Of a DNA stretch of 52,459 bases, positions 1 through 52,459 are shown in pieces. The DNA is taken from contig JACRGV010000036.1 in the NCBI GenBank assembly GCA_016212215.1, positions 1 to 52,459 of the forward strand. Reading direction: 5' to 3'. Position numbers and translations under genes: made by a program. Below the pieces are notes generated by a model. It had not been told where the DNA came from. It worked only from the letters and a program-made list of their open reading frames with translations, and searched no databases. This stretch comes from Nitrospirota bacterium (GTDB taxonomy: Bacteria > Nitrospirota > 9FT-COMBO-42-15 > HDB-SIOI813). Position 1 is the first letter of the stretch; each line of letters opens with the position of its first letter.

Positions 1-507
1 GTATACAATAGGTTTGCGTCATATCTTACAAAAAGAGAGATACCTGATCTGACATCCGGTTTCAGGGCTATAAGGGCGGATATTGCAAAGAGGTTTGTCT
101 ATCTACTTCCAAACACATTCTCTTATCCGACAACATTAACGCTTTCATTGCTAAGGTCCGGTCACAGTGTGGAGTTTATTCCTATTGTAGCTAAGAAGAG
201 GGTGGGTAAGAGCAAGATCAAACTATTAAAAGACGGGACAAGGTTTCTCCTGATAATGTTAAGGATAGCTACCCTGTTTTCACCATCAAGGGTTTTCCTG
301 CCGGTTAGTGCGGCATTCTTTACTGTTGGTGTAGGTTACTATTTATATACTTTTATAACTACCCATCGTTTTACAAATATGTCTGCCCTTTTGATAAGTA
401 ATGGTGTGATTATTTTTATGCTGGCATTGATTGCTGAACAGATTGCTCAATTGCGGTTGGACAAGACGGAAGAGGCCCCGCATGTACATAAAGAGGAGAA
501 AGAGTAG
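1..507 (+). CDS. Family 2 glycosyltransferase, C-terminal part (5' end outside window)
   Basis: The reading frame is open from base 1 and gives 168 residues before the stop. The DLTSGFRA motif at residues 16-23 is typical of DPM1/ArnC-like GT2 enzymes, which load a sugar from a nucleotide donor onto a polyprenyl phosphate at the cytoplasmic membrane face. The second half has two hydrophobic segments (about residues 85-115 and 125-150) and a charged tail, so the protein is membrane anchored. The catalytic N-terminal part lies upstream of the window. A 190-bp repeat region follows. The family is clear; the sugar and acceptor cannot be told. Confidence 0.8.
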   Translation, partial: VYNRFASYLTKREIPDLTSGFRAIRADIAKRFVYLLPNTFSYPTTLTLSLLRSGHSVEFIPIVAKKRVGKSKIKLLKDGTRFLLIMLRIATLFSPSRVFLPVSAAFFTVGVGYYLYTFITTHRFTNMSALLISNGVIIFMLALIAEQIAQLRLDKTEEAPHVHKEEKE

Positions 508-695
508 TCATTGCTCACCCGAAAATGACCCCATCTCCACCCTACCCCTCCCCTTGAAGGGGAGGGAATAAACTAAGCACCCTCTCACTAACCCCCTCCC
601 GTCATTCCAATTTGGGGAGGGGGGATTTTGGGAAATCTTTCATATCTCCCCTCCCCTTGCGGGAGGGGATTAAGGGGAGGGGGCCTCATTGTTCA
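508..695. repeat. GC-rich modular repeat between convergent genes
   Basis: Contains CCGAAAAT followed by C-rich/G-rich inverted runs (CCCTCCCCTTGAAGGGGAGGG type) and a second G-rich copy near 640-690. It belongs to the same dispersed family seen throughout the window and overlaps no credible gene. The proline-rich reading frames across it are by-products of the repeat. Confidence 0.75.
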
Positions 696-1520
696 TCATC
701 CATTTTCAAGTTCTTTGATCCGTCTTTTCGGAGAAAAGACGACTGACAGGACAAATACCCCCGAAACAAACAGTACAGTAGTCGCCCCTGATGGAAGGTC
801 AAACCAGTAGGATAGAAGCACCCCTGCCACTGAAGAAACCACCCCGATTATACCTGAATAAATAAACATCCTGACCATGCTGTAAGTTAATTGATAAGCG
901 GCTGCTGCAGGCGTTACAATCAGTGCAAATACAAGGATTGCCCCAACTGATTTTAATGATACTACAATGGTAAGGGCAATCATATTTAATAGCAGGAAGG
1001 AGAGCCATCCGGTAGGGATACCGCTTGCCTTTGCCATCTCTTCATCAAATGTAATGAAATGGAATTCTTTAAAGAAGAGATAAACAATGCTCAGGACAAT
1101 CGTCCCAAGTATCAATATGACCTTCAAATCCATTTTTGTTACTGATAATATACTGCCGAACAGGTAGCCGTATACCTCCGCATTGTAGACCTTCATAAGT
1201 CCGATAAACAACACTGCCAGAGCCATTGTCAGAGAGTAGAATATCCCTACGGATGTATCGAGCATAAGTGCGCCCTTTTTATTGAGATAACCTACTATCC
1301 ATACTGTTATCAGACTGAATATTATTGCAACTGAAAGGGGGTTATACCCTGTAAGGTATCCGAGGGTAACACCCGCGAATGCCGCATGAGATGTGCCTGC
1401 GCCGATAAATGTGAGATTTTTAAGGATTACAAAGACACCTATTATTGAACAGACAAGCCCGATAATTATAGAAGCAAGGATAGCCCTCTGCATGAATTCA
1501 TAAGAAAGCATCTCAAGCAT
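696..1520 (-). CDS. Metal ABC transporter permease (ZnuB/MntB family)
   Basis: A 274-residue, very hydrophobic protein with about eight membrane segments, the usual length for the ABC-3 permease family (ZnuB, MntB, TroC). These form the inner-membrane channel of Zn2+ or Mn2+ uptake systems. A GAGTSHAAFAGV stretch near residues 41-52 is typical of this family. It is the third transporter gene of a minus-strand operon: binding protein (2721-3635), ATPase (1673-2467), permease. The gap to the ATPase gene holds a 126-bp inverted-repeat element. Start is ATG. Substrate (zinc versus manganese or iron) cannot be fixed from sequence alone. Confidence 0.88.
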   Translation of the reverse strand: MLEMLSYEFMQRAILASIIIGLVCSIIGVFVILKNLTFIGAGTSHAAFAGVTLGYLTGYNPLSVAIIFSLITVWIVGYLNKKGALMLDTSVGIFYSLTMALAVLFIGLMKVYNAEVYGYLFGSILSVTKMDLKVILILGTIVLSIVYLFFKEFHFITFDEEMAKASGIPTGWLSFLLLNMIALTIVVSLKSVGAILVFALIVTPAAAAYQLTYSMVRMFIYSGIIGVVSSVAGVLLSYWFDLPSGATTVLFVSGVFVLSVVFSPKRRIKELENG

Positions 1521-1548
1521 GGCAACCTCTGATTAAACCTCGACATCG

Positions 1549-1674
1549 GACGGCTTCGTAAAATGCTTCATATGCAAGGCGCGCAAATCCTGAGGAATGA
1601 GGCGTACTTGTAGTTACGCCGCAATGACGAAGGATGCAGCGCAACGCCGCAGATGGACATTTTACGAAGCCGTC
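1549..1674. repeat. 126-bp inverted-repeat element between ATPase and permease genes
   Basis: Ends are exact inverted copies: GACGGCTTCGTAAAATG at 1549-1565 and its reverse complement at 1658-1674. The right end contributes the TGA stop of the ATPase gene (1673-1675). The inside carries no gene. It resembles non-autonomous palindromic elements common in Nitrospirota and deltaproteobacteria. I see no clear target duplication. Confidence 0.8.
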
Positions 1675-2467
1675 AAGCATGGTGGTGGTAGTCTCCGGCT
1701 ATGACATACGTGCCACTGTCTTTTGTAGTTACAATAACCTGCTTCCCGTATATCTCAGTAAGTATCTTTTCATTTAAGACCTCAGCAGGCGTCCCATACA
1801 CATAGAGCTTAGTTTTGAGAAGTGCCATACGGTCTACATAAGGGCTGATCATGTTTATGTCATGTGTAACAAGGAGTATGGTAAGTTTCAGATTCTTGTG
1901 AATGTTTGAGATAAACTTGATCATACTGTACTGTGTAGGTGTATCAATCCCTGTAGTCGGTTCGTCCATTAGTAAGACCTCCGGCTGTTGTACAAGTGCC
2001 CGTGCTATGAATACCCTTTGCTGCTGCCCTCCTGATAAGTGTCCAAGAGGTGACTCTATATAGGTATCCATTTCTACCTCTCTTAGTGCCTCTAACACAA
2101 GCTCTTTATCCTTACGGGATGTCCGCTTAATAAGGCCGATAGAGCTGTATCTGCCCATCATTACGGTTTCTCCTACTGTAACAGGGAAGTTATAATCTAT
2201 CTGCCCTTTTTGAGGTATATATCCAATCTTTGATTTGTGGCTGCACCGTAGCTTGTGACATGCACAATCAAATATCTGCACAGATCCGGAAGTAGGGCGC
2301 ACAAGCCCAAGTACTGATTTAAGCAGGGTAGTCTTTCCTGAACCGTTTGGACCTATAATGCCTACAAATTCTCCCTGATGAATTTGTAGACTGACATCTC
2401 TGATGGCGGTCCTGTTCTGATAGGAAATTGTGGCATTTGAGAATTTGATTATAACGTTATCGTTCAT
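1673..2467 (-). CDS. Metal ABC transporter ATP-binding protein (ZnuC/MntA family)
   Basis: A 264-residue ABC ATPase. Visible motifs are Walker A GPNGSGKTT (about residues 39-47), Q-loop IPQKGQIDYNFPVTVGE, signature LSGGQQQR (about 143-150), Walker B VLLMDEP and a switch histidine in LLVTHDI. The Q-loop text and length match the zinc/manganese importer subfamily. The protein ends in a His-rich tail (GDYHHHA), which may bind metal but could simply come from the adjoining inverted repeat that supplies the stop codon. Start ATG lies in a modular repeat flank (GATTTTTGA-ATGAA). It is preceded by the binding-protein gene and followed by the permease gene. Confidence 0.9.
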   Translation of the reverse strand: MNDNVIIKFSNATISYQNRTAIRDVSLQIHQGEFVGIIGPNGSGKTTLLKSVLGLVRPTSGSVQIFDCACHKLRCSHKSKIGYIPQKGQIDYNFPVTVGETVMMGRYSSIGLIKRTSRKDKELVLEALREVEMDTYIESPLGHLSGGQQQRVFIARALVQQPEVLLMDEPTTGIDTPTQYSMIKFISNIHKNLKLTILLVTHDINMISPYVDRMALLKTKLYVYGTPAEVLNEKILTEIYGKQVIVTTKDSGTYVIAGDYHHHA

Positions 2468-2720
2468 TCAAAAATCAACCCCATCCCCACCCTACCCCTC
2501 CCCTTGAAGGGGAGGGAATCAACAACATAGCCCCCTCTCCCTCAGGGAGAGGGTTAGGGTGGGGTTTTCATTGCCCTTTGTGAGCGCCCCGCTCATGTAA
2601 GTTCATCCGAAAATAACCCCTAACGGTACGTTAGGGGTCGACAGGCTCACATTGACACCATGGATGTCATGGTGAGCCTGTCGAACCATGATTCCATTTT
2701 CATCTCTTGCTTCTAACCTC
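2465..2720. repeat. Compound modular repeat between substrate-binding and ATPase genes
   Basis: Three palindromic cores lie in series. First is a G-rich type (about 2467-2570). Then comes the GAGCGCCCCGCTCATG flank and a perfect 9-bp palindrome CCCCTAACG/CGTTAGGGG (2617-2625, 2629-2637). Last is TCGACAGGCTCAC/GTGAGCCTGTCGA (2638-2650, 2672-2684). The left end supplies the ATPase start codon context; the right end abuts the purine-rich tract next to the binding-protein stop. Confidence 0.75.
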
Positions 2721-3635
2721 TTACTTCTGCTCCCCGCTCAATCCCTTGACAAGCTGTTCCCCGTTATACTCCATCATCTCAATGTAAGTCCCTGTCCCCG
2801 GCAGTCCTCCTGGAACAGGTGTGAGGGTTATCAGTTTTGCACCTGTTTCATCAGCTATGGCCTTTGGGGTCTTTGGATTCAACTGAGGTTCAGATACTAT
2901 AGCCCTTATTTTTTCCTGTCTTATCTTGTTTATAATGGCTGCGACGTGTTTTGCCGAAGGTTCTGAGCCGACCTGTATCTGGATATTGTCGGCAATTATT
3001 AATTTGAATCTCTGTGCAAAGTAAGGCCATGCAGGGTGATGAGTAATAATCTTTCTGTCCGGTATATTACTTAGTTTATTTTCAATATGTTTACGCATTA
3101 TATCTATCTTTTTAAAATACTCCGACTGATTTGACAGATAAATCTTCCTTCCTTCAGGGTCTATCTTTATCAATGCATCAGTAATGTGTCTTATCATGAC
3201 CTTTGCCCTTTCAGGGTCAAGCCAGATATGTGGGTTCCCTGCATGGGCGTCATGTCCGTGAGTATCCCATTCTTCATTTCTTAATAAAGGTATACCGCTT
3301 GATGTTGTAATGACCATTAGATTATTGTTTGAGGCATTTTTAATCAAAGAGTCAACCCATATCTCAAGACCGAGTCCGATCTTTACAAGCACCTTAGCAT
3401 CCCTAACCGAGGCAATATCGCTGGGTTTCGGTGTATATGTATGCTCGCTCTCCAGCCCGGTCAGAAGGCTTTTTACCTCAACCCTGCTTCCTCCCACGTT
3501 TTTAACAAAGTCTTCGAGAAAGGTAAGGGTTGTCACAACCTTTATCTTCTGGCCGGCAAGTGCATTTGTTGAAGAACTGATAAAGAGTAGAACGGCTGTT
3601 GTAATAAGTAAAAAATTATATGACAGTTTCTGCAA
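2721..3635 (-). CDS. Periplasmic metal-binding protein of ABC importer (ZnuA/TroA family)
   Basis: 304 residues with a signal peptide (hydrophobic run about residues 8-25, likely cleavage after ALA at 27). Family ligand motifs are visible: SEHTYTP (His65), NPHIWLD (His136), THHPAWPYF and SEPQLNP. A short His/Asp-rich loop (THGHDAHAG, about 125-133) is typical of zinc-binding members. The protein captures Zn2+ or Mn2+ in the periplasm and delivers it to the permease encoded downstream. The start is TTG, chosen because an AGGAGG site lies 8 nt upstream and the signal peptide begins there. Only 12 nt separate it from the stop of the upstream GGDEF/HD-GYP gene, so the two are probably co-transcribed. 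Confidence 0.9.
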   Translation of the reverse strand: MQKLSYNFLLITTAVLLFISSSTNALAGQKIKVVTTLTFLEDFVKNVGGSRVEVKSLLTGLESEHTYTPKPSDIASVRDAKVLVKIGLGLEIWVDSLIKNASNNNLMVITTSSGIPLLRNEEWDTHGHDAHAGNPHIWLDPERAKVMIRHITDALIKIDPEGRKIYLSNQSEYFKKIDIMRKHIENKLSNIPDRKIITHHPAWPYFAQRFKLIIADNIQIQVGSEPSAKHVAAIINKIRQEKIRAIVSEPQLNPKTPKAIADETGAKLITLTPVPGGLPGTGTYIEMMEYNGEQLVKGLSGEQK

Positions 3636-3647
3636 AGTCTATCCCTC

Positions 3648-5966
3648 CTATAAAAAAGTTTTCTCTGAAATGTCTGCTTCCTTTATATCTTTTTTTAATA
3701 TTTTAATAAAAGCAGAGACGATATTAGGGTCAAACTGTGTTCCGGAATTACGCATCAGCTCTTCAATCGCCTCATCCTGAGATAATCTCCGTTTATAAGG
3801 CGAGATTGAAGTCATTGCAAAGTAAGAGTCAACCACAGTAATTATTCTTGCAAGCAATGGTATCTCTTCTCCTTTAAGGCCGGATGGATAACCGGTACCG
3901 TCAAACCTCTCGTGATGATGGAGGATAGCAGGCAATACATTACTTATTTTCAGTATCTGGTTCAGAAGATTTACACCTATCTCAGGGTGGCTCTTAACCA
4001 ATTTCCATTCATCTCCTGTCAATGACCCGGGTTTTTGTAAAACCTGAAAAGGGATGTTAAAGATACCGACATCATGTAACATTGTTGCAATCTTCAAATC
4101 CCTCGTATCTTCCTCATTCAGGTACATATACTCTGCCAACTGTGCAGTTACATTTGACATAGAGTTCAACTGACCTCTGTGAAATGGAATCTTGGCCTCA
4201 ACAGCGGAGTAAATGCCTTTAAATATCCATTCTTCTGCCTGCTCCAGCAGTGTTTGTGGTTTAGACGACCTCTGTTCCATCGCCGCTTTTAATGTATCTT
4301 TGTAAAGAACAGCATTATTCTTTCCTGAGTCTTTTGCAAAGTAAAGGGTCTGGTCAGCCGCATCAATTAATCCTTTTCTGTCCGTTGCATCCTGGGGAAA
4401 GGATGCGATACCTATGCTTACGGATACATGTACAATCCTGTCTCCCATAACCTGAATTGGTATCTGGTTAATGTGCTTTCTGAGACGATCAGAAAAGATG
4501 AATGCCTCTTCAGAATCAGAAGACGGCAGGATTATTGCTATCTCCTCTCCGCCATATCTGGCAGCAAAATCCGACATCCTGACATCTTTTAGTATTGTAC
4601 TGCTTAATGATTGAAGAACTAAGTCGCCTGTCTGGTGGCCGTAAGTGTCATTAAATTTTTTAAAGTTATCAATATCTATCATCAGGAGTGAAAGGTTATA
4701 ACTGTATCTATATGCACGTTCTATCTCCACCTCAAGCCGTTTCTGAAATTCCCGGTGGTTATAAAGTCCGGTTAGTCCGTCTGTGGAGGATAATTTAACC
4801 AGGTCTTCATGTGATGTCTGGATGGCTATTGCCATTTCATTAAAGGCATTGGCAAGCTGGCCTATCTCATCCTTCCTATCAATAGTGACGCGGCTCGTAA
4901 GGTCGCCTTTGCTCATTGCGATGCTGGTCAAGGTAAGTTCCTGTATCGGGTGGGCAATCCTGTAACCAATGATACCTGCAGTCCCAAAAAGCAAAACACA
5001 GATTGAGAGAACGAAAAAGATGTATTTTTTTGCAGAAATTCCTGCGAAAATATTCTCTTCAGAGGTAATAACCCCAATGCTCCACCTGTTTTGGTTTTCC
5101 ATGGTTACAGGAACAGTTTTGTAAGAAATATATGAAGGTTTTCCATTGTAGATTATATTCATGTTGTTGCTTCCGCCGGAAAGCATGTATTTTATGGCTG
5201 ATTTGAAGGATTGGTCATCTTCAGTTACGAATGAAGGGCGGAGTGTCTCACCGGCTTCCATTTCACTATGTGCTATAAGGCGGCCCTCCTGATCTATAAC
5301 AAAAACAGTATTATCAGGGTGGACTATATTCCTGATAAAACGGTTAATCCTGTCCAGATAGATCTGCATGAATAATATACCCAGAGGTTTTCCTTTACTG
5401 CTGAATACAGGTGTGGCAAATGGGACTATCCATTTGCGGGAGGACTCTGATAATTCAGGCATGCCGTTATATACTTTTCCTTGATTAAACGCTTTTACCT
5501 GACTGAAAAAGGGGCGGCCCGATATATTTGATATATTCATAGAGTCCGGAGGGGTTAAATTACCTTCATAAACATAATTTATTACCCTTCCGCTCATGTC
5601 TGCAAATCCTGCTGATTCTATCAGCCCTGGAGAAAGCAATGCAAGACGGAGGAGTGAATTTTCCTGGTCCTTTTTATAAAGGCCTGCCTCTTCCGGTTCT
5701 TCAAAATAACGGCTGAATGAGGCATTGTGAGAGGTTAACAACAGATTGTCATTGGACTCAACAAAGAGTATGACGATATTTCTCATGCCATTGTTTACGT
5801 CTAATTCCTGCTCTTTCAGGGAAACGTTTATCAATGCATCGCGGCTGTTTGAATACATATATAAACTGCCGATTACAAGCGGGATCACCCCGATTATTGA
5901 AAATAGAAAGAAAAGTTTTGTATAAATGCTTCTTATAGGGAAGAGATTTTTAAATAGTTGAATCAT
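3648..5966 (-). CDS. Membrane sensor with GGDEF and HD-GYP domains (c-di-GMP synthesis and breakdown)
   Basis: 772 residues. Domain order: TM1 (about 16-36), a large periplasmic Cache-like sensor (about 40-310), TM2 (about 316-338), HAMP (about 339-390), GGDEF (about 393-560), HD-GYP (about 600-760). The GGDEF site reads GGEEI with an RMSD inhibitory I-site five residues before it, so the diguanylate cyclase looks active and feedback controlled. The HD-GYP part has MLHDVG and HHERFDGTGYP, so the phosphodiesterase also looks intact. It heads the metal-uptake operon, 12 nt before the binding-protein gene. This suggests that c-di-GMP signalling and metal supply are linked, which is inference from position. 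An ATG start follows an AAAGGG site. Confidence 0.9.
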   Translation of the reverse strand: MIQLFKNLFPIRSIYTKLFFLFSIIGVIPLVIGSLYMYSNSRDALINVSLKEQELDVNNGMRNIVILFVESNDNLLLTSHNASFSRYFEEPEEAGLYKKDQENSLLRLALLSPGLIESAGFADMSGRVINYVYEGNLTPPDSMNISNISGRPFFSQVKAFNQGKVYNGMPELSESSRKWIVPFATPVFSSKGKPLGILFMQIYLDRINRFIRNIVHPDNTVFVIDQEGRLIAHSEMEAGETLRPSFVTEDDQSFKSAIKYMLSGGSNNMNIIYNGKPSYISYKTVPVTMENQNRWSIGVITSEENIFAGISAKKYIFFVLSICVLLFGTAGIIGYRIAHPIQELTLTSIAMSKGDLTSRVTIDRKDEIGQLANAFNEMAIAIQTSHEDLVKLSSTDGLTGLYNHREFQKRLEVEIERAYRYSYNLSLLMIDIDNFKKFNDTYGHQTGDLVLQSLSSTILKDVRMSDFAARYGGEEIAIILPSSDSEEAFIFSDRLRKHINQIPIQVMGDRIVHVSVSIGIASFPQDATDRKGLIDAADQTLYFAKDSGKNNAVLYKDTLKAAMEQRSSKPQTLLEQAEEWIFKGIYSAVEAKIPFHRGQLNSMSNVTAQLAEYMYLNEEDTRDLKIATMLHDVGIFNIPFQVLQKPGSLTGDEWKLVKSHPEIGVNLLNQILKISNVLPAILHHHERFDGTGYPSGLKGEEIPLLARIITVVDSYFAMTSISPYKRRLSQDEAIEELMRNSGTQFDPNIVSAFIKILKKDIKEADISEKTFL

Positions 5967-6058
5967 AACGGCCCTTTTGTGACGAACATATTATACTAAC
6001 ACACTTGAAATAAAAATATAAGCCGGCCTTGACACTTACACTATATAGATGTTAATAT
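5967..6058. promoter_or_regulatory. Divergent promoter region of GGDEF/HD-GYP gene and thrS
   Basis: Toward thrS: TTGACA at 6029-6034 and TAATAT at 6053-6058, spacing 18. Toward the minus strand: a TATAAT -10 (complement at 5990-5995) about 24 nt before the ATG, with a weak -35. No known regulator site is recognised. Confidence 0.5.
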
Positions 6059-6114
6059 TTCCCCACTTTGGAATTGACTATGATTAAAAATATTAAGCGA
6101 TATGGAATTCATGA

Positions 6115-7974
6115 ATGCAGGGAATGAAGGGATTGCAGGATAACAGTAAAGAAATATTAGCAGCAAGGGTAAACGGCCGCCTTGTGGATTTGAAAAGCCG
6201 CCAGTGTGAAGAACCAGATGTAGAAGAAGGCATAGAATGGGTTAATGTCTCATCTCCGGAAGGTCTTGAAATTCTCAGGCACAGCACAAGTCACCTTATG
6301 GCACAGGCAGTGAAAGAACTCTATCCTGACGTTAAAATAACGATTGGGCCTGCTATTGAAGAAGGTTTCTATTATGATTTTGACAAAGAAAGGCCTTTCA
6401 CCAATGAAGAACTGCTTAAAATAGAAGAGAGAATGACTGCTATTGTAAAAAGGGATACCCCTGTTGAACGCATGGAACTGTCACGTGAAGATGCAGTAAA
6501 AATGTTTGACGGTATGAAGGAAAACTATAAGGTGGAGATTATAAAAGACCTGCCGGAAGGAACAGTTTCTCTCTATCGCCAGGGGGATTTTATAGACCTT
6601 TGCAGAGGTCCGCATATTCCTTCAACCGGATATGTAAGGTCATTTAAACTGCTTAATACCGCAGGTGCATACTGGCGCGGGGATGAAAAGAACAGGATGC
6701 TTCAGAGGATATATGGGACTGCATTTCCGACACAGGAGGCACTTGATAATTATCTGAATAAGCTGGAAGAGATAAAAAAGAGGGACCATAGGAAACTCGG
6801 CAGGGAATTAGATCTGTTCAGTATACAGGATGAGATTGGTGCAGGGTTAATACTATGGCATCCAAAGGGTGCTTTAATTAGGAAGACGATTGAAGACTTC
6901 TGGAAGGATGAACATCTCAGCAATGGGTATCAATTGCTGTACACACCGCATGTTGCTAAACTTGACCTCTGGAACACAAGCGGTCACACGGATTTCTACC
7001 GTGCAAATATGTATGCACCTATTGATATAGAAGGGCAGGAGTTTCAGTTGAAACCGATGAATTGCCCTTTTCATATAACGATATATAAGACTAAGATGCG
7101 CAGTTACCGTGACCTCCCTATAAGATGGGCTGAGCTTGGGACTGTTTACAGATATGAGAGGTCAGGTGTTCTGCATGGCCTGCTGAGGGTCAGGGGCTTT
7201 ACGCAGGATGATGCACACATTTTTTGCCGTCCTGATCAATTAGAGAAGGAGATTGCATCAATACTTGATTTCACGGTCTATATCCTTGGTGCTTACGGTT
7301 TTACCAATTACGATATATATCTTTCAACAAGGCCGGAGAAATATGTAGGCTCACTTGAAAACTGGGACAAGGCAACAACGGCTTTGAGCAATGCCTTAAA
7401 GGCAAAAGGGCTTGAGTTTCAGGTTGATCCGGGGGAAGGTGTTTTTTACGGGCCTAAGATAGACATTAAGATAAAGGATGTGCTGGATCGTGCATGGCAG
7501 TGTTCTACTATCCAGGTTGACTTTAATCTGCCTGAGAGGTTTGCCCTTTCCTACACAGGAGAGGATGGATTGCAGTATCAGCCTATTATGCTCCACAGGG
7601 CGCTGATGGGTTCTTTGGAGAGATTCTTCGGTATCTTAGTAGAACACTATGCAGGTGCATTTCCGGTATGGATAGCCCCGGTGCAGGTAAAGATACTACC
7701 GATAACGGATAAACAAAATGTATATGCAGAAGAGCTGATAAGCCTTCTAAAGAAGGAGAATATAAGGGCTGAGATTGATTCAAGGAATGAAAAGATCGGT
7801 TTCAAGATTCGTGAGGCACAGATGGAAAAGATACCATACATGCTTATAGCCGGAAACAGGGAGGCAGAGGCAGGGACGGTTTCCCTAAGACACAGACGGG
7901 ATGGGGACAAAGGGGCACTGACCATTACAACAGCAATAGAAATGATAAAGAAAGATATAGCCGATAGGGTTTAA
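6115..7974 (+). CDS. thrS: Threonyl-tRNA synthetase
   Basis: 619 residues. Charges tRNA-Thr and edits mischarged Ser. The editing domain shows HSTSH (His56, His60) and LCRGPH (Cys163, His167). The catalytic core has the zinc cysteine in MNCPFH (Cys317), class II motif 2 around RVRGFTQDDAH, and motif 3 in HRALMGSLERFF. An anticodon-binding domain follows. The N-terminal TGS domain is short: only its second half (ILAARVNGRLVDL) is in frame. A first half resembling a TGS start is readable in another frame from ATG 6080 to about 6125, so a frameshift or sequence error near 6124 is possible. First gene of thrS-infC-rpmI-rplT. As it stands, the start is ATG 6115, because TGA precedes it in frame. 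Confidence 0.95.
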   Translation: MQGMKGLQDNSKEILAARVNGRLVDLKSRQCEEPDVEEGIEWVNVSSPEGLEILRHSTSHLMAQAVKELYPDVKITIGPAIEEGFYYDFDKERPFTNEELLKIEERMTAIVKRDTPVERMELSREDAVKMFDGMKENYKVEIIKDLPEGTVSLYRQGDFIDLCRGPHIPSTGYVRSFKLLNTAGAYWRGDEKNRMLQRIYGTAFPTQEALDNYLNKLEEIKKRDHRKLGRELDLFSIQDEIGAGLILWHPKGALIRKTIEDFWKDEHLSNGYQLLYTPHVAKLDLWNTSGHTDFYRANMYAPIDIEGQEFQLKPMNCPFHITIYKTKMRSYRDLPIRWAELGTVYRYERSGVLHGLLRVRGFTQDDAHIFCRPDQLEKEIASILDFTVYILGAYGFTNYDIYLSTRPEKYVGSLENWDKATTALSNALKAKGLEFQVDPGEGVFYGPKIDIKIKDVLDRAWQCSTIQVDFNLPERFALSYTGEDGLQYQPIMLHRALMGSLERFFGILVEHYAGAFPVWIAPVQVKILPITDKQNVYAEELISLLKKENIRAEIDSRNEKIGFKIREAQMEKIPYMLIAGNREAEAGTVSLRHRRDGDKGALTITTAIEMIKKDIADRV

Positions 7975-8066
7975 CAAACAGTAGCCATGCGTGGCACAGC
8001 AAGAATGTCAGAAATGGTTTTAGAACATAAAAACATTTATGGCATTCGTAGAGGGGGTGATAGGTC

Positions 8067-8702
8067 ATCGCTGAACCAAAAGTAAGAGTAAACAGAGAGA
8101 TTAGGGTTAAAGAGGTTCGGGTAATAGGTCCTGAGGGTGAACAGATAGGTATACTTCCTACATATCAGGCCATAAAAAAGGCAGAGGAGTATGGACTTGA
8201 CCTTGTGGAGGTCTCACCAACAGCAAAACCGCCTGTTTGCCGTGTAATGGACTTTGGAAAATATAAATATGAGCAGGCCAAGAAACAACATTCTGCGAGG
8301 GTGCATCAACGCAGTATGCAGTTAAAAGAGGTTAAACTAAGGCCTTATACAGATAAGCATGATTTAGAGATTAAAATCCGGAATGTAAGGAGATTTTTAG
8401 AAGATAAAAACAAGGCAAAGGTAACTCTTTCATTCAGGGGCAGGGAGAAGGCGCACACAGAGATTGGGAGACCAATCATGGAGGCATTCTGGGAAGGTGT
8501 GAAAGATATCGGGATGATTGATTCCCCTGTTAAGATGGAAGGGGATAACATGATTATGATAGTATCCCCCAAGGCTGAAATAGTGAAGGCTAAAAAGCCT
8601 CAGAGTGCGGCAGGGTCATCTGATGTAAAGACTGAAGCAAAGGCATCTGGAGCAGAAAATATAAATTTAGAAGGGAGAGAGAATGAGCAAGACAAAACTT
8701 AA
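8067..8702 (+). CDS. infC: Translation initiation factor IF-3, AUC start codon
   Basis: 211 residues. Binds the 30S subunit, blocks premature 50S joining and rejects non-canonical start codons. N-domain: KVRVNREIRVKEVRVIG. Linker and C-domain: VCRVMDFGKYKYEQAKK, then LRPYTDKHDLEIK. The C-terminus has a longer Ala/Glu/Lys-rich tail than E. coli. In frame, TGA (8058) and TAG (8061) precede GTC-ATC-GCT, so no ATG, GTG or TTG can start the conserved N-terminus. ATC at 8067, 9 nt after a GGGGG site, is the only sensible start. E. coli infC uses AUU for IF-3 autoregulation, so the same control is likely here. The last 20 nt overlap rpmI. Confidence 0.9.
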   Translation: MAEPKVRVNREIRVKEVRVIGPEGEQIGILPTYQAIKKAEEYGLDLVEVSPTAKPPVCRVMDFGKYKYEQAKKQHSARVHQRSMQLKEVKLRPYTDKHDLEIKIRNVRRFLEDKNKAKVTLSFRGREKAHTEIGRPIMEAFWEGVKDIGMIDSPVKMEGDNMIMIVSPKAEIVKAKKPQSAAGSSDVKTEAKASGAENINLEGRENEQDKT

Positions 8703-8886
8703 AACTCACAGGGGCGCTGCAAAACGTTTTAAAGTTACAGGAACTGGTAAGATAGTAAGACGCAAGGCTTCAGGAAGCCATCTGCTGACACATAAAAGCT
8801 CGGCCAGGAAAAGGGTCTTAAAACAGGCAGTGATTGTTGATAAGGCGAATGAAGATAATATGAAAAAGCTGTTACCTTATGGATAA
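8683..8886 (+). CDS. rpmI: 50S ribosomal protein L35
   Basis: 67 residues, highly basic, full family length. The L35 signature KLKTHRGAAKRFKVTGTGKI is at the N-terminus, followed by the SHLLTHKSSARKRVL block. The ATG at 8683 follows a GGGAGAGAG site inside the end of infC, and the two genes overlap by 20 nt, which suggests translational coupling. A repeat-filled 174-bp spacer separates it from rplT. Confidence 0.97.
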   Translation: MSKTKLKTHRGAAKRFKVTGTGKIVRRKASGSHLLTHKSSARKRVLKQAVIVDKANEDNMKKLLPYG

Positions 8887-9060
8887 AATAGTAAGCAGGT
8901 AGCAGGTAGCAGTAAGCAGGAGAAAGAAGTAACCCCACCCTCACCTTAATCCTCTCCCTGAGGGAGAGGAAATTCCCTCCCCTTCAAGGGGAGGGTTAGG
9001 GTGGGGATGGGGTTATTTTCGGATAAACAAGATTCATTTTTAAATAAAGGAGGATTTTTC
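8887..9060. repeat. Modular repeat between rpmI and rplT
   Basis: Begins with GTAGCAGGTAGCAGTAAGCAGG-like purine-rich short repeats directly after the rpmI stop. A G-rich palindromic core (about 8935-9015) and the terminal module GGTTATTTTCGGATAAAC follow. Here the module has ATA where other copies have ATG. A separate AAAGGAGG at 9046-9053 is used for rplT. Confidence 0.75.
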
Positions 9061-9417
9061 ATGCCACGCGCTAAAGGTGGACCAAAAACAAGAAGACGCA
9101 GAAAGAAGGTATTAAAACTTGCAAAAGGATTCTGGGGCGGGAAACACAGACTTTACAGAACTGCCACAGAGACTGTAGACAAAGGGCTTTGTTATGCTTA
9201 CCGGGACAGGAGACAGAAAAAGAGGAGTTTCAGGGCCCTCTGGATCGTCAGGATAAATGCAGCAATAAGAGAGCATGGGCTGTCCTACAGCAAGTTTATA
9301 GCAGGGCTTAAAAAGGCCGGTATTACATTGGACAGAAAGGTGCTTGCAGACCTCGCGGTAAATGACCCTGCCGGATTTGCAAAGGTCGTTCATACAGTTG
9401 TAGGGGTTGCTGCCTGA
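9061..9417 (+). CDS. rplT: 50S ribosomal protein L20
   Basis: 118 residues, normal length. L20 binds 23S rRNA early in 50S assembly, and in some bacteria it represses its own operon. The N-terminus [20 protein letters not shown] and the later [16 protein letters not shown] are diagnostic. ATG 9061 is chosen over an in-frame upstream start at 9001, because AAAGGAGG lies 7 nt before it and the 20 extra residues would be translated repeat. It ends the thrS-infC-rpmI-rplT cluster. pheST, which follows in E. coli, is not here. Confidence 0.97.
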
Positions 9418-9429
9418 GGTTCATAGAGA

Positions 9430-9520
9430 AATCCTCTCCGGCGGGGTAAGAAAACCCCGCCTATCCATTTCTATGAGGATAGATGGGACATTCTTGTCCC
9501 ACTCTTTTTCGAGCTATGTG
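9430..9520. repeat. Type I modular repeat (possible bidirectional terminator)
   Basis: A strong hairpin, GGCGGGG then TAAGAAAA then CCCCGCC (about 9440-9461), is followed by a GATAG...GGGACATTCTTGTCCCA hairpin and CTCTTTTTC. It lies between convergent rplT and the ABC permease gene and could stop transcription. The core is near-identical at six other sites in the window. Confidence 0.7.
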
Positions 9521-9568
9521 AACCTTGGTTCATGTGCGTTCGTCTGTGCGGAAATGCTGTATTCAGGT

Positions 9569-10777
9569 TTACTCATGACGCAGTGCCTCAATAATCTCCT
9601 GGTTTGCTGCCCTGTATGCAGGGTAAACACCGAAAAATATACCAACACAGGCAGAAAATAGCGTGGCAAGTGCTATATTCCAAAACTCCATAACAGGGGT
9701 CATCTGGGGTACAAATTTTGAAAGAATGAAACCGCCTGCATAGGCTAATAAGATTCCAATAGTGCCTCCAATCAGGCTGAGCACCATAGATTCAATCAGA
9801 AATTGCAGTAAGATGTCCTTCTTCGTTGCCCCAACAGCCTTTCTTATTCCAACCTCATGGGTCCTCTCCCTTACAGAGACAAGCATAATATTCATAATGC
9901 CTATACCGCCGACCACCAAAGAAATTGCCGCTATTCCTGCAAGTACTGCCGAGAGTGTCTTTAGGATTGAGGTCAGGCTTGAAAGAAGGGAACTCTGGGT
10001 AAGGATAGTAAAATCTTCTTTATTGTTATGCCGTTTCTTTAAGATTGATGCTATCTGATTCTTTGCCTCGTCTACCATTACGGCACTTCTGGCTTTAGCC
10101 CTTAATCCGAACAGTCTGTCTGTATTAAATACCCTTTCTGCTGAAGTGACCGGTATGTAAACGATGTCATCCATATCATCGGTTCCCATGAATGCACCTT
10201 TCCTCTCCATGATACCTATAACCCTGAATCCTGACCCCCCGATTTTTACAATCTCTCCGAGAGGATTCTTACTCCCGAAAAGCTCGCTTTTTATAGTGTG
10301 TCCAATGGTACAGACCCTTCTGGATGCATCTACATCATCTTTCGTAATAAATCCGCCGGAATCCACATTTAAATTGATTACTTTTATGAATGCCTCATCT
10401 GTCCCGATGACCATTACACTTCTTTCCCTTTCAATATAACGAACATCGGCTGTACCGACAATTACTGCGGATGTTTCCTCTAAAGCATAAGCATTTTTCC
10501 TGACAGCAGCGGCATCATCCATGCTCATCTTTTGTACCCCTTCCATGCCGGGATGCCCTATACCCTTAGTCTCTGTTTTACCCGGGCTGACGATGATGAG
10601 ATTAGTGCCTATTCCCATAAATTGCCCTACAAGGTATTCTCTGAAACCTGCTGTCATGGAGACAAGGAGGATAACTGACCCGACCCCGATTATAATGCCG
10701 AGCATAGTCAGAAATGAACGGAGGCTGTTTTCAAGTATTGACGCAAAGGCTACTCTAAGGAATTCTATAAATTTCAT
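9569..10777 (-). CDS. MacB-type ABC transporter permease
   Basis: 402 residues. One membrane segment near residues 20-43, a large periplasmic MacB_PCD domain (about 45-280), then three C-terminal segments with the FtsX/MacB signature ERTHEVGIRKAVGATKKDIL near residues 305-324. Such proteins are mechanotransmitters that drive export of antibiotics, toxins or peptides through an outer-membrane channel. The separate ATPase (10950-11645) and membrane-fusion protein (11668-12858) upstream complete a MacAB-like unit, all on the minus strand. No TolC gene is nearby. The ATG sits in a modular repeat end (GATTTTCAC-ATGAA). The cargo is unknown. Confidence 0.9.
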   Translation of the reverse strand: MKFIEFLRVAFASILENSLRSFLTMLGIIIGVGSVILLVSMTAGFREYLVGQFMGIGTNLIIVSPGKTETKGIGHPGMEGVQKMSMDDAAAVRKNAYALEETSAVIVGTADVRYIERERSVMVIGTDEAFIKVINLNVDSGGFITKDDVDASRRVCTIGHTIKSELFGSKNPLGEIVKIGGSGFRVIGIMERKGAFMGTDDMDDIVYIPVTSAERVFNTDRLFGLRAKARSAVMVDEAKNQIASILKKRHNNKEDFTILTQSSLLSSLTSILKTLSAVLAGIAAISLVVGGIGIMNIMLVSVRERTHEVGIRKAVGATKKDILLQFLIESMVLSLIGGTIGILLAYAGGFILSKFVPQMTPVMEFWNIALATLFSACVGIFFGVYPAYRAANQEIIEALRHE

Positions 10778-10949
10778 GTGAAAATCAACCCCATTCCCAC
10801 CCCTCCCCTTGAAGGGGAGGGAATATACTCAGTCCCCTCTCCCTCAGGGAGAGGGTTAGGGTGAGGGTGGGGTTTTCATTGCCCCTTTGTGAGCGCTCAG
10901 CTCATGCACGTTTCTTGCTTCTGACTTCTTACCTCTTGCTTCTGCTTCC
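10778..10949. repeat. Modular repeat between MacB-like permease and ATPase genes
   Basis: In gene orientation: a purine-rich (AGAAGTAAGA-like) tract after the ATPase stop, the CATGAGCTGAGCGCTCACAAAGG flank, a G-rich double hairpin core, then GATTTTCACATGAA giving the permease start. It shows the full module order of the family. Confidence 0.8.
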
Positions 10950-11645
10950 TCAAAAGGATACATCTTCTTCAATCATGCCGTCACGAATAAAAATCCTGCG
11001 TCTTGCCTCATTGGCAATCTCAGGATTGTGGGTGACCATTATAAGGGTAACACCTTCATCACTGTTAAGCCTCTTAAAGAGGTTTAGTATTTCCATCCCG
11101 TTCTTTGTGTCGAGATTACCTGTAGGTTCATCAGCTAGGACTATTGAGGGGTTATTTATTAATGCCCTTGCTATGGCTACACGCTGACATTCCCCGCCTG
11201 ACAACTCGTTTGGATGGTGATGCCAGCGTCCTTCAAGGCCCATCTTCTGCAGCATGGATAATCCCCTTTCCCTTCGATCTTTTTTGTTTATGCCGGAATA
11301 AAGTAAGGGGAGTTGTACGTTTTCGAGTGCAGTCTGACTGGGGAGAAGGTTAAACATCTGGAATACAAAACCTATCTTCTTATTCCTTATGTGGGCAAGC
11401 TCTTCATCTGAAAAATTTGAGACATCAATATCATCTAACAGGTATGTGCCCTCTGTCGGACGGTCAATACATCCTATTATATTCATTAGCGTGGACTTAC
11501 CTGAGCCGGATGGTCCTATAATAGCCATAAATTCTTTGCCGGATACATTAAGGTTTATTTTGCTTAATGCCTCTACCTTAACAGGGCCTGATCCATAAAC
11601 CTTTTTTACATCCTTAATCTGTATCATTGAGTTTCTTTCTATCAT
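10950..11645 (-). CDS. ABC transporter ATPase (LolD/MacB-type)
   Basis: 231 residues. Walker A GPSGSGKST (about 40-48), Q-loop FVFQMFNLLPSQTALENV, signature LSGGECQR, Walker B VLADEPTGNLD and MVTHNPE are all present. The text is typical of the LolD/MacB/FtsE group that works with FtsX-like permeases. It lies 22 nt after the membrane-fusion gene and before the permease gene, so it should power this MacAB-like exporter. The start could be the first ATG (11645) or the in-frame ATG six codons on (MIQIKDVKKVYG), which fits homologue length better. Neither has a strong ribosome site. Confidence 0.92.
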   Translation of the reverse strand: MIERNSMIQIKDVKKVYGSGPVKVEALSKINLNVSGKEFMAIIGPSGSGKSTLMNIIGCIDRPTEGTYLLDDIDVSNFSDEELAHIRNKKIGFVFQMFNLLPSQTALENVQLPLLYSGINKKDRRERGLSMLQKMGLEGRWHHHPNELSGGECQRVAIARALINNPSIVLADEPTGNLDTKNGMEILNLFKRLNSDEGVTLIMVTHNPEIANEARRRIFIRDGMIEEDVSF

Positions 11646-11667
11646 TTACTATTCTCTATTCACTAAT

Positions 11668-12858
11668 TCACTTCCCTTCCTCTATCATGACCTTCTTCCC
11701 ATCCTCAATACCTTCCATATCTAAGGAAGTAATCACAGGCTCTCCTTCTTTCAGGCCTTCAAGTATCTGGGTTGAGTCCCAATTTGATATGCCTGCCTTA
11801 ATATCAATCTTCCGTACTATGTTCTTTCCTATACTGTAAACAAACTTCTTTGTCTCTTTTTCAACAATAGTATTTGTGGGAATTAATAATACGTCTGTTT
11901 GTGTATGAAGGATTATCTCTCCATCTACTGAGGCGCCGACCGGTAGATGGGCCTTATCATCTTTGTTTACTGCTATTTCCACGTCAACAGTGCGGTTTTG
12001 TTCAAGGGTCTTTGATACTACAGGAGATATGAAGATTACCTTTCCCCTGAATATCTTATCCGGTGCTGTATCACTAACTATCCGTGTCGTCTGCCCCAGC
12101 CTTATCTTTGTTGCATCAACCTCATCAAACGGGACTTTTACTTTTATGACTGAGTCATCAATAACCTCACAGAAAGGCTTTAATCCCTGTGCTGCGGATA
12201 TATTCTGCTGAGAAGAGATAAGCCCCCCCTCCGTTCCTGCGTAAGATGGCAGCTCTCCAATGGTGGCATCTAAAAAGGAAATCCGGCCGTTAAATGGGGC
12301 GCGGATATTTGTCTTCTCAAGCTCTTCTTCAGTGAGTCTGATACTGAGTTTTGCCTCAGTGATAGCGTTCTTTGCTATGGCAAACGCCTTTTCAGCCGCA
12401 GAGAATTGACTTTTGACCTCATCAAATCTGGAGTCAGGGACAGCGCCCCCTTCATAAAGCTTCCGGGTTCTTTCATGGTTCTGTCGGGAAAGGTTAAACT
12501 GATCTTCCAATTCATGTAACCTTAATTCAGCAGTAGTGAGTGCAGCCTTCTGTAGTTCAAGTTTTATAGTAAGTTCAGCATCATCTAATTTAATGATTAC
12601 GTCACCCTCTTTTACGCGGTCTCCTTCCTTAAAATTTACCTTTTTGATCTTTAGAGGTAGCAGGGCCTGCAGTTTTACCCTCCTGAGGGGTTCTACAGTG
12701 CCGCTTGAAACACCTGTAATCGTCTTTTCAATTGCCCCCTTCTTTACCCTCGTTATCTTTACTTTGATAATGCCTTGCTTAGAATAATAGAAGACTACAG
12801 CCGCTATTATTACTAAAAGGATAATTACGTATATACCCCGTCTTATATAAGTCTTCAT
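11668..12858 (-). CDS. Membrane-fusion (periplasmic adaptor) protein, MacA/YknX-like
   Basis: 396 residues. An N-terminal membrane anchor (about 9-27), a barrel-sandwich half (LQALLPLKIKKVNFKEGDRV), a helical hairpin (about 95-180, Leu/Glu/Lys-rich), the return lipoyl half (TNIRAPFNGRISFL), then beta-barrel and membrane-proximal domains. It bridges the inner-membrane ABC transporter and an outer-membrane channel. First gene of the three-gene exporter. Its ATG lies inside the end of a type I modular repeat (AAGGGATTTTCGG-ATGAA), so the repeat supplies the ribosome site. Confidence 0.9.
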   Translation of the reverse strand: MKTYIRRGIYVIILLVIIAAVVFYYSKQGIIKVKITRVKKGAIEKTITGVSSGTVEPLRRVKLQALLPLKIKKVNFKEGDRVKEGDVIIKLDDAELTIKLELQKAALTTAELRLHELEDQFNLSRQNHERTRKLYEGGAVPDSRFDEVKSQFSAAEKAFAIAKNAITEAKLSIRLTEEELEKTNIRAPFNGRISFLDATIGELPSYAGTEGGLISSQQNISAAQGLKPFCEVIDDSVIKVKVPFDEVDATKIRLGQTTRIVSDTAPDKIFRGKVIFISPVVSKTLEQNRTVDVEIAVNKDDKAHLPVGASVDGEIILHTQTDVLLIPTNTIVEKETKKFVYSIGKNIVRKIDIKAGISNWDSTQILEGLKEGEPVITSLDMEGIEDGKKVMIEEGK

Positions 12859-12975
12859 CCGAAAATCCCTTCCGGCGGGGTAAGAAAACCCCGCCTATCC
12901 CTATCTACGAGGATAGGCGGGACATTCTTGTCCCACTGATTTTCATGTCCCTTTGTGAGTGCCTCGCTCATGACC
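12857..12975. repeat. Type I modular repeat upstream of the adaptor gene
   Basis: TCATCCGAAAATC flank, GGCGGGGTAAGAAAACCCCGCC hairpin, TATCC...GGATA pairing, GGCGGGACATTCTTGTCCCAC, then GATTTTCATG and the GTGAGTGCCTCGCTCATG flank. A reference-quality copy of the family, read here in reverse relative to the gene it precedes. Confidence 0.85.
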
Positions 12976-13051
12976 GGTTCATAAGGTTCCCTGTAAATTC
13001 CTCCGGACATATATTACCTGTATGATATTACACCGTCAATTATATATTTGC

Positions 13052-13080
13052 TTGATAGATTTGATTGTACTTTCTATAAT
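13052..13080 (+). promoter_or_regulatory. Sigma-70-type promoter, apparently leaderless
   Basis: TTGATA at 13052-13057, 17-nt spacer, TATAAT at 13075-13080. The expected start of transcription (about 13087) coincides with the ATG of the next gene, which has no Shine-Dalgarno sequence. Confidence 0.7.
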
Positions 13081-13086
13081 GCCATT

Positions 13087-13731
13087 ATGTATTACATGCA
13101 AAGATACCTGGTGCTTGTGATAGCCCCTATAAGTATAATGATAAGTATACTGATTGCTTTATCAACTGCACATGCAGGTCAGGCAGTCATTGTAGACCGG
13201 ATTGTAGCAACTGTTGACAGTGATGTTATAACTTACAGCGATTTAAAGATAGAGAGGACATTCAATATGACAAATGCACCGGAGAGGGAGGTACTGCAGG
13301 AGCTGATTGACAGAAGGCTGTTATTAATCGAAGCAAAGAAATTTAAGATTACAGAAACAGAAGAGGAATCGCAAAAGACACAACAAAGGTTTAATGAGAT
13401 TAAAGATATATTGGGGAAAGAAAAGTTTTCAGAAAATTTAAAGGAATACAATCTTACAGAACCGGATATTATCAAAATGTTGAAGGAAAAGTATTTAGCA
13501 GAAAAGTTTGTGAGCTTCAGGATAAATTTCTTTGTTATTATTCCTGATAATTCCATAAAGGCATATTACACTGAGCATAAAAACGATTTTATGGATACGA
13601 AATTAGAATCTGTTTATGAAGAAATCAAGTCAAGGTTATTTCAGAGCGAATCCCGCAAAAGACTTCAGGAATACATGGTTCAGATCAGGAAAAAGGCAAA
13701 GATAACCATCAATAACTCAGTGAAACAATAA
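13087..13731 (+). CDS. SurA N-terminal-like periplasmic chaperone
   Basis: 214 residues from ATG 13087. A hydrophobic signal segment (MQRYLVLVIAPISIMISILI...) ends near AHA-GQ, so the protein is exported. The mature part (VDRIVATVDSDVITYSDL) is the SurA N-domain pattern, and Arg/Lys/Glu-rich helices follow. No parvulin PPIase domain is present, so it is a short SurA relative, probably an outer-membrane-protein chaperone. ATG 13096 is an alternative start; neither has a ribosome site. A longer reading frame from TTG 13048 is unlikely because the promoter lies within it. It converges on the Memo gene with 3 nt between stops. Confidence 0.75.
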   Translation: MYYMQRYLVLVIAPISIMISILIALSTAHAGQAVIVDRIVATVDSDVITYSDLKIERTFNMTNAPEREVLQELIDRRLLLIEAKKFKITETEEESQKTQQRFNEIKDILGKEKFSENLKEYNLTEPDIIKMLKEKYLAEKFVSFRINFFVIIPDNSIKAYYTEHKNDFMDTKLESVYEEIKSRLFQSESRKRLQEYMVQIRKKAKITINNSVKQ

Positions 13732-13734
13732 TCA

Positions 13735-14538
13735 TCAACTTATTATGATTCCGGCATATCCGACTACAGAATCATAATCGCCGGTTACATCCCCTGAGTT
13801 CATGTATTTCACGAGGTTCGCCTTTTTTGCCCCAAGATTCAGGGAGGCATAGAGCATAGAAACAGCAGGTGCAAATCCACACATGGTTATGTAGCGTTCT
13901 GTTATAACTTCATGAAGACCAAGCGGGTCAAGGGACAGGATTTCCTTAATTGCCATGCTGTCCTTTTCTTTTGCTGATGCGGCTGATTCGTAGTGTGTCA
14001 TGTCAGAGCTTGCAATAATAAGGACATCTTTTCCGGCCTCCTTTATGGCCTCACTTATTGCGTTACCTATGTCTTTGCAAACTTCAAGGGTTGTACTCAT
14101 CATCGTTATGGGTACAATCTTAAACTGGTGAATAAAATGCTGGAGAAAAGGAATCTGAACCTCAAGGCTATGTTCTCCAATATGTGCGCTATAATCTTCT
14201 GAGGCATATTTTGATTTAGATATAATGTTTTCTGCGAGTTTCTCGTCTATATCCACAACACCATTGGGCATCTCCCAGCTTCCTTCCGTAAATACGGATA
14301 CAGACTTCCCCATACCGGTATGGTTTGGGCCGATTAATATAAATGTTTCAGGAAGGATAAGTCTTGAATAAACTGCACCGGCGGCTGAACCTGAGTAGAT
14401 TAATCCTGCGTGAGGCGACAGAATGCCGATGGCCCTGGTCTTCTCAATATTATCGTCTACATACTTGTTTACCTGTTCTTTCAGTTTTTCAGGTGTCCCC
14501 TGATAAAAATAACCGGCAACAGCAGGCTTTCTTAACAT
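13735..14538 (-). CDS. Memo family protein (AmmeMemoRadiSam system protein B)
   Basis: 267 residues. KPAVAGYFYQGTPEKL at the start, ILSPHAGLIYSG, LIGPNHTG and SSDMTHYE are Memo motifs; conserved His and Asp/Cys residues form a metal site related to extradiol dioxygenases. The family often occurs with AMMECR1 and a radical SAM protein, but neither is adjacent. The bacterial role is unclear, so no biochemical function is claimed. ATG 14538 is preferred over GTG 14547 because AAAGGAG is 10 nt upstream of it. Confidence 0.85.
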   Translation of the reverse strand: MLRKPAVAGYFYQGTPEKLKEQVNKYVDDNIEKTRAIGILSPHAGLIYSGSAAGAVYSRLILPETFILIGPNHTGMGKSVSVFTEGSWEMPNGVVDIDEKLAENIISKSKYASEDYSAHIGEHSLEVQIPFLQHFIHQFKIVPITMMSTTLEVCKDIGNAISEAIKEAGKDVLIIASSDMTHYESAASAKEKDSMAIKEILSLDPLGLHEVITERYITMCGFAPAVSMLYASLNLGAKKANLVKYMNSGDVTGDYDSVVGYAGIIIS

Positions 14539-14574
14539 GGTTATCACACTCCTTTCATTAGAAAAAAATACCGC

Positions 14575-14691
14575 TTCTCACCTCCCCCTTGAGGGGGGAG
14601 GCATGGTGGGGGTGAGCAAGGGGGTGGCTGCATTTCCCATAGCCCACCCTCCCCCTAACCCCCTCCCATCAAGGGAGGGGGGATAAAAGTT
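14575..14691. repeat. G-rich modular repeat downstream of RNR gene
   Basis: C-rich and G-rich palindromic runs (CCTCCCCCTTGAGGGGGGAGG; CCCCCTCCCATCAAGGGAGGGGG) fill the gap up to the RNR stop. No gene. Confidence 0.75.
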
Positions 14692-16431
14692 CTAACAATA
14701 CAACGAACTTACACAACTTAGTACCTGTTTCCTTCTGCTTCCTGTCCTGAATACTGTGACCCCCTTACAGCCAAGGCGGTAGGCAGACAAGTATGCATCC
14801 TCGATGTCATTAACTGTAGCAGTATTCGGCAGGTTAATGGTCTTTGAGACTGCATTATCTGTAAATCTCTGAAAAATCGCCTGTATCTTAATATGCCGTG
14901 CAGGAGGTATGTCGAAGGCAGTTACAAAGAGGTCTCTAATATCCTGCGGGATGGAGGAGATGTGCTGTATAGACTCTGACTTAGAGATCTCTGATAATAA
15001 TTCTTTATTATAAAATCCCTTACTCTTAGCCATCTTTTTAAAAACAGGGTTAATCTCAAAAAGTTTTACCTTATCCAGTACCTCTCTTACAAAACTTACT
15101 GCATATAACGGCTCTATACCGCTTGAACAGCCTGCAATTATGCTGATGGTTCCGGTTGGGGCTATGGTTGTTGTTGTTGCGTTTCTTTGAAGAGGGCCTC
15201 CGGCTTTATAATATATACTTTTATCAAAATTGGTAAAAGTCCCTCTTTCTTCAGCCAATCTTTTTGATTTTTCTTTTGAAACAGACTGCATAAAACTCAT
15301 AATGTCCCCTGCAATCTTTAGTGCATCTTCAGAGTTGTATGGGATACCCATCATAATTAGCATATCTGCAAATCCCATTATCCCAAGCCCTATTCGCCTG
15401 TTGGCCTTTGTGGCAGTTTCAATCAAAGGTATTGGATAATGGTTTATGTCTATTACGTTATCTAAAAAGTGTACGGCATTAGTTATTGTCTTTTCGAGCT
15501 TGTCAAAGTCTATCTTGTTCTGCCTTCTTTCTCTAATCAGCATCTTTGTGAGGTTAATGGATCCAAGGTTACACGCCTCGTAAGGATGAAGGGGTTGTTC
15601 ACCGCATGGATTAGTGGCTTCAATATCTCCAAACTGTTTTGTAGGATTCAGGCGATTGATGCGATCAATAAACAGGACACCGGGGTCACCGGTATTCCAT
15701 GCCCCCATTGCAATGTGTCTTAAAATATCTCTTGCCATGAGGCGTGTTACTGTCTTACCGGTCCTCGGATTAATCAAAGAGAATTGCTTATCCATCTCAA
15801 CTGCCTTCATAAATTTATCAGTAATGGCCACAGAGATATTGAAATTTGTAAGCTCTGAAGGGGTTTCTTTTGAGTGTATAAAATCCAATATATCCGGATG
15901 GTCAATCCTGAGTACACCCATGTTAGCCCCGCGGCGGGTGCCGCCTTGCTTTATAACCTCAGTGCCGGTATTAAAAACCTTCATGAAAGAGACAGGCCCG
16001 CTTGCAACTCCACCGGTAGAAGAGACAACATCATCCTTTGGGCGGAGTCTGCTGAAAGAAAAACCTGTCCCGCCTCCTGTCTGGTGAATGATCGCAGTAA
16101 TCTTCACAGCTTCAAAGATGGATTCGAGCGAATCCTCTACAGGGATTACAAAACATGCGGCAAGTTGACCTGACCTCTTACCTGCATTCATAAGGGTAGG
16201 AGAATTCGGCAGGAATTCAAGGTTTGCCATCATATTATAAAATACCTTTTCAGTTTTATGAACCGGGTATTTCGGATTGTATATTTTATCAGCCGCAGCA
16301 ATATGTCCGGCCACGCGGCGGAACATTCCATCCGGGGTTTCTACTATTTTACATTGAAGATTTTTCCTTAGATAACGCCTTTTCAGGATGGTTAAAGCAT
16401 TTTTGGAAAGCTTTGAGACCATAAACCTCAT
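14692..16431 (-). CDS. Adenosylcobalamin-dependent (class II) ribonucleotide reductase, short form
   Basis: 579 residues. Makes deoxyribonucleotides using a B12-derived radical, so it works with or without oxygen. The catalytic NPCGEQPL loop (Cys276, Glu278), the partner Cys93 in AACFVIP, and HQTGGGTGFSFSRLRP are clear. The C-terminus TVFRTGSRRKQVL ends in CVSSLYC, two cysteines separated by five residues, in place of the longer Cys-rich tail of many NrdJ proteins. These may be the redox relay pair. No ATP-cone is evident at the N-terminus. ATG 16431 is taken; ATG four codons in is possible. No cobalamin riboswitch or NrdR box is recognised upstream. Confidence 0.9.
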   Translation of the reverse strand: MRFMVSKLSKNALTILKRRYLRKNLQCKIVETPDGMFRRVAGHIAAADKIYNPKYPVHKTEKVFYNMMANLEFLPNSPTLMNAGKRSGQLAACFVIPVEDSLESIFEAVKITAIIHQTGGGTGFSFSRLRPKDDVVSSTGGVASGPVSFMKVFNTGTEVIKQGGTRRGANMGVLRIDHPDILDFIHSKETPSELTNFNISVAITDKFMKAVEMDKQFSLINPRTGKTVTRLMARDILRHIAMGAWNTGDPGVLFIDRINRLNPTKQFGDIEATNPCGEQPLHPYEACNLGSINLTKMLIRERRQNKIDFDKLEKTITNAVHFLDNVIDINHYPIPLIETATKANRRIGLGIMGFADMLIMMGIPYNSEDALKIAGDIMSFMQSVSKEKSKRLAEERGTFTNFDKSIYYKAGGPLQRNATTTTIAPTGTISIIAGCSSGIEPLYAVSFVREVLDKVKLFEINPVFKKMAKSKGFYNKELLSEISKSESIQHISSIPQDIRDLFVTAFDIPPARHIKIQAIFQRFTDNAVSKTINLPNTATVNDIEDAYLSAYRLGCKGVTVFRTGSRRKQVLSCVSSLYC

Positions 16432-16584
16432 ACTAACACATTAATATGTATGAAGGAAATATTTAGTCATGTAATAAGCAAAATAATTCTGAATATCGGA
16501 AATATTCAAGTTGAAGAGTTAAATGTTTATAGAAGGTGCTACTATATATATTAAGAAGAATTACAATAGGTGTAAAGACTATAA
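16432..16584. other. AT-rich intergenic region upstream of RNR, with an inverted repeat
   Basis: Holds an imperfect palindrome, GAATAT and ATATTC flanking CGGAA (16492-16508). It could be an operator for the RNR gene. Otherwise nothing recognisable. Confidence 0.4.
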
Positions 16585-16851
16585 CTATATTAGATGGTTT
16601 TTTCCGGCTCCGTTCGATTCCAATATGTGGTTAAGGCTGTGGTTCAATCTGTGGTTTCTTGATGATAGAAGATACTCAGTTCGATCACGTTCAAGGGTTA
16701 TCTTATTTTCCCGTACGAGTTTATCAATGGCAAGGAAAATTAAATTATAGGAGTCATCAAGACTGCCTTCCAACTCTGTAAAACTTATAATCCCTTTCTG
16801 TTTTACAATCGTTAGAATCTTGTCTGATGTGTTAATTACCTTAGACTCCAT
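16585..16851 (-). CDS. Small winged-helix DNA-binding protein
   Basis: 88 residues. A compact helix-turn-helix with a wing (DKILTIVKQKGIISFTELEG, then NLIFLAIDKLVRENKITLERD) covers residues 8-62 and is followed by a polar tail. Resembles small archaeal/bacterial wHTH regulators. The start is firm: AAAGGAGGTG precedes ATG by 6 nt. It lies between the RNR gene (same strand, downstream) and divergent trmI, so it may control one of them. Its target is unknown. Confidence 0.75.
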   Translation of the reverse strand: MESKVINTSDKILTIVKQKGIISFTELEGSLDDSYNLIFLAIDKLVRENKITLERDRTEYLLSSRNHRLNHSLNHILESNGAGKNHLI

Positions 16852-17059
16852 TAGACACCTCCTTTTAGAGATCTAATTCATATAGATCGCATAAGTTAAT
16901 TATTGTTTAATCGAATAGTCCCGAACCACCCCCTTAATCAGAAATTTTTATACCTAAAAGTAGCACTGCGTTAAAGTGATGTCAATTTTTTATTTTTTTT
17001 ATTTTTTATAATCGCATGGATATATTTTGCCTCCATATTTTTGCATATTCTTGATTAAT
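16852..17059. other. AT-rich divergent intergenic region
   Basis: Poly-T/poly-A tracts near 16985-17010, no gene. It must hold the promoter for the winged-helix gene; a convincing -35/-10 pair on that strand was not found. Confidence 0.4.
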
Positions 17060-17096
17060 TTGAATTCTAAGGTTCAATAGGCTATTATAGCCTATT
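17060..17096 (+). promoter_or_regulatory. trmI promoter overlapped by a perfect palindrome
   Basis: TTGAAT (17060-17065), 17-nt spacer, TATTAT (17083-17088). The -10 sits within a perfect 9-bp inverted repeat, AATAGGCTA (17076-17084) and TAGCCTATT (17088-17096), which abuts the ATG. No ribosome site exists, so the message may be leaderless and the palindrome may be an operator. Confidence 0.65.
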
Positions 17097-17873
17097 ATGA
17101 AATTTAATGATGGTGACAGGGTTCATTTTATAGACAAGAAAGGGAGACAATATCCGCTTACATTATGTAAGGGTAAGGTCTTCCAGTTCAGCGGGGATAA
17201 GATACTGCATGATGATATTATTGGAAAGGAAGATGGCTCTGTTGTTACTTTTATACGGGGGACAAAATTTATAGCGATTAAACCGACCCTTTCTGAATAT
17301 ATATTAAAAATGCCGAGAGGGGCACAGGTTATCTATCCGAAGGATATTGGGATGATCCTTATGCTTGGGGATATTTTTCCGGGTGCTAAGGTTGTTGAGG
17401 CTGGTCTTGGGTCCGGTGCTCTTACAACAGCACTACTCAGGGCAGTGGGGGAGCGGGGAAATGTAATTTCTTATGACATCCGGGAGGATTTTATAAACCG
17501 GGCAACAGAGAATATCAGGATGTTTATGGGCAAAACAGACAATCATCTCGTTAAACACAAGGATATATCTGAAGGAATAGAGGAACAGGGTGTAGACAGG
17601 GTTATCTTAGACCTCCCTGAACCCTGGAGGGTTGTAAGTACTGCATGTAATGCATTGAGTTTAGGCGGGATATTTCTTTGTTATCTACCTACAACCATTC
17701 AGGTTTCACAGGTGACAGCAGAGCTTAAAAGGGCTGAGACCTTCATGCAGATAGAAACATCAGAAACCCTTGTGAGAACCTGGCATGTTGAAGAAAACAG
17801 TGTAAGGCCAGACCACCGCATGGTTGCACATACCGGATTTATTACAACAGCAAGGAAGGTAGAAATCAAGTAA
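17097..17873 (+). CDS. trmI: tRNA (adenine-58-N1) methyltransferase, TrmI family
   Basis: 258 residues. Methylates A58 in the T-loop of tRNA using S-adenosylmethionine. The N-terminal beta domain (about 1-75) is followed by a Rossmann methyltransferase fold: VVEAGLGSGALT (motif I, about 100-111), ISYDIREDF, and the catalytic-type motif DRVILDLPEPW, as in archaeal and Thermus TrmI. ATG start directly after a palindromic promoter, with no Shine-Dalgarno. Six nt separate its stop from the next gene, so the two form an operon. Confidence 0.88.
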   Translation: MKFNDGDRVHFIDKKGRQYPLTLCKGKVFQFSGDKILHDDIIGKEDGSVVTFIRGTKFIAIKPTLSEYILKMPRGAQVIYPKDIGMILMLGDIFPGAKVVEAGLGSGALTTALLRAVGERGNVISYDIREDFINRATENIRMFMGKTDNHLVKHKDISEGIEEQGVDRVILDLPEPWRVVSTACNALSLGGIFLCYLPTTIQVSQVTAELKRAETFMQIETSETLVRTWHVEENSVRPDHRMVAHTGFITTARKVEIK

Positions 17874-17879
17874 AGTGCT

Positions 17880-18737
17880 ATGTACGGGAGTAAAATGACT
17901 CAATTAGAAGACGAGTTCGGCGACATCATAAAAAAGGCAAGAAACGGATTGGGGCTATCACTCAATCAGTTATCAGCCAGTACAGGCATCTCCGCAGACT
18001 TATTAGAAGAGATTGAGGCTTACAGGTTTACACCTTCAGAGCGGGAAGTGGAATTGATGGCAGGGGAGCTTGGTCTCAATGCCGATAAATTGAACGATAT
18101 TGCCAAAGGAAGATGGTATCCTGAGGAATTTTCCCGTTTAGGAGATGAGTTATCCGATGTTGCAGTAATTGAGGGGCAGGCAGGTTCATATAAGGTAAAT
18201 GGTTATTTGTTAATGGATAAGGTAAATGGTCTTGCAGTAGGGTTTGACACAGGAAATAACAGTAAAAAGGTTTTAGAAACTTTAAAGAACAATAGTATGA
18301 AGTTGACGTATGTCTTCCTCACTCATGGACATTTTGACCATACCGGCGGGGTGAGCGATATTTGCAGGGTAACAGGTGCAGGCATTGGAATACCTGAAGG
18401 AGAAGATGATATAGGGATGGATGATGACATTAATAAAAATGTATTTGCTGTGAAATCAGGCTCAGGATTTAAGGCAGGATTGCTTGAGGTTAGTGCTGTG
18501 GTTACACCGGGACATACTCCCGGCAGTACATGTTATATTGCAGGGAATTACTGTTTCTCAGGGGATACAATATTTGCGGGTTCAGTAGGGAGGGCATATA
18601 ATATGGCTGGATATAATAGCTTACTTGAATCCGTTAGAAGAGAGATTTTATCACTGGATAGGGCAGTACATATTTTCCCCGGCCACGGGCCTGCTTCTAC
18701 AGTTGGGGAAGAGATAATGCACAATCCGTTTTCTTAA
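17880..18737 (+). CDS. Helix-turn-helix / metallo-beta-lactamase fusion protein
   Basis: 285 residues. An XRE-type HTH (about 15-72: LGLSLNQLSASTGISADLLE) is fused to an MBL-fold hydrolase with a glyoxalase II-like site: THGHFDH (His149, His151, Asp153, His154), VVTPGHTPGST, FSGDTIF and FPGHGPAST. The two metal ions are probably bound as in hydroxyacylglutathione hydrolases. The fusion suggests a DNA-bound sensor or enzyme, but substrate and target are unknown. Start ATG 17880, or ATG 17895 preceded by CGGGAG. Downstream partner of trmI. Confidence 0.85.
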   Translation: MYGSKMTQLEDEFGDIIKKARNGLGLSLNQLSASTGISADLLEEIEAYRFTPSEREVELMAGELGLNADKLNDIAKGRWYPEEFSRLGDELSDVAVIEGQAGSYKVNGYLLMDKVNGLAVGFDTGNNSKKVLETLKNNSMKLTYVFLTHGHFDHTGGVSDICRVTGAGIGIPEGEDDIGMDDDINKNVFAVKSGSGFKAGLLEVSAVVTPGHTPGSTCYIAGNYCFSGDTIFAGSVGRAYNMAGYNSLLESVRREILSLDRAVHIFPGHGPASTVGEEIMHNPFS

Positions 18738-18876
18738 CCCTAATCGCATTGACAAGAACCTTACCCCTCCCCTTAACCCCCTCCCGCAAGCGGAGGGGAG
18801 ATGTCCCCGTTAATCCCCCCTCCCTTGACGGGAGGGGGTGAGGGTGAGGGGGAGGGTGAACTATGGAGATTATTGA
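18738..18876. repeat. G-rich modular repeat whose end supplies the ribA start
   Basis: C-rich/G-rich palindromic blocks (about 18765-18858) followed by ACTATGGAGATTATTGA-GTG. The GGAG there is the ribosome site and the GTG the start codon of ribA. Confidence 0.75.
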
Positions 18877-19563
18877 GTGAAAGAAACTGTGAAAGGTTTA
18901 TCAAAAAAAGTTATATTGGAATTGCTGGCTGAAAACCGTGACCATGAGTGTGAAGGGATTGGCCGGGATAAGATATGCGGGCGAATAACAGCGGTTGCAG
19001 ACCTACCTTCACGCTATGGCCGGTTTCAGGCAATTGCATTCTTTAATAACCGTGACAATAAAGACCATGCGGCACTTGTGCATGGGAATGTCATTAACCA
19101 GGAGGACGTGGTTGTCAGGCTGCACTCCGAGTGTCTTACCGGCGATGTGTTTGGTTCGCTTCGCTGCGACTGCCATGACCAGCTTATCACTGCATTACAT
19201 ACCATAGAGAAGGTCAAGGCAGGTGTACTTATTTATCTGAGACAGGAAGGGAGGGGCATAGGTTTTAGTAATAAGATTAAGGCGTATGCACTTCAGGAAG
19301 AGGGGCTTGATACAAAAGAGGCCAACATAGCGCTCGGCTTTCGTGATGATGAAAGAGAGTACAGCGTTGCAGCCCATCTTATAAGGTCATTAAAGATTAA
19401 GTCTGTAAGGCTTATGACCAACAATCCCCACAAGATAGCTGACCTTGAACAATACGGAGTGAAAATAACTGAGCGCATCCCTTTAATTATCCAGCCTAAT
19501 AAATACAACCGTTTTTACCTTGAGACTAAAGAGAAGAAATTCGGACACTTATTAAGCGGATAA
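18877..19563 (+). CDS. ribA: GTP cyclohydrolase II
   Basis: 228 residues. Opens GTP in the first step of riboflavin synthesis. Zinc cysteines are in HSECLTGDVFGSLRCDC (Cys86, Cys97, Cys99); the GTP-binding RQEGRGIGF motif and the C-terminal MTNNPHKIADLEQYGVKI match the family. It is the single-domain form, without an RibB part. GTG start, 8 nt after GGAG; both lie in the repeat-derived leader. The first 25 residues are an extra helix upstream of the usual start of the fold. Confidence 0.92.
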   Translation: MKETVKGLSKKVILELLAENRDHECEGIGRDKICGRITAVADLPSRYGRFQAIAFFNNRDNKDHAALVHGNVINQEDVVVRLHSECLTGDVFGSLRCDCHDQLITALHTIEKVKAGVLIYLRQEGRGIGFSNKIKAYALQEEGLDTKEANIALGFRDDEREYSVAAHLIRSLKIKSVRLMTNNPHKIADLEQYGVKITERIPLIIQPNKYNRFYLETKEKKFGHLLSG

Positions 19564-19650
19564 TTTATGCGGCAGGTCCCCTGAGCTTACGGATTCCACA
19601 AAGGAAAATAATAATTCCCCCCCTTTGTTTAAGGGGGGGTGAGGGGGGGT
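19564..19650. repeat. G-rich repeat reaching into the RNase Z-like gene end
   Basis: CCCCCCCTTTGTTTAAGGGGGGG-type palindrome near 19615-19645. The last codons of the minus-strand gene (IPPLTPP) are translated from it. Confidence 0.65.
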
Positions 19651-20636
19651 ATCTTCTGATTTAATTCCTCCATTGCCTCCTTATACAATAGAGAGGGGTT
19701 ATCCTTATATCTTGGAGAAAAGTGGAGTATTACGAGTCTCTTTGCCTTTGCAGCCCTGGCAAGACTGCCGGTCTGTTTTGCTGTCAGGTGAAACCGTTCT
19801 GACGCCAGGTCAACATCTTCGTGCAGATAGGCTGATTCACAATACATAACATCAGAGCCTTCAGCCAACCGGACTATCTTGTCCACATTTTCAGCAGTGT
19901 ATTTGGAATCAACGATATAAGATATTTTTTGCCCTTCAGTGATTACGGCAATCCTGTTCTTCAGCTCTCCTAATGGGAAATTTACAGGATGGTTGTCTAA
20001 TAAAATACTAAAATCATCCTCTTCACGTTGACCCTGCCATAGAGCCTCTTTAAATTCCTTCAGCCATGGCCCAATAGGCAGGCCAATAGCATCCAATTTG
20101 TCTTTATTGATGTTGATGTGAAACCGTTCTCTTATGCTGAATCCAAGCGATGGGACTTTGTGGTCTAAATGGCAGGCAGAGATTGTAAGCATATCTTCTT
20201 CAAGTAGAGTCCCGGAAAAAGGTAGAGAGCCTAAGTTATGCCGCTTGAAGCCTTCATTTGCACGGAACTCTGCCATATTGATTTTATCAGGATAAACCTC
20301 TGTCACATGCAATATGAAGGCATAACCATCTACCAAATTCCATGTGTATCCCTTTAACTTGCCCTCAACATTATCAATAATACCAGGGGGGCCGAACATC
20401 CTCAGCCCCTTTTCCCGTTTTAAAAGGAGTCTTAAAAGATGGTCAAACCCTGCAAAATGGTCCATGTGTGTATGAGAGATAAAGACATCCGAGACTTTAA
20501 GCAGTTTTGACGGCTCCAGAGAAGTGTTATCTCCAAGGTCAAAAAGGATAGCCCGTTTCTCCCACATTATTTCGATATAAAGTCCGGGGTCACCGAAGGG
20601 GCTGTTTATGAGGTAGGAATGGATAAGTGGTTTCAT
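19629..20636 (-). CDS. RNase Z-like metallo-beta-lactamase fold protein
   Basis: 335 residues from ATG 20636 (an in-frame TTG 20657 is less likely). SHTHMDHFAGFDHLLR (His55, His57, Asp59, His60), CHLDHKVPSLGF and HFSPRY match the ribonuclease Z/ElaC group, which trims tRNA 3' ends or acts as a general phosphodiesterase. A central insert is longer than in standard RNase Z. The C-terminal IPPLTPP is encoded by a repeat element that has replaced the original end. No strong ribosome site is seen. Confidence 0.8.
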   Translation of the reverse strand: MKPLIHSYLINSPFGDPGLYIEIMWEKRAILFDLGDNTSLEPSKLLKVSDVFISHTHMDHFAGFDHLLRLLLKREKGLRMFGPPGIIDNVEGKLKGYTWNLVDGYAFILHVTEVYPDKINMAEFRANEGFKRHNLGSLPFSGTLLEEDMLTISACHLDHKVPSLGFSIRERFHININKDKLDAIGLPIGPWLKEFKEALWQGQREEDDFSILLDNHPVNFPLGELKNRIAVITEGQKISYIVDSKYTAENVDKIVRLAEGSDVMYCESAYLHEDVDLASERFHLTAKQTGSLARAAKAKRLVILHFSPRYKDNPSLLYKEAMEELNQKIPPLTPP

Positions 20637-20727
20637 GTTTAAAAGTATAGGGTTCAAGGGGGCGAGGGTTCAAGGGTTCGAGCGGATTTCTTTACTTGAT
20701 CTTTTGAATCCTTGAATCCTTCATTTT

Positions 20728-21084
20728 TTATACTTCTGACGGCATCGTTTCTCCGCCAGGGGCTTCTCCATGAGCGGCCTCTTCCACTGCTGCGTCCAAC
20801 TCCTGTTCAAAATCATCCCCAAGTTCATCTCCGAATTCCTTTCCCATCTTCTTCATAACCTTCGCCATGCTTGCCGGGTCATTTTCATCGAGGTCACCCC
20901 ATTTTCCGGGGTCAGCCATAGACTCAAGCCTTGCCTCTTCAGATTTTGGTGCGGCAAATCTGGACAAAAGTCTTGAAAGGTTGCCCCCGCCGCAAATACT
21001 GCACAGCGGCTGCTCAGAACGGTTCATGATCAGCAGTGTTATCTTTTTCTTACAGTCATTACATTTGTATTCGTATATCGGCAT
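20728..21084 (-). CDS. FmdB-family zinc-ribbon protein
   Basis: 118 residues. The N-terminal zinc ribbon MPIYEYKCNDC...PLCSICGGG has Cys8, Cys11, Cys28 and Cys31, the FmdB signature. The remainder is acidic and low in complexity. GAAGGAGG lies 5 nt before the ATG. Members are putative regulatory or metal-handling proteins with no established role. It follows bioD on the same strand with a 49-bp gap. Confidence 0.88.
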   Translation of the reverse strand: MPIYEYKCNDCKKKITLLIMNRSEQPLCSICGGGNLSRLLSRFAAPKSEEARLESMADPGKWGDLDENDPASMAKVMKKMGKEFGDELGDDFEQELDAAVEEAAHGEAPGGETMPSEV

Positions 21085-21133
21085 TGCTACCTCCTTCTTT
21101 TGACGAGCTTATTTTAATAGAAAGTAACGATAG

Positions 21134-21829
21134 TTACAAGAGCGGTCTCAATAGGGTATCGGAGAGTCTTTGAAAAGATTTGTGATTAAGCGGGTTATTG
21201 CCTGATATAAATGGGATTATTCCTATTACAGGTATCTCTGAATACTTCTCTATAGTTTCGACGCAGGTTTTTTCTGCAAGTGTCTTTCCCCCTTTTCCCG
21301 CATGATTTATGACTATCCCTTTGATTTGAATATTTTTATTTTTCATGTAGTTAATTGTAAGCAGCGTGTGATTTATAGTTCCGAGGTCAGGCCTTGTTAT
21401 GATGAGTGCAGGCAGGCCAAGTTTTTTTATAAGGTCCGCCACATAAAAATACCTTATTATGGGGACCATGATGCCGCCTATTCCTTCAACAATCATATAT
21501 TCATGTTGCCTGCATAATACCTTATATGCTTTTATTATCTTTCTAATGTCTATAGGGGTGCCTGATATCTCAGCGGCTACAGAGGGTGCGACAGGTTCTC
21601 TGAACATATACGGTGTGACAAGTTCTATCGGGTCATCAACAGATGCGGCCTTCATAAGGTAAAGAGTATCTTCAGGGATAAGCCTCCCTTTTTTTATTAT
21701 GCAGCCCGTATGAACGGGTTTCATGATACCTGTATTTATCCCGCTATTCTTTAATGCGGATGCAATGCCTGCACTTACAAATGTCTTGCCGACTCCGGTG
21801 TCTGTAGCTGTGATAAAGATGCCGTTCAT
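21134..21829 (-). CDS. bioD: Dethiobiotin synthetase
   Basis: 231 residues. Closes the ureido ring of dethiobiotin from DAPA, CO2 and ATP. MNGIFITATDTGVGKTFVSA is the ATP-binding P-loop; KPVHTG carries the carbamate-site lysine; EGIGGIMVPI is the typical VEGAGG region. The ATG lies in the end of a type I modular repeat (GGTGATTTTCGG-ATGAAC). Last biotin gene on this strand, separated from fabG by 500 bp of repeats and from bioF by the accessory island. Confidence 0.93.
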   Translation of the reverse strand: MNGIFITATDTGVGKTFVSAGIASALKNSGINTGIMKPVHTGCIIKKGRLIPEDTLYLMKAASVDDPIELVTPYMFREPVAPSVAAEISGTPIDIRKIIKAYKVLCRQHEYMIVEGIGGIMVPIIRYFYVADLIKKLGLPALIITRPDLGTINHTLLTINYMKNKNIQIKGIVINHAGKGGKTLAEKTCVETIEKYSEIPVIGIIPFISGNNPLNHKSFQRLSDTLLRPLL

Positions 21830-22329
21830 CCGAAAATCACCTCCGGCGGGGTTGGAAAACCCCGCCTATTCATTTCTACGAGGATAGGCGGGACATTCCT
21901 GTCCCGCTGATTTTCATGGTCCTTTGGAACCCTATGTTCATAGGAGTTCATCCAAAAATCCCTTCCGGCGGGGTAAGAAAACCCCGCCTATTCATTTCTA
22001 CTAGGATAGGCGGGACTTTCTTGTCCCGCTGATTTTCATGGCCCTTTGTGAACCCTCGCTCATGAGGGTTCATCCGAAAATCACCATAGCTCACCCTCCT
22101 CCTAACCCCCTCCCGTCAAGGGAGGGGGAAAAGCTTAGCATCCCCCTCCCCTGGCGGGAGAGCTGCAATTAAATTCCTACCAAACTCCTCCCCCCTCCCT
22201 TGCGGGGGGAGGCAGGAGGGGGGCACCGGGTAAGGGGGCCTTATTTTCATCATCCTTTGTGAGCCGAAGGCTCATGCCCTTTTTCTTGCTTCTATCTTCT
22301 TGCTTCTTACTTCTGCTCATTGCTCACTG
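21830..22329. repeat. Tandem array of three modular repeats (500 bp without genes)
   Basis: Two type I copies lie head to tail (about 21830-21955 and 21957-22072), each with the GGCGGGG/CCCCGCC hairpin and ending GATTTTCATGG. A long G-rich copy follows (about 22075-22245), then the GTGAGCCGAAGGCTCATG hairpin and a CTTGCTTCT/TTACTTCTG purine tract complement next to the fabG stop. No gene is present. Confidence 0.85.
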
Positions 22330-23055
22330 CTATACTATCCTGCTGTCCAGATTGAACACCTGTCCGGATACGTTTTTCATCGTAGAAAGGTTATATATGA
22401 AATCAGCAACTTCTTCCATGTCCTGCTCTCTTTGTAATATATTAGAGGAGATAATATTTCCTCTAATGGGTTCAGTCAAATCTGCTGTCATGTCTGTATT
22501 CAAAAAGCCAGGTATAACTGCATTCACCTGTATACCGTAGCTACCTAGTTCCAGAGCTGCTGATTTTGTTAGGCCAATCAGTCCTGCCTTGGATGCTGCA
22601 TAAGCAGATTGACCTGCCCTGCCTTTAATACCGCTGTATGAAGAGATATTGATTATATGACCCGTCCCATTTTTTATCATTACATCCGCCGCTGCCCTCA
22701 TTGTATTGAATGTACCGGTAAGGTTTGTTCTCAATACATCCTCCCATTCATCTGTCTTAACATTCATCAGGAGATTATCCCGCGACTTACCTGCATTATT
22801 AATAAGAATACCAATAGCCCCCCACCTTTGTACTATTGATTCAATCATTGAGTTTACATCATCTGCACATCCAACGTCAGCATAACAAACAACAGCCTCC
22901 CCACCTTTATTTATAATTTCATCCGCAGTCTCCACAGCGGCTTCTTTGCTTTTCAGATAGTTTATAACCACACGGCATCCTGCCTCAGCAAATCGTAAGG
23001 CCAGCAGCCGTCCAAGCCCGCGTGATGCACCAGTAATGAGAACCACCTTATTCAT
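22330..23055 (-). CDS. FabG-like short-chain dehydrogenase
   Basis: 241 residues. NADP(H)-binding TGASRGLG (about 8-15), NNAG, catalytic Ser in ISSYSG, and YAASK. Closest in pattern to 3-oxoacyl-ACP reductases of fatty-acid synthesis. Lying among biotin genes it may serve acyl precursor supply, but a general FabG role is equally possible. Its ATG overlaps the TAA of a 49-residue gene (TAATG), implying coupled translation. Confidence 0.85.
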   Translation of the reverse strand: MNKVVLITGASRGLGRLLALRFAEAGCRVVINYLKSKEAAVETADEIINKGGEAVVCYADVGCADDVNSMIESIVQRWGAIGILINNAGKSRDNLLMNVKTDEWEDVLRTNLTGTFNTMRAAADVMIKNGTGHIINISSYSGIKGRAGQSAYAASKAGLIGLTKSAALELGSYGIQVNAVIPGFLNTDMTADLTEPIRGNIISSNILQREQDMEEVADFIYNLSTMKNVSGQVFNLDSRIV

Positions 23056-23204
23056 TATTTTGTTTTTTTATGTTCAAGTAACGCGACTATTATCATATCC
23101 AATCCGTCAATGCTCTGGAAGGCTATCAGCAGTTCCCGCTGTTTCTCTTTCTCCGGCAGCTTCATTGCCGCTTCAACTGAGTCTGGTATGGATATGTTTA
23201 TCAT
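23055..23204 (-). CDS. 49-residue protein coupled to fabG
   Basis: MINISIPDSVEAAMKLPEKE begins a short, acidic-basic helical protein ending in HKKTK. AGGAGG lies 8 nt before the ATG and the stop overlaps the fabG ATG by one base, so it is very probably translated. The start resembles UPF0175-type antitoxins, but the protein is much shorter than that family. It may be a truncated antitoxin kept for coupling. Function unknown. Confidence 0.6.
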   Translation of the reverse strand: MINISIPDSVEAAMKLPEKEKQRELLIAFQSIDGLDMIIVALLEHKKTK

Positions 23205-23282
23205 TACTCAGTCCTCCTTTTATTGTTCATTCAGTATAACAGTTTGTCGCATAAAGATAACGTTTCCCTATTTCTTCATTTA

Positions 23283-23342
23283 ATCTAACGCCTGCCTTCA
23301 GCGGTGGGCTGCATCTGGTGCGTCTGCTTGATGATGTTGTGG
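23283..23342 (-). other. attC-like integron recombination site
   Basis: In the orientation of the C39 gene the 60-bp segment ends in GGCGTTAGAT (GTTRRRY R' core) and begins near ACAAC. TCAAGCAGAC faces CCGCTGAAGG inside, as for attC L''/L' arms with an unpaired base. The stop of the C39 gene lies inside it, as in gene cassettes. The left core is degenerate. Confidence 0.45.
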
Positions 23343-23753
23343 GGTATCTGTGACTGGGATATACCACTTCGGTTTCATGCGCCCAAAGTCTTTTCTGATA
23401 TTTGTACACAGGCTCTTCTTTGAGTCCAGTACGTAGGCATGCCCGTTTTCGCGAACGAACACTACCCAATGCCAATATGGCTGGCCCTTCTCAATATGCC
23501 ACTTGATTGACAAGAGAGCTATATCTGGTAGGGCTTCCCATGAATGAAACGGAATTTCACGAGAACCAGTTTTAATTTTGAAGTAGGTCAGTAGTTTTCG
23601 TACATGCGAAGTTTCTGACCATAAGCTCTGGTTGTGGGCGAAGATGCCCAGAGAATTTGCGATCGATTTTGTCTTTGGGTACGAAAGACCGGCAATAGCG
23701 GCAACGCTCGCGATACCGCAACCTGTACGTTCTATTTGAACCACTGGTTTCAT
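23298..23753 (-). CDS. C39-like papain-fold peptidase, probable gene-cassette protein
   Basis: 151 residues from ATG 23753 (an upstream ATG at 23831 would add 26 residues lying in the presumed integron attI region). ERTGCGIASVAAIAGLSY has the catalytic Cys context of C39/papain-like peptidases, and HWVVFVRENGHAYVLDSK supplies the His and Asp. Such proteins cleave leader peptides or act as small housekeeping proteases; the target is unknown. The 3' end forms an attC-like site, and a dead integron integrase diverges from its 5' end, so it reads as the first cassette of a relic integron. Confidence 0.7.
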   Translation of the reverse strand: MKPVVQIERTGCGIASVAAIAGLSYPKTKSIANSLGIFAHNQSLWSETSHVRKLLTYFKIKTGSREIPFHSWEALPDIALLSIKWHIEKGQPYWHWVVFVRENGHAYVLDSKKSLCTNIRKDFGRMKPKWYIPVTDTPQHHQADAPDAAHR

Positions 23754-23829
23754 AATTAAGGCCCAAGCATAGTATGATGCATGGCAAATCTGCCCCGATA
23801 TTATTAATGATACTGTAAAGGTTTTACAC
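23754..23829. promoter_or_regulatory. Putative attI/promoter segment of the relic integron
   Basis: Lies between the divergent integrase remnant and the cassette gene. It carries the palindrome TGTAAA-GGT-TTTACA (23814-23828) directly before the integrase start. The same block recurs at 24447-24490. Confidence 0.4.
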
Positions 23830-24171
23830 ATGTAGAGTCAAGACCAAAAACCAAAAAATCTTGACCAAGTCAGGAGCATGATGTGCCTGCACCATTACTC
23901 CATCCATACCGAACGAACTTACATTGACTGGATCAAATGATACATTGCTTTTCATCGGATGAGCCGTCATGAACTGGGGCCTATAAAGGGCATGGAAATA
24001 AGGCTCCATAATCTTGTCATTCCCGAAGTTTTTAATCGGGCATCTATTTTTAGACAAACTATATCCCCGATAGAGGCATTCGGGGATGACAGAAGGGTAT
24101 TTTCGGAAAAGTCACGTCAAGACTTGGCGAACGGAGAATGCAAGGTCGAGGCGTTTCTCAGGGTGTTTTAG
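23830..24171 (+). pseudogene. Integron-type tyrosine recombinase (IntI), N-terminal remnant
   Basis: In one frame from ATG 23830: KNLDQVRSMMCLHHYSIHTE, then RTYIDWIK, TGA, YIAFHRMSR, an insert, then RQDLANGECKVEAFL. This is the SAM-like N-domain of integron integrases (pattern LDQVR...HYSxxTExxYxxWI). Codon 2 is TAG and codon 37 (23938-23940) is TGA where Arg is expected. A 145-bp element splits the domain, and the catalytic C-terminal half is gone, replaced by the end of a DUF2442 gene. It diverges from the C39 gene as intI does from its cassettes. Confidence 0.7.
23970..24114. mobile_element. 145-bp palindromic insertion in the integrase remnant, CGTCA duplication
   Basis: CGTCA occurs at 23965-23969 and again at 24115-24119. 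Removing 150 bp restores HRMSRQDLANGE in frame. Inside lies GTCATTCCCGAA (24016-24027) facing TTCGGGGATGAC. No transposase. Confidence 0.6.
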
Positions 24172-24427
24172 ATTCCCATAGCGATTTACCGGTGGCTCTG
24201 AAATAAAGTGACTCAGGATCAACATCAAAACCGCAATCCCACACAAGAGTAGGCCATGAATCAAGATGAAAACGCGCAAAAACTTCAGGATTACGCAATG
24301 GTTCCGCTGTTTGATATTTATATACAATATCCTGGAGATCTACTTCTCCTGTTTCACCTGTGTTAAATCTTAGAAATATCCGATAGTCTCTAACATACCT
24401 TGCTTCTAAAATTGAAATACATTCCAT
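24158..24427 (-). CDS. DUF2442 domain protein
   Basis: 89 residues. EARYVRDYRIFLRFNTGETG, VDLQDIV, FARFHLDSWPTLVWDCGFDVDPESLY matches DUF2442, a small family usually paired with DUF4160 in putative toxin-antitoxin modules. No DUF4160 partner is present; the flanks are integrase fragments. Start is ATG 24427 without a clear ribosome site. Likely an orphan, possibly nonfunctional, antitoxin-like gene. Confidence 0.7.
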   Translation of the reverse strand: MECISILEARYVRDYRIFLRFNTGETGEVDLQDIVYKYQTAEPLRNPEVFARFHLDSWPTLVWDCGFDVDPESLYFRATGKSLWESKTP

Positions 24428-24446
24428 AATTTATTTTCCCTTTGTC

Positions 24447-24490
24447 GATAATGTAAAGGATTTACCCACGTAGAGTCAAGACCAAAAAAC
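24447..24490. repeat. Second copy of the integrase 5' segment (first at 23809-23852)
   Basis: About 44 bp matching 23809-23852 with few differences (GATA-TGTAAAGG-TTTAC, then GTAGAGTCAAGACCAAAAA). It marks a second truncated integrase start, or a duplication boundary of the island. Confidence 0.7.
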
Positions 24491-24510
24491 AACAGCACTT
24501 TTTTTGGGTG

Positions 24511-24540
24511 TTGACATATTTGCTTTATATATGGTATAGA
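24511..24540 (+). promoter_or_regulatory. Promoter of the TumE-like toxin gene, near-leaderless
   Basis: TTGACA (24511-24516) and TATAGA (24535-24540), spacing 18. The ATG at 24550 is at or within 3 nt of the expected transcript start and has no ribosome site. Confidence 0.55.
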
Positions 24541-24549
24541 ATAACCAAT

Positions 24550-24810
24550 ATGAAGGCAGATTTGATTTATCATGAAAAAAGAATAGAGGGGAATGAGGTT
24601 GTCGAGATTAAAATATGGTCAGTTTCAAAAAGCCAGGATAAGCCTCACGGATATAAATATTCGTTGGTACATATCAGGGAAGGTAAACGCATAGTCGGAT
24701 ATGATAATGCCGAAGGTAAAGGAGATCACCGGCATTATGGAGACATCGAAGAATCATACAGGTTTGAGGGTCTGGATAAGGGTCTGTTCAGGAGTAAACT
24801 GTGCTTTTAA
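24550..24810 (+). pseudogene. TumE-family (DUF6516) toxin, 3' end replaced by a MITE
   Basis: 86 residues. KADLIYHEKRIEGNEVVEIK, HGYKYSLVHI, RIVGYDNAEGKGDHRHY and ESYRFEGLDK are DUF6516/TumE features, a toxin family paired with HTH antitoxins. A 181-bp MITE begins in codon GLDK (24780). The last nine residues (GLFRSKLCF) are MITE-encoded, and the usual C-terminal helix is missing. The antitoxin-like gene is intact downstream at 25005. The toxin has probably lost activity; expression may persist from the promoter at 24511. Confidence 0.7.
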
Positions 24811-24960
24811 ACGCTCAGATTTCGGTCAGGTTTGGGTGCGACTGATTGAGTAAGCCCGAAGGCGTAGTGGAGACTACGTCAAGGGGTTGCGATTGAGGAG
24901 CACCCAAAGATGGCCGGAAGATGAGATGTATAAAAGTATAGGTTATTTCTGAACAGACCC
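24780..24960. mobile_element. 181-bp MITE, copy A (inside the toxin gene)
   Basis: Terminal inverted repeats begin GGGTCTGTTCAG and end CTGAACAGACCC. TAA occurs on both sides (24777-24779 and 24961-24963), a likely target duplication. The interior is near-identical to copies B (28649-28829) and C (52324 onward). No transposase. Confidence 0.9.
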
Positions 24961-25004
24961 TAAGCTATTTTCAGATTTTTATTATGATATTAGGGGGGAC
25001 AAAA

Positions 25005-25379
25005 ATGAAGATTAAGAATATTACTATAAGGATAAAATCCCTTGAAGAGATACTTGAAGAGGCAAAAGGGGTAATGGAGGCTATCGAAAAGGGAGATAAG
25101 GTAAAGAAACACAAGGGTATTTCTTTTGCAGATATTGATACCATGCAAAAAATACTCACAAAGGAACGGCTCAGGATTTTAAAGACAATTAAACATAAAA
25201 ATCCAAATTCAATTTATGAACTTGCCAAAATCTTAGGACGTGACATCAAGAATACTTATGATGATGTTGTGTATCTTTCTGACATGGGGTTCATTGAGCT
25301 TAAAAGGGTAAAAGAAGGCAGGGAAAAGATTGTACCCTCCATCCCCTACAATGAGATTCTGGTAAAAATAGCAGTCTGA
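25005..25379 (+). CDS. HVO_A0114-type HTH protein, probable TumE antitoxin
   Basis: 124 residues. N-terminal KIKNITIRIKSLEEILEEAK, then a winged helix (RLRILKTIKHKNPNSIYELA, DIKNTYDDVVYLSDMGFIEL). This architecture matches putative DNA-binding proteins of the HVO_A0114 family that accompany DUF6516 toxins. ATG 25005 is preferred over 24984 because GGGGGG lies 6 nt before it. The MITE now separates it from the toxin gene, so it is an orphaned antitoxin or repressor. Confidence 0.75.
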   Translation: MKIKNITIRIKSLEEILEEAKGVMEAIEKGDKVKKHKGISFADIDTMQKILTKERLRILKTIKHKNPNSIYELAKILGRDIKNTYDDVVYLSDMGFIELKRVKEGREKIVPSIPYNEILVKIAV

Positions 25380-25406
25380 TTTTGACAGCAGACATCAAAC
25401 CTCACT

Positions 25407-26669
25407 TCATATAGCCCGCAATTCTTTCCCCACCTTTTCAAACACTCCAATACAATATTCAATATCTTCTATACTATGACCGGCTGTGATGGTTGTCCTG
25501 ATTCTGCAACTGCCATCCGGCACTGTGGGGGGGCGTATGGCTGAGGCGAAGATTCCTTCCTGAAATAGGCGTTCTGAAAATTTTATAGTATATTCGGCAC
25601 TGCCTATCAGTATTGGGATGATGGGGGTTTCGCTGTTCATGGTGTTAAAGCCGAGGCGTTTAATCTTTTCCCTGAAGAGCATTGTATTTTTCCATAAATT
25701 ATTCAGCATGGAGTTATCTTTCTGGATCAGATTTATTGCGGCGATGGATGCTGCTAAGACTGAGGGTGGTAATGCAGTTGTATAAATGAAGGGCCGTGCC
25801 TTGTTGATCAGGTATTTTTTGATGATTGCAGGGCCGGCAATATAGGCTCCGAAGGAGCCTAATGCCTTGCTGTAGGTGCCCATTGTGATGAATTGGCTTT
25901 CACTTGAAAACAACCCCATCCCCACCCTAACCCTCCCCTTGAAGGGGAGGGAATTTTCCTCTCCCTCAGGGAGAGGATTAAGGTGAGGGTAATGTTCTGA
26001 TGAGCCTCTCCCGTTTTTCCCAATGACCCCTGTGGCATGGGCATCATCTACTATCAGTACCGCATCATAGTTCATTGCGATACTATTAATTTCAGTCAAA
26101 GGGGCAATGTCCCCATCCATACTGAACACACTTTCAGTTATAATAATCCTCCTTCTGTAGCCAGAGGCGTCTAATAATAATGAACGGAGGTGTTCTGTAT
26201 TTCTATGTTTATATATAAAGACTTTTGCCCTGCTCAGCCTGCATCCGTCAATTATGCTTGCATGGTTTAACTCATCGCTGAATATTGCATCCGTGTCTGA
26301 GGCTAGTGCCTGGATTATTCCTGTATTTGCCATATAGCCGGTGTTGAAAACAAGTACATCTTCTGTTTGTTTGAATGCGGCCGTGACTCTTTCCAATTGT
26401 TCATGTAATCCCATATTTCCTGACATGAGCCTTGATGCAGAGGCGCTGGTTCCATAAGTTTCTATGGCAGTAACAGACGCATCTTTTAATACCTTGTGAT
26501 TTGCAAGTCCGAGGTAGTTGTTTGAGCAGAGAGAAATGTATTGCCTGCCGTCAACAGTGACTTTGTCAGATTGAGGAGAATCTATCCGCCTGAGGTTTCT
26601 GAATAAGGACTGACCCTTCATGGATTGCAAGTCATCGTCTAATTCATCAAGTAACTCTTTAAGACCCAT
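25407..26669 (-). CDS. bioF: 8-amino-7-oxononanoate synthase with an in-frame repeat insert
   Basis: 420 residues (about 385-395 is usual). PLP enzyme joining pimeloyl-CoA/ACP and alanine. Motifs: SNNYLGLANH, NTGYMANTGI, DELNHASIIDG, VDDAHATGVIGKNGRGS, and the PLP lysine in MGTYSKALGSFG. Between GRGSSEH and QFITMGTYSKA lie about 30 extra residues ([12 protein letters not shown]...GRVRVGMG) translated from a modular repeat at 25903-25993; they fall in the loop before the PLP-lysine strand. No stop is introduced. ATG 26669 is chosen (GGA 10 nt upstream); it overlaps bioW by 11 nt. Confidence 0.9.
   Translation of the reverse strand: MGLKELLDELDDDLQSMKGQSLFRNLRRIDSPQSDKVTVDGRQYISLCSNNYLGLANHKVLKDASVTAIETYGTSASASRLMSGNMGLHEQLERVTAAFKQTEDVLVFNTGYMANTGIIQALASDTDAIFSDELNHASIIDGCRLSRAKVFIYKHRNTEHLRSLLLDASGYRRRIIITESVFSMDGDIAPLTEINSIAMNYDAVLIVDDAHATGVIGKNGRGSSEHYPHLNPLPEGEENSLPFKGRVRVGMGLFSSESQFITMGTYSKALGSFGAYIAGPAIIKKYLINKARPFIYTTALPPSVLAASIAAINLIQKDNSMLNNLWKNTMLFREKIKRLGFNTMNSETPIIPILIGSAEYTIKFSERLFQEGIFASAIRPPTVPDGSCRIRTTITAGHSIEDIEYCIGVFEKVGKELRAI
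25903..25993. repeat. G-rich modular repeat in frame within bioF
   Basis: CTTGAAAAC flank, CCCTCCCCTTGAAGGGGAGGG, CTCTCCCTCAGGGAGAGG, then GGTGAGGGTAATG. The same core as intergenic copies, read through by bioF at about residues 226-256. Confidence 0.85.
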
Positions 26670-27447
26670 ACACCGTTCCAATCTTATTTATGATAACTGG
26701 CTGTCTTTCCAGATAGTTTATATAATCGTTAAGTGATAAGCCTTCAGGATTTACAAAGAAGACCCGTCCGCCTCTTGATGAACCTTTTTCCTTCATGTTT
26801 GTGATGCGTACATAGCCGCTTTTTTCGGAGGCAACATACCCTGTTGTATAATCCGGATTATCAGACCAGCAGAGTTCTGCAATAGTCTCTTCCCTCCTGC
26901 AAACCTTTGTTGCAATGGCAACCGCATCAATAACCCGATGATGAAAGATGTCATGCATCAACAAAGCCTTTTCGATGCTTTTCCTCGCCGCATCAGTGTA
27001 ATCAATCCTTGAGACCCTTACCCCTCTTTTTGTATCAGGCTCGATTCTCTTTCCAGTGTCAATGTCCATAATGATTGCACCGCGCATGTTGCTTCCCCCG
27101 GCAGCCGGGCCGATCCTGAGGAGATTAAATGCTTGATTGATTATCTCTGTTTTTATGCCATTAGCCTCCAGAAGCTTTTTCGCATCTTTTTCTGCAGATT
27201 CAGTGGTGGGAGATTTCACAGTCTTAATATCAAGGGATTCTGCATAACAGATTGCATCATGCTCAATCTTTTCAACATTTATAGATATACTATCCGGCTT
27301 AATGTGAGATGATAATGCCCGGCAGACTAATTCGTTAAATACATTTGCAAGATTGGCCTCATCCAATATCCGTTCTGAGCCGGTTACATGAATATTATTT
27401 GAGGATGCCCGCATCCGGACACTATATAACTGATGTGAGTGTCTCAA
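26659..27447 (-). CDS. bioW: 6-carboxyhexanoate-CoA ligase (pimeloyl-CoA synthetase)
   Basis: 262 residues. Activates pimelate with ATP and CoA to feed bioF, a route used instead of BioC/BioH. LYSVRMRAS near the N-terminus, RIGPAAGGSNMRGAIIMD, RVSRIDYTD and GGRVFFV are BioW hallmarks. The only start that keeps the conserved LYSVRMRAS is TTG 27447, which overlaps the end of bioB by 26 nt; ATG 27414 would cut into it. Overlaps with bioB and bioF imply coupled translation. Confidence 0.92.
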   Translation of the reverse strand: MRHSHQLYSVRMRASSNNIHVTGSERILDEANLANVFNELVCRALSSHIKPDSISINVEKIEHDAICYAESLDIKTVKSPTTESAEKDAKKLLEANGIKTEIINQAFNLLRIGPAAGGSNMRGAIIMDIDTGKRIEPDTKRGVRVSRIDYTDAARKSIEKALLMHDIFHHRVIDAVAIATKVCRREETIAELCWSDNPDYTTGYVASEKSGYVRITNMKEKGSSRGGRVFFVNPEGLSLNDYINYLERQPVIINKIGTVYGS

Positions 27448-28504
27448 TCTTAAGACCTAAATCACTGAGCATTTGAAGGTCTTTGCCCGGTTCCCTTCCG
27501 CCATTTGTAAGGTAATTACCGATCATCATCCCATTTGCGCCGCATGAAAATATAAATGGATGGAGTTCACGCAGGGCAGTAGTCCTTCCTCCGCATATCC
27601 TGATTTCCTTATCAGGCATTACGAATCTGAAGAGTGCGATTATTCTGAGTGCGTCCCAAGGAGTGATGTTCTTGCCATTCGAAAATGACCCCCCCATGCC
27701 CCCCCTTGAAAAAAGAGGGGGATTTTTATCATCCTTTGGGAGCACCCCGCTCATGGATTTTTCATTAGATATAGGATTTCCTTGAATTGGCATAAGGAAA
27801 TTTATCGGCACTGAGTCAACATCCAGTTCCCTGATTGCAAGGGCAAGGTCAACCCTGTGTTCAATCGTCTCCCCGATGCCAAATATCCCTCCGCTGCATA
27901 TTGAAAGCCCGAGGTTCTTTGCAAGCCGGACCTGTTCTATCCTGTCCTTATAAGTATGGGTTGTGCATACCTCCGGGAAGAATGCCTCTGCTGTCTCAAG
28001 GTTATGATGAAATCTTGCTAATCCGGCTGATTTCAGTGCAGTCATCTCATCCTTAGTCATACTGCCGAGGGTAGCACAGACATTGATGCCGACTTCATTA
28101 GTTATCCGTGATATAAATTCACATATCTTATCAAGTTCTTTTTTACTGCCTATACCGTTTCCGCTTGTTGCCAGACAGAATTTTGTTGCACCATTTGCCT
28201 TAGCCGTCCGTGCCCCTTCTATAACCGTGTCAATTGGAAGGAGGGGATATGAAGTTATATCAGCAGAGGAATATACAGACTGTGAACAAAAGGAACAGTC
28301 TTCTGGACATCCTCCTGATCGGGCATTGATTACAGAGCAGATGTTTACCGTATTTCCGTTAAAAGTTTGACGGACTCGGTCAGTCCATGACATGAGGTGC
28401 GGCAGATATTTATATTCAAGGTTGAGGATGCTTAAAGCCTCATCACGTGTGATCCCCTTATTTAATAAGACATTCTCTCCAATATGGGCGATAATGTTTG
28501 TCAT
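27422..28504 (-). CDS. bioB: Biotin synthase with an in-frame repeat insert
   Basis: 360 residues (about 320-345 is usual). Radical SAM enzyme inserting sulfur into dethiobiotin. GGCPEDCSFCSQS holds the CxxxCxxC cluster (Cys66, Cys70, Cys73); NHNLET-like HHNLETAEAFF, GGIFGIGET, VPINFLMPIQGNP and FRFVMPDKEIRICGGR are conserved. Between GNPIS and ITPWDALRI, about residues 250-277 (KDDKNPPLFSRGGMGGSF) come from a modular repeat at 27676-27756. They sit in a surface loop before the last barrel strands, so activity may be kept. First gene of the bioB-bioW-bioF operon, behind a BirA-type operator. Confidence 0.92.
   Translation of the reverse strand: MTNIIAHIGENVLLNKGITRDEALSILNLEYKYLPHLMSWTDRVRQTFNGNTVNICSVINARSGGCPEDCSFCSQSVYSSADITSYPLLPIDTVIEGARTAKANGATKFCLATSGNGIGSKKELDKICEFISRITNEVGINVCATLGSMTKDEMTALKSAGLARFHHNLETAEAFFPEVCTTHTYKDRIEQVRLAKNLGLSICSGGIFGIGETIEHRVDLALAIRELDVDSVPINFLMPIQGNPISNEKSMSGVLPKDDKNPPLFSRGGMGGSFSNGKNITPWDALRIIALFRFVMPDKEIRICGGRTTALRELHPFIFSCGANGMMIGNYLTNGGREPGKDLQMLSDLGLKIETLTSVI
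27676..27756. repeat. Modular repeat in frame within bioB
   Basis: CCATTCGAAAATGACC flank, CCCCCCCTTGAAAAAAGAGGGGG core, ATTTTTATCATCC and GGGAGCACCCCGCTCATGG flank. It has both family ends and is read through by bioB. Confidence 0.85.
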
Positions 28505-28565
28505 AAAGTCCGTATGAAAAAATCAATAAATGTTGGGCATTAAACTTGCAACTTATCAGGGAAAG

Positions 28566-28621
28566 ATGTTATTACAATTGAATTTGATTGTCAACATGGT
28601 TACATACTTAGTGGTTGACAA
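28566..28621 (-). promoter_or_regulatory. bioB promoter with BirA-type operator
   Basis: TTGTCAAC (28588-28595) and GTTGACAA (28614-28621) form an inverted repeat with an 18-nt gap, as in BirA boxes (TTGTAAAC...GTTTACAA). On the minus strand TTGACA (complement of 28589-28594) and TAACAT (complement of 28566-28571), spaced 17, form the promoter, so one half-site covers the -35. Confidence 0.7.
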
Positions 28622-28648
28622 TGAGGTCAAAAATCTACAGAAAGGTAA

Positions 28649-28829
28649 GGGTCTGTCATAAAATAACTTGTGCATTTAGGCGCTAAGATTTCGGTCAGGT
28701 TTGAGTGCGACCGATTGAGCAAACCCGAAAGCGTAGTTGAGTCTACGATGAGGGGTTGCGATTGAGGAGCACACAAAGATGGCCGGAAGATGAGATGCAT
28801 AAATGTATAGGTTATTTTATGACAGACCC
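28649..28829. mobile_element. 181-bp MITE, copy B
   Basis: GGGTCTGTCATAAAATAAC at the left and its reverse complement at the right, with TAA/TTA at the borders. It lies between the bioB operator and the clpC promoter. Confidence 0.92.
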
Positions 28830-28834
28830 TTAGC

Positions 28835-28862
28835 TTGACTTTGAGATTTAAACTACGATAAT
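28835..28862 (+). promoter_or_regulatory. clpC promoter
   Basis: TTGACT (28835-28840) and GATAAT (28857-28862), spacing 16, starting five bases after the MITE. No CtsR-type direct repeat is visible. Confidence 0.55.
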
Positions 28863-28911
28863 ATTAAAATAAATCCAGTAGTTATAATAACTTTAAACTG
28901 GGGAGGTTCAA

Positions 28912-31341
28912 ATGTTTGAACGGTTTACGGATAGGGGAAGAAAGATAATTATTTTGGCAAGGGAAGAGGCTGAAAGGCATCAGAACGACTATCTCGGCAC
29001 AGAACACGTTCTCCTTGCAATCCTGAGAGATGGTGAAGGGGCTCCTCTTATAGTCCTGAAAAAGATGGGACTTTCCCCTGAGCAGATTCGTATGGAGGTA
29101 GAAAGGAATCTCCCGTCCGGCGGCGTTACCATGACTTATGGTGAGATCCCGTTTACCCCCCGTGTTAAAAAGGTAATAGAGTATGCAATTGAAGAGGCGA
29201 AACTATTAGGGCATAACTTTGTAAGCAGTGAACACCTGCTCCTCGGTCTTATCAGGGAAGAAGATGGTATCGGTGGAAAGATACTTAGAAGCCTTGGTGC
29301 TAATCTGCTTACCGCAAGACAGCTTACCCTCAGCTTCCTCAAGCGGGTTCAGACAAGGGAGCGTGAGAAAAAGAGCAACACACCGGCGATTGACGAATTC
29401 GGCAGAGACCTTACAGCACTTGCTGTTGAAGGCCAGCTTGACCCTGTTATCGGCCGCGATAATGAGATTGAACGTGTACTACAGATATTAAGCAGGCGTA
29501 CTAAGAATAATCCGGTTTTGATAGGCGAGGCCGGTGTCGGCAAGACTGCAATTGTTGAGGGGCTTGCCCAGAAGATTGTAAACCTTGAGGTACCTGATAA
29601 CCTTCTGAATAAGAGGGTGGTTGCACTTGACCTTGGGGCACTCGTTGCCGGAACAAAGTACAGAGGACAGTTTGAAGAGCGGTTAAAGGTAATAATGAAA
29701 GAGATTACTACAGCCGGCAATATTATTATATTTATTGACGAACTCCATACCCTTGTAGGCGCCGGTGCTGCTGAAGGTTCAATAGATGCATCCAATATGC
29801 TGAAGCCTGCATTTGCAAGAGGGGAGATACAGTGCATAGGTGCAACAACCCTCGATGAGTACAGAAAATACATTGAGAAAGACGGTGCCCTAAAACGGAG
29901 ATTCCAGCCTATCTATGTTAGTCCAACCACTTCAGATGAAACTGTAGAGATTATAAAGGGGCTTCGTAAGAGATATGAAGACCACCACAATGTTTATATA
30001 GTTGATGAGGCTATTGAAGAGGCTGTCCGCTTGTCTGACAGGTATATTACAGACAGGTTCCTTCCGGATAAGGCGATTGATGTGATTGATGAGGCCGGTT
30101 CACGTGCTAAATTAGTCTCCCATTTTGTACCGGAAAAGATCCGTGCAGTTGAACAGGAATTAAAGAATGTCCTGCGTGAGAAAGAGGTAGTAAGCAGGAT
30201 GCAGAGGTATGAGGCTGTTGCAAGGTTCAGGGAAGAAGAGGAAAAGCTCAGGGATATGATTGATGATGCAAAGCGTGACTGGCGTAATCAGCTTGATAAG
30301 TCAAGGCCTGTTGTCGGCAAGGAAGAGATAGCATTTATTGTTTCAAAAATGACTGGAATTCCTCTGATAAAGCTTGAAGAGGGTGAGACACAAAGACTGC
30401 TTATGATTGAAGAAGAACTTCATAAGAGGATTGTAGGACAGGATGAGGCAATATCCGTTATTGCAAGGGCAATCAGACGTTCACGTGCCGGATTAAAGGG
30501 TGTGAAGAGGCCGATTGGCTCGTTTATCTTCCTCGGTCCGACAGGTGTTGGAAAGACAGAGCTTGCCAAGGCCCTTGCTGAATATCTCTTTGATAATGAG
30601 GATGCCCTTATAAAGATAGATATGTCGGAGTATATGGAGAAGTTCAGCTCGTCAAGGCTGATGGGAGCGCCTCCGGGATATGTAGGACATGAGGAGGGCG
30701 GTCAGTTAACAGAGAAAGTCAGAAGGAGACCTTACTCTGTAATACTTTTTGATGAGATAGAAAAGGCCCATCCTGATATGTTTAATATGCTCTTACAGGT
30801 ATTTGAGGATGGATGCCTTACAGACAGTCTGGGACGCAAGGTAGACTTCAGAAATACGATAATAATAATGACATCAAATATTGGTGCAAGGGTTATTGAA
30901 AAAGGTGCGGCATTAGGTTTCCAGACACCGTCTGAAGAGACCCAGATAAAAAAGATGAAAGGCTCAATTACTACAGAGCTGAAGAATGTTTTCAATCCTG
31001 AGTTCCTGAACCGTATTGATGAGATTGTGGTATTCCATCCGCTTAACAAGGAACATCTTATAAAGATCGTTGACATTCTTTTAGATGAGGTAAACGAGCG
31101 TCTTACAATCAGCGATATGCACCTTGAGGTAACAACAGAGGTTAAGGAATGGATTATAAATGAGGGCTATCAGCACATGTACGGGGCACGTCCTATGAGG
31201 CGTGCAATCCAGAAGTATATTGAAGACCCGCTCTCAGAGGAAATAATTAAGGGACGGTTTAAGGAGTCAAAAAGGATAAAAAGCGTGCTTCGAGACGGCA
31301 GACCGGATTTTATAGAGGAAGAGGTGCTGGCAGAGGTCTGA
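28912..31341 (+). CDS. clpC: ATP-dependent Clp protease ATPase subunit ClpC
   Basis: 809 residues. AAA+ unfoldase that feeds substrates to ClpP. Two Clp N-repeats (about 1-145), first AAA module with GEAGVGKT (about 202-209) and [14 protein letters not shown], a short UVR-like middle region (about 425-460), second AAA module with [19 protein letters not shown] and [11 protein letters not shown], and a C-terminal D2-small domain with [10 protein letters not shown]. The N-domain and UVR place it in ClpC rather than ClpB/ClpA. GGGGAGG is 6 nt before the ATG. A strong terminator follows, so it is probably monocistronic. clpP is not in the window. Confidence 0.95.
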
Positions 31342-31346
31342 ATAGG

Positions 31347-31410
31347 CAGAGGTTAGAAGTAAGAAGTAAGAAGGAAAAAGATAGAAGTTAGAGGCAAGAG
31401 GCAAGATTAG
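31347..31410 (+). repeat. Purine-rich AGAAGTAAGA-type tract after clpC
   Basis: Tandem short units AGAAGTAAGA / AGAAGTTAGAGGCAAGA. Similar tracts follow tsaD, the kelch gene and rpmI, always just after a stop codon. Confidence 0.75.
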
Positions 31411-31411
31411 A

Positions 31412-31469
31412 GGTTGTCAAGGCTTGTGGCAGGATTGTAAATCTGTTAAGCTTTGACAGCCTTTTTTTT
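31412..31469 (+). terminator. Rho-independent terminator of clpC
   Basis: GGTTGTCAAGGCTT (31412-31425) pairs with AAGCTTTGACAGCC (31448-31461) using G-U pairs, followed by eight T (31462-31469). Confidence 0.85.
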
Positions 31470-31509
31470 GTTTTTAGGTATTAGTTAATAGGTAATGTGA
31501 GGAAACTCC

Positions 31510-31671
31510 AACATTTCCTTTCCTTCAAGGGGAGGGTGCTAAGCTATTCCCCCTCCCTTGACGGGAGGGGGGTAGGGGGAGGGTGAGAAATCAGCGGGAC
31601 AGGAATCTCCCGCCTATCCTCATAGAAATGGATAGGTGGGGTTTTCTTACCCCGCCGGTGGGGATTTTCGA
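31510..31671. repeat. G-rich and type I modular repeats ahead of the deacetylase gene
   Basis: A G-rich core (31515-31585) and a type I copy (31593-31671) in gene orientation: GCGGGACAGGAATCTCCCGC, GATAGGTGGGG, TTTTCTTACCCCGCC, then GGGGATTTTCGA-GTG. The final GTG is the start of the next gene. Confidence 0.85.
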
Positions 31672-32499
31672 GTGAAAAAATTCATTTTAATAATAGCCTT
31701 GATTATCATTACGGCTGCTGTATTATTTCTGATTTATAGAAACAGGCCGGTCAGCAAGCCGGTACTTGTGCAGAAACAGGAGCGAATAGAGACGCCGCAG
31801 CCGGAGAGTGTTCCCGAAGCTCTGCCGCCTCATCATAATAATGCAAGGATTGCGATTGTGATTGATGACCTAGGTTATGATAAAAAAATTTACAGAGAGT
31901 TTGTTGAACTTGGGATACCGCTAACATTTTCTGTTCTTCCGGGGGAAAGGTATTCTGCAAATATTGCACGGGGTGCAAGCCATCTGAAATATGAGGTAAT
32001 GCTTCATCTGCCGATGGAACCACAAAGCAGATTAGTAAATCCAGGCAAATGGGTAATCCTGCACAATATGTCCAGAGATGAAATGCTTAGTCAGCTTTCA
32101 AAGGATATACGTGCAGTCCCCAATATTGCAGGTGTTAATAACCACATGGGTTCGCTTCTCACAGAAGACAGCCATGCAATGAATATTGTACTTGGAGGCC
32201 TGCGTAATAAAGGTTTGTATTTCCTTGACAGTAAAACTACTCCTAACTCAAAGGCGTTTGAGATTGCAAAGGGCATGGGGATCAAGAGCGGGAGGCGTGA
32301 TGTTTTTCTTGATAATAATGCTGATGTAGACTACATTAAGGGACAGATAGATATAGCAATCAAATTGGCTAAAAAGAAGGGTGAGGCTACTGTTATAGGT
32401 CATCCACGGATAGAGACATTGAAGGCACTCAGGGCAAGGCTTTCTGCTTTTGAAAAAGAAGGGATTGATTTGGTCCCGGTGTCTGAAGTGGTGAATTAA
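31672..32499 (+). CDS. Divergent polysaccharide deacetylase (YibQ-like), membrane anchored
   Basis: 275 residues. N-terminal anchor (FILIIALIIITAAVLFLIY), Pro-rich linker, then a PF04748-type NodB-like fold: IAIVIDDLGYD, FSVLPGERYS, MLHLPMEPQ, GVNNHMGSLLTED, FLDSKTTPNSKA and ATVIGHPR. These proteins are periplasmic and may act on envelope polysaccharide; activity is unproven. GTG 31672 is chosen: GGGG lies 8 nt upstream and the anchor starts at once. An in-frame upstream GTG at 31636 would only add translated repeat. Confidence 0.85.
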   Translation: MKKFILIIALIIITAAVLFLIYRNRPVSKPVLVQKQERIETPQPESVPEALPPHHNNARIAIVIDDLGYDKKIYREFVELGIPLTFSVLPGERYSANIARGASHLKYEVMLHLPMEPQSRLVNPGKWVILHNMSRDEMLSQLSKDIRAVPNIAGVNNHMGSLLTEDSHAMNIVLGGLRNKGLYFLDSKTTPNSKAFEIAKGMGIKSGRRDVFLDNNADVDYIKGQIDIAIKLAKKKGEATVIGHPRIETLKALRARLSAFEKEGIDLVPVSEVVN

Positions 32500-32681
32500 G
32501 TGGGATGATAATAAGACCCCCTCACCCGGAGCCCCCCTCCTGCCTCCCCCCACAAAGGAGGTGGGAGGAATTTGGTAGGAATTTAATTGCAGCTCTCCCG
32601 CCAGGGGAGAGGGTGCTTAGATTATTCCCCCTCCCTTGACGGGAGTGGGTTAGGGGGAGGGTGAGCTATGGGGATTTTAGA
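32500..32681. repeat. G-rich modular repeat supplying the tsaD ribosome site
   Basis: Two C-rich/G-rich palindromic cores, then GTGAGCTATGGGGATTTTAGA-ATG. GGGG and the ATG of tsaD are in the terminal module. Confidence 0.8.
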
Positions 32682-33746
32682 ATGAGTTACATCCTTGGCA
32701 TAGAATCTTCATGTGATGAGACCGCCGCTTCAGTACTGAAAGATGGCCGGCAGATTTTATCGAGTATAATTGGTTATCAATATGAAATACACAATAAATA
32801 CGGGGGCATTGTCCCTGAGCTTGCCTGCCGCAGGCACATAGAAGTTATTTATCCTATTGTTAATGAGGCAATAGAAAAGGCCGGCATTAAATTAAGCGAC
32901 CTGGATGCAGTTGCGGTAACATCAGGGCCTGGTTTGATTGGTGCGCTTCTTGTTGGTATTTCCTTTGCAAAGTCCCTTTCATACTCCTTAAACATCCCGC
33001 TAATAAGTGTTAACCATCTGGAAGGCCACTTATGGGCAATATGCCTTAAACACAGGGTTCAGCGTCCATTTATCGCACTTGTTGTCTCTGGTGGACACAC
33101 AAATCTTTATATCGTCGAGGATATCGGCACATACAAGTTGCTTGGAAGCACACTTGATGATGCAGCAGGAGAGGCATTTGATAAGGTCTCAAAGATATTA
33201 GGTCTAGGCTATCCCGGAGGGCCTGCGATTGAGAAGCGTGCTGAATCAGGGGATGCAGGGTCAATACAATTTCCAAGGCCATTGTTAAAAAAAGACGGTT
33301 TTGATTTTAGTTTCAGTGGCATGAAAACTGCAGTGTTAAGTTATGTAAAGAGCAGGTATAAGTATGCCCATGTTGATGATATACCTGAAATCTTAAACAG
33401 TGAGGAGCAGCTAAGGTCTGATATTGCCGCAAGTTTCCAGAATGCAGTAGTGGATGTCCTGGTGCACAAGAGTCTTGCCGCAGTTCAGAAGACAGGCATT
33501 AAGAGGCTCGTGTTATCAGGCGGTGTGGCTTGCAATAAGCTATTGAGAGAAAAGATGAAGGAGGCAGGCGTTCGGGAGGGTATAAAGGTTTATATACCTG
33601 AACCTGAGTTTTGTACTGATAATGCGGCAATGATAGCATGGATTGGTAACCGGTATTTTAAGAAAGGGAAATTCGCAGACATGAAGTTGAATCCTGATGC
33701 GGACAGCAAGATAGGGCGTGGAGAAGAGGTTAGAGGTAGGAAGTAA
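32682..33746 (+). CDS. tsaD: tRNA threonylcarbamoyladenosine biosynthesis protein TsaD
   Basis: 354 residues. With TsaB, TsaE and threonylcarbamoyl-AMP it makes t6A37 in ANN-decoding tRNAs. YILGIESSCDETAASV, metal ligands in ACRRHIEVI and SVNHLEGHLWA, VSGGHTNLY, FSFSGMKTAV and LSGGVACN are diagnostic. ATG 32682 is preferred to GTG 32661, which lies in the repeat. The C-terminal GRGEEVRGRK is read from the purine-rich tract that follows, so the native end may be altered by a few residues. Confidence 0.95.
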   Translation: MSYILGIESSCDETAASVLKDGRQILSSIIGYQYEIHNKYGGIVPELACRRHIEVIYPIVNEAIEKAGIKLSDLDAVAVTSGPGLIGALLVGISFAKSLSYSLNIPLISVNHLEGHLWAICLKHRVQRPFIALVVSGGHTNLYIVEDIGTYKLLGSTLDDAAGEAFDKVSKILGLGYPGGPAIEKRAESGDAGSIQFPRPLLKKDGFDFSFSGMKTAVLSYVKSRYKYAHVDDIPEILNSEEQLRSDIAASFQNAVVDVLVHKSLAAVQKTGIKRLVLSGGVACNKLLREKMKEAGVREGIKVYIPEPEFCTDNAAMIAWIGNRYFKKGKFADMKLNPDADSKIGRGEEVRGRK

Positions 33747-33843
33747 GAAGTTAGAAGCAAGAAGTAAGATATAAGAGCTAAGCGAAAGTTTATTCCCTCC
33801 CCCTTGAGGGGGTAGGGTGGGGGTGAGCAATGGAGATTATTGG
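33722..33843. repeat. Purine tract plus G-rich modular repeat after tsaD
   Basis: AGAAGTTAGAAGCAAGAAG tract, CCCTCCCCCTTGAGGGGG core, then GCAATGGAGATTATTGG-TTG. The GGAG and TTG serve the kelch gene. Confidence 0.8.
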
Positions 33844-35565
33844 TTGAACCCAAGATTTCTAAAATATCATATACTTTACAGCCTTTTTTTTGCGCTGCTC
33901 TTTACCGGATGCGGGAGTAAAGTAAACAGTTCCGGTGAGTCACAGGGATTCTATCCTGATTATGGGGTTCATGTTAATGATGTTGTGATGATTGAGATAA
34001 ATTCACCTTCGGCCGGTACATTGTGGTCAGGGAACTCTACAGGAGGAAGTTCGGCATCAGACACTTCTAATTCAGTGAGTGATGCATTGCCCGTAAAAAA
34101 GAGTATGGCACTTGATATTGGGACAACTACCCAATTTTCAGTTAAGGCTCAGGATATATCAGGAAATAGTTATGAAAATGTAAGAGTTGCATGGACTTCT
34201 GAAAATACAAATGTAGTTGCAGTGGATAATAATGGGAATATTGCAGGTGTGTCTCCAGGGAGTGCAATAGTAACTGCTAATTTAACCATGCCCGATGGAA
34301 CCATTATTACTGATAGTGTTTTGATCACAGTATTTCCATCTCCGGTTCAGGACAAAGTCTGGGTTAAGAATGCTTCAACTATTACACGTACCATGTGGGA
34401 CCACGCCTCAGTTTTATGGAATGGTTATTTATATGTTTCCGGTGGAAATTCAGCATGCGGCGGTGATACAGATTATCAGGATTGTGGGTTTACTAATAAG
34501 GTTTATTTTGCAAAAGTAAATACAGACGGGTCAGTAGGCGGCTTTAGTGTGGCCGGCAAGATGCCGGTCTACCTGAGGGGGCACTCACTTCTTGCGTATA
34601 ACGGTTTCATGTACATTATAGGCGGGATTGTTCAATTCCCGCCCCCATGTAATTTTACAGACCCCTCTTGCGTTCTCCCCAATCCCCTTTGTAATCCATT
34701 ATTGGACCCTGCTTGCGTGAATCCGGACCCGAATACATATACACATGGCCCGGATGACACTGTTCTGAACGAGAAAGTATATTTTGCAAGCATAAATCCT
34801 GACGGGACAATCGGCACATGGCAAGAGACAGCTCCACTTCAGTTACCTGAGTTGACACCGGACTTGCAGGCTAAGGCCGGCCTTTTTGCCCATTCTGCAA
34901 CTGTTGTAAACGGGTATATTTATGTAACAGGAGGGTGGAATGCAACCCTCAAAAAGAATGTGAATACTATATTGATTGGGAAAATAAATATTGATGGGAG
35001 TATAACAGGATGGATAAATCAGACCGGCTTTGATCTTCCATATAATCTCAGCAAACATGCCACGGTTGCAGTTAATGTAAATGGAGAGTATTATCTCTAT
35101 GTTATTGGAGGTAATAGCGGCGACCTTGGTGCACAGTTATTTCATAATGAGATTCTTTTTTCAAAGATAGCCGTTGACGGCATCCCGGGGCCATGGAGCT
35201 ATGCATCAAATAATCTTCCTGTTCCCTTAATAGACCACGCGGCTGTAAGTTTAGGCAGATATGTTTTTGTGTTAGGTGGAAGGGATGGAGTTGAAGTATG
35301 CCAACAAGGGACACCGGGTAAAGATCAGGTATGTACTCATCCTTACAATAAGTTCCCGGATGTTTACCAGTATTTTGTTAATGACGCTGGAGACCTCGAA
35401 CTTGTGAACTATGGACAACCACTCCCCTCATTACCTGTACCACTATTCCACCATGCGGCTGTTGCCGATATTGTTTCCGGAAATATTTATGTAACCGGCG
35501 GTGCAAGCGGGGATACAGAAAACCCGGTAAACAGGCATAATGAAGTTTATTACCTCTCACAGTAA
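33844..35565 (+). CDS. Kelch-repeat lipoprotein with Ig-like (Big2) domain
   Basis: 573 residues. Signal peptide with lipobox LLFTGCG (Cys at about residue 24), so a lipoprotein. A Big2-like domain (about 85-165: WTSENTNVVAVDNNGNIAGV) is followed by kelch-type repeats (HASVLWNGYLYVSGG, HSLLAYNGFMYIIGG, HSATVVNGYIYVTGG, HAAVSLGRYVFVLGG, HAAVADIVSGNIYVTGG) forming a beta-propeller. A Cys/Pro-rich insert (about 265-300) may be disulfide bonded. Binding partner unknown. TTG 33844 is selected because GGAG precedes it by 8 nt, exactly as at ribA; GTG 33817 would begin in the repeat. Confidence 0.8.
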   Translation: MNPRFLKYHILYSLFFALLFTGCGSKVNSSGESQGFYPDYGVHVNDVVMIEINSPSAGTLWSGNSTGGSSASDTSNSVSDALPVKKSMALDIGTTTQFSVKAQDISGNSYENVRVAWTSENTNVVAVDNNGNIAGVSPGSAIVTANLTMPDGTIITDSVLITVFPSPVQDKVWVKNASTITRTMWDHASVLWNGYLYVSGGNSACGGDTDYQDCGFTNKVYFAKVNTDGSVGGFSVAGKMPVYLRGHSLLAYNGFMYIIGGIVQFPPPCNFTDPSCVLPNPLCNPLLDPACVNPDPNTYTHGPDDTVLNEKVYFASINPDGTIGTWQETAPLQLPELTPDLQAKAGLFAHSATVVNGYIYVTGGWNATLKKNVNTILIGKINIDGSITGWINQTGFDLPYNLSKHATVAVNVNGEYYLYVIGGNSGDLGAQLFHNEILFSKIAVDGIPGPWSYASNNLPVPLIDHAAVSLGRYVFVLGGRDGVEVCQQGTPGKDQVCTHPYNKFPDVYQYFVNDAGDLELVNYGQPLPSLPVPLFHHAAVADIVSGNIYVTGGASGDTENPVNRHNEVYYLSQ

Positions 35566-35730
35566 GCACGGGTGAATAGAAGTAAGAAATTAGAAGTAAG
35601 AGGCAAGAAGCAAGATAAAAACAAAGCCCCCTCACCCGGACCCTCTCCCGCCAGGGGAGAGGGTCCATAGAATATTCCCCCTCCCTTGATGGGAGGGGGT
35701 TAGGGGGAGGGTGGCTACGAGGATTTTCGA
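35566..35730. repeat. Purine tract plus G-rich modular repeat before the transglycosylase gene
   Basis: AGAAGTAAGAAATTAGAAG tract (35579-35615), two G-rich cores, then CTACGAGGATTTTCGA-GTG. GAGG and GTG serve the next gene. Confidence 0.8.
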
Positions 35731-36351
35731 GTGAAATTATCATTATTTTCTACATTGCTTTTCCTTTCATATCTCTGCATAGTAATAATCATGTTAAGCC
35801 CTCAATCTGTAAAGGCGGAGATATATACTTATGAAGATGAAAACGGGACCGTACATTTTTCCAATGTACCTACAGACCCTCAGTATAAGATGATTATTCC
35901 TCCAAAGATTGAAAAACGTGTCCCATCCTATCTTTCTCTAAAATCGGATAATGGTATAAAGAAATCTGAATTTAATAAATTAATAGAGACGAAGTCTTAC
36001 AAGTACGGGCTTGACCCGGCCCTTGTAAAGGCAGTCATAGCCGTAGAGTCCGACTTCAATCCCAATGCCATATCAGAAAAAGGGGCGAGGGGGCTGATGC
36101 AATTGATGCCTATGACAGCCAATGAACTTGGGGTATTTGATTCTTTTAATCCTGATGCGAATGTTGACGGAGGGACGAAATACCTGAGATACCTGCTGGA
36201 CTATTTTAGTTGGGATGTAGACCTTGCCCTTGCAGCATATCATGCCGGAATTATGCGGGTGATACAGAATACCGGTGTTCCGCCAATACCTGCCACACAT
36301 CAATACATCGGCAAGGTAAAGACTACTTACAGGAAGTATATGGTGGAATAA
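35731..36351 (+). CDS. Lytic transglycosylase (SLT family) with DUF4124 N-terminus
   Basis: 206 residues. Signal peptide (about 1-29), a DUF4124-like segment (EIYTYEDENGTVHFSNVP), then a compact SLT domain: KAVIAVESDFNPNAISEKGA with the catalytic Glu, GLMQLMPMTANELG and ALAAYHAGIMRV. Cleaves peptidoglycan glycan strands in the periplasm. GTG start in the repeat terminal module, as for its upstream neighbours. Confidence 0.9.
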   Translation: MKLSLFSTLLFLSYLCIVIIMLSPQSVKAEIYTYEDENGTVHFSNVPTDPQYKMIIPPKIEKRVPSYLSLKSDNGIKKSEFNKLIETKSYKYGLDPALVKAVIAVESDFNPNAISEKGARGLMQLMPMTANELGVFDSFNPDANVDGGTKYLRYLLDYFSWDVDLALAAYHAGIMRVIQNTGVPPIPATHQYIGKVKTTYRKYMVE

Positions 36352-36378
36352 GTTAGGTATATAGGCTGAAGGTGTTTA

Positions 36379-36403
36379 GGCTGAAGGAAGACAGCCTTCA
36401 GCC
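36379..36403. terminator. Hairpin between convergent genes
   Basis: GGCTGAAGG (36379-36387) and CCTTCAGCC (36395-36403) pair. AGGCTGAAGG-like units recur nearby on both strands. There is no long T run, so termination is only suggested. The hairpin overlaps the nadB end. Confidence 0.35.
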
Positions 36404-38071
36404 TGCCGCTTTACCTTCAGTCTTCAGCCTATCAACCTTCAGACTAAAGTGTTTTACCTTTCCGCTCCACTCCGGGAAATCTTCACGGAAATTTGTACCG
36501 ACACTCTCTTTCCGCTTTAAGGCTGATAAAGTGATCGCCATTGCAGTATTCAGCATATTCACAGCCTCTAATTCCTTTCTTGTGAATCCATGAATTTCAA
36601 AAGAAGAGAGGAGGCAGATTATATCTTTTAATGCCTGCTTTAATGTTGATTCTGAACGGATTATTCCGACATTTTGCCACATTGTCTTTTTTAGTTCTTC
36701 TTTGACGGTTTCACTCGAAAATTTTTCCGGCGGGGTTAGAAAACCCCGCCTATCTGCAAATGGTGATGGCCCCCCATCCGTGAATAATAAATTGAGGATA
36801 GGTGGGACATTCTTGTCCCGCTGATTTTTATGCCCCTTACTGAGTCTAAAGTCGCTGTCTTTTATCCGTATCTCCCTGTTTATTCTGATACCCCCTGAAT
36901 AACCTAACGCTGATATACCGGTTCTTTTGCCGAATACAAGTCCTTCCAGCAGAGAATTGGATGCAAGCCTGTTTGCCCCGTGAACGCCTGTACATGCAGC
37001 TTCACCTGCTGCAAAAAGGCCGGGAACAGATGTACGTCCCCATATATCTGTCTTGATTCCGCCTATAATAAAGTGAGCAGCAGGACTTACAGGTATCATA
37101 TCCTTTGTAATATCAATCCCATATTGCTTACATGCATTCCACGCCGTTGGGAACCGTTCTCTAAGTAATGAAGATTTTATACGGGTTGCATCCAATAGTA
37201 CAAAGTCTGAATTGGTTTTCTTCATCTCGTAAATTATGGATCGTGAGACTTCATCACGTGGTGCAAGTTCAGCAAGGGGGTGATATGCAGGCATAAAACG
37301 TTTCTTTTTGACATTTCTAAGAAGTGCACCTTCCCCACGTAATGCCTCTGTTATGAGGAAGGATGGGGCGCCTTTCAGAGCAAAGGATGTTGGGTGAAAC
37401 TGTACGAACTCCATGTCTTCAAGCACAGCACCGCTCCTGTATGCAGCGGCAATACCATCACCTGTAGCTCCTGATGGATTTGACGTTCGTAAAAAAATCT
37501 GCCCGGCCCCGCCTGTTGCAATGATTACAGCCTTTGCAGCAACAGGGAATATCTCACCGCTATTTTCATTTAAGAGTATGGCCCCTTTGCATGTACCATC
37601 TCTTATTATCAGGTCTACGATAAAATGTTTTGAGAGTTTGGAGATATGATTACTCTCAAGGGCCTTTGACCTCAGTACCTTTACAATTTCTTCGCCGGTA
37701 GAATCTTTGAAGTGCAATATCCGTCGTCTACTATGAGCGCCTTCAAGTCCTGCGAGATATTTACCGTCACTCTTATCAAACCTTACTCCCCATTCGATTA
37801 TCTGGCTTACTAACTCCGGCCCCTCCTCAACAAGCGCTTTTACCGCCTGCTTTTTACACAGACCGTATCCTGCCTTGAGGGTATCTTCGATATGAAAATG
37901 AGATGTGTCGTCTTCACCGGTGACAACAGCAATGCCGCCCTGTGCATAACTTGAACTGCTCTCAATTGACCTGTCTTTTGTAACTATGAGGACTTTCCCG
38001 TGAATGCTAAGCTCAATCGCAGTCCTCAGACCGGCTATACCACTGCCTATGATAAGGAAATCTGTTTTCAT
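36398..38071 (-). CDS. nadB: L-aspartate oxidase with an in-frame repeat insert
   Basis: 557 residues (about 510-540 is usual). Oxidises aspartate to iminoaspartate for NAD synthesis. FAD motif IIGSGIAGL (6-14), SSSSYAQGGIAVV, HSRRRILHFKDSTG, QFHPTSF, GEAACTGVHGANRLASNSLLEG are characteristic. Between the FAD part and the C-terminal helical domain, about residues 409-452 (RDKNVPPILNLL...RRGFLTPPEKF) are encoded by a type I modular repeat at 36716-36846. The last residues (GKAAG) also read into a short repeat. The ATG lies in another repeat end (AAGGGTTTTTCAG-ATG). Confidence 0.92.
   Translation of the reverse strand: MKTDFLIIGSGIAGLRTAIELSIHGKVLIVTKDRSIESSSSYAQGGIAVVTGEDDTSHFHIEDTLKAGYGLCKKQAVKALVEEGPELVSQIIEWGVRFDKSDGKYLAGLEGAHSRRRILHFKDSTGEEIVKVLRSKALESNHISKLSKHFIVDLIIRDGTCKGAILLNENSGEIFPVAAKAVIIATGGAGQIFLRTSNPSGATGDGIAAAYRSGAVLEDMEFVQFHPTSFALKGAPSFLITEALRGEGALLRNVKKKRFMPAYHPLAELAPRDEVSRSIIYEMKKTNSDFVLLDATRIKSSLLRERFPTAWNACKQYGIDITKDMIPVSPAAHFIIGGIKTDIWGRTSVPGLFAAGEAACTGVHGANRLASNSLLEGLVFGKRTGISALGYSGGIRINREIRIKDSDFRLSKGHKNQRDKNVPPILNLLFTDGGPSPFADRRGFLTPPEKFSSETVKEELKKTMWQNVGIIRSESTLKQALKDIICLLSSFEIHGFTRKELEAVNMLNTAMAITLSALKRKESVGTNFREDFPEWSGKVKHFSLKVDRLKTEGKAAG
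36716..36846. repeat. Type I modular repeat in frame within nadB
   Basis: GAAAATTTTTCCGGCGGGG...AACCCCGCC hairpin, an internal insertion, GGATAGGTGGGACATTCTTG, CTGATTTTTATGCCCCTTA. Same core as 38080-38160, with about 25 bp of unrelated sequence between the hairpins that keeps the frame open. Confidence 0.85.
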
Positions 38072-38238
38072 CTGAAAAACCCTTCCGGCGGGGTAAGAAA
38101 ACCCCGCCTATCCATATCTACGAGGATAGGTGGGACTTTCTTGTCCCGCTGATTTTCATGGCCCTTTGTGAGCGCCCCGCTCATGACGGTTCATCCGAAA
38201 ATCCTTTCGAGTAAGCAGTGAGCAGATAAAACCTGCCT
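38072..38238. repeat. Type I modular repeat upstream of nadB
   Basis: Full copy: hairpin GGCGGGG/CCCCGCC, GGATAGGTGGGACTTTCTTG, GATTTTCATGG, then GAGCGCCCCGCTCATGACGG and a second CATCCGAAAATCC flank. It ends at the stop of the lipoprotein gene. Confidence 0.85.
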
Positions 38239-38751
38239 TCACTGCTTACTGTTCGCTTTTTTAGATATGCCGAAAGGGCTGTTACCTTTAATTCCGGTTA
38301 TTTTGATGGAGTCTTCGTATTGGATTAGGAGAACCATACTGCCGCCTTCAATCAATGTTTTCCCGTTATCTGTTTTATTATCTTTCCATGTGCCGTTCCA
38401 GTGTATGGTAACATCTGCATTGCCTTTGTTAAACTGTATCCTGTCAACAAATAGCGTCAGAGACATACTATTAAAGCTTGAAAAATCATTGAGGATTGCA
38501 TCATTAAATTCTTTTGGAAAATATTCCCGGGAAAACATAGAGGTCAGACGTTCATCGTGTTCTTCATACAGCTTTTTTAGCTTAAAAACATAATCATGAA
38601 TATTTCTCGTCTTCACAGCATCTTCTGATAATATTGTCTTTCCGCCGCACCCGGTCAGTGTGATTACGGGGAGTATAACAATCAGCATAAAGACAATTAT
38701 AGCCGTTGGAACAGCTTGCAGATAAACATCAGATTTTTTCTTATGTGCCAT
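38239..38751 (-). CDS. Lipoprotein of unknown function
   Basis: 170 residues from ATG 38751 (GGATGG 7 nt upstream; an earlier ATG at 38790 is less likely). A basic n-region, hydrophobic core VFMLIVILPVITLTGCGG and lipobox LTGC indicate a lipid-anchored envelope protein. The mature part begins with a charged helix (RNIHDYVFKLKKLYEEHDER) and continues with beta strands rich in aromatic residues (VTIHWNGTWKD), which recalls NTF2-like folds, but I do not recognise a family. Confidence 0.6.
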   Translation of the reverse strand: MAHKKKSDVYLQAVPTAIIVFMLIVILPVITLTGCGGKTILSEDAVKTRNIHDYVFKLKKLYEEHDERLTSMFSREYFPKEFNDAILNDFSSFNSMSLTLFVDRIQFNKGNADVTIHWNGTWKDNKTDNGKTLIEGGSMVLLIQYEDSIKITGIKGNSPFGISKKANSKQ

Positions 38752-38886
38752 ATATATCACCATCCTTATTGTGGGTAACAAAACTAACATGGAAGTTATA
38801 CTGTAGTCAAGAAGACCTTTGGGAAGGAGGGTAGATAAAGCAGGACAGAGAGCTTTACCGGCAGTTATTGCAGATTATGTCTTATA

Positions 38887-39369
38887 GATATTTTATTCTT
38901 CCGCAGGTTTATCAGCAAGACTGAATGGCAGAGGGATGTTGATCTCGTTATCTTTGATGAACTCCTTAAGATGAAAGGGTGGAAGTCATGGATTAAAGGG
39001 ATATTTGATACCTAAGGGGCAGAGCCTAACCTGTTGATTACTGGTTCTGCAAGGCTTGAGACTATGAAACGAGGGGGAGATTCACTTCATGGAGGATACG
39101 ACAGGGAGTAAAGTTGCACTCCACTATCTTAGGGACAAGGATAAGAATGAGGTGGATTTCCTGACACTCATTGATAATAGCCATCGCTAATAATCGAGGT
39201 AAAGGAAAGTGATGATGAATTTTCAAAATCACTTTATAAGTTTCATGCATTCCTGAAAGACGTAAAACCAATCCAGCTTGTATATTTGCTGAAGAGGAAA
39301 AAATCTACAAGGACAATGCAGATGCTGCCGGTTCATGAATTCCTTGCCGGCATTGATCTTATGCATTAG
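38887..39369 (+). pseudogene. AAA ATPase (AAA_14 with DUF4143), decayed remnant
   Basis: Readable pieces in order: DVDLVIFDELLKMKGWKSWI then KGIFDT, TAA, GAEPNLLITGSARLETMKRG, GDSLHG, a gap with frame change, EDTGSKVALHYLRDKDKNEV, DFLTLIDN, stop, IEVKESDDEFSKSLYKFHAF, and VHEFLAGIDLMH. These are the Walker B/sensor region and the C-terminal nuclease-like half of DUF4143 ATPases, common accessory genes. The P-loop and the middle are missing and there are at least two stops and one frameshift. The end meets the stop of the ImmA gene. Confidence 0.8.
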
Positions 39370-40269
39370 TTAACCTGCCGGGAATAACAAAGCCACAGCC
39401 CTTTTTTTCTTATCATCATTTCCCATTGGCGGCAGATTCATTGCCTCAACTAAATAAACAGGATTGGCTGGTATATCCCAGTCCTCAGTTCCGCTTGTAA
39501 TCTCGTTTGTCTCAATCGTACGGTAAACAGACGAATTATCAGGTACAGATTTGTTGCGGTGAATGAAGTATCTGAACCCAGGTGAGGTGATGGTATAAAG
39601 AACCCTCATTTTCGGAACTGCTCCATCACGGAGTGGATTTTCAGATTTCCTGAAACCCTCCTCAAGAAATACTGCGGCACATACCTTCAACCCACTGCCG
39701 GTCATCTTAATAATTGTGGCGGTTTTGGATGCCCTGAACAATTCTGATAATTGCGGTACTGCCCTCATAGAAATGCCGTACTGCCTCAGATTATCAAGGA
39801 AATAGTCCCCGGGTAGCAGAAGTTCGGAGGCCGCAATATCACACAGCGTTTCCACCTCTCTATTCGGATCTATGTTGTCAGTTTTTTTTGACCTCATCTG
39901 AATAAATCCGGAATGGTCAGGGAAAAAGGTATGTGCAATCTCATGGCAGATAGAGAAGTTCCGGCGCTCAGGGAGTTGAACAGATGTATTTAACAGGATG
40001 TTCATAGAGCCGTCACCGGCAGGATAAATCATGGCATCTGCTTCAAGATGTATTTCTGCAGGGATAATCTTTATGCCCAGCAGTCCGGCAAGAATAGCAG
40101 GATCAAAAGGCGGGCCGCTCCATCCGCAATCTACTGCATACCGGAAAAGGCTTTTCGCCTTCTCCCGGATAATTGCCTCAGGATTATTGTCCAATCCGCC
40201 GGACGCCATAGATTCTTCTATAAGACTGATTACAGAAGGGTGTCTCCATCTGCGGTTGTTGAGTCGCAA
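39370..40269 (-). CDS. ImmA/IrrE-type metallopeptidase
   Basis: 299 residues. Zinc-protease motif ICHEIAHTFFPDH (HExxH) and the downstream ETLCDIAASELLLP with the third ligand Glu, as in ImmA of ICEBs1 and IrrE of Deinococcus. A C-terminal GAF-like part (about 170-299) follows. Such enzymes cut a cognate XRE repressor; the XRE gene lies 11 nt upstream on the same strand. TTG start with AGGAGG 6 nt before it. Probably a regulatory pair from a mobile element. Confidence 0.85.
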   Translation of the reverse strand: MRLNNRRWRHPSVISLIEESMASGGLDNNPEAIIREKAKSLFRYAVDCGWSGPPFDPAILAGLLGIKIIPAEIHLEADAMIYPAGDGSMNILLNTSVQLPERRNFSICHEIAHTFFPDHSGFIQMRSKKTDNIDPNREVETLCDIAASELLLPGDYFLDNLRQYGISMRAVPQLSELFRASKTATIIKMTGSGLKVCAAVFLEEGFRKSENPLRDGAVPKMRVLYTITSPGFRYFIHRNKSVPDNSSVYRTIETNEITSGTEDWDIPANPVYLVEAMNLPPMGNDDKKKRAVALLFPAG

Positions 40270-40280
40270 CTCCCCCCTCC

Positions 40281-40697
40281 TTACTTACCGCCGGTTACCC
40301 TGTAAATCGTCTCGCATAAATAAGCCCAGTCCTCCTTGCTCATCGCCCCCTTTTTTCTTGTCTTCACCTGAGTCAGGGCACGGATAATATCTTCAGGCAC
40401 AGGATTGCCGCCCCTTCTCCGTTCCTCAAGAAACTCCTCCAGAGTCTTATCCTTAATCTCAGGAATGTTTATTGCGTTAACCTTCTGAAGTTCAAGAATG
40501 TCTGCAATAGTGACATCCATGGCATCAGCAAGTTTCTTCAGGGTATCAACGGACGGGCTTATGATGATTTCATTCTCAAGCTGTGAGATATACCCCTTGG
40601 ACACCCCGGACTTTTCAGCCAGCTCAGGGAGAGTCAGGTTCTTTAATTTCCGAAGGTTGGCGACCCTCTTACCTACATGACCTTTTGGATACTTCAT
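40281..40697 (-). CDS. XRE-family transcriptional regulator (partner of ImmA-like protease)
   Basis: 138 residues from ATG 40697 (GGAGG 9 nt upstream). The HTH covers about residues 10-62: LTLPELAEKSGVSKGYISQL followed by a linker to SVDTLKKLADAMDVTIADIL. The C-terminal half is charged and helical and may be the protease-cleaved part. Divergent from the ARPP-1-like gene, which it may regulate together with its own operon. Confidence 0.85.
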   Translation of the reverse strand: MKYPKGHVGKRVANLRKLKNLTLPELAEKSGVSKGYISQLENEIIISPSVDTLKKLADAMDVTIADILELQKVNAINIPEIKDKTLEEFLEERRRGGNPVPEDIIRALTQVKTRKKGAMSKEDWAYLCETIYRVTGGK

Positions 40698-40768
40698 CAG
40701 TAAATCCTCCATAATCACAGTAGCATATATGGTTCAGTGTTGTAAACAAAAAATGAAAAATGTTAAGC

Positions 40769-40797
40769 TTGACAAAGCAGGTTTAGGAAGCTAAACT
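40769..40797 (+). promoter_or_regulatory. Promoter of ARPP-1-like gene
   Basis: TTGACA (40769-40774), 17-nt spacer, TAAACT (40792-40797). The transcript would start about 40 nt before the ATG, which has AAAGGAGAG upstream. Confidence 0.55.
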
Positions 40798-40840
40798 AAA
40801 TAACCTTATTAGTTCATAATAAAAGAAAGGAGAGTTTACG

Positions 40841-41876
40841 ATGAAAGATGTACAAGCCTATTTTAAAGGATTCAGGGTCAATGAACCTCAGACTTATGAG
40901 AATCTGACGATTTTCCCATTATTCAGAGAGGAGGCGCCGGGAACATATTACCTTATGCTGGACGAGGCCCTGAAGAAGGGCATAGTCACAGTGACCGAGG
41001 TCAATGACACCGGCAGGTTTGCAGAGCTATGGCTCAGAAACGATGCAGACATTCCAATACTCCTGCTTGACGGTGAAGAGCTTGCAGGGGCAAAACAGGA
41101 CAGGATACTCAATGCGTCCATACTTGTGCCCGCGGAAACAGCCATGACAGACCCTAAGCTGTGTTGAGCAGGGGAGATGGCACTACAAGAGCAGGACATT
41201 CTGCTCAAAAGACCGGATGTATAAACCAACCGACAGAGGCAGAAAGGCAAAGAGGGTATACATGTCAGTTAAATCAGGCCGCGGCTTCAATGCCGGACAA
41301 TCAGATGTTTGGGAAGAAGTCGCGTGTCTCCATACAAGATTTGGAACTCATTCAAAGACAAGTGCGATGGCCGATATTTACGATAACCAGAAGGGAAACC
41401 TCGAATCCTACATCAACGGCTTTTCAATAGCAGATGGCCAAACCGGCTTCGTTGCCCTGATTAACGGAAACATCATCGGCCTTGAAGCCCTGAGCCTCCC
41501 CGAAGCCTTCAAACAAACCTGGCCCAAATTGATCAAAAGCTACGCCCTTGATGCGATAGATATGAGATTGGATAGCAACGAAAAAGTATCCCCTGATCCA
41601 AACACCCTCCCCCCTTGCGGGGGAGGGCAGGGTGGGGGGAATATGGGTGCCTCTATCATCCCCCCTTTAGAAAAGGGGGACAAGGGGGGATTTGGCGTCA
41701 CGAGAGATTTCATAACAAACTGGCTCTCCACCATCACCCCCCCCCAAAACATCTCATTCCACAAATCCCCCGGCCTCGGCAATGACATCAGATGGGATGA
41801 GACCGGCACAGCAGGATTTGTGTTGGAATATAATGACGAGGCGGTGCATACAGCGGTATTTGCGGTGGGGGAGTAA
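40841..41876 (+). pseudogene. ARPP-1-like (DUF6569) protein gene, frameshifted and carrying a repeat
   Basis: First frame 40841-41167: YENLTIFPLF, LLLDGEELAGAKQDRILNAS, ILVPAETAMTDP, then a premature stop. From about 41158 another frame continues CVEQGRWHYKSRTFCSKDRM, then VYMSVKSG, DVWEEVA, HSKTSAMADIY and GFVALINGNIIGLEAL, to 41876. A single extra base near 41157 (CCTAAGC for CCTAGC) explains the break. The tail also carries in-frame repeat residues (NTLPPCGGGQGGG...KGDKGGFG, from 41588-41692). ARPP-1-type domains have no settled function. Start ATG 40841. Either a recent pseudogene or a base-call error. Confidence 0.75.
41588..41692. repeat. G-rich modular repeats in frame within the ARPP-1-like gene
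   Basis: CCCTCCCCCCTTGCGGGGGAGGG and CCCCCCTTTAGAAAAGGGGG palindromes side by side. Both are open in the host frame. Confidence 0.8.
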
Positions 41877-42318
41877 GAATTACTCTGGTATTGGGTAAAA
41901 GAACTGGTGACAAAGTTGGAATGCCTTTTTTATACACAATAACAAATTGGGCAACAGCCTGTTGCCTATTTTGCGAATAATACTGAGGCTCTTGCAAAAG
42001 TCTTGAAAAAGTGGAATTTGTCATTCCCACGAAAGTGGGAATCCATTCTTTTCAATATGTTGCAAAACCTCTGGATTCCCGTTTTCACGGGAATGACGAC
42101 TTTTGCAAGAGCCTCTACTGTTATCCTAATTATCAGAAGAGAACTTTGAGCATAATATATTGAACGAATTACCCACATACTGCGGGGCACATCATTGCAA
42201 TCAATACAAAATGCAAAATATTGAAAGGCAATTTATTGTTTTCAGTATGCATCTTCCTAAATTGATTGAACCTAATGCTTTCTTTTATAACAATGATAAT
42301 GAGGGATTAAGTAAACGA
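41877..42318. other. 442-bp gene-free stretch with one MITE
   Basis: Contains the 131-bp element at 41985-42115. The rest (41877-41980 and 42120-42318) is AT-rich with no credible gene, tRNA or terminator. Confidence 0.6.
41985..42115. mobile_element. 131-bp MITE with TACT target duplication
   Basis: Terminal inverted repeats GAGGCTCTTGCAAAAGTC (41985-42002) and its complement (42098-42115), flanked by TACT at 41981-41984 and 42116-42119. Internal GTCATTCCCACGAAAGTGGG and a mirrored GATTCCCGTTTTCACGGG block. No coding capacity. Confidence 0.9.
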
Positions 42319-42723
42319 TTATCTGTCAATAGCTCTTAATATTTTTCTTATGCTTTTGTTTATGCTATTCTTAATCTCATATTCCCACAGCCGCACTACT
42401 TTCCAGCCTTCTTTTTTTAATAGCCTATTAACTTTGCGATCTCTTTTTCTATTGCTGTCTATTTTATTAGACCAATATAGAACATTGGTTTTTGGCATTA
42501 TACATCTTGTCTTATGTCCATGCCAAAAGTCAGAATCAATAAAAACAGTAACTTTCTTTCTGCGAAAAACAAAATCAGGTTTACCCACTATATTAGATAC
42601 ATGGGATGTAAAATAAATCTTCCTGCGTTTAAGTTCCACAGCAATTAACTGTTCGGGCTTTGTTCCAACTGAACGGATATTCTGCATGTTTTTATGTCTT
42701 TGCTCTTTTGTTAAGTTGTCCAT
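42319..42723 (-). CDS. vsr: Very short patch repair endonuclease (Vsr)
   Basis: 134 residues. Nicks 5' of T in T:G mismatches left by deamination of 5-methylcytosine. MQNIRSVGTKPE, VGKPDFVF (catalytic Asp50), FIDSDFWHGH and the C-terminal LWEYEI match the family. The stop-side region lies in AT-rich foreign-looking DNA. Its ATG overlaps the end of the HhH glycosylase gene by 32 nt. Last gene of the restriction-modification operon. Confidence 0.92.
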   Translation of the reverse strand: MDNLTKEQRHKNMQNIRSVGTKPEQLIAVELKRRKIYFTSHVSNIVGKPDFVFRRKKVTVFIDSDFWHGHKTRCIMPKTNVLYWSNKIDSNRKRDRKVNRLLKKEGWKVVRLWEYEIKNSINKSIRKILRAIDR

Positions 42724-43339
42724 AATCGTTAATAAAGTCTTTCAGAATTTTTCTATTAATTAATTCCCAAAGATAAAGCGCTGCTAATGTTTCACAGTTA
42801 CAAACGTATTTTTTAATTTTCTTAGTATTATTATGACCAAATAATACTTTACACGCATTTTTTATCCCTGTATCATTTTCAGGCCAGACATCCATTCGAC
42901 CGAAATAAAAAATACCGATCATATCTGCGGACCATCTTCCAAAGCCCCATATACTGGAGATCTCTTTTCTATACTCTTCTATGGGTAATTGGCCCCACTT
43001 CATCCATGCGTTACTGTTTAATGATATATACTTCCTCCACTCGTATAGTGCGCGGCGCTTTCGTTGGGAAACACCATAAATAGGGCCGGATAGCATATAA
43101 GTATTAGAAGCCCAATTAATAATTTCATGAGAAGTTCCAACTTGTTTATGTAAAAAAGAAATAATAGATGCTGATGCTGAGTTTGATAGCATTTGGCCTA
43201 TGACAGAATAAACAATTGCATCATCTATTGATGTCCAGTAAGGCAGGTTAATGTTCAGACTACCAATTTTATGAATTACTTGATTAAATTTTTTTCTTTT
43301 TGATAATATTTCAGTATAGACATCGAATTTATTCATCAT
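42692..43339 (-). CDS. HhH-GPD DNA glycosylase (AlkA/MIG-like) in the RM operon
   Basis: 215 residues from ATG 43339. The HhH-GPD fold is shown by VYSVIGQMLSNSASASII and IWGFGRWSADMIGIFYFGRM, with the catalytic Asp156 in DVWPENDTGIK. No four-Cys iron-sulfur loop is seen at the C-terminus. Glycosylases of this group remove alkylated or mismatched bases. Between a cytosine-5 methylase/REase pair and vsr, a role against T:G mismatches from methylcytosine deamination is plausible (inference). Longer starts (TTG 43450, ATG near 43396) would overlap the REase gene; none has a strong ribosome site. Confidence 0.78.
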   Translation of the reverse strand: MMNKFDVYTEILSKRKKFNQVIHKIGSLNINLPYWTSIDDAIVYSVIGQMLSNSASASIISFLHKQVGTSHEIINWASNTYMLSGPIYGVSQRKRRALYEWRKYISLNSNAWMKWGQLPIEEYRKEISSIWGFGRWSADMIGIFYFGRMDVWPENDTGIKNACKVLFGHNNTKKIKKYVCNCETLAALYLWELINRKILKDFINDYGQLNKRAKT

Positions 43340-43364
43340 TGAAACATCTTTATGAGGCGTAAGT

Positions 43365-44321
43365 CTACATCCTATCGATAAGTGTTTTCCACTCATCTTC
43401 CTTCCAAATAAGATTTCCAGTATTGAATAAATAACCACTATCGTGAGCAAACTCTCCTATGCCTTCAAACGTAACAGAACCCTCTACTCCTTCTCTATTT
43501 TTAATTATGTCCAGATCTCCTGGATTGATAGGACCATTCCACGATAGTATTTTATAATGCTTCTTGCCCTTCTTGCCAGTATATGACAATTCTTGATACT
43601 TTTTATTTTGAATTACAAAGCCACAAATGTAAGCAGGTATTGGTTTAAAACTTGGTAGACTATCAAAGAGTAATTCTGATTCTTTACCTGTTAAACAACC
43701 AATTTCTTCCCCCTTCTTTAAAACCTTATCTCTGAACACACTTATTTTTTTAAAGAATGCAAATAGGTGATCTCTCCCTGTTCCCACTTTGACCAAGACA
43801 TGTATATCGGAGTGATTAAACTGGTCGCCTGGAATATCAAGCCAAATACCGTTCCACTTGGTGGTTTTTACACTAATTTTTAATTTGGGGGGTCTATATT
43901 CTCCTGCAACTTCCTTTATTTGATGAATATCCATTGGTAAATATTCTTCCAGTTGCCCAACTTCATGGCCCAACTTTGCGTCAATCTTCCACCTTTTTTC
44001 TAAATAAAGCAAGAAAGCAAGCTCGCCCAAATATCCTCTAGTCATATCAGCCCATAATTGTCCTAAATCCCTCTGGCGGCTCCCTCCATAGTCTGTTGCC
44101 GCAGTGGTACTTAAAATTTTGAGCGCGTCAATACACATTCTGGTATAACCGTCTTCATCAATAAAAACACAATTTGGGAAAAACCTCTGTTCGAACCATT
44201 CGCCTGATTCTTCCTCAGTTGTTTCTTGACCTATTATGGCCTTTTCTAATATCTTTTTTGCTTCCTCTTTAGAAACATTCAGCGCATTCTCAATAGATTC
44301 AAAAGCTCTAAGATTTGTCAT
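43365..44321 (-). CDS. Type II restriction endonuclease (predicted)
   Basis: 318 residues from ATG 44321, which has GGGGG 4-5 nt upstream. No family is recognised by eye. It lies 19 nt downstream of the methyltransferase in the same operon. A likely PD-(D/E)xK core is KLKISVKTTKWNGIWLDIPG (about residues 145-165), with an upstream acidic stretch MDIHQIKEVAGEY. ATDYGGSRQRDLGQLWADM and a Trp/Tyr-rich C-terminus (HYKILSWNGPINPGDL) are other marks. The assignment rests mainly on position next to a C5 methylase and vsr. Specificity unknown. Confidence 0.65.
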   Translation of the reverse strand: MTNLRAFESIENALNVSKEEAKKILEKAIIGQETTEEESGEWFEQRFFPNCVFIDEDGYTRMCIDALKILSTTAATDYGGSRQRDLGQLWADMTRGYLGELAFLLYLEKRWKIDAKLGHEVGQLEEYLPMDIHQIKEVAGEYRPPKLKISVKTTKWNGIWLDIPGDQFNHSDIHVLVKVGTGRDHLFAFFKKISVFRDKVLKKGEEIGCLTGKESELLFDSLPSFKPIPAYICGFVIQNKKYQELSYTGKKGKKHYKILSWNGPINPGDLDIIKNREGVEGSVTFEGIGEFAHDSGYLFNTGNLIWKEDEWKTLIDRM

Positions 44322-44340
44322 TAATCCCCCACGGTTATTA

Positions 44341-45441
44341 TTAGCCAACCAATTCCAACTGCTCAAAGTTGTTTGATATAATACTTGGATATTGTATATT
44401 TGCTAATGTTTTTAAAATAGATGTGAATATTATTTCAGATAATTTAGGAGGGACTGCCATCCCGATTTGTTTTCTTACACTTTCCTTGGATCCTTCAAAC
44501 ACAAAATCATCAGGAAACGATTGGAGTCTTGCACGCTCTCTATTTGTAAGCGCACGAGGTTCGTAGTAGTGATATCCATGAGTACCCCCCCCGCCGCTGC
44601 CGGTAATGGTGTATGATGGTTTGTCTGGATGTAAACGCCGATAAATTTGACTCAACTTCGCACCTTTAACATTGAGGCGTAAATGCGCCGGTAAATCTGC
44701 AGTCCATGCATTTTCCCATGGCTTTGTATTCTTTAATCTCTCAATAACTATTTTTGACTGTAACGTGAAATCATTATTAGGGGCGCCGCTGGGGATTGGA
44801 GGGTTTTCTAATGCTTCTCTTGCTGTCATTGGGTTTGATTGTGTAGTGGGTTTTGGTATTTTAAAAAATAAATTAAGATCCTTATCAAAGCCTACAATAA
44901 TAAGTCTCCATCTGGTTTGAGGAATCCCGTATTCTTCTGCTTTATACAAATGCGGTGTAATATTATATCCGTTGCCAGCTTGTTTCAAGTCATTAAGAAT
45001 TGTCTCAAAAGCTCTTCCTTCATTTGCTGATGTTATTCCGCCAACATTTTCTGCAACAAAAATTCTTGGCTTGAAATTGTTCAATATTTTAACACCATAA
45101 GTATATAGCGGGCCAAATATGCCATCGAAGCCTTTTTGTTCACCAACAATACTAAAATCATTACATGGAAATCCGTAAGCAAAAATATCTATTGGTGAAA
45201 GATGCAAAAAATTTATATGGCGTACATCCTCGCAGATCACAGAATAGGGTCTGTCTTGGCAGATGTTCCTTATATAGGTTTTACAAGAATCTGAATTATA
45301 ATCATTTGCCCATTCATGTTGAATACTATATATAATATCAGCAGTTTCAACTTTAGAGTGTATTGCCCCTAATGCGAGGCCGCCAGGCCCAGAGAACAAC
45401 TCCCCTAATTTTAAAACGATATGTTTTTTCTCTTGAATCAT
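44341..45441 (-). CDS. DNA (cytosine-5) methyltransferase
   Basis: 366 residues. Motif I ELFSGPGGLALG (14-25), motif IV GFPCNDFS with catalytic Cys93 (PCN instead of the common PCQ), motif VI VAENVGG, motif VIII PQTRWRLIIVG, motif X KQIGMAVPP. The target-recognition region lies between VIII and IX (about 190-295) and contains a Gly-rich SGGGGTHGYHYYEPRALT. Protects host DNA from the adjacent endonuclease. ATG start; first gene of the operon. The DNA here is clearly more AT-rich than flanking genes, suggesting transfer. Confidence 0.93.
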   Translation of the reverse strand: MIQEKKHIVLKLGELFSGPGGLALGAIHSKVETADIIYSIQHEWANDYNSDSCKTYIRNICQDRPYSVICEDVRHINFLHLSPIDIFAYGFPCNDFSIVGEQKGFDGIFGPLYTYGVKILNNFKPRIFVAENVGGITSANEGRAFETILNDLKQAGNGYNITPHLYKAEEYGIPQTRWRLIIVGFDKDLNLFFKIPKPTTQSNPMTAREALENPPIPSGAPNNDFTLQSKIVIERLKNTKPWENAWTADLPAHLRLNVKGAKLSQIYRRLHPDKPSYTITGSGGGGTHGYHYYEPRALTNRERARLQSFPDDFVFEGSKESVRKQIGMAVPPKLSEIIFTSILKTLANIQYPSIISNNFEQLELVG

Positions 45442-45696
45442 AATGTCAATCTCTATTTTGTTAATAACAGAATATAAATGTTATTAAAATCAGTAGTAGG
45501 AAATAAAGGAATCATATTTAATATTTATTTCTGCTTAAAATTACAATAAAAAATAAACACCTTTTATTGTCTCTACTATAAGTTATTTGTTTTGTTTGAA
45601 TAAAATAGCAGTATCATAATACCATGTCAAATCCAAAATCCGGATAATATAGTTTCGACTGCTACAACAACATGGAGTAAGTTTCAATGAAATTCC
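45442..45696. other. AT-rich upstream region of the RM operon
   Basis: 255 bp with TATTTAATATTTATT-like tracts and no credible gene. It should hold the RM promoter. I find no C-protein box. Confidence 0.4.
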
Positions 45697-45852
45697 ATGG
45701 GGGGTAATAATGTCATGGTTGCCGCTTTGATGTAATTTGTAACCCCTATTGATGTTATCCCGGATGTAATCCCGGGGATTGGATTCTGTGATGATATTGC
45801 GGTTTTGCTGACTGTTAAGAGCCTGATTGGAGATGTGCATGGAGCCTGTTGA
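45697..45852 (+). pseudogene. DUF1232 (YkvA-like) fragment
   Basis: Frame from ATG 45697 reads NNVMVAALM, TAA, then FVTPIDVIPDVIPGIGFCDD and [13 protein letters not shown]. PIDxIPDxIPxxGxxDD is the DUF1232 signature. The TAA stands where Tyr is usual. Only this core remains, and it runs into the start of the next gene. Confidence 0.65.
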
Positions 45853-46765
45853 GCGTTTTGCCGGTGCATTGCTTGTGCTGGCGACCGGTGATGCTATTGG
45901 AACGTCACTGGAATTCAGCGAACCGGGGGAATTTATACCAATTGAGGACATGGTTGGGAGTGGCCCCTTTTTACTTGAACCGGGTCAATGGACGGATGAT
46001 ACTTCAATGGCCTTGTGCCTTGCTGACAGCCTGATTAAACGGCAGGGCTTTGATCCTCTTGATCAGATGGAAAGGTATTTTCGCTGGTATCGGGAAGGTT
46101 ATATGAGCAGTACAGGATACTGTTTTGATATTGGTAATACTGTGAGGACTGCTCTTAAACGGTTTGAGAAGGAACATCAGCCGTATTGCGGTTCAAAAGA
46201 CCCTCGTTCTGCCGGTAATGGATGTATCATGAGGCTGGCCCCTGTACCGCTTTTCTACTCTTTGAGGCCGGCGGAGGCTATAGAGAAATCAGGTTTAAGT
46301 TCCTTAACAACACATGGAGCACAGTCCTGTATTGATGCATGCAGATACCTTGGGGCCTTGCTGGCCGGTGCATTAAATGGGGTAACTAAAGATGATCTTC
46401 TATCAAATCGCTATACCCTTGTTTCTATGCTGTGGGATAAGGCTCCACTCGCAGATGAAATTGACAGGATCGCCGCAGGCTCATTTAAAATCAATGAGCC
46501 TCCTGTTATCAAAAGCACGGGCTATGTCATTGATACGCTGGAAGCGGCGCTCTGGGCCTTCTATCATACTGATTCTTTCAGAGAAGGCTGTTTACGTGTG
46601 GTAAATGTTGGGGGTGATGCGGATACCTCAGGGGCTGTCTATGGACAGTTGGCCGGTGCTTATTATGGTAAAGAGGGTATCCCTGAATCCTGGCTTAACA
46701 AACTTGCAAAAAGGGATTTGATTGAGGGTTTGGCAGGGAAGCTTTTTTCAATGTCCAGATTATAG
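45839..46765 (+). CDS. ADP-ribosylglycohydrolase family protein
   Basis: 308 residues. [47 protein letters not shown] and [19 protein letters not shown] carry the two-magnesium site of the DraG/ARH family, which removes ADP-ribose from proteins or other targets. ATG 45839 is preferred because GGAG lies 6 nt upstream; TTG 45827 and ATG 45833 are alternatives. It stands alone; no ADP-ribosyltransferase is next to it. Confidence 0.9.
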
Positions 46766-46835
46766 AGGCTGAGGCAAAGGTGTTGATTAAATTGCAAAAT
46801 AGATTACAATATTTGATGAATGAAGGAGGTGCTGA

Positions 46836-47048
46836 ATGCAGATTATAGTTGATAAGACCCTTGAGATTTTATCAAAAGACTTTAATCTTTCGAAAGAGGA
46901 TATGTTAAAAGAAGGAGTGAAATATTTTCTGGAGAAAAAGCTGAGGGAAATAAAATCAGAGAGTTACAGGATAACCGGCAAATACAAAATATCATTAGTG
47001 GAAGAATTTGAAACCTTATACAGAGAAGGGGTAATATATGGGGGATGA
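46836..47048 (+). CDS. Small antitoxin-like protein, partner missing
   Basis: 70 residues. IVDKTLEILSKDFNLSKEDM, then VKYFLEKKLREIKSESYRIT and VEEFETLYREGVIYGG: a helical N-terminal half and a C-terminal tail typical of antitoxins whose toxin gene follows. AAGGAGG lies 6 nt before the ATG. The reading frame that overlaps its end (ATG 47038) is only 24 codons and runs into a 26-bp duplicate of the cupin gene end, so a toxin gene seems to have been deleted. Confidence 0.6.
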   Translation: MQIIVDKTLEILSKDFNLSKEDMLKEGVKYFLEKKLREIKSESYRITGKYKISLVEEFETLYREGVIYGG

Positions 47049-47057
47049 AGTAGTTAC

Positions 47058-47083
47058 GTATTGGCTGATAAATAGAGTTCCTT
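47058..47083. repeat. 26-bp direct repeat (copy at 48108-48133)
   Basis: GTATTGGCTGATAAATAGAG followed by TTCCTT occurs identically here and over the end of the cupin gene. Likely a recombination scar. Confidence 0.85.
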
Positions 47084-47112
47084 GTACTATAATTAAAAGA
47101 AGGAGGATATAA

Positions 47113-47343
47113 ATGACTTCATTGCTTAAAGATATCGTAAAAAAAACGTATCAATTATCTGCTGAGGAACGGGCTGAGTTAGCTCATGAGCTCATTCTGA
47201 GTTTGGATGATAATATAGACGAAGGGTATATTAGTGCATGGGACTCAGAGATTGAAAAACGTGTAAGAGAAATTAAAAGCGGCACAGCAAAAGGGAGGCC
47301 GGCAGAAGAGATTCTTGCAGAGATACGAGCAAGATATTCATGA
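47113..47343 (+). CDS. Addiction-module antitoxin (TIGR02574-type)
   Basis: 76 residues. LSAEERAELAHELILSLDD, then a negatively charged middle and GRPAEEILAEIRARY, the standard pattern of antitoxins that pair with ParE-like toxins. GAAGGAGG is 7 nt before the ATG. Its TGA overlaps the toxin ATG (ATGA), so translation is coupled. Confidence 0.88.
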   Translation: MTSLLKDIVKKTYQLSAEERAELAHELILSLDDNIDEGYISAWDSEIEKRVREIKSGTAKGRPAEEILAEIRARYS

Positions 47344-47657
47344 AAAATATCATTATTCACCATGAAGCTGAGTTGGAATTGTGGCAGGCCATAGATTATT
47401 ATGAATCCAGATGCACAGGATTAGGATTGGATCTTGAACGGGAGATAAGCCGAATATTTGTTAACATTCAGGAAGCACCAAATAGATGGCCCATAAAACA
47501 ACATGACACCAGATACCGATTACTTAATAGATTCCCTTATGCTGTTTACTATTTGGAACTTCAGGATGTTATATGGATAGTTGCTGTGGCACACACCAGC
47601 CGCAGACCCTATTACTGGCGTAATCGCATAAAACTATTACCCTCATCAGGCGAATAG
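47340..47657 (+). CDS. RelE/ParE-superfamily toxin
   Basis: 105 residues. HHEAELELWQAIDYYESRCT, then GLDLEREISR, IQEAPNRWP, RYRLLNRFPYAVYYLE and VAVAHTSRRPYYW are ParE-type features. Such toxins poison gyrase or, in RelE relatives, mRNA on the ribosome; the two cannot be separated here. ATGA overlap with the antitoxin gene. Confidence 0.88.
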   Translation: MKNIIIHHEAELELWQAIDYYESRCTGLGLDLEREISRIFVNIQEAPNRWPIKQHDTRYRLLNRFPYAVYYLELQDVIWIVAVAHTSRRPYYWRNRIKLLPSSGE

Positions 47658-47768
47658 ACACAGATGGCGGTATTTTTAGAACCCCCAATACTTAGCTTCC
47701 ATGCCTATGAAAACCAAATCAGTTTAAGTTTATTAAAATAAATTTTCCATCCAAAGGAGGTTGTGGTT

Positions 47769-48125
47769 GTGGAGTCAGCGTCAAGGATATTTCCGGTTGC
47801 AGAATTTATTCGACCGTCTGAGGGTCAGCCGGTCAGATCAGTGGTATTGGAAACGGAGGAGTCGGTAATCATCGTCTGGCATGTTCTTCCGGGGCAGGAA
47901 ATAGCGGCTCATGTTCACCCGAATGGTCAGGATACATGGATGGTTATCTCAGGTACAGCAGGGTATTATATGGGGGATGGCATAGTTATGCATCTAAAGG
48001 CCGGAGAAATTGCAGTAGCCAAACACGGACAGGTGCATGGGGCCATTAATACCGGCCCGGAGCCATTTGTATTTGTCTCTGTTGTTGCATCAGGCAACGC
48101 AGGTTATGTATTGGCTGATAAATAG
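47769..48125 (+). CDS. Cupin-domain protein
   Basis: 118 residues from GTG 47769 (AAAGGAGG 7 nt upstream; GTG 47763 is too close to it). A single cupin: HVLPGQEIAAHVHPNGQDTW (metal ligands HxHx...), YYMGDGIVMHLKAGEIAVAK and HGAINTGPEPFVFVSV. Substrate unknown. Its 3' end is duplicated at 47058. The radical SAM gene follows after 21 nt. Confidence 0.8.
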   Translation: MESASRIFPVAEFIRPSEGQPVRSVVLETEESVIIVWHVLPGQEIAAHVHPNGQDTWMVISGTAGYYMGDGIVMHLKAGEIAVAKHGQVHGAINTGPEPFVFVSVVASGNAGYVLADK

Positions 48126-48133
48126 AGTTCCTT
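48108..48133. repeat. 26-bp direct repeat (copy at 47058-47083)
   Basis: Covers the last codons and stop of the cupin gene and the first bases after it. Confidence 0.85.
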
Positions 48134-48146
48134 AGACGGGGCTTGT

Positions 48147-48881
48147 ATGAGAGTGCTTATCAGGGAAATAAAGGTTAAATCCATTCTGAGCAAATCCGGG
48201 ATTCCCGGTTTTGATTACTGTATCAATCCTTATGCCGGTTGTTATCATGGCTGCAAATACTGTTATGCAACTTTTATGAAAAGGTTTACAGGACATACTG
48301 AAGAGTGGGGGAGTTTTGTAGATGTGAAGATGAATGCACCTGAGATACTGCAAAGAGAGCTTAGAAGAAAAGAGAAGGGCAGGGTCATCATAAGTTCGGT
48401 AACAGATGCCTATCAGCCTGTTGAAGGGAAATATAAGATTACAAGACAGTGCCTTGAGGTTTTATCAGAACATCAGTATGAAGTGGATATACTCACTAAA
48501 TCACCGCTTGTCATAAGGGATATGGATGTATTAAAGAGATTCAGGGATATTGATGTGGGGATCACCATTACCACAGATGATGACAAGATTAGAAAAATTT
48601 TTGAACCGAATGCCCCGCCTATAAACTCCAGGATTAATGCACTTAAAAGACTGCATGATAATGGTATAAAGACTTATGTCTTCATAGGCCCTGTGCTCCC
48701 GATGAATCCCGATGCACTTTTAGAGAAGATAGTCCCTTTTGCCGGTAGTGTTCTGATTGATAGGATGAACTATACATCAAAGACGGTAAATATATACAGG
48801 AGTATGAATCTCAGCAGATGGCTGGACAGGGGTTTTACAGATAACATTATTCAGAGGCTGAAAAGCGGTTTTGCCGCCTGA
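48147..48881 (+). CDS. SPL-family radical SAM protein
   Basis: 244 residues. NPYAGCYHGCKYCYATFMKR carries the CxxxCxxC cluster (Cys32, Cys36, Cys39), followed by SSVTDAYQPVEGKYKITRQC and LEVLSEHQYEVDILTKSPLV. This is the COG1533 group, related to spore photoproduct lyase but widespread in non-sporeformers and of unknown substrate. ATG start after GGGG. A 49-residue zinc-ribbon gene follows 14 nt downstream, so the two may be functionally linked. Confidence 0.85.
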   Translation: MRVLIREIKVKSILSKSGIPGFDYCINPYAGCYHGCKYCYATFMKRFTGHTEEWGSFVDVKMNAPEILQRELRRKEKGRVIISSVTDAYQPVEGKYKITRQCLEVLSEHQYEVDILTKSPLVIRDMDVLKRFRDIDVGITITTDDDKIRKIFEPNAPPINSRINALKRLHDNGIKTYVFIGPVLPMNPDALLEKIVPFAGSVLIDRMNYTSKTVNIYRSMNLSRWLDRGFTDNIIQRLKSGFAA

Positions 48882-48895
48882 GAAAAAAACAGTTT

Positions 48896-49045
48896 ATGGT
48901 TAACCCGAGAGATGAAAAAGAGGCATGTCCTGTTTGTGAAAACCCTATTAAGGATTGCATTTGTTGTCCTGAGTGCGGTCATGTATGTCCTCTTGACCTG
49001 GGAGAGCCTTATTGTCCGTTCTGTAGCCCGGTGAAGCCTGAATAG
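48896..49045 (+). CDS. 49-residue zinc-ribbon protein
   Basis: MVNPRDEKEACPVCENPIKD, then CICCPECGHVCPLDLGEPYC, ending PFCSPVKPE. Nine cysteines, with CPVC, CCPEC and CPFC knuckles that could bind two zinc ions. The start lacks a clear ribosome site; coupling to the radical SAM gene 14 nt upstream is possible. Function unknown; a rubredoxin/zinc-ribbon fold is inferred. Confidence 0.6.
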   Translation: MVNPRDEKEACPVCENPIKDCICCPECGHVCPLDLGEPYCPFCSPVKPE

Positions 49046-49074
49046 CTTAACCCCATCATCTTTCCTATCCCTAT

Positions 49075-49112
49075 AAAAAAAGGGGGCTGGCCCGATACAT
49101 CAACCAGCCCCT
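49075..49112 (-). terminator. Rho-independent terminator of the Cys-rich mini-gene
   Basis: On the minus strand GGGGCTGG, 13-nt loop, CCAGCCCC, then seven T (complement of AAAAAAA at 49075-49081). It lies 19 nt after the stop of the gene at 49131-49238. Confidence 0.8.
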
Positions 49113-49130
49113 GAAACCGGGATACTTACA

Positions 49131-49238
49131 TTACTTACAATTACACTCTGATGACTTCTTGTTGCATCCGGAACAGACACCATTTTTGATGTCACGTCCG
49201 CAGACTTTACAGGGTGAACAACCACATGACTGACACAT
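49131..49238 (-). CDS. 35-residue Cys-rich (metallothionein-like) protein
   Basis: MCQSCGCSPCKVCGRDIKNG, then VCSGCNKKSSECNCK: nine cysteines in 35 residues, in CxxC and CxC pairs. A GGGGGG tract is 7-12 nt before the ATG and a good terminator follows, so it is a complete gene in itself. The pattern suggests one or two bound Zn2+ or Fe ions. I recall similar tiny proteins in Geobacter-like genomes but no named function. Convergent with the zinc-ribbon gene upstream. Confidence 0.7.
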   Translation of the reverse strand: MCQSCGCSPCKVCGRDIKNGVCSGCNKKSSECNCK

Positions 49239-49315
49239 GCTCCCACCCCCCTTCTAAAAGATATTAATGTTGAACATTCTACCCTCTGACTATCGGGGCG
49301 TCAACAGTGTGCACC

Positions 49316-49347
49316 TTGACACTACCTGTTTGCTTTGTCAATATAAA
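49316..49347 (+). promoter_or_regulatory. Probable glgP promoter with palindrome
   Basis: TTGACA (49316-49321) and TGTCAA (49336-49341) form an inverted repeat; TATAAA (49342-49347) is a -10 candidate, though 20 nt from the -35. AAAAAGGAG precedes the glgP ATG. Confidence 0.4.
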
Positions 49348-49376
49348 CCGACATAATTAAAAAAGGAGAATTTACT

Positions 49377-51857
49377 ATGCGCTCAGGTAAAAAGGTTTCC
49401 AATCTGAAAAGCGAACCAATTGTGATTAGTGCTGATAATGTGAAGGAATCTATCTCAAGGCACCTCCATTATACACTCGGCAAGGATATATACTCAGCGA
49501 CAAAAAGGGACTGGTTCTCAGCGGTGGTATACACTGTCAGGGATTATCTTATGGAGAAGTGGCTTGAGACACATAGGGCTTACCACTATGAGGATGCGAA
49601 ACGTGTATATTATCTCTCAATGGAATTTTTAATCGGCAAGACGCTTGCCAACAGCCTGATTAATACCGGGATGGAAGAGGAGATAAGAAAAGTTCTGAAG
49701 GAACTTGGGATTGAACTCCATGAGGTATTTGATGTGGAGGAAGAGGCCGGGCTTGGTAACGGCGGCCTCGGCAGGCTCGCCGCGTGTTTTCTTGATTCAA
49801 TGGCAACGATGGGTATACCGGGATATGGCTATGGGATCAGGTTTGAGTACGGCATGTTCAGCCAGAGGATAAAGGACTTCCAGCAGATAGAGCACCCGGA
49901 TAACTGGCTCAGGTACGGTAACCCGTGGGAGTTTCCAAGACCGGAGTTTCTTTATACTGTAAAGTTCTATGGTAATGTTCGTGAGTTCATTGATGAGAGC
50001 GGAAATACCCACCATGATTGGGGGGATTGTGAAGAGGTGATGGCAATGGCGTATGACATCCCTGTTCCCGGCTTCCAGTGCAAGTCTGTAAACAACCTGA
50101 GGCTATGGACTGCCAAATCGAGCCGTGACTTTGATCTGGAGTATTTCAATCACGGGAATTACATCAAAGCAGTAGAGCAGAAGAACAATGCTGAGAATAT
50201 CTCAAAGATACTGTATCCTGACGATACCTCGCTTGAGGGAAAGGAGCTTCGTCTGAGGCAGGAATACTTTCTGGTATCTGCAACCCTGCAGGACATATTC
50301 AGGAGATATAAGAATCACCATAGTTCGTTTGACGAATTCCCGGATAAGATTGCCATTCAACTGAATGATACACATCCCTCCCTTGCTGTGGCTGAACTGA
50401 TGAGACTGCTTGTAGATATTGAAGGGGTTGCATGGGATAAGGCATGGGATATAACCCGAAGAACGGTAAATTACACGAATCACACGGTGCTTCCTGAGGC
50501 CCTTGAGACATGGTCAGCCTCTTTTATGGAGAAACTCCTGCCGCGGCATATCAGGATAATCTATGAGATAAATCACAGGTTCCTGAAAGATGTTTACCAT
50601 AAATACCCCGGTGATATAGATCGCATGAAGAGAATGTCTGTCATAGATGAGGCTGGAGAGAAGAGGGTGAGGATGGCCAATCTTGCAATAATCGGAAGCA
50701 ATAAGGTAAACGGAGTTGCCGCTATCCATACAGAGATCCTGAAAAATGATATATTCCGGGACTTCCATGAGTTCTATCCCGGTAAATTTACAAACAAGAC
50801 CAATGGGATAAGCCAGCGGGTCTGGCTCAGGAAGATAAACAAGGAACTATCCGGACTGATAAGCGCAAGCATAGGCGATAAATGGATAACAGACCTGTTC
50901 GAGCTTAAAAAACTTCTCCCTTATGCAGATGATGCCGGGTTCAGGGAGGAGTGGAGGAGGATCAAGAGGAAGAACAAGGAGGCATTGGCCTCAGCAATCC
51001 TTGATATGGCAGGCGTTACGGTCAGTCCTGATTCTGTTTTTGATGTCCATGTAAAGAGGATTCATGAATACAAGAGACAGCTTTTAAATATCCTTCATGT
51101 CATCACATTATATAACAGGCTGAAGGCATCTTCAGACGGCAATATTGTCCCACGGACGTTTATCTACAGCGGCAAGGCAGCCCCGGGCTACAAGACTGCC
51201 AAGGATATAATCGCCCTTATTAATTCAGTAGCAGATATTATCAATAACGACCCTTCAATAGAAGGCCGTCTTAAAGTAGTCTTCCTCCCGAACTATAATG
51301 TCTCCCTTGCAGAGAAGATTATCCCTGCTGCTGATGTGTCAGAGCAGATATCCACTGCCGGGACAGAGGCATCCGGTACAGGGTGCATGAAGCTCGCCCT
51401 TAATGGTGCATTAACCGTATGTACACTTGATGGCGCCAACATAGAGATGAAAGAGGAGATAGGTGATGAAAACATATTCGTCTTCGGCCTTCATGCCGGA
51501 GAGGTAGAAAACCTGAAAAGAACCGGGTACAGTCCATATTCATATTATCAGTCTAATCCGGAACTGGCCCGTGCTATTGACATGATTACCAATGGCTTCT
51601 TCTCCCCCTGGTGCAGAGAAAGATTCCAAGGGTTATCAAGTATCCTCCGTGAGACGGATAACTACATGGTACTTGCTGATTATGCTGATTACGTCAATTG
51701 TCAGGAAAAGGTATCCTCTGTTTACCTTGACCCCGAAGACTGGACAAGGAAATCCATAATAAACGTAGCCAGCATGGGCAAATTCTCCAGTGACAGGACG
51801 ATAAAGGAGTATGCGGGGGATATATGGGGGGTCAATGCAGGAGATTTACAGTGCTGA
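49377..51857 (+). CDS. glgP: Glycogen phosphorylase
   Basis: 826 residues, usual length. Releases glucose-1-phosphate from glycogen/maltodextrin using PLP as acid-base catalyst. DVEEEAGLGNGGLGRLAACF, YYLSMEFLIG, QLNDTHPSLAVAELMRLLVD, KTNGISQRVW, VHVKRIHEYKRQLLN and the PLP-lysine segment GTEASGTGCMKLALNG are diagnostic. The GTG(N)MK motif has Cys in place of the usual Asn. AAGGAG 8 nt before the ATG. No other glycogen genes are adjacent. Confidence 0.95.
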   Translation: MRSGKKVSNLKSEPIVISADNVKESISRHLHYTLGKDIYSATKRDWFSAVVYTVRDYLMEKWLETHRAYHYEDAKRVYYLSMEFLIGKTLANSLINTGMEEEIRKVLKELGIELHEVFDVEEEAGLGNGGLGRLAACFLDSMATMGIPGYGYGIRFEYGMFSQRIKDFQQIEHPDNWLRYGNPWEFPRPEFLYTVKFYGNVREFIDESGNTHHDWGDCEEVMAMAYDIPVPGFQCKSVNNLRLWTAKSSRDFDLEYFNHGNYIKAVEQKNNAENISKILYPDDTSLEGKELRLRQEYFLVSATLQDIFRRYKNHHSSFDEFPDKIAIQLNDTHPSLAVAELMRLLVDIEGVAWDKAWDITRRTVNYTNHTVLPEALETWSASFMEKLLPRHIRIIYEINHRFLKDVYHKYPGDIDRMKRMSVIDEAGEKRVRMANLAIIGSNKVNGVAAIHTEILKNDIFRDFHEFYPGKFTNKTNGISQRVWLRKINKELSGLISASIGDKWITDLFELKKLLPYADDAGFREEWRRIKRKNKEALASAILDMAGVTVSPDSVFDVHVKRIHEYKRQLLNILHVITLYNRLKASSDGNIVPRTFIYSGKAAPGYKTAKDIIALINSVADIINNDPSIEGRLKVVFLPNYNVSLAEKIIPAADVSEQISTAGTEASGTGCMKLALNGALTVCTLDGANIEMKEEIGDENIFVFGLHAGEVENLKRTGYSPYSYYQSNPELARAIDMITNGFFSPWCRERFQGLSSILRETDNYMVLADYADYVNCQEKVSSVYLDPEDWTRKSIINVASMGKFSSDRTIKEYAGDIWGVNAGDLQC

Positions 51858-51898
51858 GATAGGTTTCGCAGTGTATTACGACACCGCAATTCTCTCCC

Positions 51899-51932
51899 TT
51901 GACATGTATACTTCGTATATAGTAAATATAAC
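51899..51932 (+). promoter_or_regulatory. Promoter/operator of the small gene pair
   Basis: TTGACA (51899-51904) followed by the palindrome TATAC-TTC-GTATA (51907-51919), then AT-rich -10 candidates (TATAAC 51927-51932). A palindrome placed this way is typical of autoregulated toxin-antitoxin operons. Confidence 0.45.
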
Positions 51933-51935
51933 GTT

Positions 51936-52217
51936 ATGAAAATGAAGAAGAGTACAAAGGTCATGACAAAAAGAAAGTTCATACAGGAAGTTACCAGTGG
52001 CAACCTGTCTGCTAATAAGGTTCTATCAAAGCTGAGTGAAGAGCTTTACTGCTATGAAAAAAAATATAATATGCGATCCGAGATTTTTTATAATCTAATT
52101 GTCGGAACCCCGGCAGAGGAGACTCCTGACTTCATCAATTGGGCTATTTGCTACAGGAGTTACTTCCGGACTCTTCAATCAAAATTTCCTCTGAGAGAGC
52201 TTTATAGTGTCGTATGA
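51936..52217 (+). CDS. Small protein of a putative toxin-antitoxin-like pair
   Basis: 93 residues, basic. KRKFIQEVTSGNLSANKVLS, then KLSEELYCYEKKYNMRSEIF and TPDFINWAICYRSYFRTLQS. I recognise no named family. The palindromic operator in front, the small size and overlap with a second short gene (52207) suggest a toxin-antitoxin or similar two-gene module. ATG 51936 has no strong ribosome site. Confidence 0.55.
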   Translation: MKMKKSTKVMTKRKFIQEVTSGNLSANKVLSKLSEELYCYEKKYNMRSEIFYNLIVGTPAEETPDFINWAICYRSYFRTLQSKFPLRELYSVV

Positions 52218-52341
52218 AAGACATCTGGAAGCACAGATTATTGAACGCTGCTGGTCAATCTACAATCTTTTAACAAGTACCTTTTCACCTTCAGACACAT
52301 TTCATCTTGGCTTCCCATCCTTAGGGTCTGTCATAAAATAA
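52207..52341 (+). pseudogene. Second gene of the pair, cut off by MITE copy C
   Basis: GTG 52207 opens a frame SYERHLEAQIIERCWSIYNL, then STFSPSDTFHLGFPSL, overlapping the upstream gene by 11 nt. At 52324 the frame enters the MITE and stops at TAA 52339-52341. The rest of the gene may lie beyond the MITE, outside the window. No family recognised. Confidence 0.5.
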
Positions 52342-52459
52342 CCTATACATTTATGCATCTCATCTTCCGGCCATCTTTGTGTGCTCCTCAATCGCAACCC
52401 CTCAGCGTAGATTCAACTACGCCTTCGGGTTTGCTCAATCGGTCGCACTCAAACCTGAC
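52324..52459. mobile_element. 181-bp MITE, copy C, inverted and cut by the window end
   Basis: GGGTCTGTCATAAAATAACC start and the following 116 bp are the reverse complement of copy B with few changes. TTA precedes it. Confidence 0.9.

Follow-up and report, generated by a model that had tools for sequence, protein, structure and literature searches.

Mosaic REP/MITE-like intergenic elements are an already known class of bacterial repeat. Neisserial intergenic mosaic elements (NIMEs) are intergenic arrays in which families of 30-160 bp repeats take turns with a short repeat whose termini are inverted (PMC3898611). The BOX elements of Streptococcus follow the order boxA-boxB(n)-boxC, and in S. 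suis the same boxB can be found between different ends (PMC3049150). REPs and BIMEs (GTAG/CGTC REPs with RAYT) occur as many hairpins between co-directional genes (PMC3733652); published unidirectional REPs lie near the 3′ end of the upstream ORF, with a varying distance to the downstream ORF. RPEs sit in frame in Rickettsia protein genes (PMC2229807), and the literature equates CGTC-1 and CGTC-4 with RPE-6 and RPE-4.

The repeats described here are from a Nitrospirota MAG, and were studied from one stretch of 52,459 nucleotides (the window) outwards. As in NIMEs (dRS3 + RS), they form mosaic intergenic arrays of a short repeat and repeat families, but their constant part is a 5′ hairpin (H) plus a 3′ end (T) that abuts a start codon; dRS3-like sequence is one of the cores rather than the frame, and dRS3 repeats do not flank RS cores. 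They share with REPs the many hairpins between co-directional genes and one core of CGTC form. However, the element end abuts the downstream start codon, there is no Y1 transposase gene (PF01797) in the genome sampled, and the H consensus carries neither a GTAG nor a CGTC tag, and of these repeats only one core, Z, fits the form of a tagged (20-40 bp) REP hairpin, CGTC...CCA. The layout is like that of BOX in that the end modules stay fixed and the middle ones vary, although the middles are unrelated families here and not a tandem count of one module. By location, a copy in frame inside nadB resembles RPEs and other in-frame MITEs, but these repeats have their main niche at start codons rather than within genes. 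The hairpin and the RTGAA that adjoins most copies might fit an IS200/IS605- or PATE-like element; a cognate Y1 gene with matching ends was not found in the genomes read. The exact abutment to native starts, with a ribosome-binding-like end, has to our knowledge not been described in the literature searched, outside which most subscription papers lay; the analogues it yielded were REP, BOX, NIME and RPE.

We regard these repeats as probably non-autonomous REP/MITE-like elements with a conserved H/T frame, an interchangeable palindromic core and a start-codon niche. In this reading the H hairpin would form the 5′ flank of the frame and the T end its 3′ flank, and between them would stand one of several palindromic cores.

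Layout and copy number of the repeats

The ATPase and permease genes of a putative ABC transporter are separated in the window by 172 bp, nearly all of which, a few bases excepted, is repeat DNA (Table 1). The fixed module order that a sequence-only reading had proposed is real: on the minus strand, from 10949 to 10778, a stop codon is followed by a purine heptad tract, a GAGC hairpin (H), a core and a GATTTTC end (T). The stop is the TGA of the ATPase gene, just ahead of the purine tract. The head of H reads CATGAGC...GCTCACAAAGGGGCAATGAAAA and core B reads CCCCACCCTCACCC...GGGGAGGGG...GGGGTT. The same reading counted the purine tract as part of the unit, which does not hold, as it is a separate and optional heptad repeat (AGAAGTA-like, also AGTGAGC- and AGTGAAT-like). 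Heptad tracts beginning at stop codons are found in the window at 10911-10949, 31348-31412, 33725-33789 and 35571-35621, and a 7-base unit that contains a stop gives stops in all three frames within ~21 bases.

Table 1. Positions in the window of repeat modules, repeat copies and flanking genes.
Positions	Strand	Feature	Basis
2463..2618	-	T-H-coreB-T array; T is the start of gene 1673-2467; a CCCCTAACG/CGTTAGGGG core precedes	sequence
9417..9550	-	diverged core-A copy; GTCATTCCC core here in G001	comparison
9569..10777	-	MacB/LolE-like ABC permease gene, start codon within T module	homology; relatives' ATGA overlap
10773..10786	-	T module GATTTTCACATGAA (GATTTTCAC then ATGAA), element end adjoining permease ATG 10777-10775	sequence
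10787..10872	-	core B, two G/C-rich hairpins (CCCTCTCCCTGAGGGAGAGG, CCCTCCCCTTCAAGGGGAGGG)	sequence
10873..10906	-	H module CATGAGCTGAGCGCTCACAAAGGGGCAATGAAAA: CATGAGC-loop-GCTCACAAAGG-NN-ATGAAAA hairpin head	compensatory G-C/A-T stem pair
10911..10949	-	purine heptad tract, AGAAGTA-like repeats, directly 3′ of upstream stop	same tracts at other stop codons
10950..11645	-	LolD/MacB-like ABC ATPase gene, upstream of inserted element	homology
12851..12980	-	H-coreA-T; T is the start codon (12858) of RND-type adaptor gene 11668-12858	sequence, homology
18755..18881	+	F/C-type core, end GGAGATTATTGA then GTGAA, the start codon of gene 18877; ATGA overlap in G001	comparison
21826..22081	-	tandem pair H-coreA-T; right T is the start of bioD-like gene (21829)	sequence
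31548..31676	+	F- and A-type cores and T (GATTTTCGA then GTGAA), start codon 31672	comparison
32546..32686	+	F-type core and GATTTTAGA then ATGAG, start codon 32682; genes abut in G001, no insert	comparison
35676..35735	+	F-type core and GATTTTCGA then GTGAA, start codon 35731	sequence
36690..36850	-	H-coreA-T in frame inside nadB, ~residues 409-455; absent from relatives	comparison
38067..38196	-	H-coreA-T ahead of nadB (start 38071)	comparison with relatives

The assembly measures 2.99 Mb in 164 contigs, and stretches adding up to 1.09 Mb of it were sampled; the best relatives of its permease point to Nitrospirota. Relatives G001, G003 and G004 were sampled in part, and all data are assembled MAGs. 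About 110-130 H copies occur in the 1.09 Mb. The exact H pattern gave 48 matches in the whole genome and a backwards control pattern none. Among 131 H copies the cores are A (71), B (25), F (12) and C (5), with others rarer; at least three cores had been claimed, and at least four unrelated types (A, B, F and C) are seen, with one common end, ATTTTCGG followed by RTGAA. Core A is 72 bp long (GCGGGACAAGAAAGTCCCGC...GGCGGGGTTTTCTTACCCCGCC), B ~91 bp, F often ~161 bp and C ~35 bp, while rare cores include heptad tracts, CACAGAGACACTGAG palindromes and TTCGACAAGCTCAGGATGA palindromes. At the fourth pair of the H stem 60 copies have G-C and 46 have A-T; mismatches are scarce (A-C 3, G-T 10), indicating that stem pairing is kept. 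The internal inverted pair is limited to the 7-bp GAAAATC/GATTTTC, and the outermost element ends are not inverted repeats.

The copy inside nadB (36690-36850) is translated between the FAD domain and the C-terminal domain. Pieces of core A are also found within four other homology-supported ORFs of the sampled genome.

Filled and empty gene junctions

Comparison with relatives shows the repeats to be present or absent at orthologous gene junctions, and they are probably mobile, REP/MITE-like modular insertions. At the permease junction the ATPase stop and the permease start overlap as ATGA, with no insert, in G001, G003, G006 and G008, and G004 has an element with the same frame and the core CGTCATTCCCGC, a CGTC/dRS3-type palindrome. 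Ahead of nadB an ATGA overlap is found in G004, G007 and G009; in G001 an H head is followed there by a CACAAAGGCAC core and a T-like end, and in the genome studied the series is heptads, T, H, core A, T. Altogether, an element is present in this genome and missing from the relative in 86 gene-pair comparisons (against G001, G003 and G004), and G001, of the same genus, is empty at 17 of the 24 element junctions compared.

ATGA overlaps are broken by an element at the permease, nadB and 18877 junctions, the neighbouring genes apparently being pushed apart without being broken. There is no clear target duplication at the empty/filled sites of the permease, nadB, 18877 and 32682. The ATGA overlap was considered as the specific target and rejected, as it is found at 13 of 86 empty sites vs 42 of 178 control comparisons; since overlaps are not enriched at empty sites, the preference would be for the start codon. 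The repeats could illustrate a way for small repeats to multiply in compact, operon-rich genomes with no obvious harm: they would land exactly ahead of a start codon and carry a ribosome-binding-like sequence with them. If this is true, translationally coupled gene pairs would become separately initiated at many places per genome.

The T end and the native start codon

The last module had been taken for a start module, itself a repeat cassette, but it proves to be the element end adjoining the downstream gene's own start codon. When right ends are aligned on ATTTTC, leaving downstream bases unconstrained, cores A, B, F and C have ATTTTCGG in common, followed by RTGAA in 68/89 (A), 52/77 (B), 25/40 (F) and 17/34 (C) copies. 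Beyond RTGAA there is little conservation, except where another H comes next; that junction reads GATTTTCGG then ATGAACnnnCATGAGC, which places the beginning of the next unit's left end at ATGAAC.

Across four genomes the T start is in frame with a homology-supported downstream gene in 37 of 50 cases, against an expected one third (p=5e-9), and the gene to the right of T shares its strand in 50 of 57 (p=2e-9). In the genome studied, 20 of the 29 terminal T copies that have a homology-supported same-strand gene to their right are in frame with it, with first aligned codons clustering near zero, and in G004, which belongs to another genus, the corresponding figures are 13/13 for strand and 10/13 for frame. 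T-type start codons in the window are 2467, 10777, 12858, 21829 and 38071 on the minus strand and 18877, 31672, 32682 and 35731 on the plus strand. Relatives that lack T have identical first codons in bioD (ATGAAYGGYATC), gene 2467 (ATGAACGATAAY), the gene at C9:42086 (ATGAAAGATATT), nadB (ATGAAAAC) and the permease (ATGAARTTTATW), so the last base of the element is the one just ahead of the native start codon.

Starts at empty orthologous sites carry RTGAA in 14 of 33 cases vs 29 of 186 control starts (Fisher p=0.0013, a small test). This suggests that insertion probably takes place immediately before RTGAA; on the opposite strand the target would be 3′ of TTCAY. The T end itself adjoins an RTGAA whose RTG is very often the native start of the downstream gene, and the ATGAAC at the start of the H unit itself would explain the growth of arrays of the form T, ATGAAC-H. 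At the left end TGAA is found in only 19 of 40 first H copies; the idea that its TGA is the upstream stop codon was rejected, being true in only 3 of 40 cases.

The bases preceding T in start-giving copies are GGAGGTGATTTTCGG, GGAGATTTTCGG and GGAAGGGATTTTCGG, and AGGAGCATTTTCAGG in G004. Pairing energies against a generic 16S rRNA tail (anti-SD) were -8.1 kcal/mol at T starts (n=15) vs -4.7 at other starts and -2.9 for random sequence; a second set of T starts gave -7.8 (n=18) vs -5.0 for shuffles of the same bases. The pairing is weaker in G004 (-6.5 vs -5.2), and at T starts it is partly owed to G-rich cores. We infer that the element may bring a working ribosome-binding site. Copies at start codons may have survived because the sequence before T (GGAGGTGATTTTCGG, GGAGATTTTCGG, AGGAGCATTTTCAGG) acts as a portable one. 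In the cases read, the stop of the upstream gene was furnished by inserted DNA (TTGAGG, TTAACC or stop-containing heptads), which is how heptads or other inserted sequence might supply the upstream gene with a stop. A more tentative proposal is that the family specifically seeks out gene starts, ahead of RTGAA, with a ribosome-binding site of its own in the inserted end, and so enters tight or overlapping junctions while leaving both genes active and ferrying interchangeable REP palindromes; we would put this a little below even.

Cores, their probable origin and their possible exchange

The H pattern is present in 9 of 10 family genomes, with a backwards control in none; in the rest of the sampled phylum it matched in three genomes only, all weakly. 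No exact match was found among public genomes and viral contigs, a search that very near genomes may lie outside. The same H/T frame holds different cores: A, B and F in the genome studied, CACAAAGGCAC in G001, GTAGTCGCAGGC in G003, and CGTCATTCCC and CCCCCTTAGTCCCCC in G004; G001 also has T with GTCATTCCC cores. Comparison thus shows a frame that is conserved across the bacterial family and cores that differ by genus. Such a family-wide frame with genus-specific palindromic cores would be a natural series on the capture and spread of REP-type sequences. In G004 the H loop often holds another repeat (TTCGACTGTTCGRCAMGCTCACAGCTCAG), nested in the frame hairpin, as on C44 (L188-L200; e.g. C44:48105, minus strand).

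The cores could instead be the mobile units, i.e. REP palindromes moved by RAYT that enter a fixed resident palindrome, GAAAATC/GATTTTC. REPs inside unrelated palindromes have been published for other bacteria (PMC3733652). Core Z fits both the dRS3 pattern ATTCCC(N8)GGGAAT, with 56 copies in 0.4 Mb of G004, and the CGTC...CCA REP form, which no cores but those of type Z in G004 and G001 fit; the dRS3 pattern is almost absent from the genome studied (3 in 1.09 Mb). In G001 one Y1 gene, and in G004 its Y1 gene, also have palindromes of the Z type (GTCATTCCC) nearby. However, no empty palindrome frame was seen in 2.1 Mb of four genomes, and at orthologous sites the entire H-core-T unit is missing, so that frame and core arrive together. 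We therefore consider separate movement of the cores unlikely.

Slightly more doubtful still is cassette exchange, which the sequence-only reading proposed; copies would trade cores by homologous recombination or gene conversion, their ends remaining fixed at each locus. Ends that stay constant around differing cores are indeed found, most strongly between genera, and module swapping over evolutionary time is supported as the probable history; ongoing exchange within the genome is not, as core-adjacent bases co-vary with the core. The 2-3 bases before ATGAAAA share 1.16 bits of mutual information (MI) with the core in this genome, against 0.29 when shuffled. Hairpin type depends on it weakly (MI 0.22 vs 0.07) and is largely common to A and B, GAGCGGGGCGCTC and GAACCGAGGGTTC each being found with both cores, as exchange would have it. 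The preceding core is independent of hairpin type, also in favour of exchange, in a small sample of 33 cases. Differing cores occupy orthologous sites at the permease, nadB, 31340-31672, 8886-9000 and 9417-9568. Two of these share the same T point: core A faces GTCATTCCC in G001 at 31340-31672, where G001 continues with GATTTTAGA and ATGAA, and CACAAAGGCAC in G001 at nadB. Such sites could be explained as well by insertion at a preferred site. At the permease, G001, which is closer than G004, is empty, and the two cores are best read as separate insertions; no half-exchanged core intermediate was identified among the copies.

Static decay products or vertically inherited RNA regulatory elements, with no mobility, are highly improbable, as conserved hairpins with a compensatory pair and a location between co-directional genes would suit them but a same-genus relative lacks the element at most sites, core sets are lineage-specific, and no Rfam model matched the window at the gathering threshold.

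Under the favoured reading of non-autonomous elements with an interchangeable core, the co-variation of core-adjacent bases and the shared hairpin types suggest that the joining of a given core to the frame was a rare event, after which the unit was copied whole. Core change would most likely be the rare capture of a REP-type palindrome by the frame, followed by copying of the H-core-T unit. Insertion may be carried out by a single-stranded IS200/IS605 or RAYT-like enzyme, proposed because of the hairpins near the ends, the fixed short target and the lack of a clear target duplication. Y1 genes are present in 7 of 10 family genomes. None of those read in relatives is flanked by H/T, and no autonomous copy was found in the genomes sampled; with no Y1 gene in the host genome either, the IS200/IS605-like mechanism is put forward as a proposal only.

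Two other repeats were observed in the window. A pair of 190 bp, 84% identical, lies at 24777-24966 and 28646-28835, noted together with 52323-52356; its ends (GGGTCTGTCATAAAATAA) resemble those of insertion sequences, there is no transposase inside, and the copy at 28646 is missing from the orthologous gap in G001. A separate high-copy repeat of ~130 bp at 1547-1675 spans the space from gene 696-1520 to gene 1673-2467 and takes in the end of the latter; it matches more than 30 places in G001 at ~90% identity.

What the first reader, a model, noticed from the sequence alone, without database searches (positions are those of the whole stretch)
42319..45441. Restriction-modification operon with two different T:G repair-type enzymes
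Order is C5 methylase, predicted endonuclease, HhH-GPD glycosylase, Vsr. Vsr alone is the common companion; thermophile Mig-type glycosylases are the other known solution. Having both overlapping in one operon (32 nt) implies unusual pressure from methylcytosine deamination, or a glycosylase with another role. The REase family was not recognised and may be new.
Basis: partly seen in the sequence, partly recalled or inferred. Interest (0 to 1): 0.56.

Follow-up and report, generated by a model that had tools for sequence, protein, structure and literature searches.

The report
Restriction operon with two repair enzymes
A bacterial DNA-cutting defence operon carries not only the usual enzyme that fixes the mutations its own DNA methylation causes, but also a second, unusual base-removing enzyme that probably does a related repair job.

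Summary
The four-gene operon is real: C5 methyltransferase, PD-(D/E)XK-like restriction enzyme, HhH-GPD glycosylase, Vsr, all on the minus strand, glycosylase and Vsr overlapping by 32 nt. It looks horizontally acquired: 36% GC, and the restriction enzyme is found in no other of 395 same-phylum genomes. The endonuclease is unnamed in Pfam and NCBIfam but matches a PADLOC type II REase model. The glycosylase is not Mig-like. It lies on the AlkA/MAG2 branch, keeps the catalytic Asp and hairpin, and has lost residues that nearly all sampled relatives keep. Homologous systems put different enzymes in the same slot: Vsr, a Mig-like glycosylase (Thermus plasmids, a viral contig), an AlkA-type remnant (Omnitrophus), or nothing seen. 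An unrelated HaeII-type system has an AlkA-type glycosylase in one genome and Vsr in a viral contig. I favour repair of deaminated 5-methylcytosine (T:G) by an AlkA-type enzyme, at about even odds. Repair of methyltransferase-made alkylation damage is the main rival; one AlkA-type enzyme sits in a predicted adenine R-M cassette, which argues against a pure 5mC story. The substrate is unshown. Both enzymes in one operon were seen only here.

The parts
44341..45441 (-). C5-cytosine DNA methyltransferase (366 aa)
   Evidence: PF00145 3.7e-69; TIGR00675 7.4e-52; PADLOC PDLC03378 5.9e-111; PDB best M.HaeIII/M.HhaI; 55-68% identical orthologues
43365..44321 (-). Type II restriction endonuclease (318 aa from ATG 44321; mechanical ORF begins TTG 44366)
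   Evidence: PADLOC PDLC03411 REase_II 3.3e-65; family alignment with invariant E100, D131, K152; AlphaFold2 pLDDT 88.8, VIA-align best Z 6.2, then Hjc resolvases 5.9-5.3 and I-Ssp6803I 5.5
42692..43339 (-). AlkA/MAG2-branch HhH-GPD DNA glycosylase (215 aa from ATG 43339; mechanical ORF begins TTG 43450)
   Evidence: phmmer to S. pombe Mag2 7e-12 and 2h56 1.4e-9; catalytic Asp156, Gly132, Gly134, Trp136 conserved
42319..42723 (-). Vsr (very short patch) T:G mismatch endonuclease (134 aa)
   Evidence: PF03852 4.5e-20; TIGR00632 6.6e-35; PDB 1cw0 E. coli Vsr 3.4e-14
42692..42723 (-). 32-nt overlap of glycosylase 3' end and Vsr 5' end
   Evidence: ORF coordinates

Best explanation
A mobile type II restriction-modification operon that brings its own repair for the mutagenic side effect of 5-methylcytosine. 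The methyltransferase marks its site with 5mC; the PD-(D/E)XK-like enzyme cuts unmarked DNA (both inferred from families). Deamination of 5mC gives T:G. Vsr nicks 5' of the T in its sequence context (family knowledge). The other gene encodes an AlkA-branch HhH-GPD glycosylase whose base pocket has been rebuilt; I infer that it removes the mismatched T (or a related product of the methylated cytosine), leaving an abasic site for ordinary base-excision repair, perhaps where Vsr does not act, e.g. outside its sequence context or after off-target methylation. It would be a third, AlkA-derived solution beside Vsr and Mig. Shown: operon, families, conserved catalytic residues, loss of usual pocket residues, recurrence of the slot with Vsr or Mig-like enzymes. 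Inferred: substrate and division of labour.
For: (1) Slot exchange in homologous systems: of 25 loci with this endonuclease family (window; Thermus L021, L022, L027; L033-L049; L050, L051; L166, L167), 7 have Vsr (window, L043, L048, L049, L050, L166, L167), 4 have a Mig-like glycosylase (L021, L022, L027, L051), and one more has an AlkA-type remnant (L033). (2) The Thermus L021, L051 and L091 glycosylases match the PDB entry 'Possible G-T mismatches repair enzyme' 1kea best (1.1e-35, 2.3e-40, 6.8e-40). (3) Of 77 viral-contig loci with a related methyltransferase, 20 have Vsr in the fetched flank (11 within 1 kb) and 2 a Mig-like enzyme. (4) L033 carries, just downstream of its endonuclease, an N-terminal remnant of the same glycosylase (37% over 65 aa) sharing the unusual Asp-Asp at positions 39-40 and lacking the second Gln. 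(5) An unrelated HaeII-type C5 system has an AlkA-type glycosylase 91 bp upstream of the methyltransferase in one genome (L154), while a viral HaeII-type system (L162) has Vsr overlapping the endonuclease gene. (6) The window enzyme has lost residues that nearly all other AlkA-type rows keep: Gln50 (42 of 43; Met here), Arg62 (43 of 43; Phe here), aromatic 39 (40 of 43; Asp here), Tyr/Phe/His182 (42 of 43; Cys here), while catalytic Asp156 and the hairpin stay.
Against: Vsr is already present, so a second T:G enzyme may be redundant. AlkA-type enzymes are not known to me as T:G glycosylases. Among 77 related methyltransferase loci none has an AlkA-type gene at E 1e-3. An AlkA-type gene also follows a SacI-family endonuclease and a D12 (adenine-type) methylase on two plasmids, so the class is not tied to 5mC. 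The L154 enzyme keeps Gln50, Arg62 and Tyr182, so the rebuilt pocket is not shared by all linked cases. The L033 operon is itself decaying. The glycosylase model was poor (pLDDT 46.9), so pocket statements rest on sequence alignment and on my recall of AlkA residues.
Confidence: 0.48

Rival explanations
1. Repair of alkylation by-products: the methyltransferase occasionally methylates the wrong atom (e.g. N3 of cytosine) and the AlkA-branch glycosylase removes that lesion, while Vsr handles T:G. The two enzymes would then cover two different self-inflicted lesions.
For: The glycosylase is AlkA-branch. The genome has no AlkB-type demethylase match (PF13532: 0 matches; the control rings in 3 of 14 genomes) and no second gene matching the glycosylase. 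PMC8307549 (passages) says an archaeal AlkA-like glycosylase removes m1A and m3C. The title of Rosic et al. 2018, seen only in a reference list, states that alkylation damage is a by-product of cytosine methyltransferases. It explains co-occurrence with Vsr and the adenine-methylase cassette.
Against: The window enzyme lacks the aromatic residues at 39 and 182 that most sampled AlkA-type proteins keep, which I expect (recall) to stack on alkylated bases. Slot exchange with Mig-like and Vsr enzymes is not predicted.
Confidence: 0.22
2. Passenger: an ordinary AlkA-type repair gene that landed in a restriction operon and gives general alkylation repair without functional tie to methylation.
For: AlkA-type genes are common (48 of 198 same-phylum genomes) and mostly not beside a C5 methyltransferase: 41 of 43 genome-search loci have none within about 1.5 kb.
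Against: Tight packing with 32-nt overlap; a second occurrence in the same place in L033 with shared derived residues; a highly diverged pocket rather than a standard one.
Confidence: 0.18
3. Defence effector: the glycosylase attacks phage DNA with modified bases, by analogy with Brig1 and Brig3, complementing the restriction enzyme.
For: Glycosylases with anti-phage activity exist (PMC11078745 passages; PMC13160076 abstract and passages). The operon is a defence cassette that looks mobile, and a rebuilt pocket could fit a modified base.
Against: Brig1 and Brig3 belong to the uracil-DNA glycosylase superfamily, not HhH. The slot is otherwise filled by T:G repair enzymes.
Confidence: 0.12

Closest known systems
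Mig (thymine-DNA glycosylase; PDB 1kea) associated with C5 methyltransferases of thermophiles
   Same: HhH-GPD glycosylase beside a C5 methyltransferase; the Thermus and L051 systems with a homologous endonuclease carry Mig-like enzymes
   Different: The window enzyme shows no significant similarity to the Thermus Mig-like protein (E 17), is AlkA/MAG2-branch and has no EndIII Fe-S match
Vsr (very short patch repair endonuclease)
   Same: Present in the operon; common beside related methyltransferases (20 of 77)
   Different: Vsr is an endonuclease, not a glycosylase; it is normally the only repair companion
AlkA / MAG2 (S. pombe Mag2, 2h56)
   Same: Family by sequence, HhH and catalytic Asp
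   Different: Pocket and wedge residues changed; encoded in a restriction operon
PADLOC PDLC03411 'Type II restriction enzyme' family
   Same: Endonuclease matches at 3.3e-65
   Different: The model bears no enzyme name or recognition site in the output
HaeII-type C5 R-M cassette with AlkA-type glycosylase (L154)
   Same: AlkA-type glycosylase adjacent to C5 methyltransferase and endonuclease
   Different: Unrelated endonuclease, different gene order, mostly canonical pocket, no Vsr found in the stretch

Membership tests
Type II R-M system (C5) | Adjacent C5 methyltransferase and endonuclease | tested here: met
   pair conserved in loci L033-L051
Type II R-M system (C5) | Site-specific methylation and cleavage | not testable with these tools
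   Needs methylome sequencing and cleavage assay
PD-(D/E)XK nuclease | Conserved acidic residue and (D/E/S)xK on adjacent core strands, common core fold | tested here: inconclusive
   For: invariant E100, D131, K152; K152 on strand 149-154 of a pLDDT 88.8 model; VIA Z 5-6 to Hjc and I-Ssp6803I. Against certainty: Foldseek gave no match with E <= 0.001, Z below 8, and the usual acidic residue of (D/E)xK is Ser or Gly here
Vsr endonuclease | Vsr domain above curated cut-off | tested here: met
   PF03852 71.7 bits vs 27 and TIGR00632 120 vs 97.85
AlkA/MAG2 branch of HhH-GPD | Best similarity to AlkA-type chains, HhH Gly-x-Gly and catalytic Asp | tested here: met
AlkA/MAG2 branch of HhH-GPD | Usual wedge and pocket residues (Gln50, Arg62, aromatic 39 and 182) | tested here: not met
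   Met, Phe, Asp, Cys in the window; hence 'divergent relative' rather than 'an AlkA'
AlkA/MAG2 branch of HhH-GPD | Excision of alkylated bases | not testable with these tools
   Needs glycosylase assay
Mig / MutY-EndoIII branch | Similarity to Mig and C-terminal Fe-S cysteine cluster | tested here: not met
   No similarity to Thermus Mig-like protein; no EndIII_4Fe-2S match at E <= 1 in Pfam; PDB hits all AlkA-type
Brig1/Brig3 defence glycosylases | Uracil-DNA glycosylase superfamily fold | tested here: not met
   Window protein is HhH type by sequence; Brig1/Brig3 described as UDG superfamily

The most novel reading that the evidence does not exclude
An AlkA-lineage glycosylase has been re-tooled into a dedicated companion of C5 restriction-modification systems, a third solution to the lesion that Vsr and Mig address, recruited more than once (window/L033 and a HaeII-type system); in this operon it works beside Vsr, so that one mobile cassette carries two layers of repair for its own methylation.
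Probability: 0.4. Interest if true: 0.65.

Novelty: new variant of a known kind. Interest (0 to 1): 0.5.

Why it matters
5mC-based restriction systems raise the mutation rate of their hosts (recall), and how a mobile system keeps that cost low is not settled. A family in which the same slot is filled by Vsr, a Mig-like or an AlkA-type enzyme is a natural experiment. The case with two enzymes asks directly whether Vsr alone is enough, and whether methyltransferases impose a second lesion such as N3 methylation. Both are testable with one operon and knockouts in a laboratory E. coli.

Tried and rejected
Mig-type identity for the window glycosylase: rejected. Brig-type defence family: rejected as family, kept as a functional rival. 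Endonuclease as a wholly new family: rejected because PDLC03411 matches. Solved-structure sequence search for the endonuclease: no match. Foldseek for the endonuclease: no match at E <= 0.001. Promoter and terminator scan: no more sites than shuffles would lead one to expect by much (22 vs 16.9, 4 vs 3.1), so not used.

Close relatives of the glycosylase: none found in viral contigs, phages or plasmids (one distant hit), nor in 198 own-phylum genomes, 285 and 379 genomes of the phyla of L033 and L036, and 77, 74 and 218 genomes of the phyla of L040, L043 and L035, apart from the L033 remnant. The last three searches were cut at E 1e-10. One search had no match at all, so it shows nothing. The genome-contig collection allowed one scan, which I spent on the endonuclease, so a glycosylase-led scan of all genomes was not done.

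Glycosylase structure: a two-row alignment gave pLDDT 46.9; not searched. Other plasmid AlkA-type neighbours looked at and found ordinary or unclear: Geminocystis, Rhizobium (104), Sphaerospermopsis (131), Nostoc (132, 133), Roseateles beside ada and alkB (134). Of the 16 plasmid records I opened 8; of the 40 no further ones. Phage records opened: 2 of 2; no C5 methyltransferase recognised in the L158 genes scanned or, by eye, in the L159 ORFs. L044 has an AlkA-type gene divergent to a broken methyltransferase; it resembles ordinary AlkA-type genes (E 2.8e-48 to the Geminocystis one), so I did not count it as linked. A Pfam tally of 91 neighbour ORFs of the 77 viral loci (only those of 155-345 aa within 1.5 kb; 268 neighbour ORFs were found with a 1.8 kb limit and no upper size) showed 2 HhH-GPD, 3 Vsr and 10 NgoFVII-type endonucleases; only the first 25 of 50 families were printed, so other glycosylase families are not excluded.

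Rows dropped: in the residue counts, 38 of 40 AlkA-type loci were used (L003 too long, L055 a fragment); one search added five (L154, L156-L159) and left out L150, L151, L153. Recognition site: not determined.
Full report
What is there. On the minus strand at 45441-42319 lie four collinear genes: a C5 methyltransferase, an endonuclease, a glycosylase and Vsr. From the likely ATG starts the intergenic gaps are 19 and 25 nt, and the last two genes overlap by 32 nt. The methyltransferase and Vsr are above the curated cut-offs of their families. The operon is 36.0% GC against 44.4% and 43.5% in the flanks. The endonuclease was found in 1 of 395 same-phylum genomes, the window's own, while 55-63% identical proteins occur in Treponema, Nitrospinota, candidate-phylum and other contigs. 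The cassette was most likely acquired horizontally.

Endonuclease. Pfam, NCBIfam and sequence search of solved structures give nothing significant, but PADLOC model PDLC03411 'Type II restriction enzyme' matches at 3.3e-65. A 14-row alignment has invariant Glu100, Asp131 and Lys152. The predicted structure is confident (pLDDT 88.8). Foldseek gave no match with E <= 0.001; VIA-align on its candidates gave Z 6.2 (a SPARDA-complex chain), 5.9-5.3 for Hjc resolvases and 5.5 for I-Ssp6803I, with EcoRV, HincII, SwaI and BglI at 2-3. I read this as a PD-(D/E)XK nuclease with moderate support.

Glycosylase. It misses the Pfam HhH-GPD cut-off but phmmer finds S. pombe Mag2 (7e-12), 2h56 (1.4e-9) and other AlkA-type chains, and no Mig, MutY or EndoIII chain. 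Against 43 AlkA-type proteins it keeps Gln49, Gly132, Gly134, Trp136 and catalytic Asp156, but has Met50 where 42 have Gln, Phe62 where 43 have Arg, Asp39 where 40 have Phe or Tyr, and Cys182 where 42 have Tyr, Phe or His (first seen with 38 rows). That Asp156 is catalytic, that Gln50 is the DNA wedge, and that 39 and 182 are pocket residues, is from recall of AlkA and Mag1 structures. A tree placed it with L056 and the HaeII-linked L154 enzyme at 95/98 support, but its branch is very long (3.59) and the bootstrap had not settled, so I give this little weight. L056 is not next to a methyltransferase.

What fills the slot elsewhere. Counting every locus with this endonuclease family that I hold (25: window; L021, L022, L027; L033-L049; L050, L051; L166, L167), Vsr is adjacent or near in 7 (window, L043, L048, L049, L050, L166, L167; in L167 only a piece of about 61 aa), a Mig-like glycosylase in 4 (L021, L022, L027, L051), an AlkA-type remnant in L033, a divergent ordinary AlkA-type gene in L044 (not counted as linked), and none seen in 12, several of them on contigs that end close by. 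Two weaker matches (L168, L169) were left out. The gene order M-R-Vsr of L050 and L166 is the window order without the glycosylase. The Mig-like proteins tested (L021, L051, L091) have the Mig structure 1kea as best solved relative.

Related methyltransferases. Of 77 viral-contig loci, 20 have Vsr in the fetched flank (11 within 1 kb; L088-L090 give identical scores and L080/L131 look alike, so these are not independent), 2 have Mig-like genes (L091, L148; L148 is the contig of L051) and 0 have AlkA-type genes at E 1e-3. Their endonucleases are varied; 10 of 91 neighbour ORFs scanned are NgoFVII-type, and plasmid relatives pair with AlwI-family enzymes. The methyltransferase therefore recurs with unrelated endonucleases.

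Linkage of AlkA-type enzymes to restriction systems. (a) L033 (Candidatus Omnitrophus magneticus): an 83-aa ORF after the endonuclease matches the glycosylase N-terminus (37% over 65 aa), shares Asp39-Asp40, and then breaks off in repeat-like sequence; its endonuclease is split too. (b) L154 (a genome of the phylum of L040, Nitrospinae): AlkA-type glycosylase, 91 bp, C5 methyltransferase, HaeII-family endonuclease (2.1e-133). A viral HaeII-type system, L162, instead has Vsr overlapping the endonuclease end, and an Acinetobacter plasmid one has neither annotated. (c) Two plasmids (Aeromonas caviae, Comamonas) carry D12 adenine-type methylase, SacI-family endonuclease, AlkA-type glycosylase (the glycosylases are identical). 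As a background, of 43 AlkA-type loci from whole-genome searches 2 have a C5 methyltransferase within about 1.5 kb: L055 (the L033 remnant itself) and L149 (= L154). One intact case in 42 could still be chance; (a) is the stronger argument because it repeats the same system and residues.

Mechanism. The simplest reading of the slot exchange is a common task, repair of the T:G mismatch that arises from 5mC. It is inferred, not shown. Against it stand the presence of Vsr, the adenine-type cassette in (c), and the mostly canonical pocket of the L154 enzyme. The main rival is repair of alkylation made by the methyltransferase itself: the genome has no AlkB family match and no other gene matching the glycosylase (the two other clear HhH-GPD genes resemble the Mig-like query), and an archaeal AlkA-like enzyme removes m3C and m1A (PMC8307549, passages). 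The loss of aromatic pocket residues argues, weakly, against alkylated substrates.

Literature. Papers seen: PMC11078745 (passages), PMC13160076 (abstract and passages), PMC4081073 (passages), PMC8307549 (passages), PMC10957082 (passages), PMC2714593 (search listing only). Searches of the held library showed no paper on an AlkA-type glycosylase in a restriction operon; the library lacks most subscription papers, so this is weak evidence of novelty. That Vsr and Mig are the known companions is supported here, otherwise recall.

Verdict. A real, well-formed and somewhat unusual operon: new variant of a known kind. Both repair genes intact in one operon were seen only in the window among the loci examined.

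Noticed in passing
window 41980-42120: Just downstream of vsr, a palindromic element with inverted ends (AGGCTCTTGCAAAAGTC ... GACTTTTGCAAGAGCCT) enclosing two smaller hairpins; looks like a small non-autonomous repeat element. Repeat-like sequence also begins where the L033 glycosylase breaks off.
   Followed up: no
window 40841-41876: What looks like one gene split into ORFs 40841-41167 and 41217-41876, with C-rich/G-rich repeat sequence around 41600-41690 inside the second.
   Followed up: no
window 39370-40718: XRE-type regulator ORF (40281-40718) next to an ORF with an HEIAH metalloprotease-like motif (39370-40269), resembling an ImmA/IrrE-type pair (by eye).
   Followed up: no
window 45827-46765: ORF resembling ADP-ribosylglycohydrolase next to the restriction operon on the opposite strand (by eye).
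   Followed up: no
L157 2708-5471 and L161 2573-5336: Adenine-type methylase, SacI-family endonuclease and AlkA-type glycosylase as a cassette on mobilizable plasmids; the Aeromonas plasmid also carries GES-24 and aac(6')-Ib as annotated.
   Followed up: partly
L021, L022, L027: Three related Thermus plasmids carry endonuclease, C5 methyltransferase and a Mig-like glycosylase annotated only as hypothetical protein.
   Followed up: partly
L091 3190-5068: Mig-like glycosylase divergent from a related C5 methyltransferase on a viral contig outside the homologous endonuclease family.
   Followed up: partly
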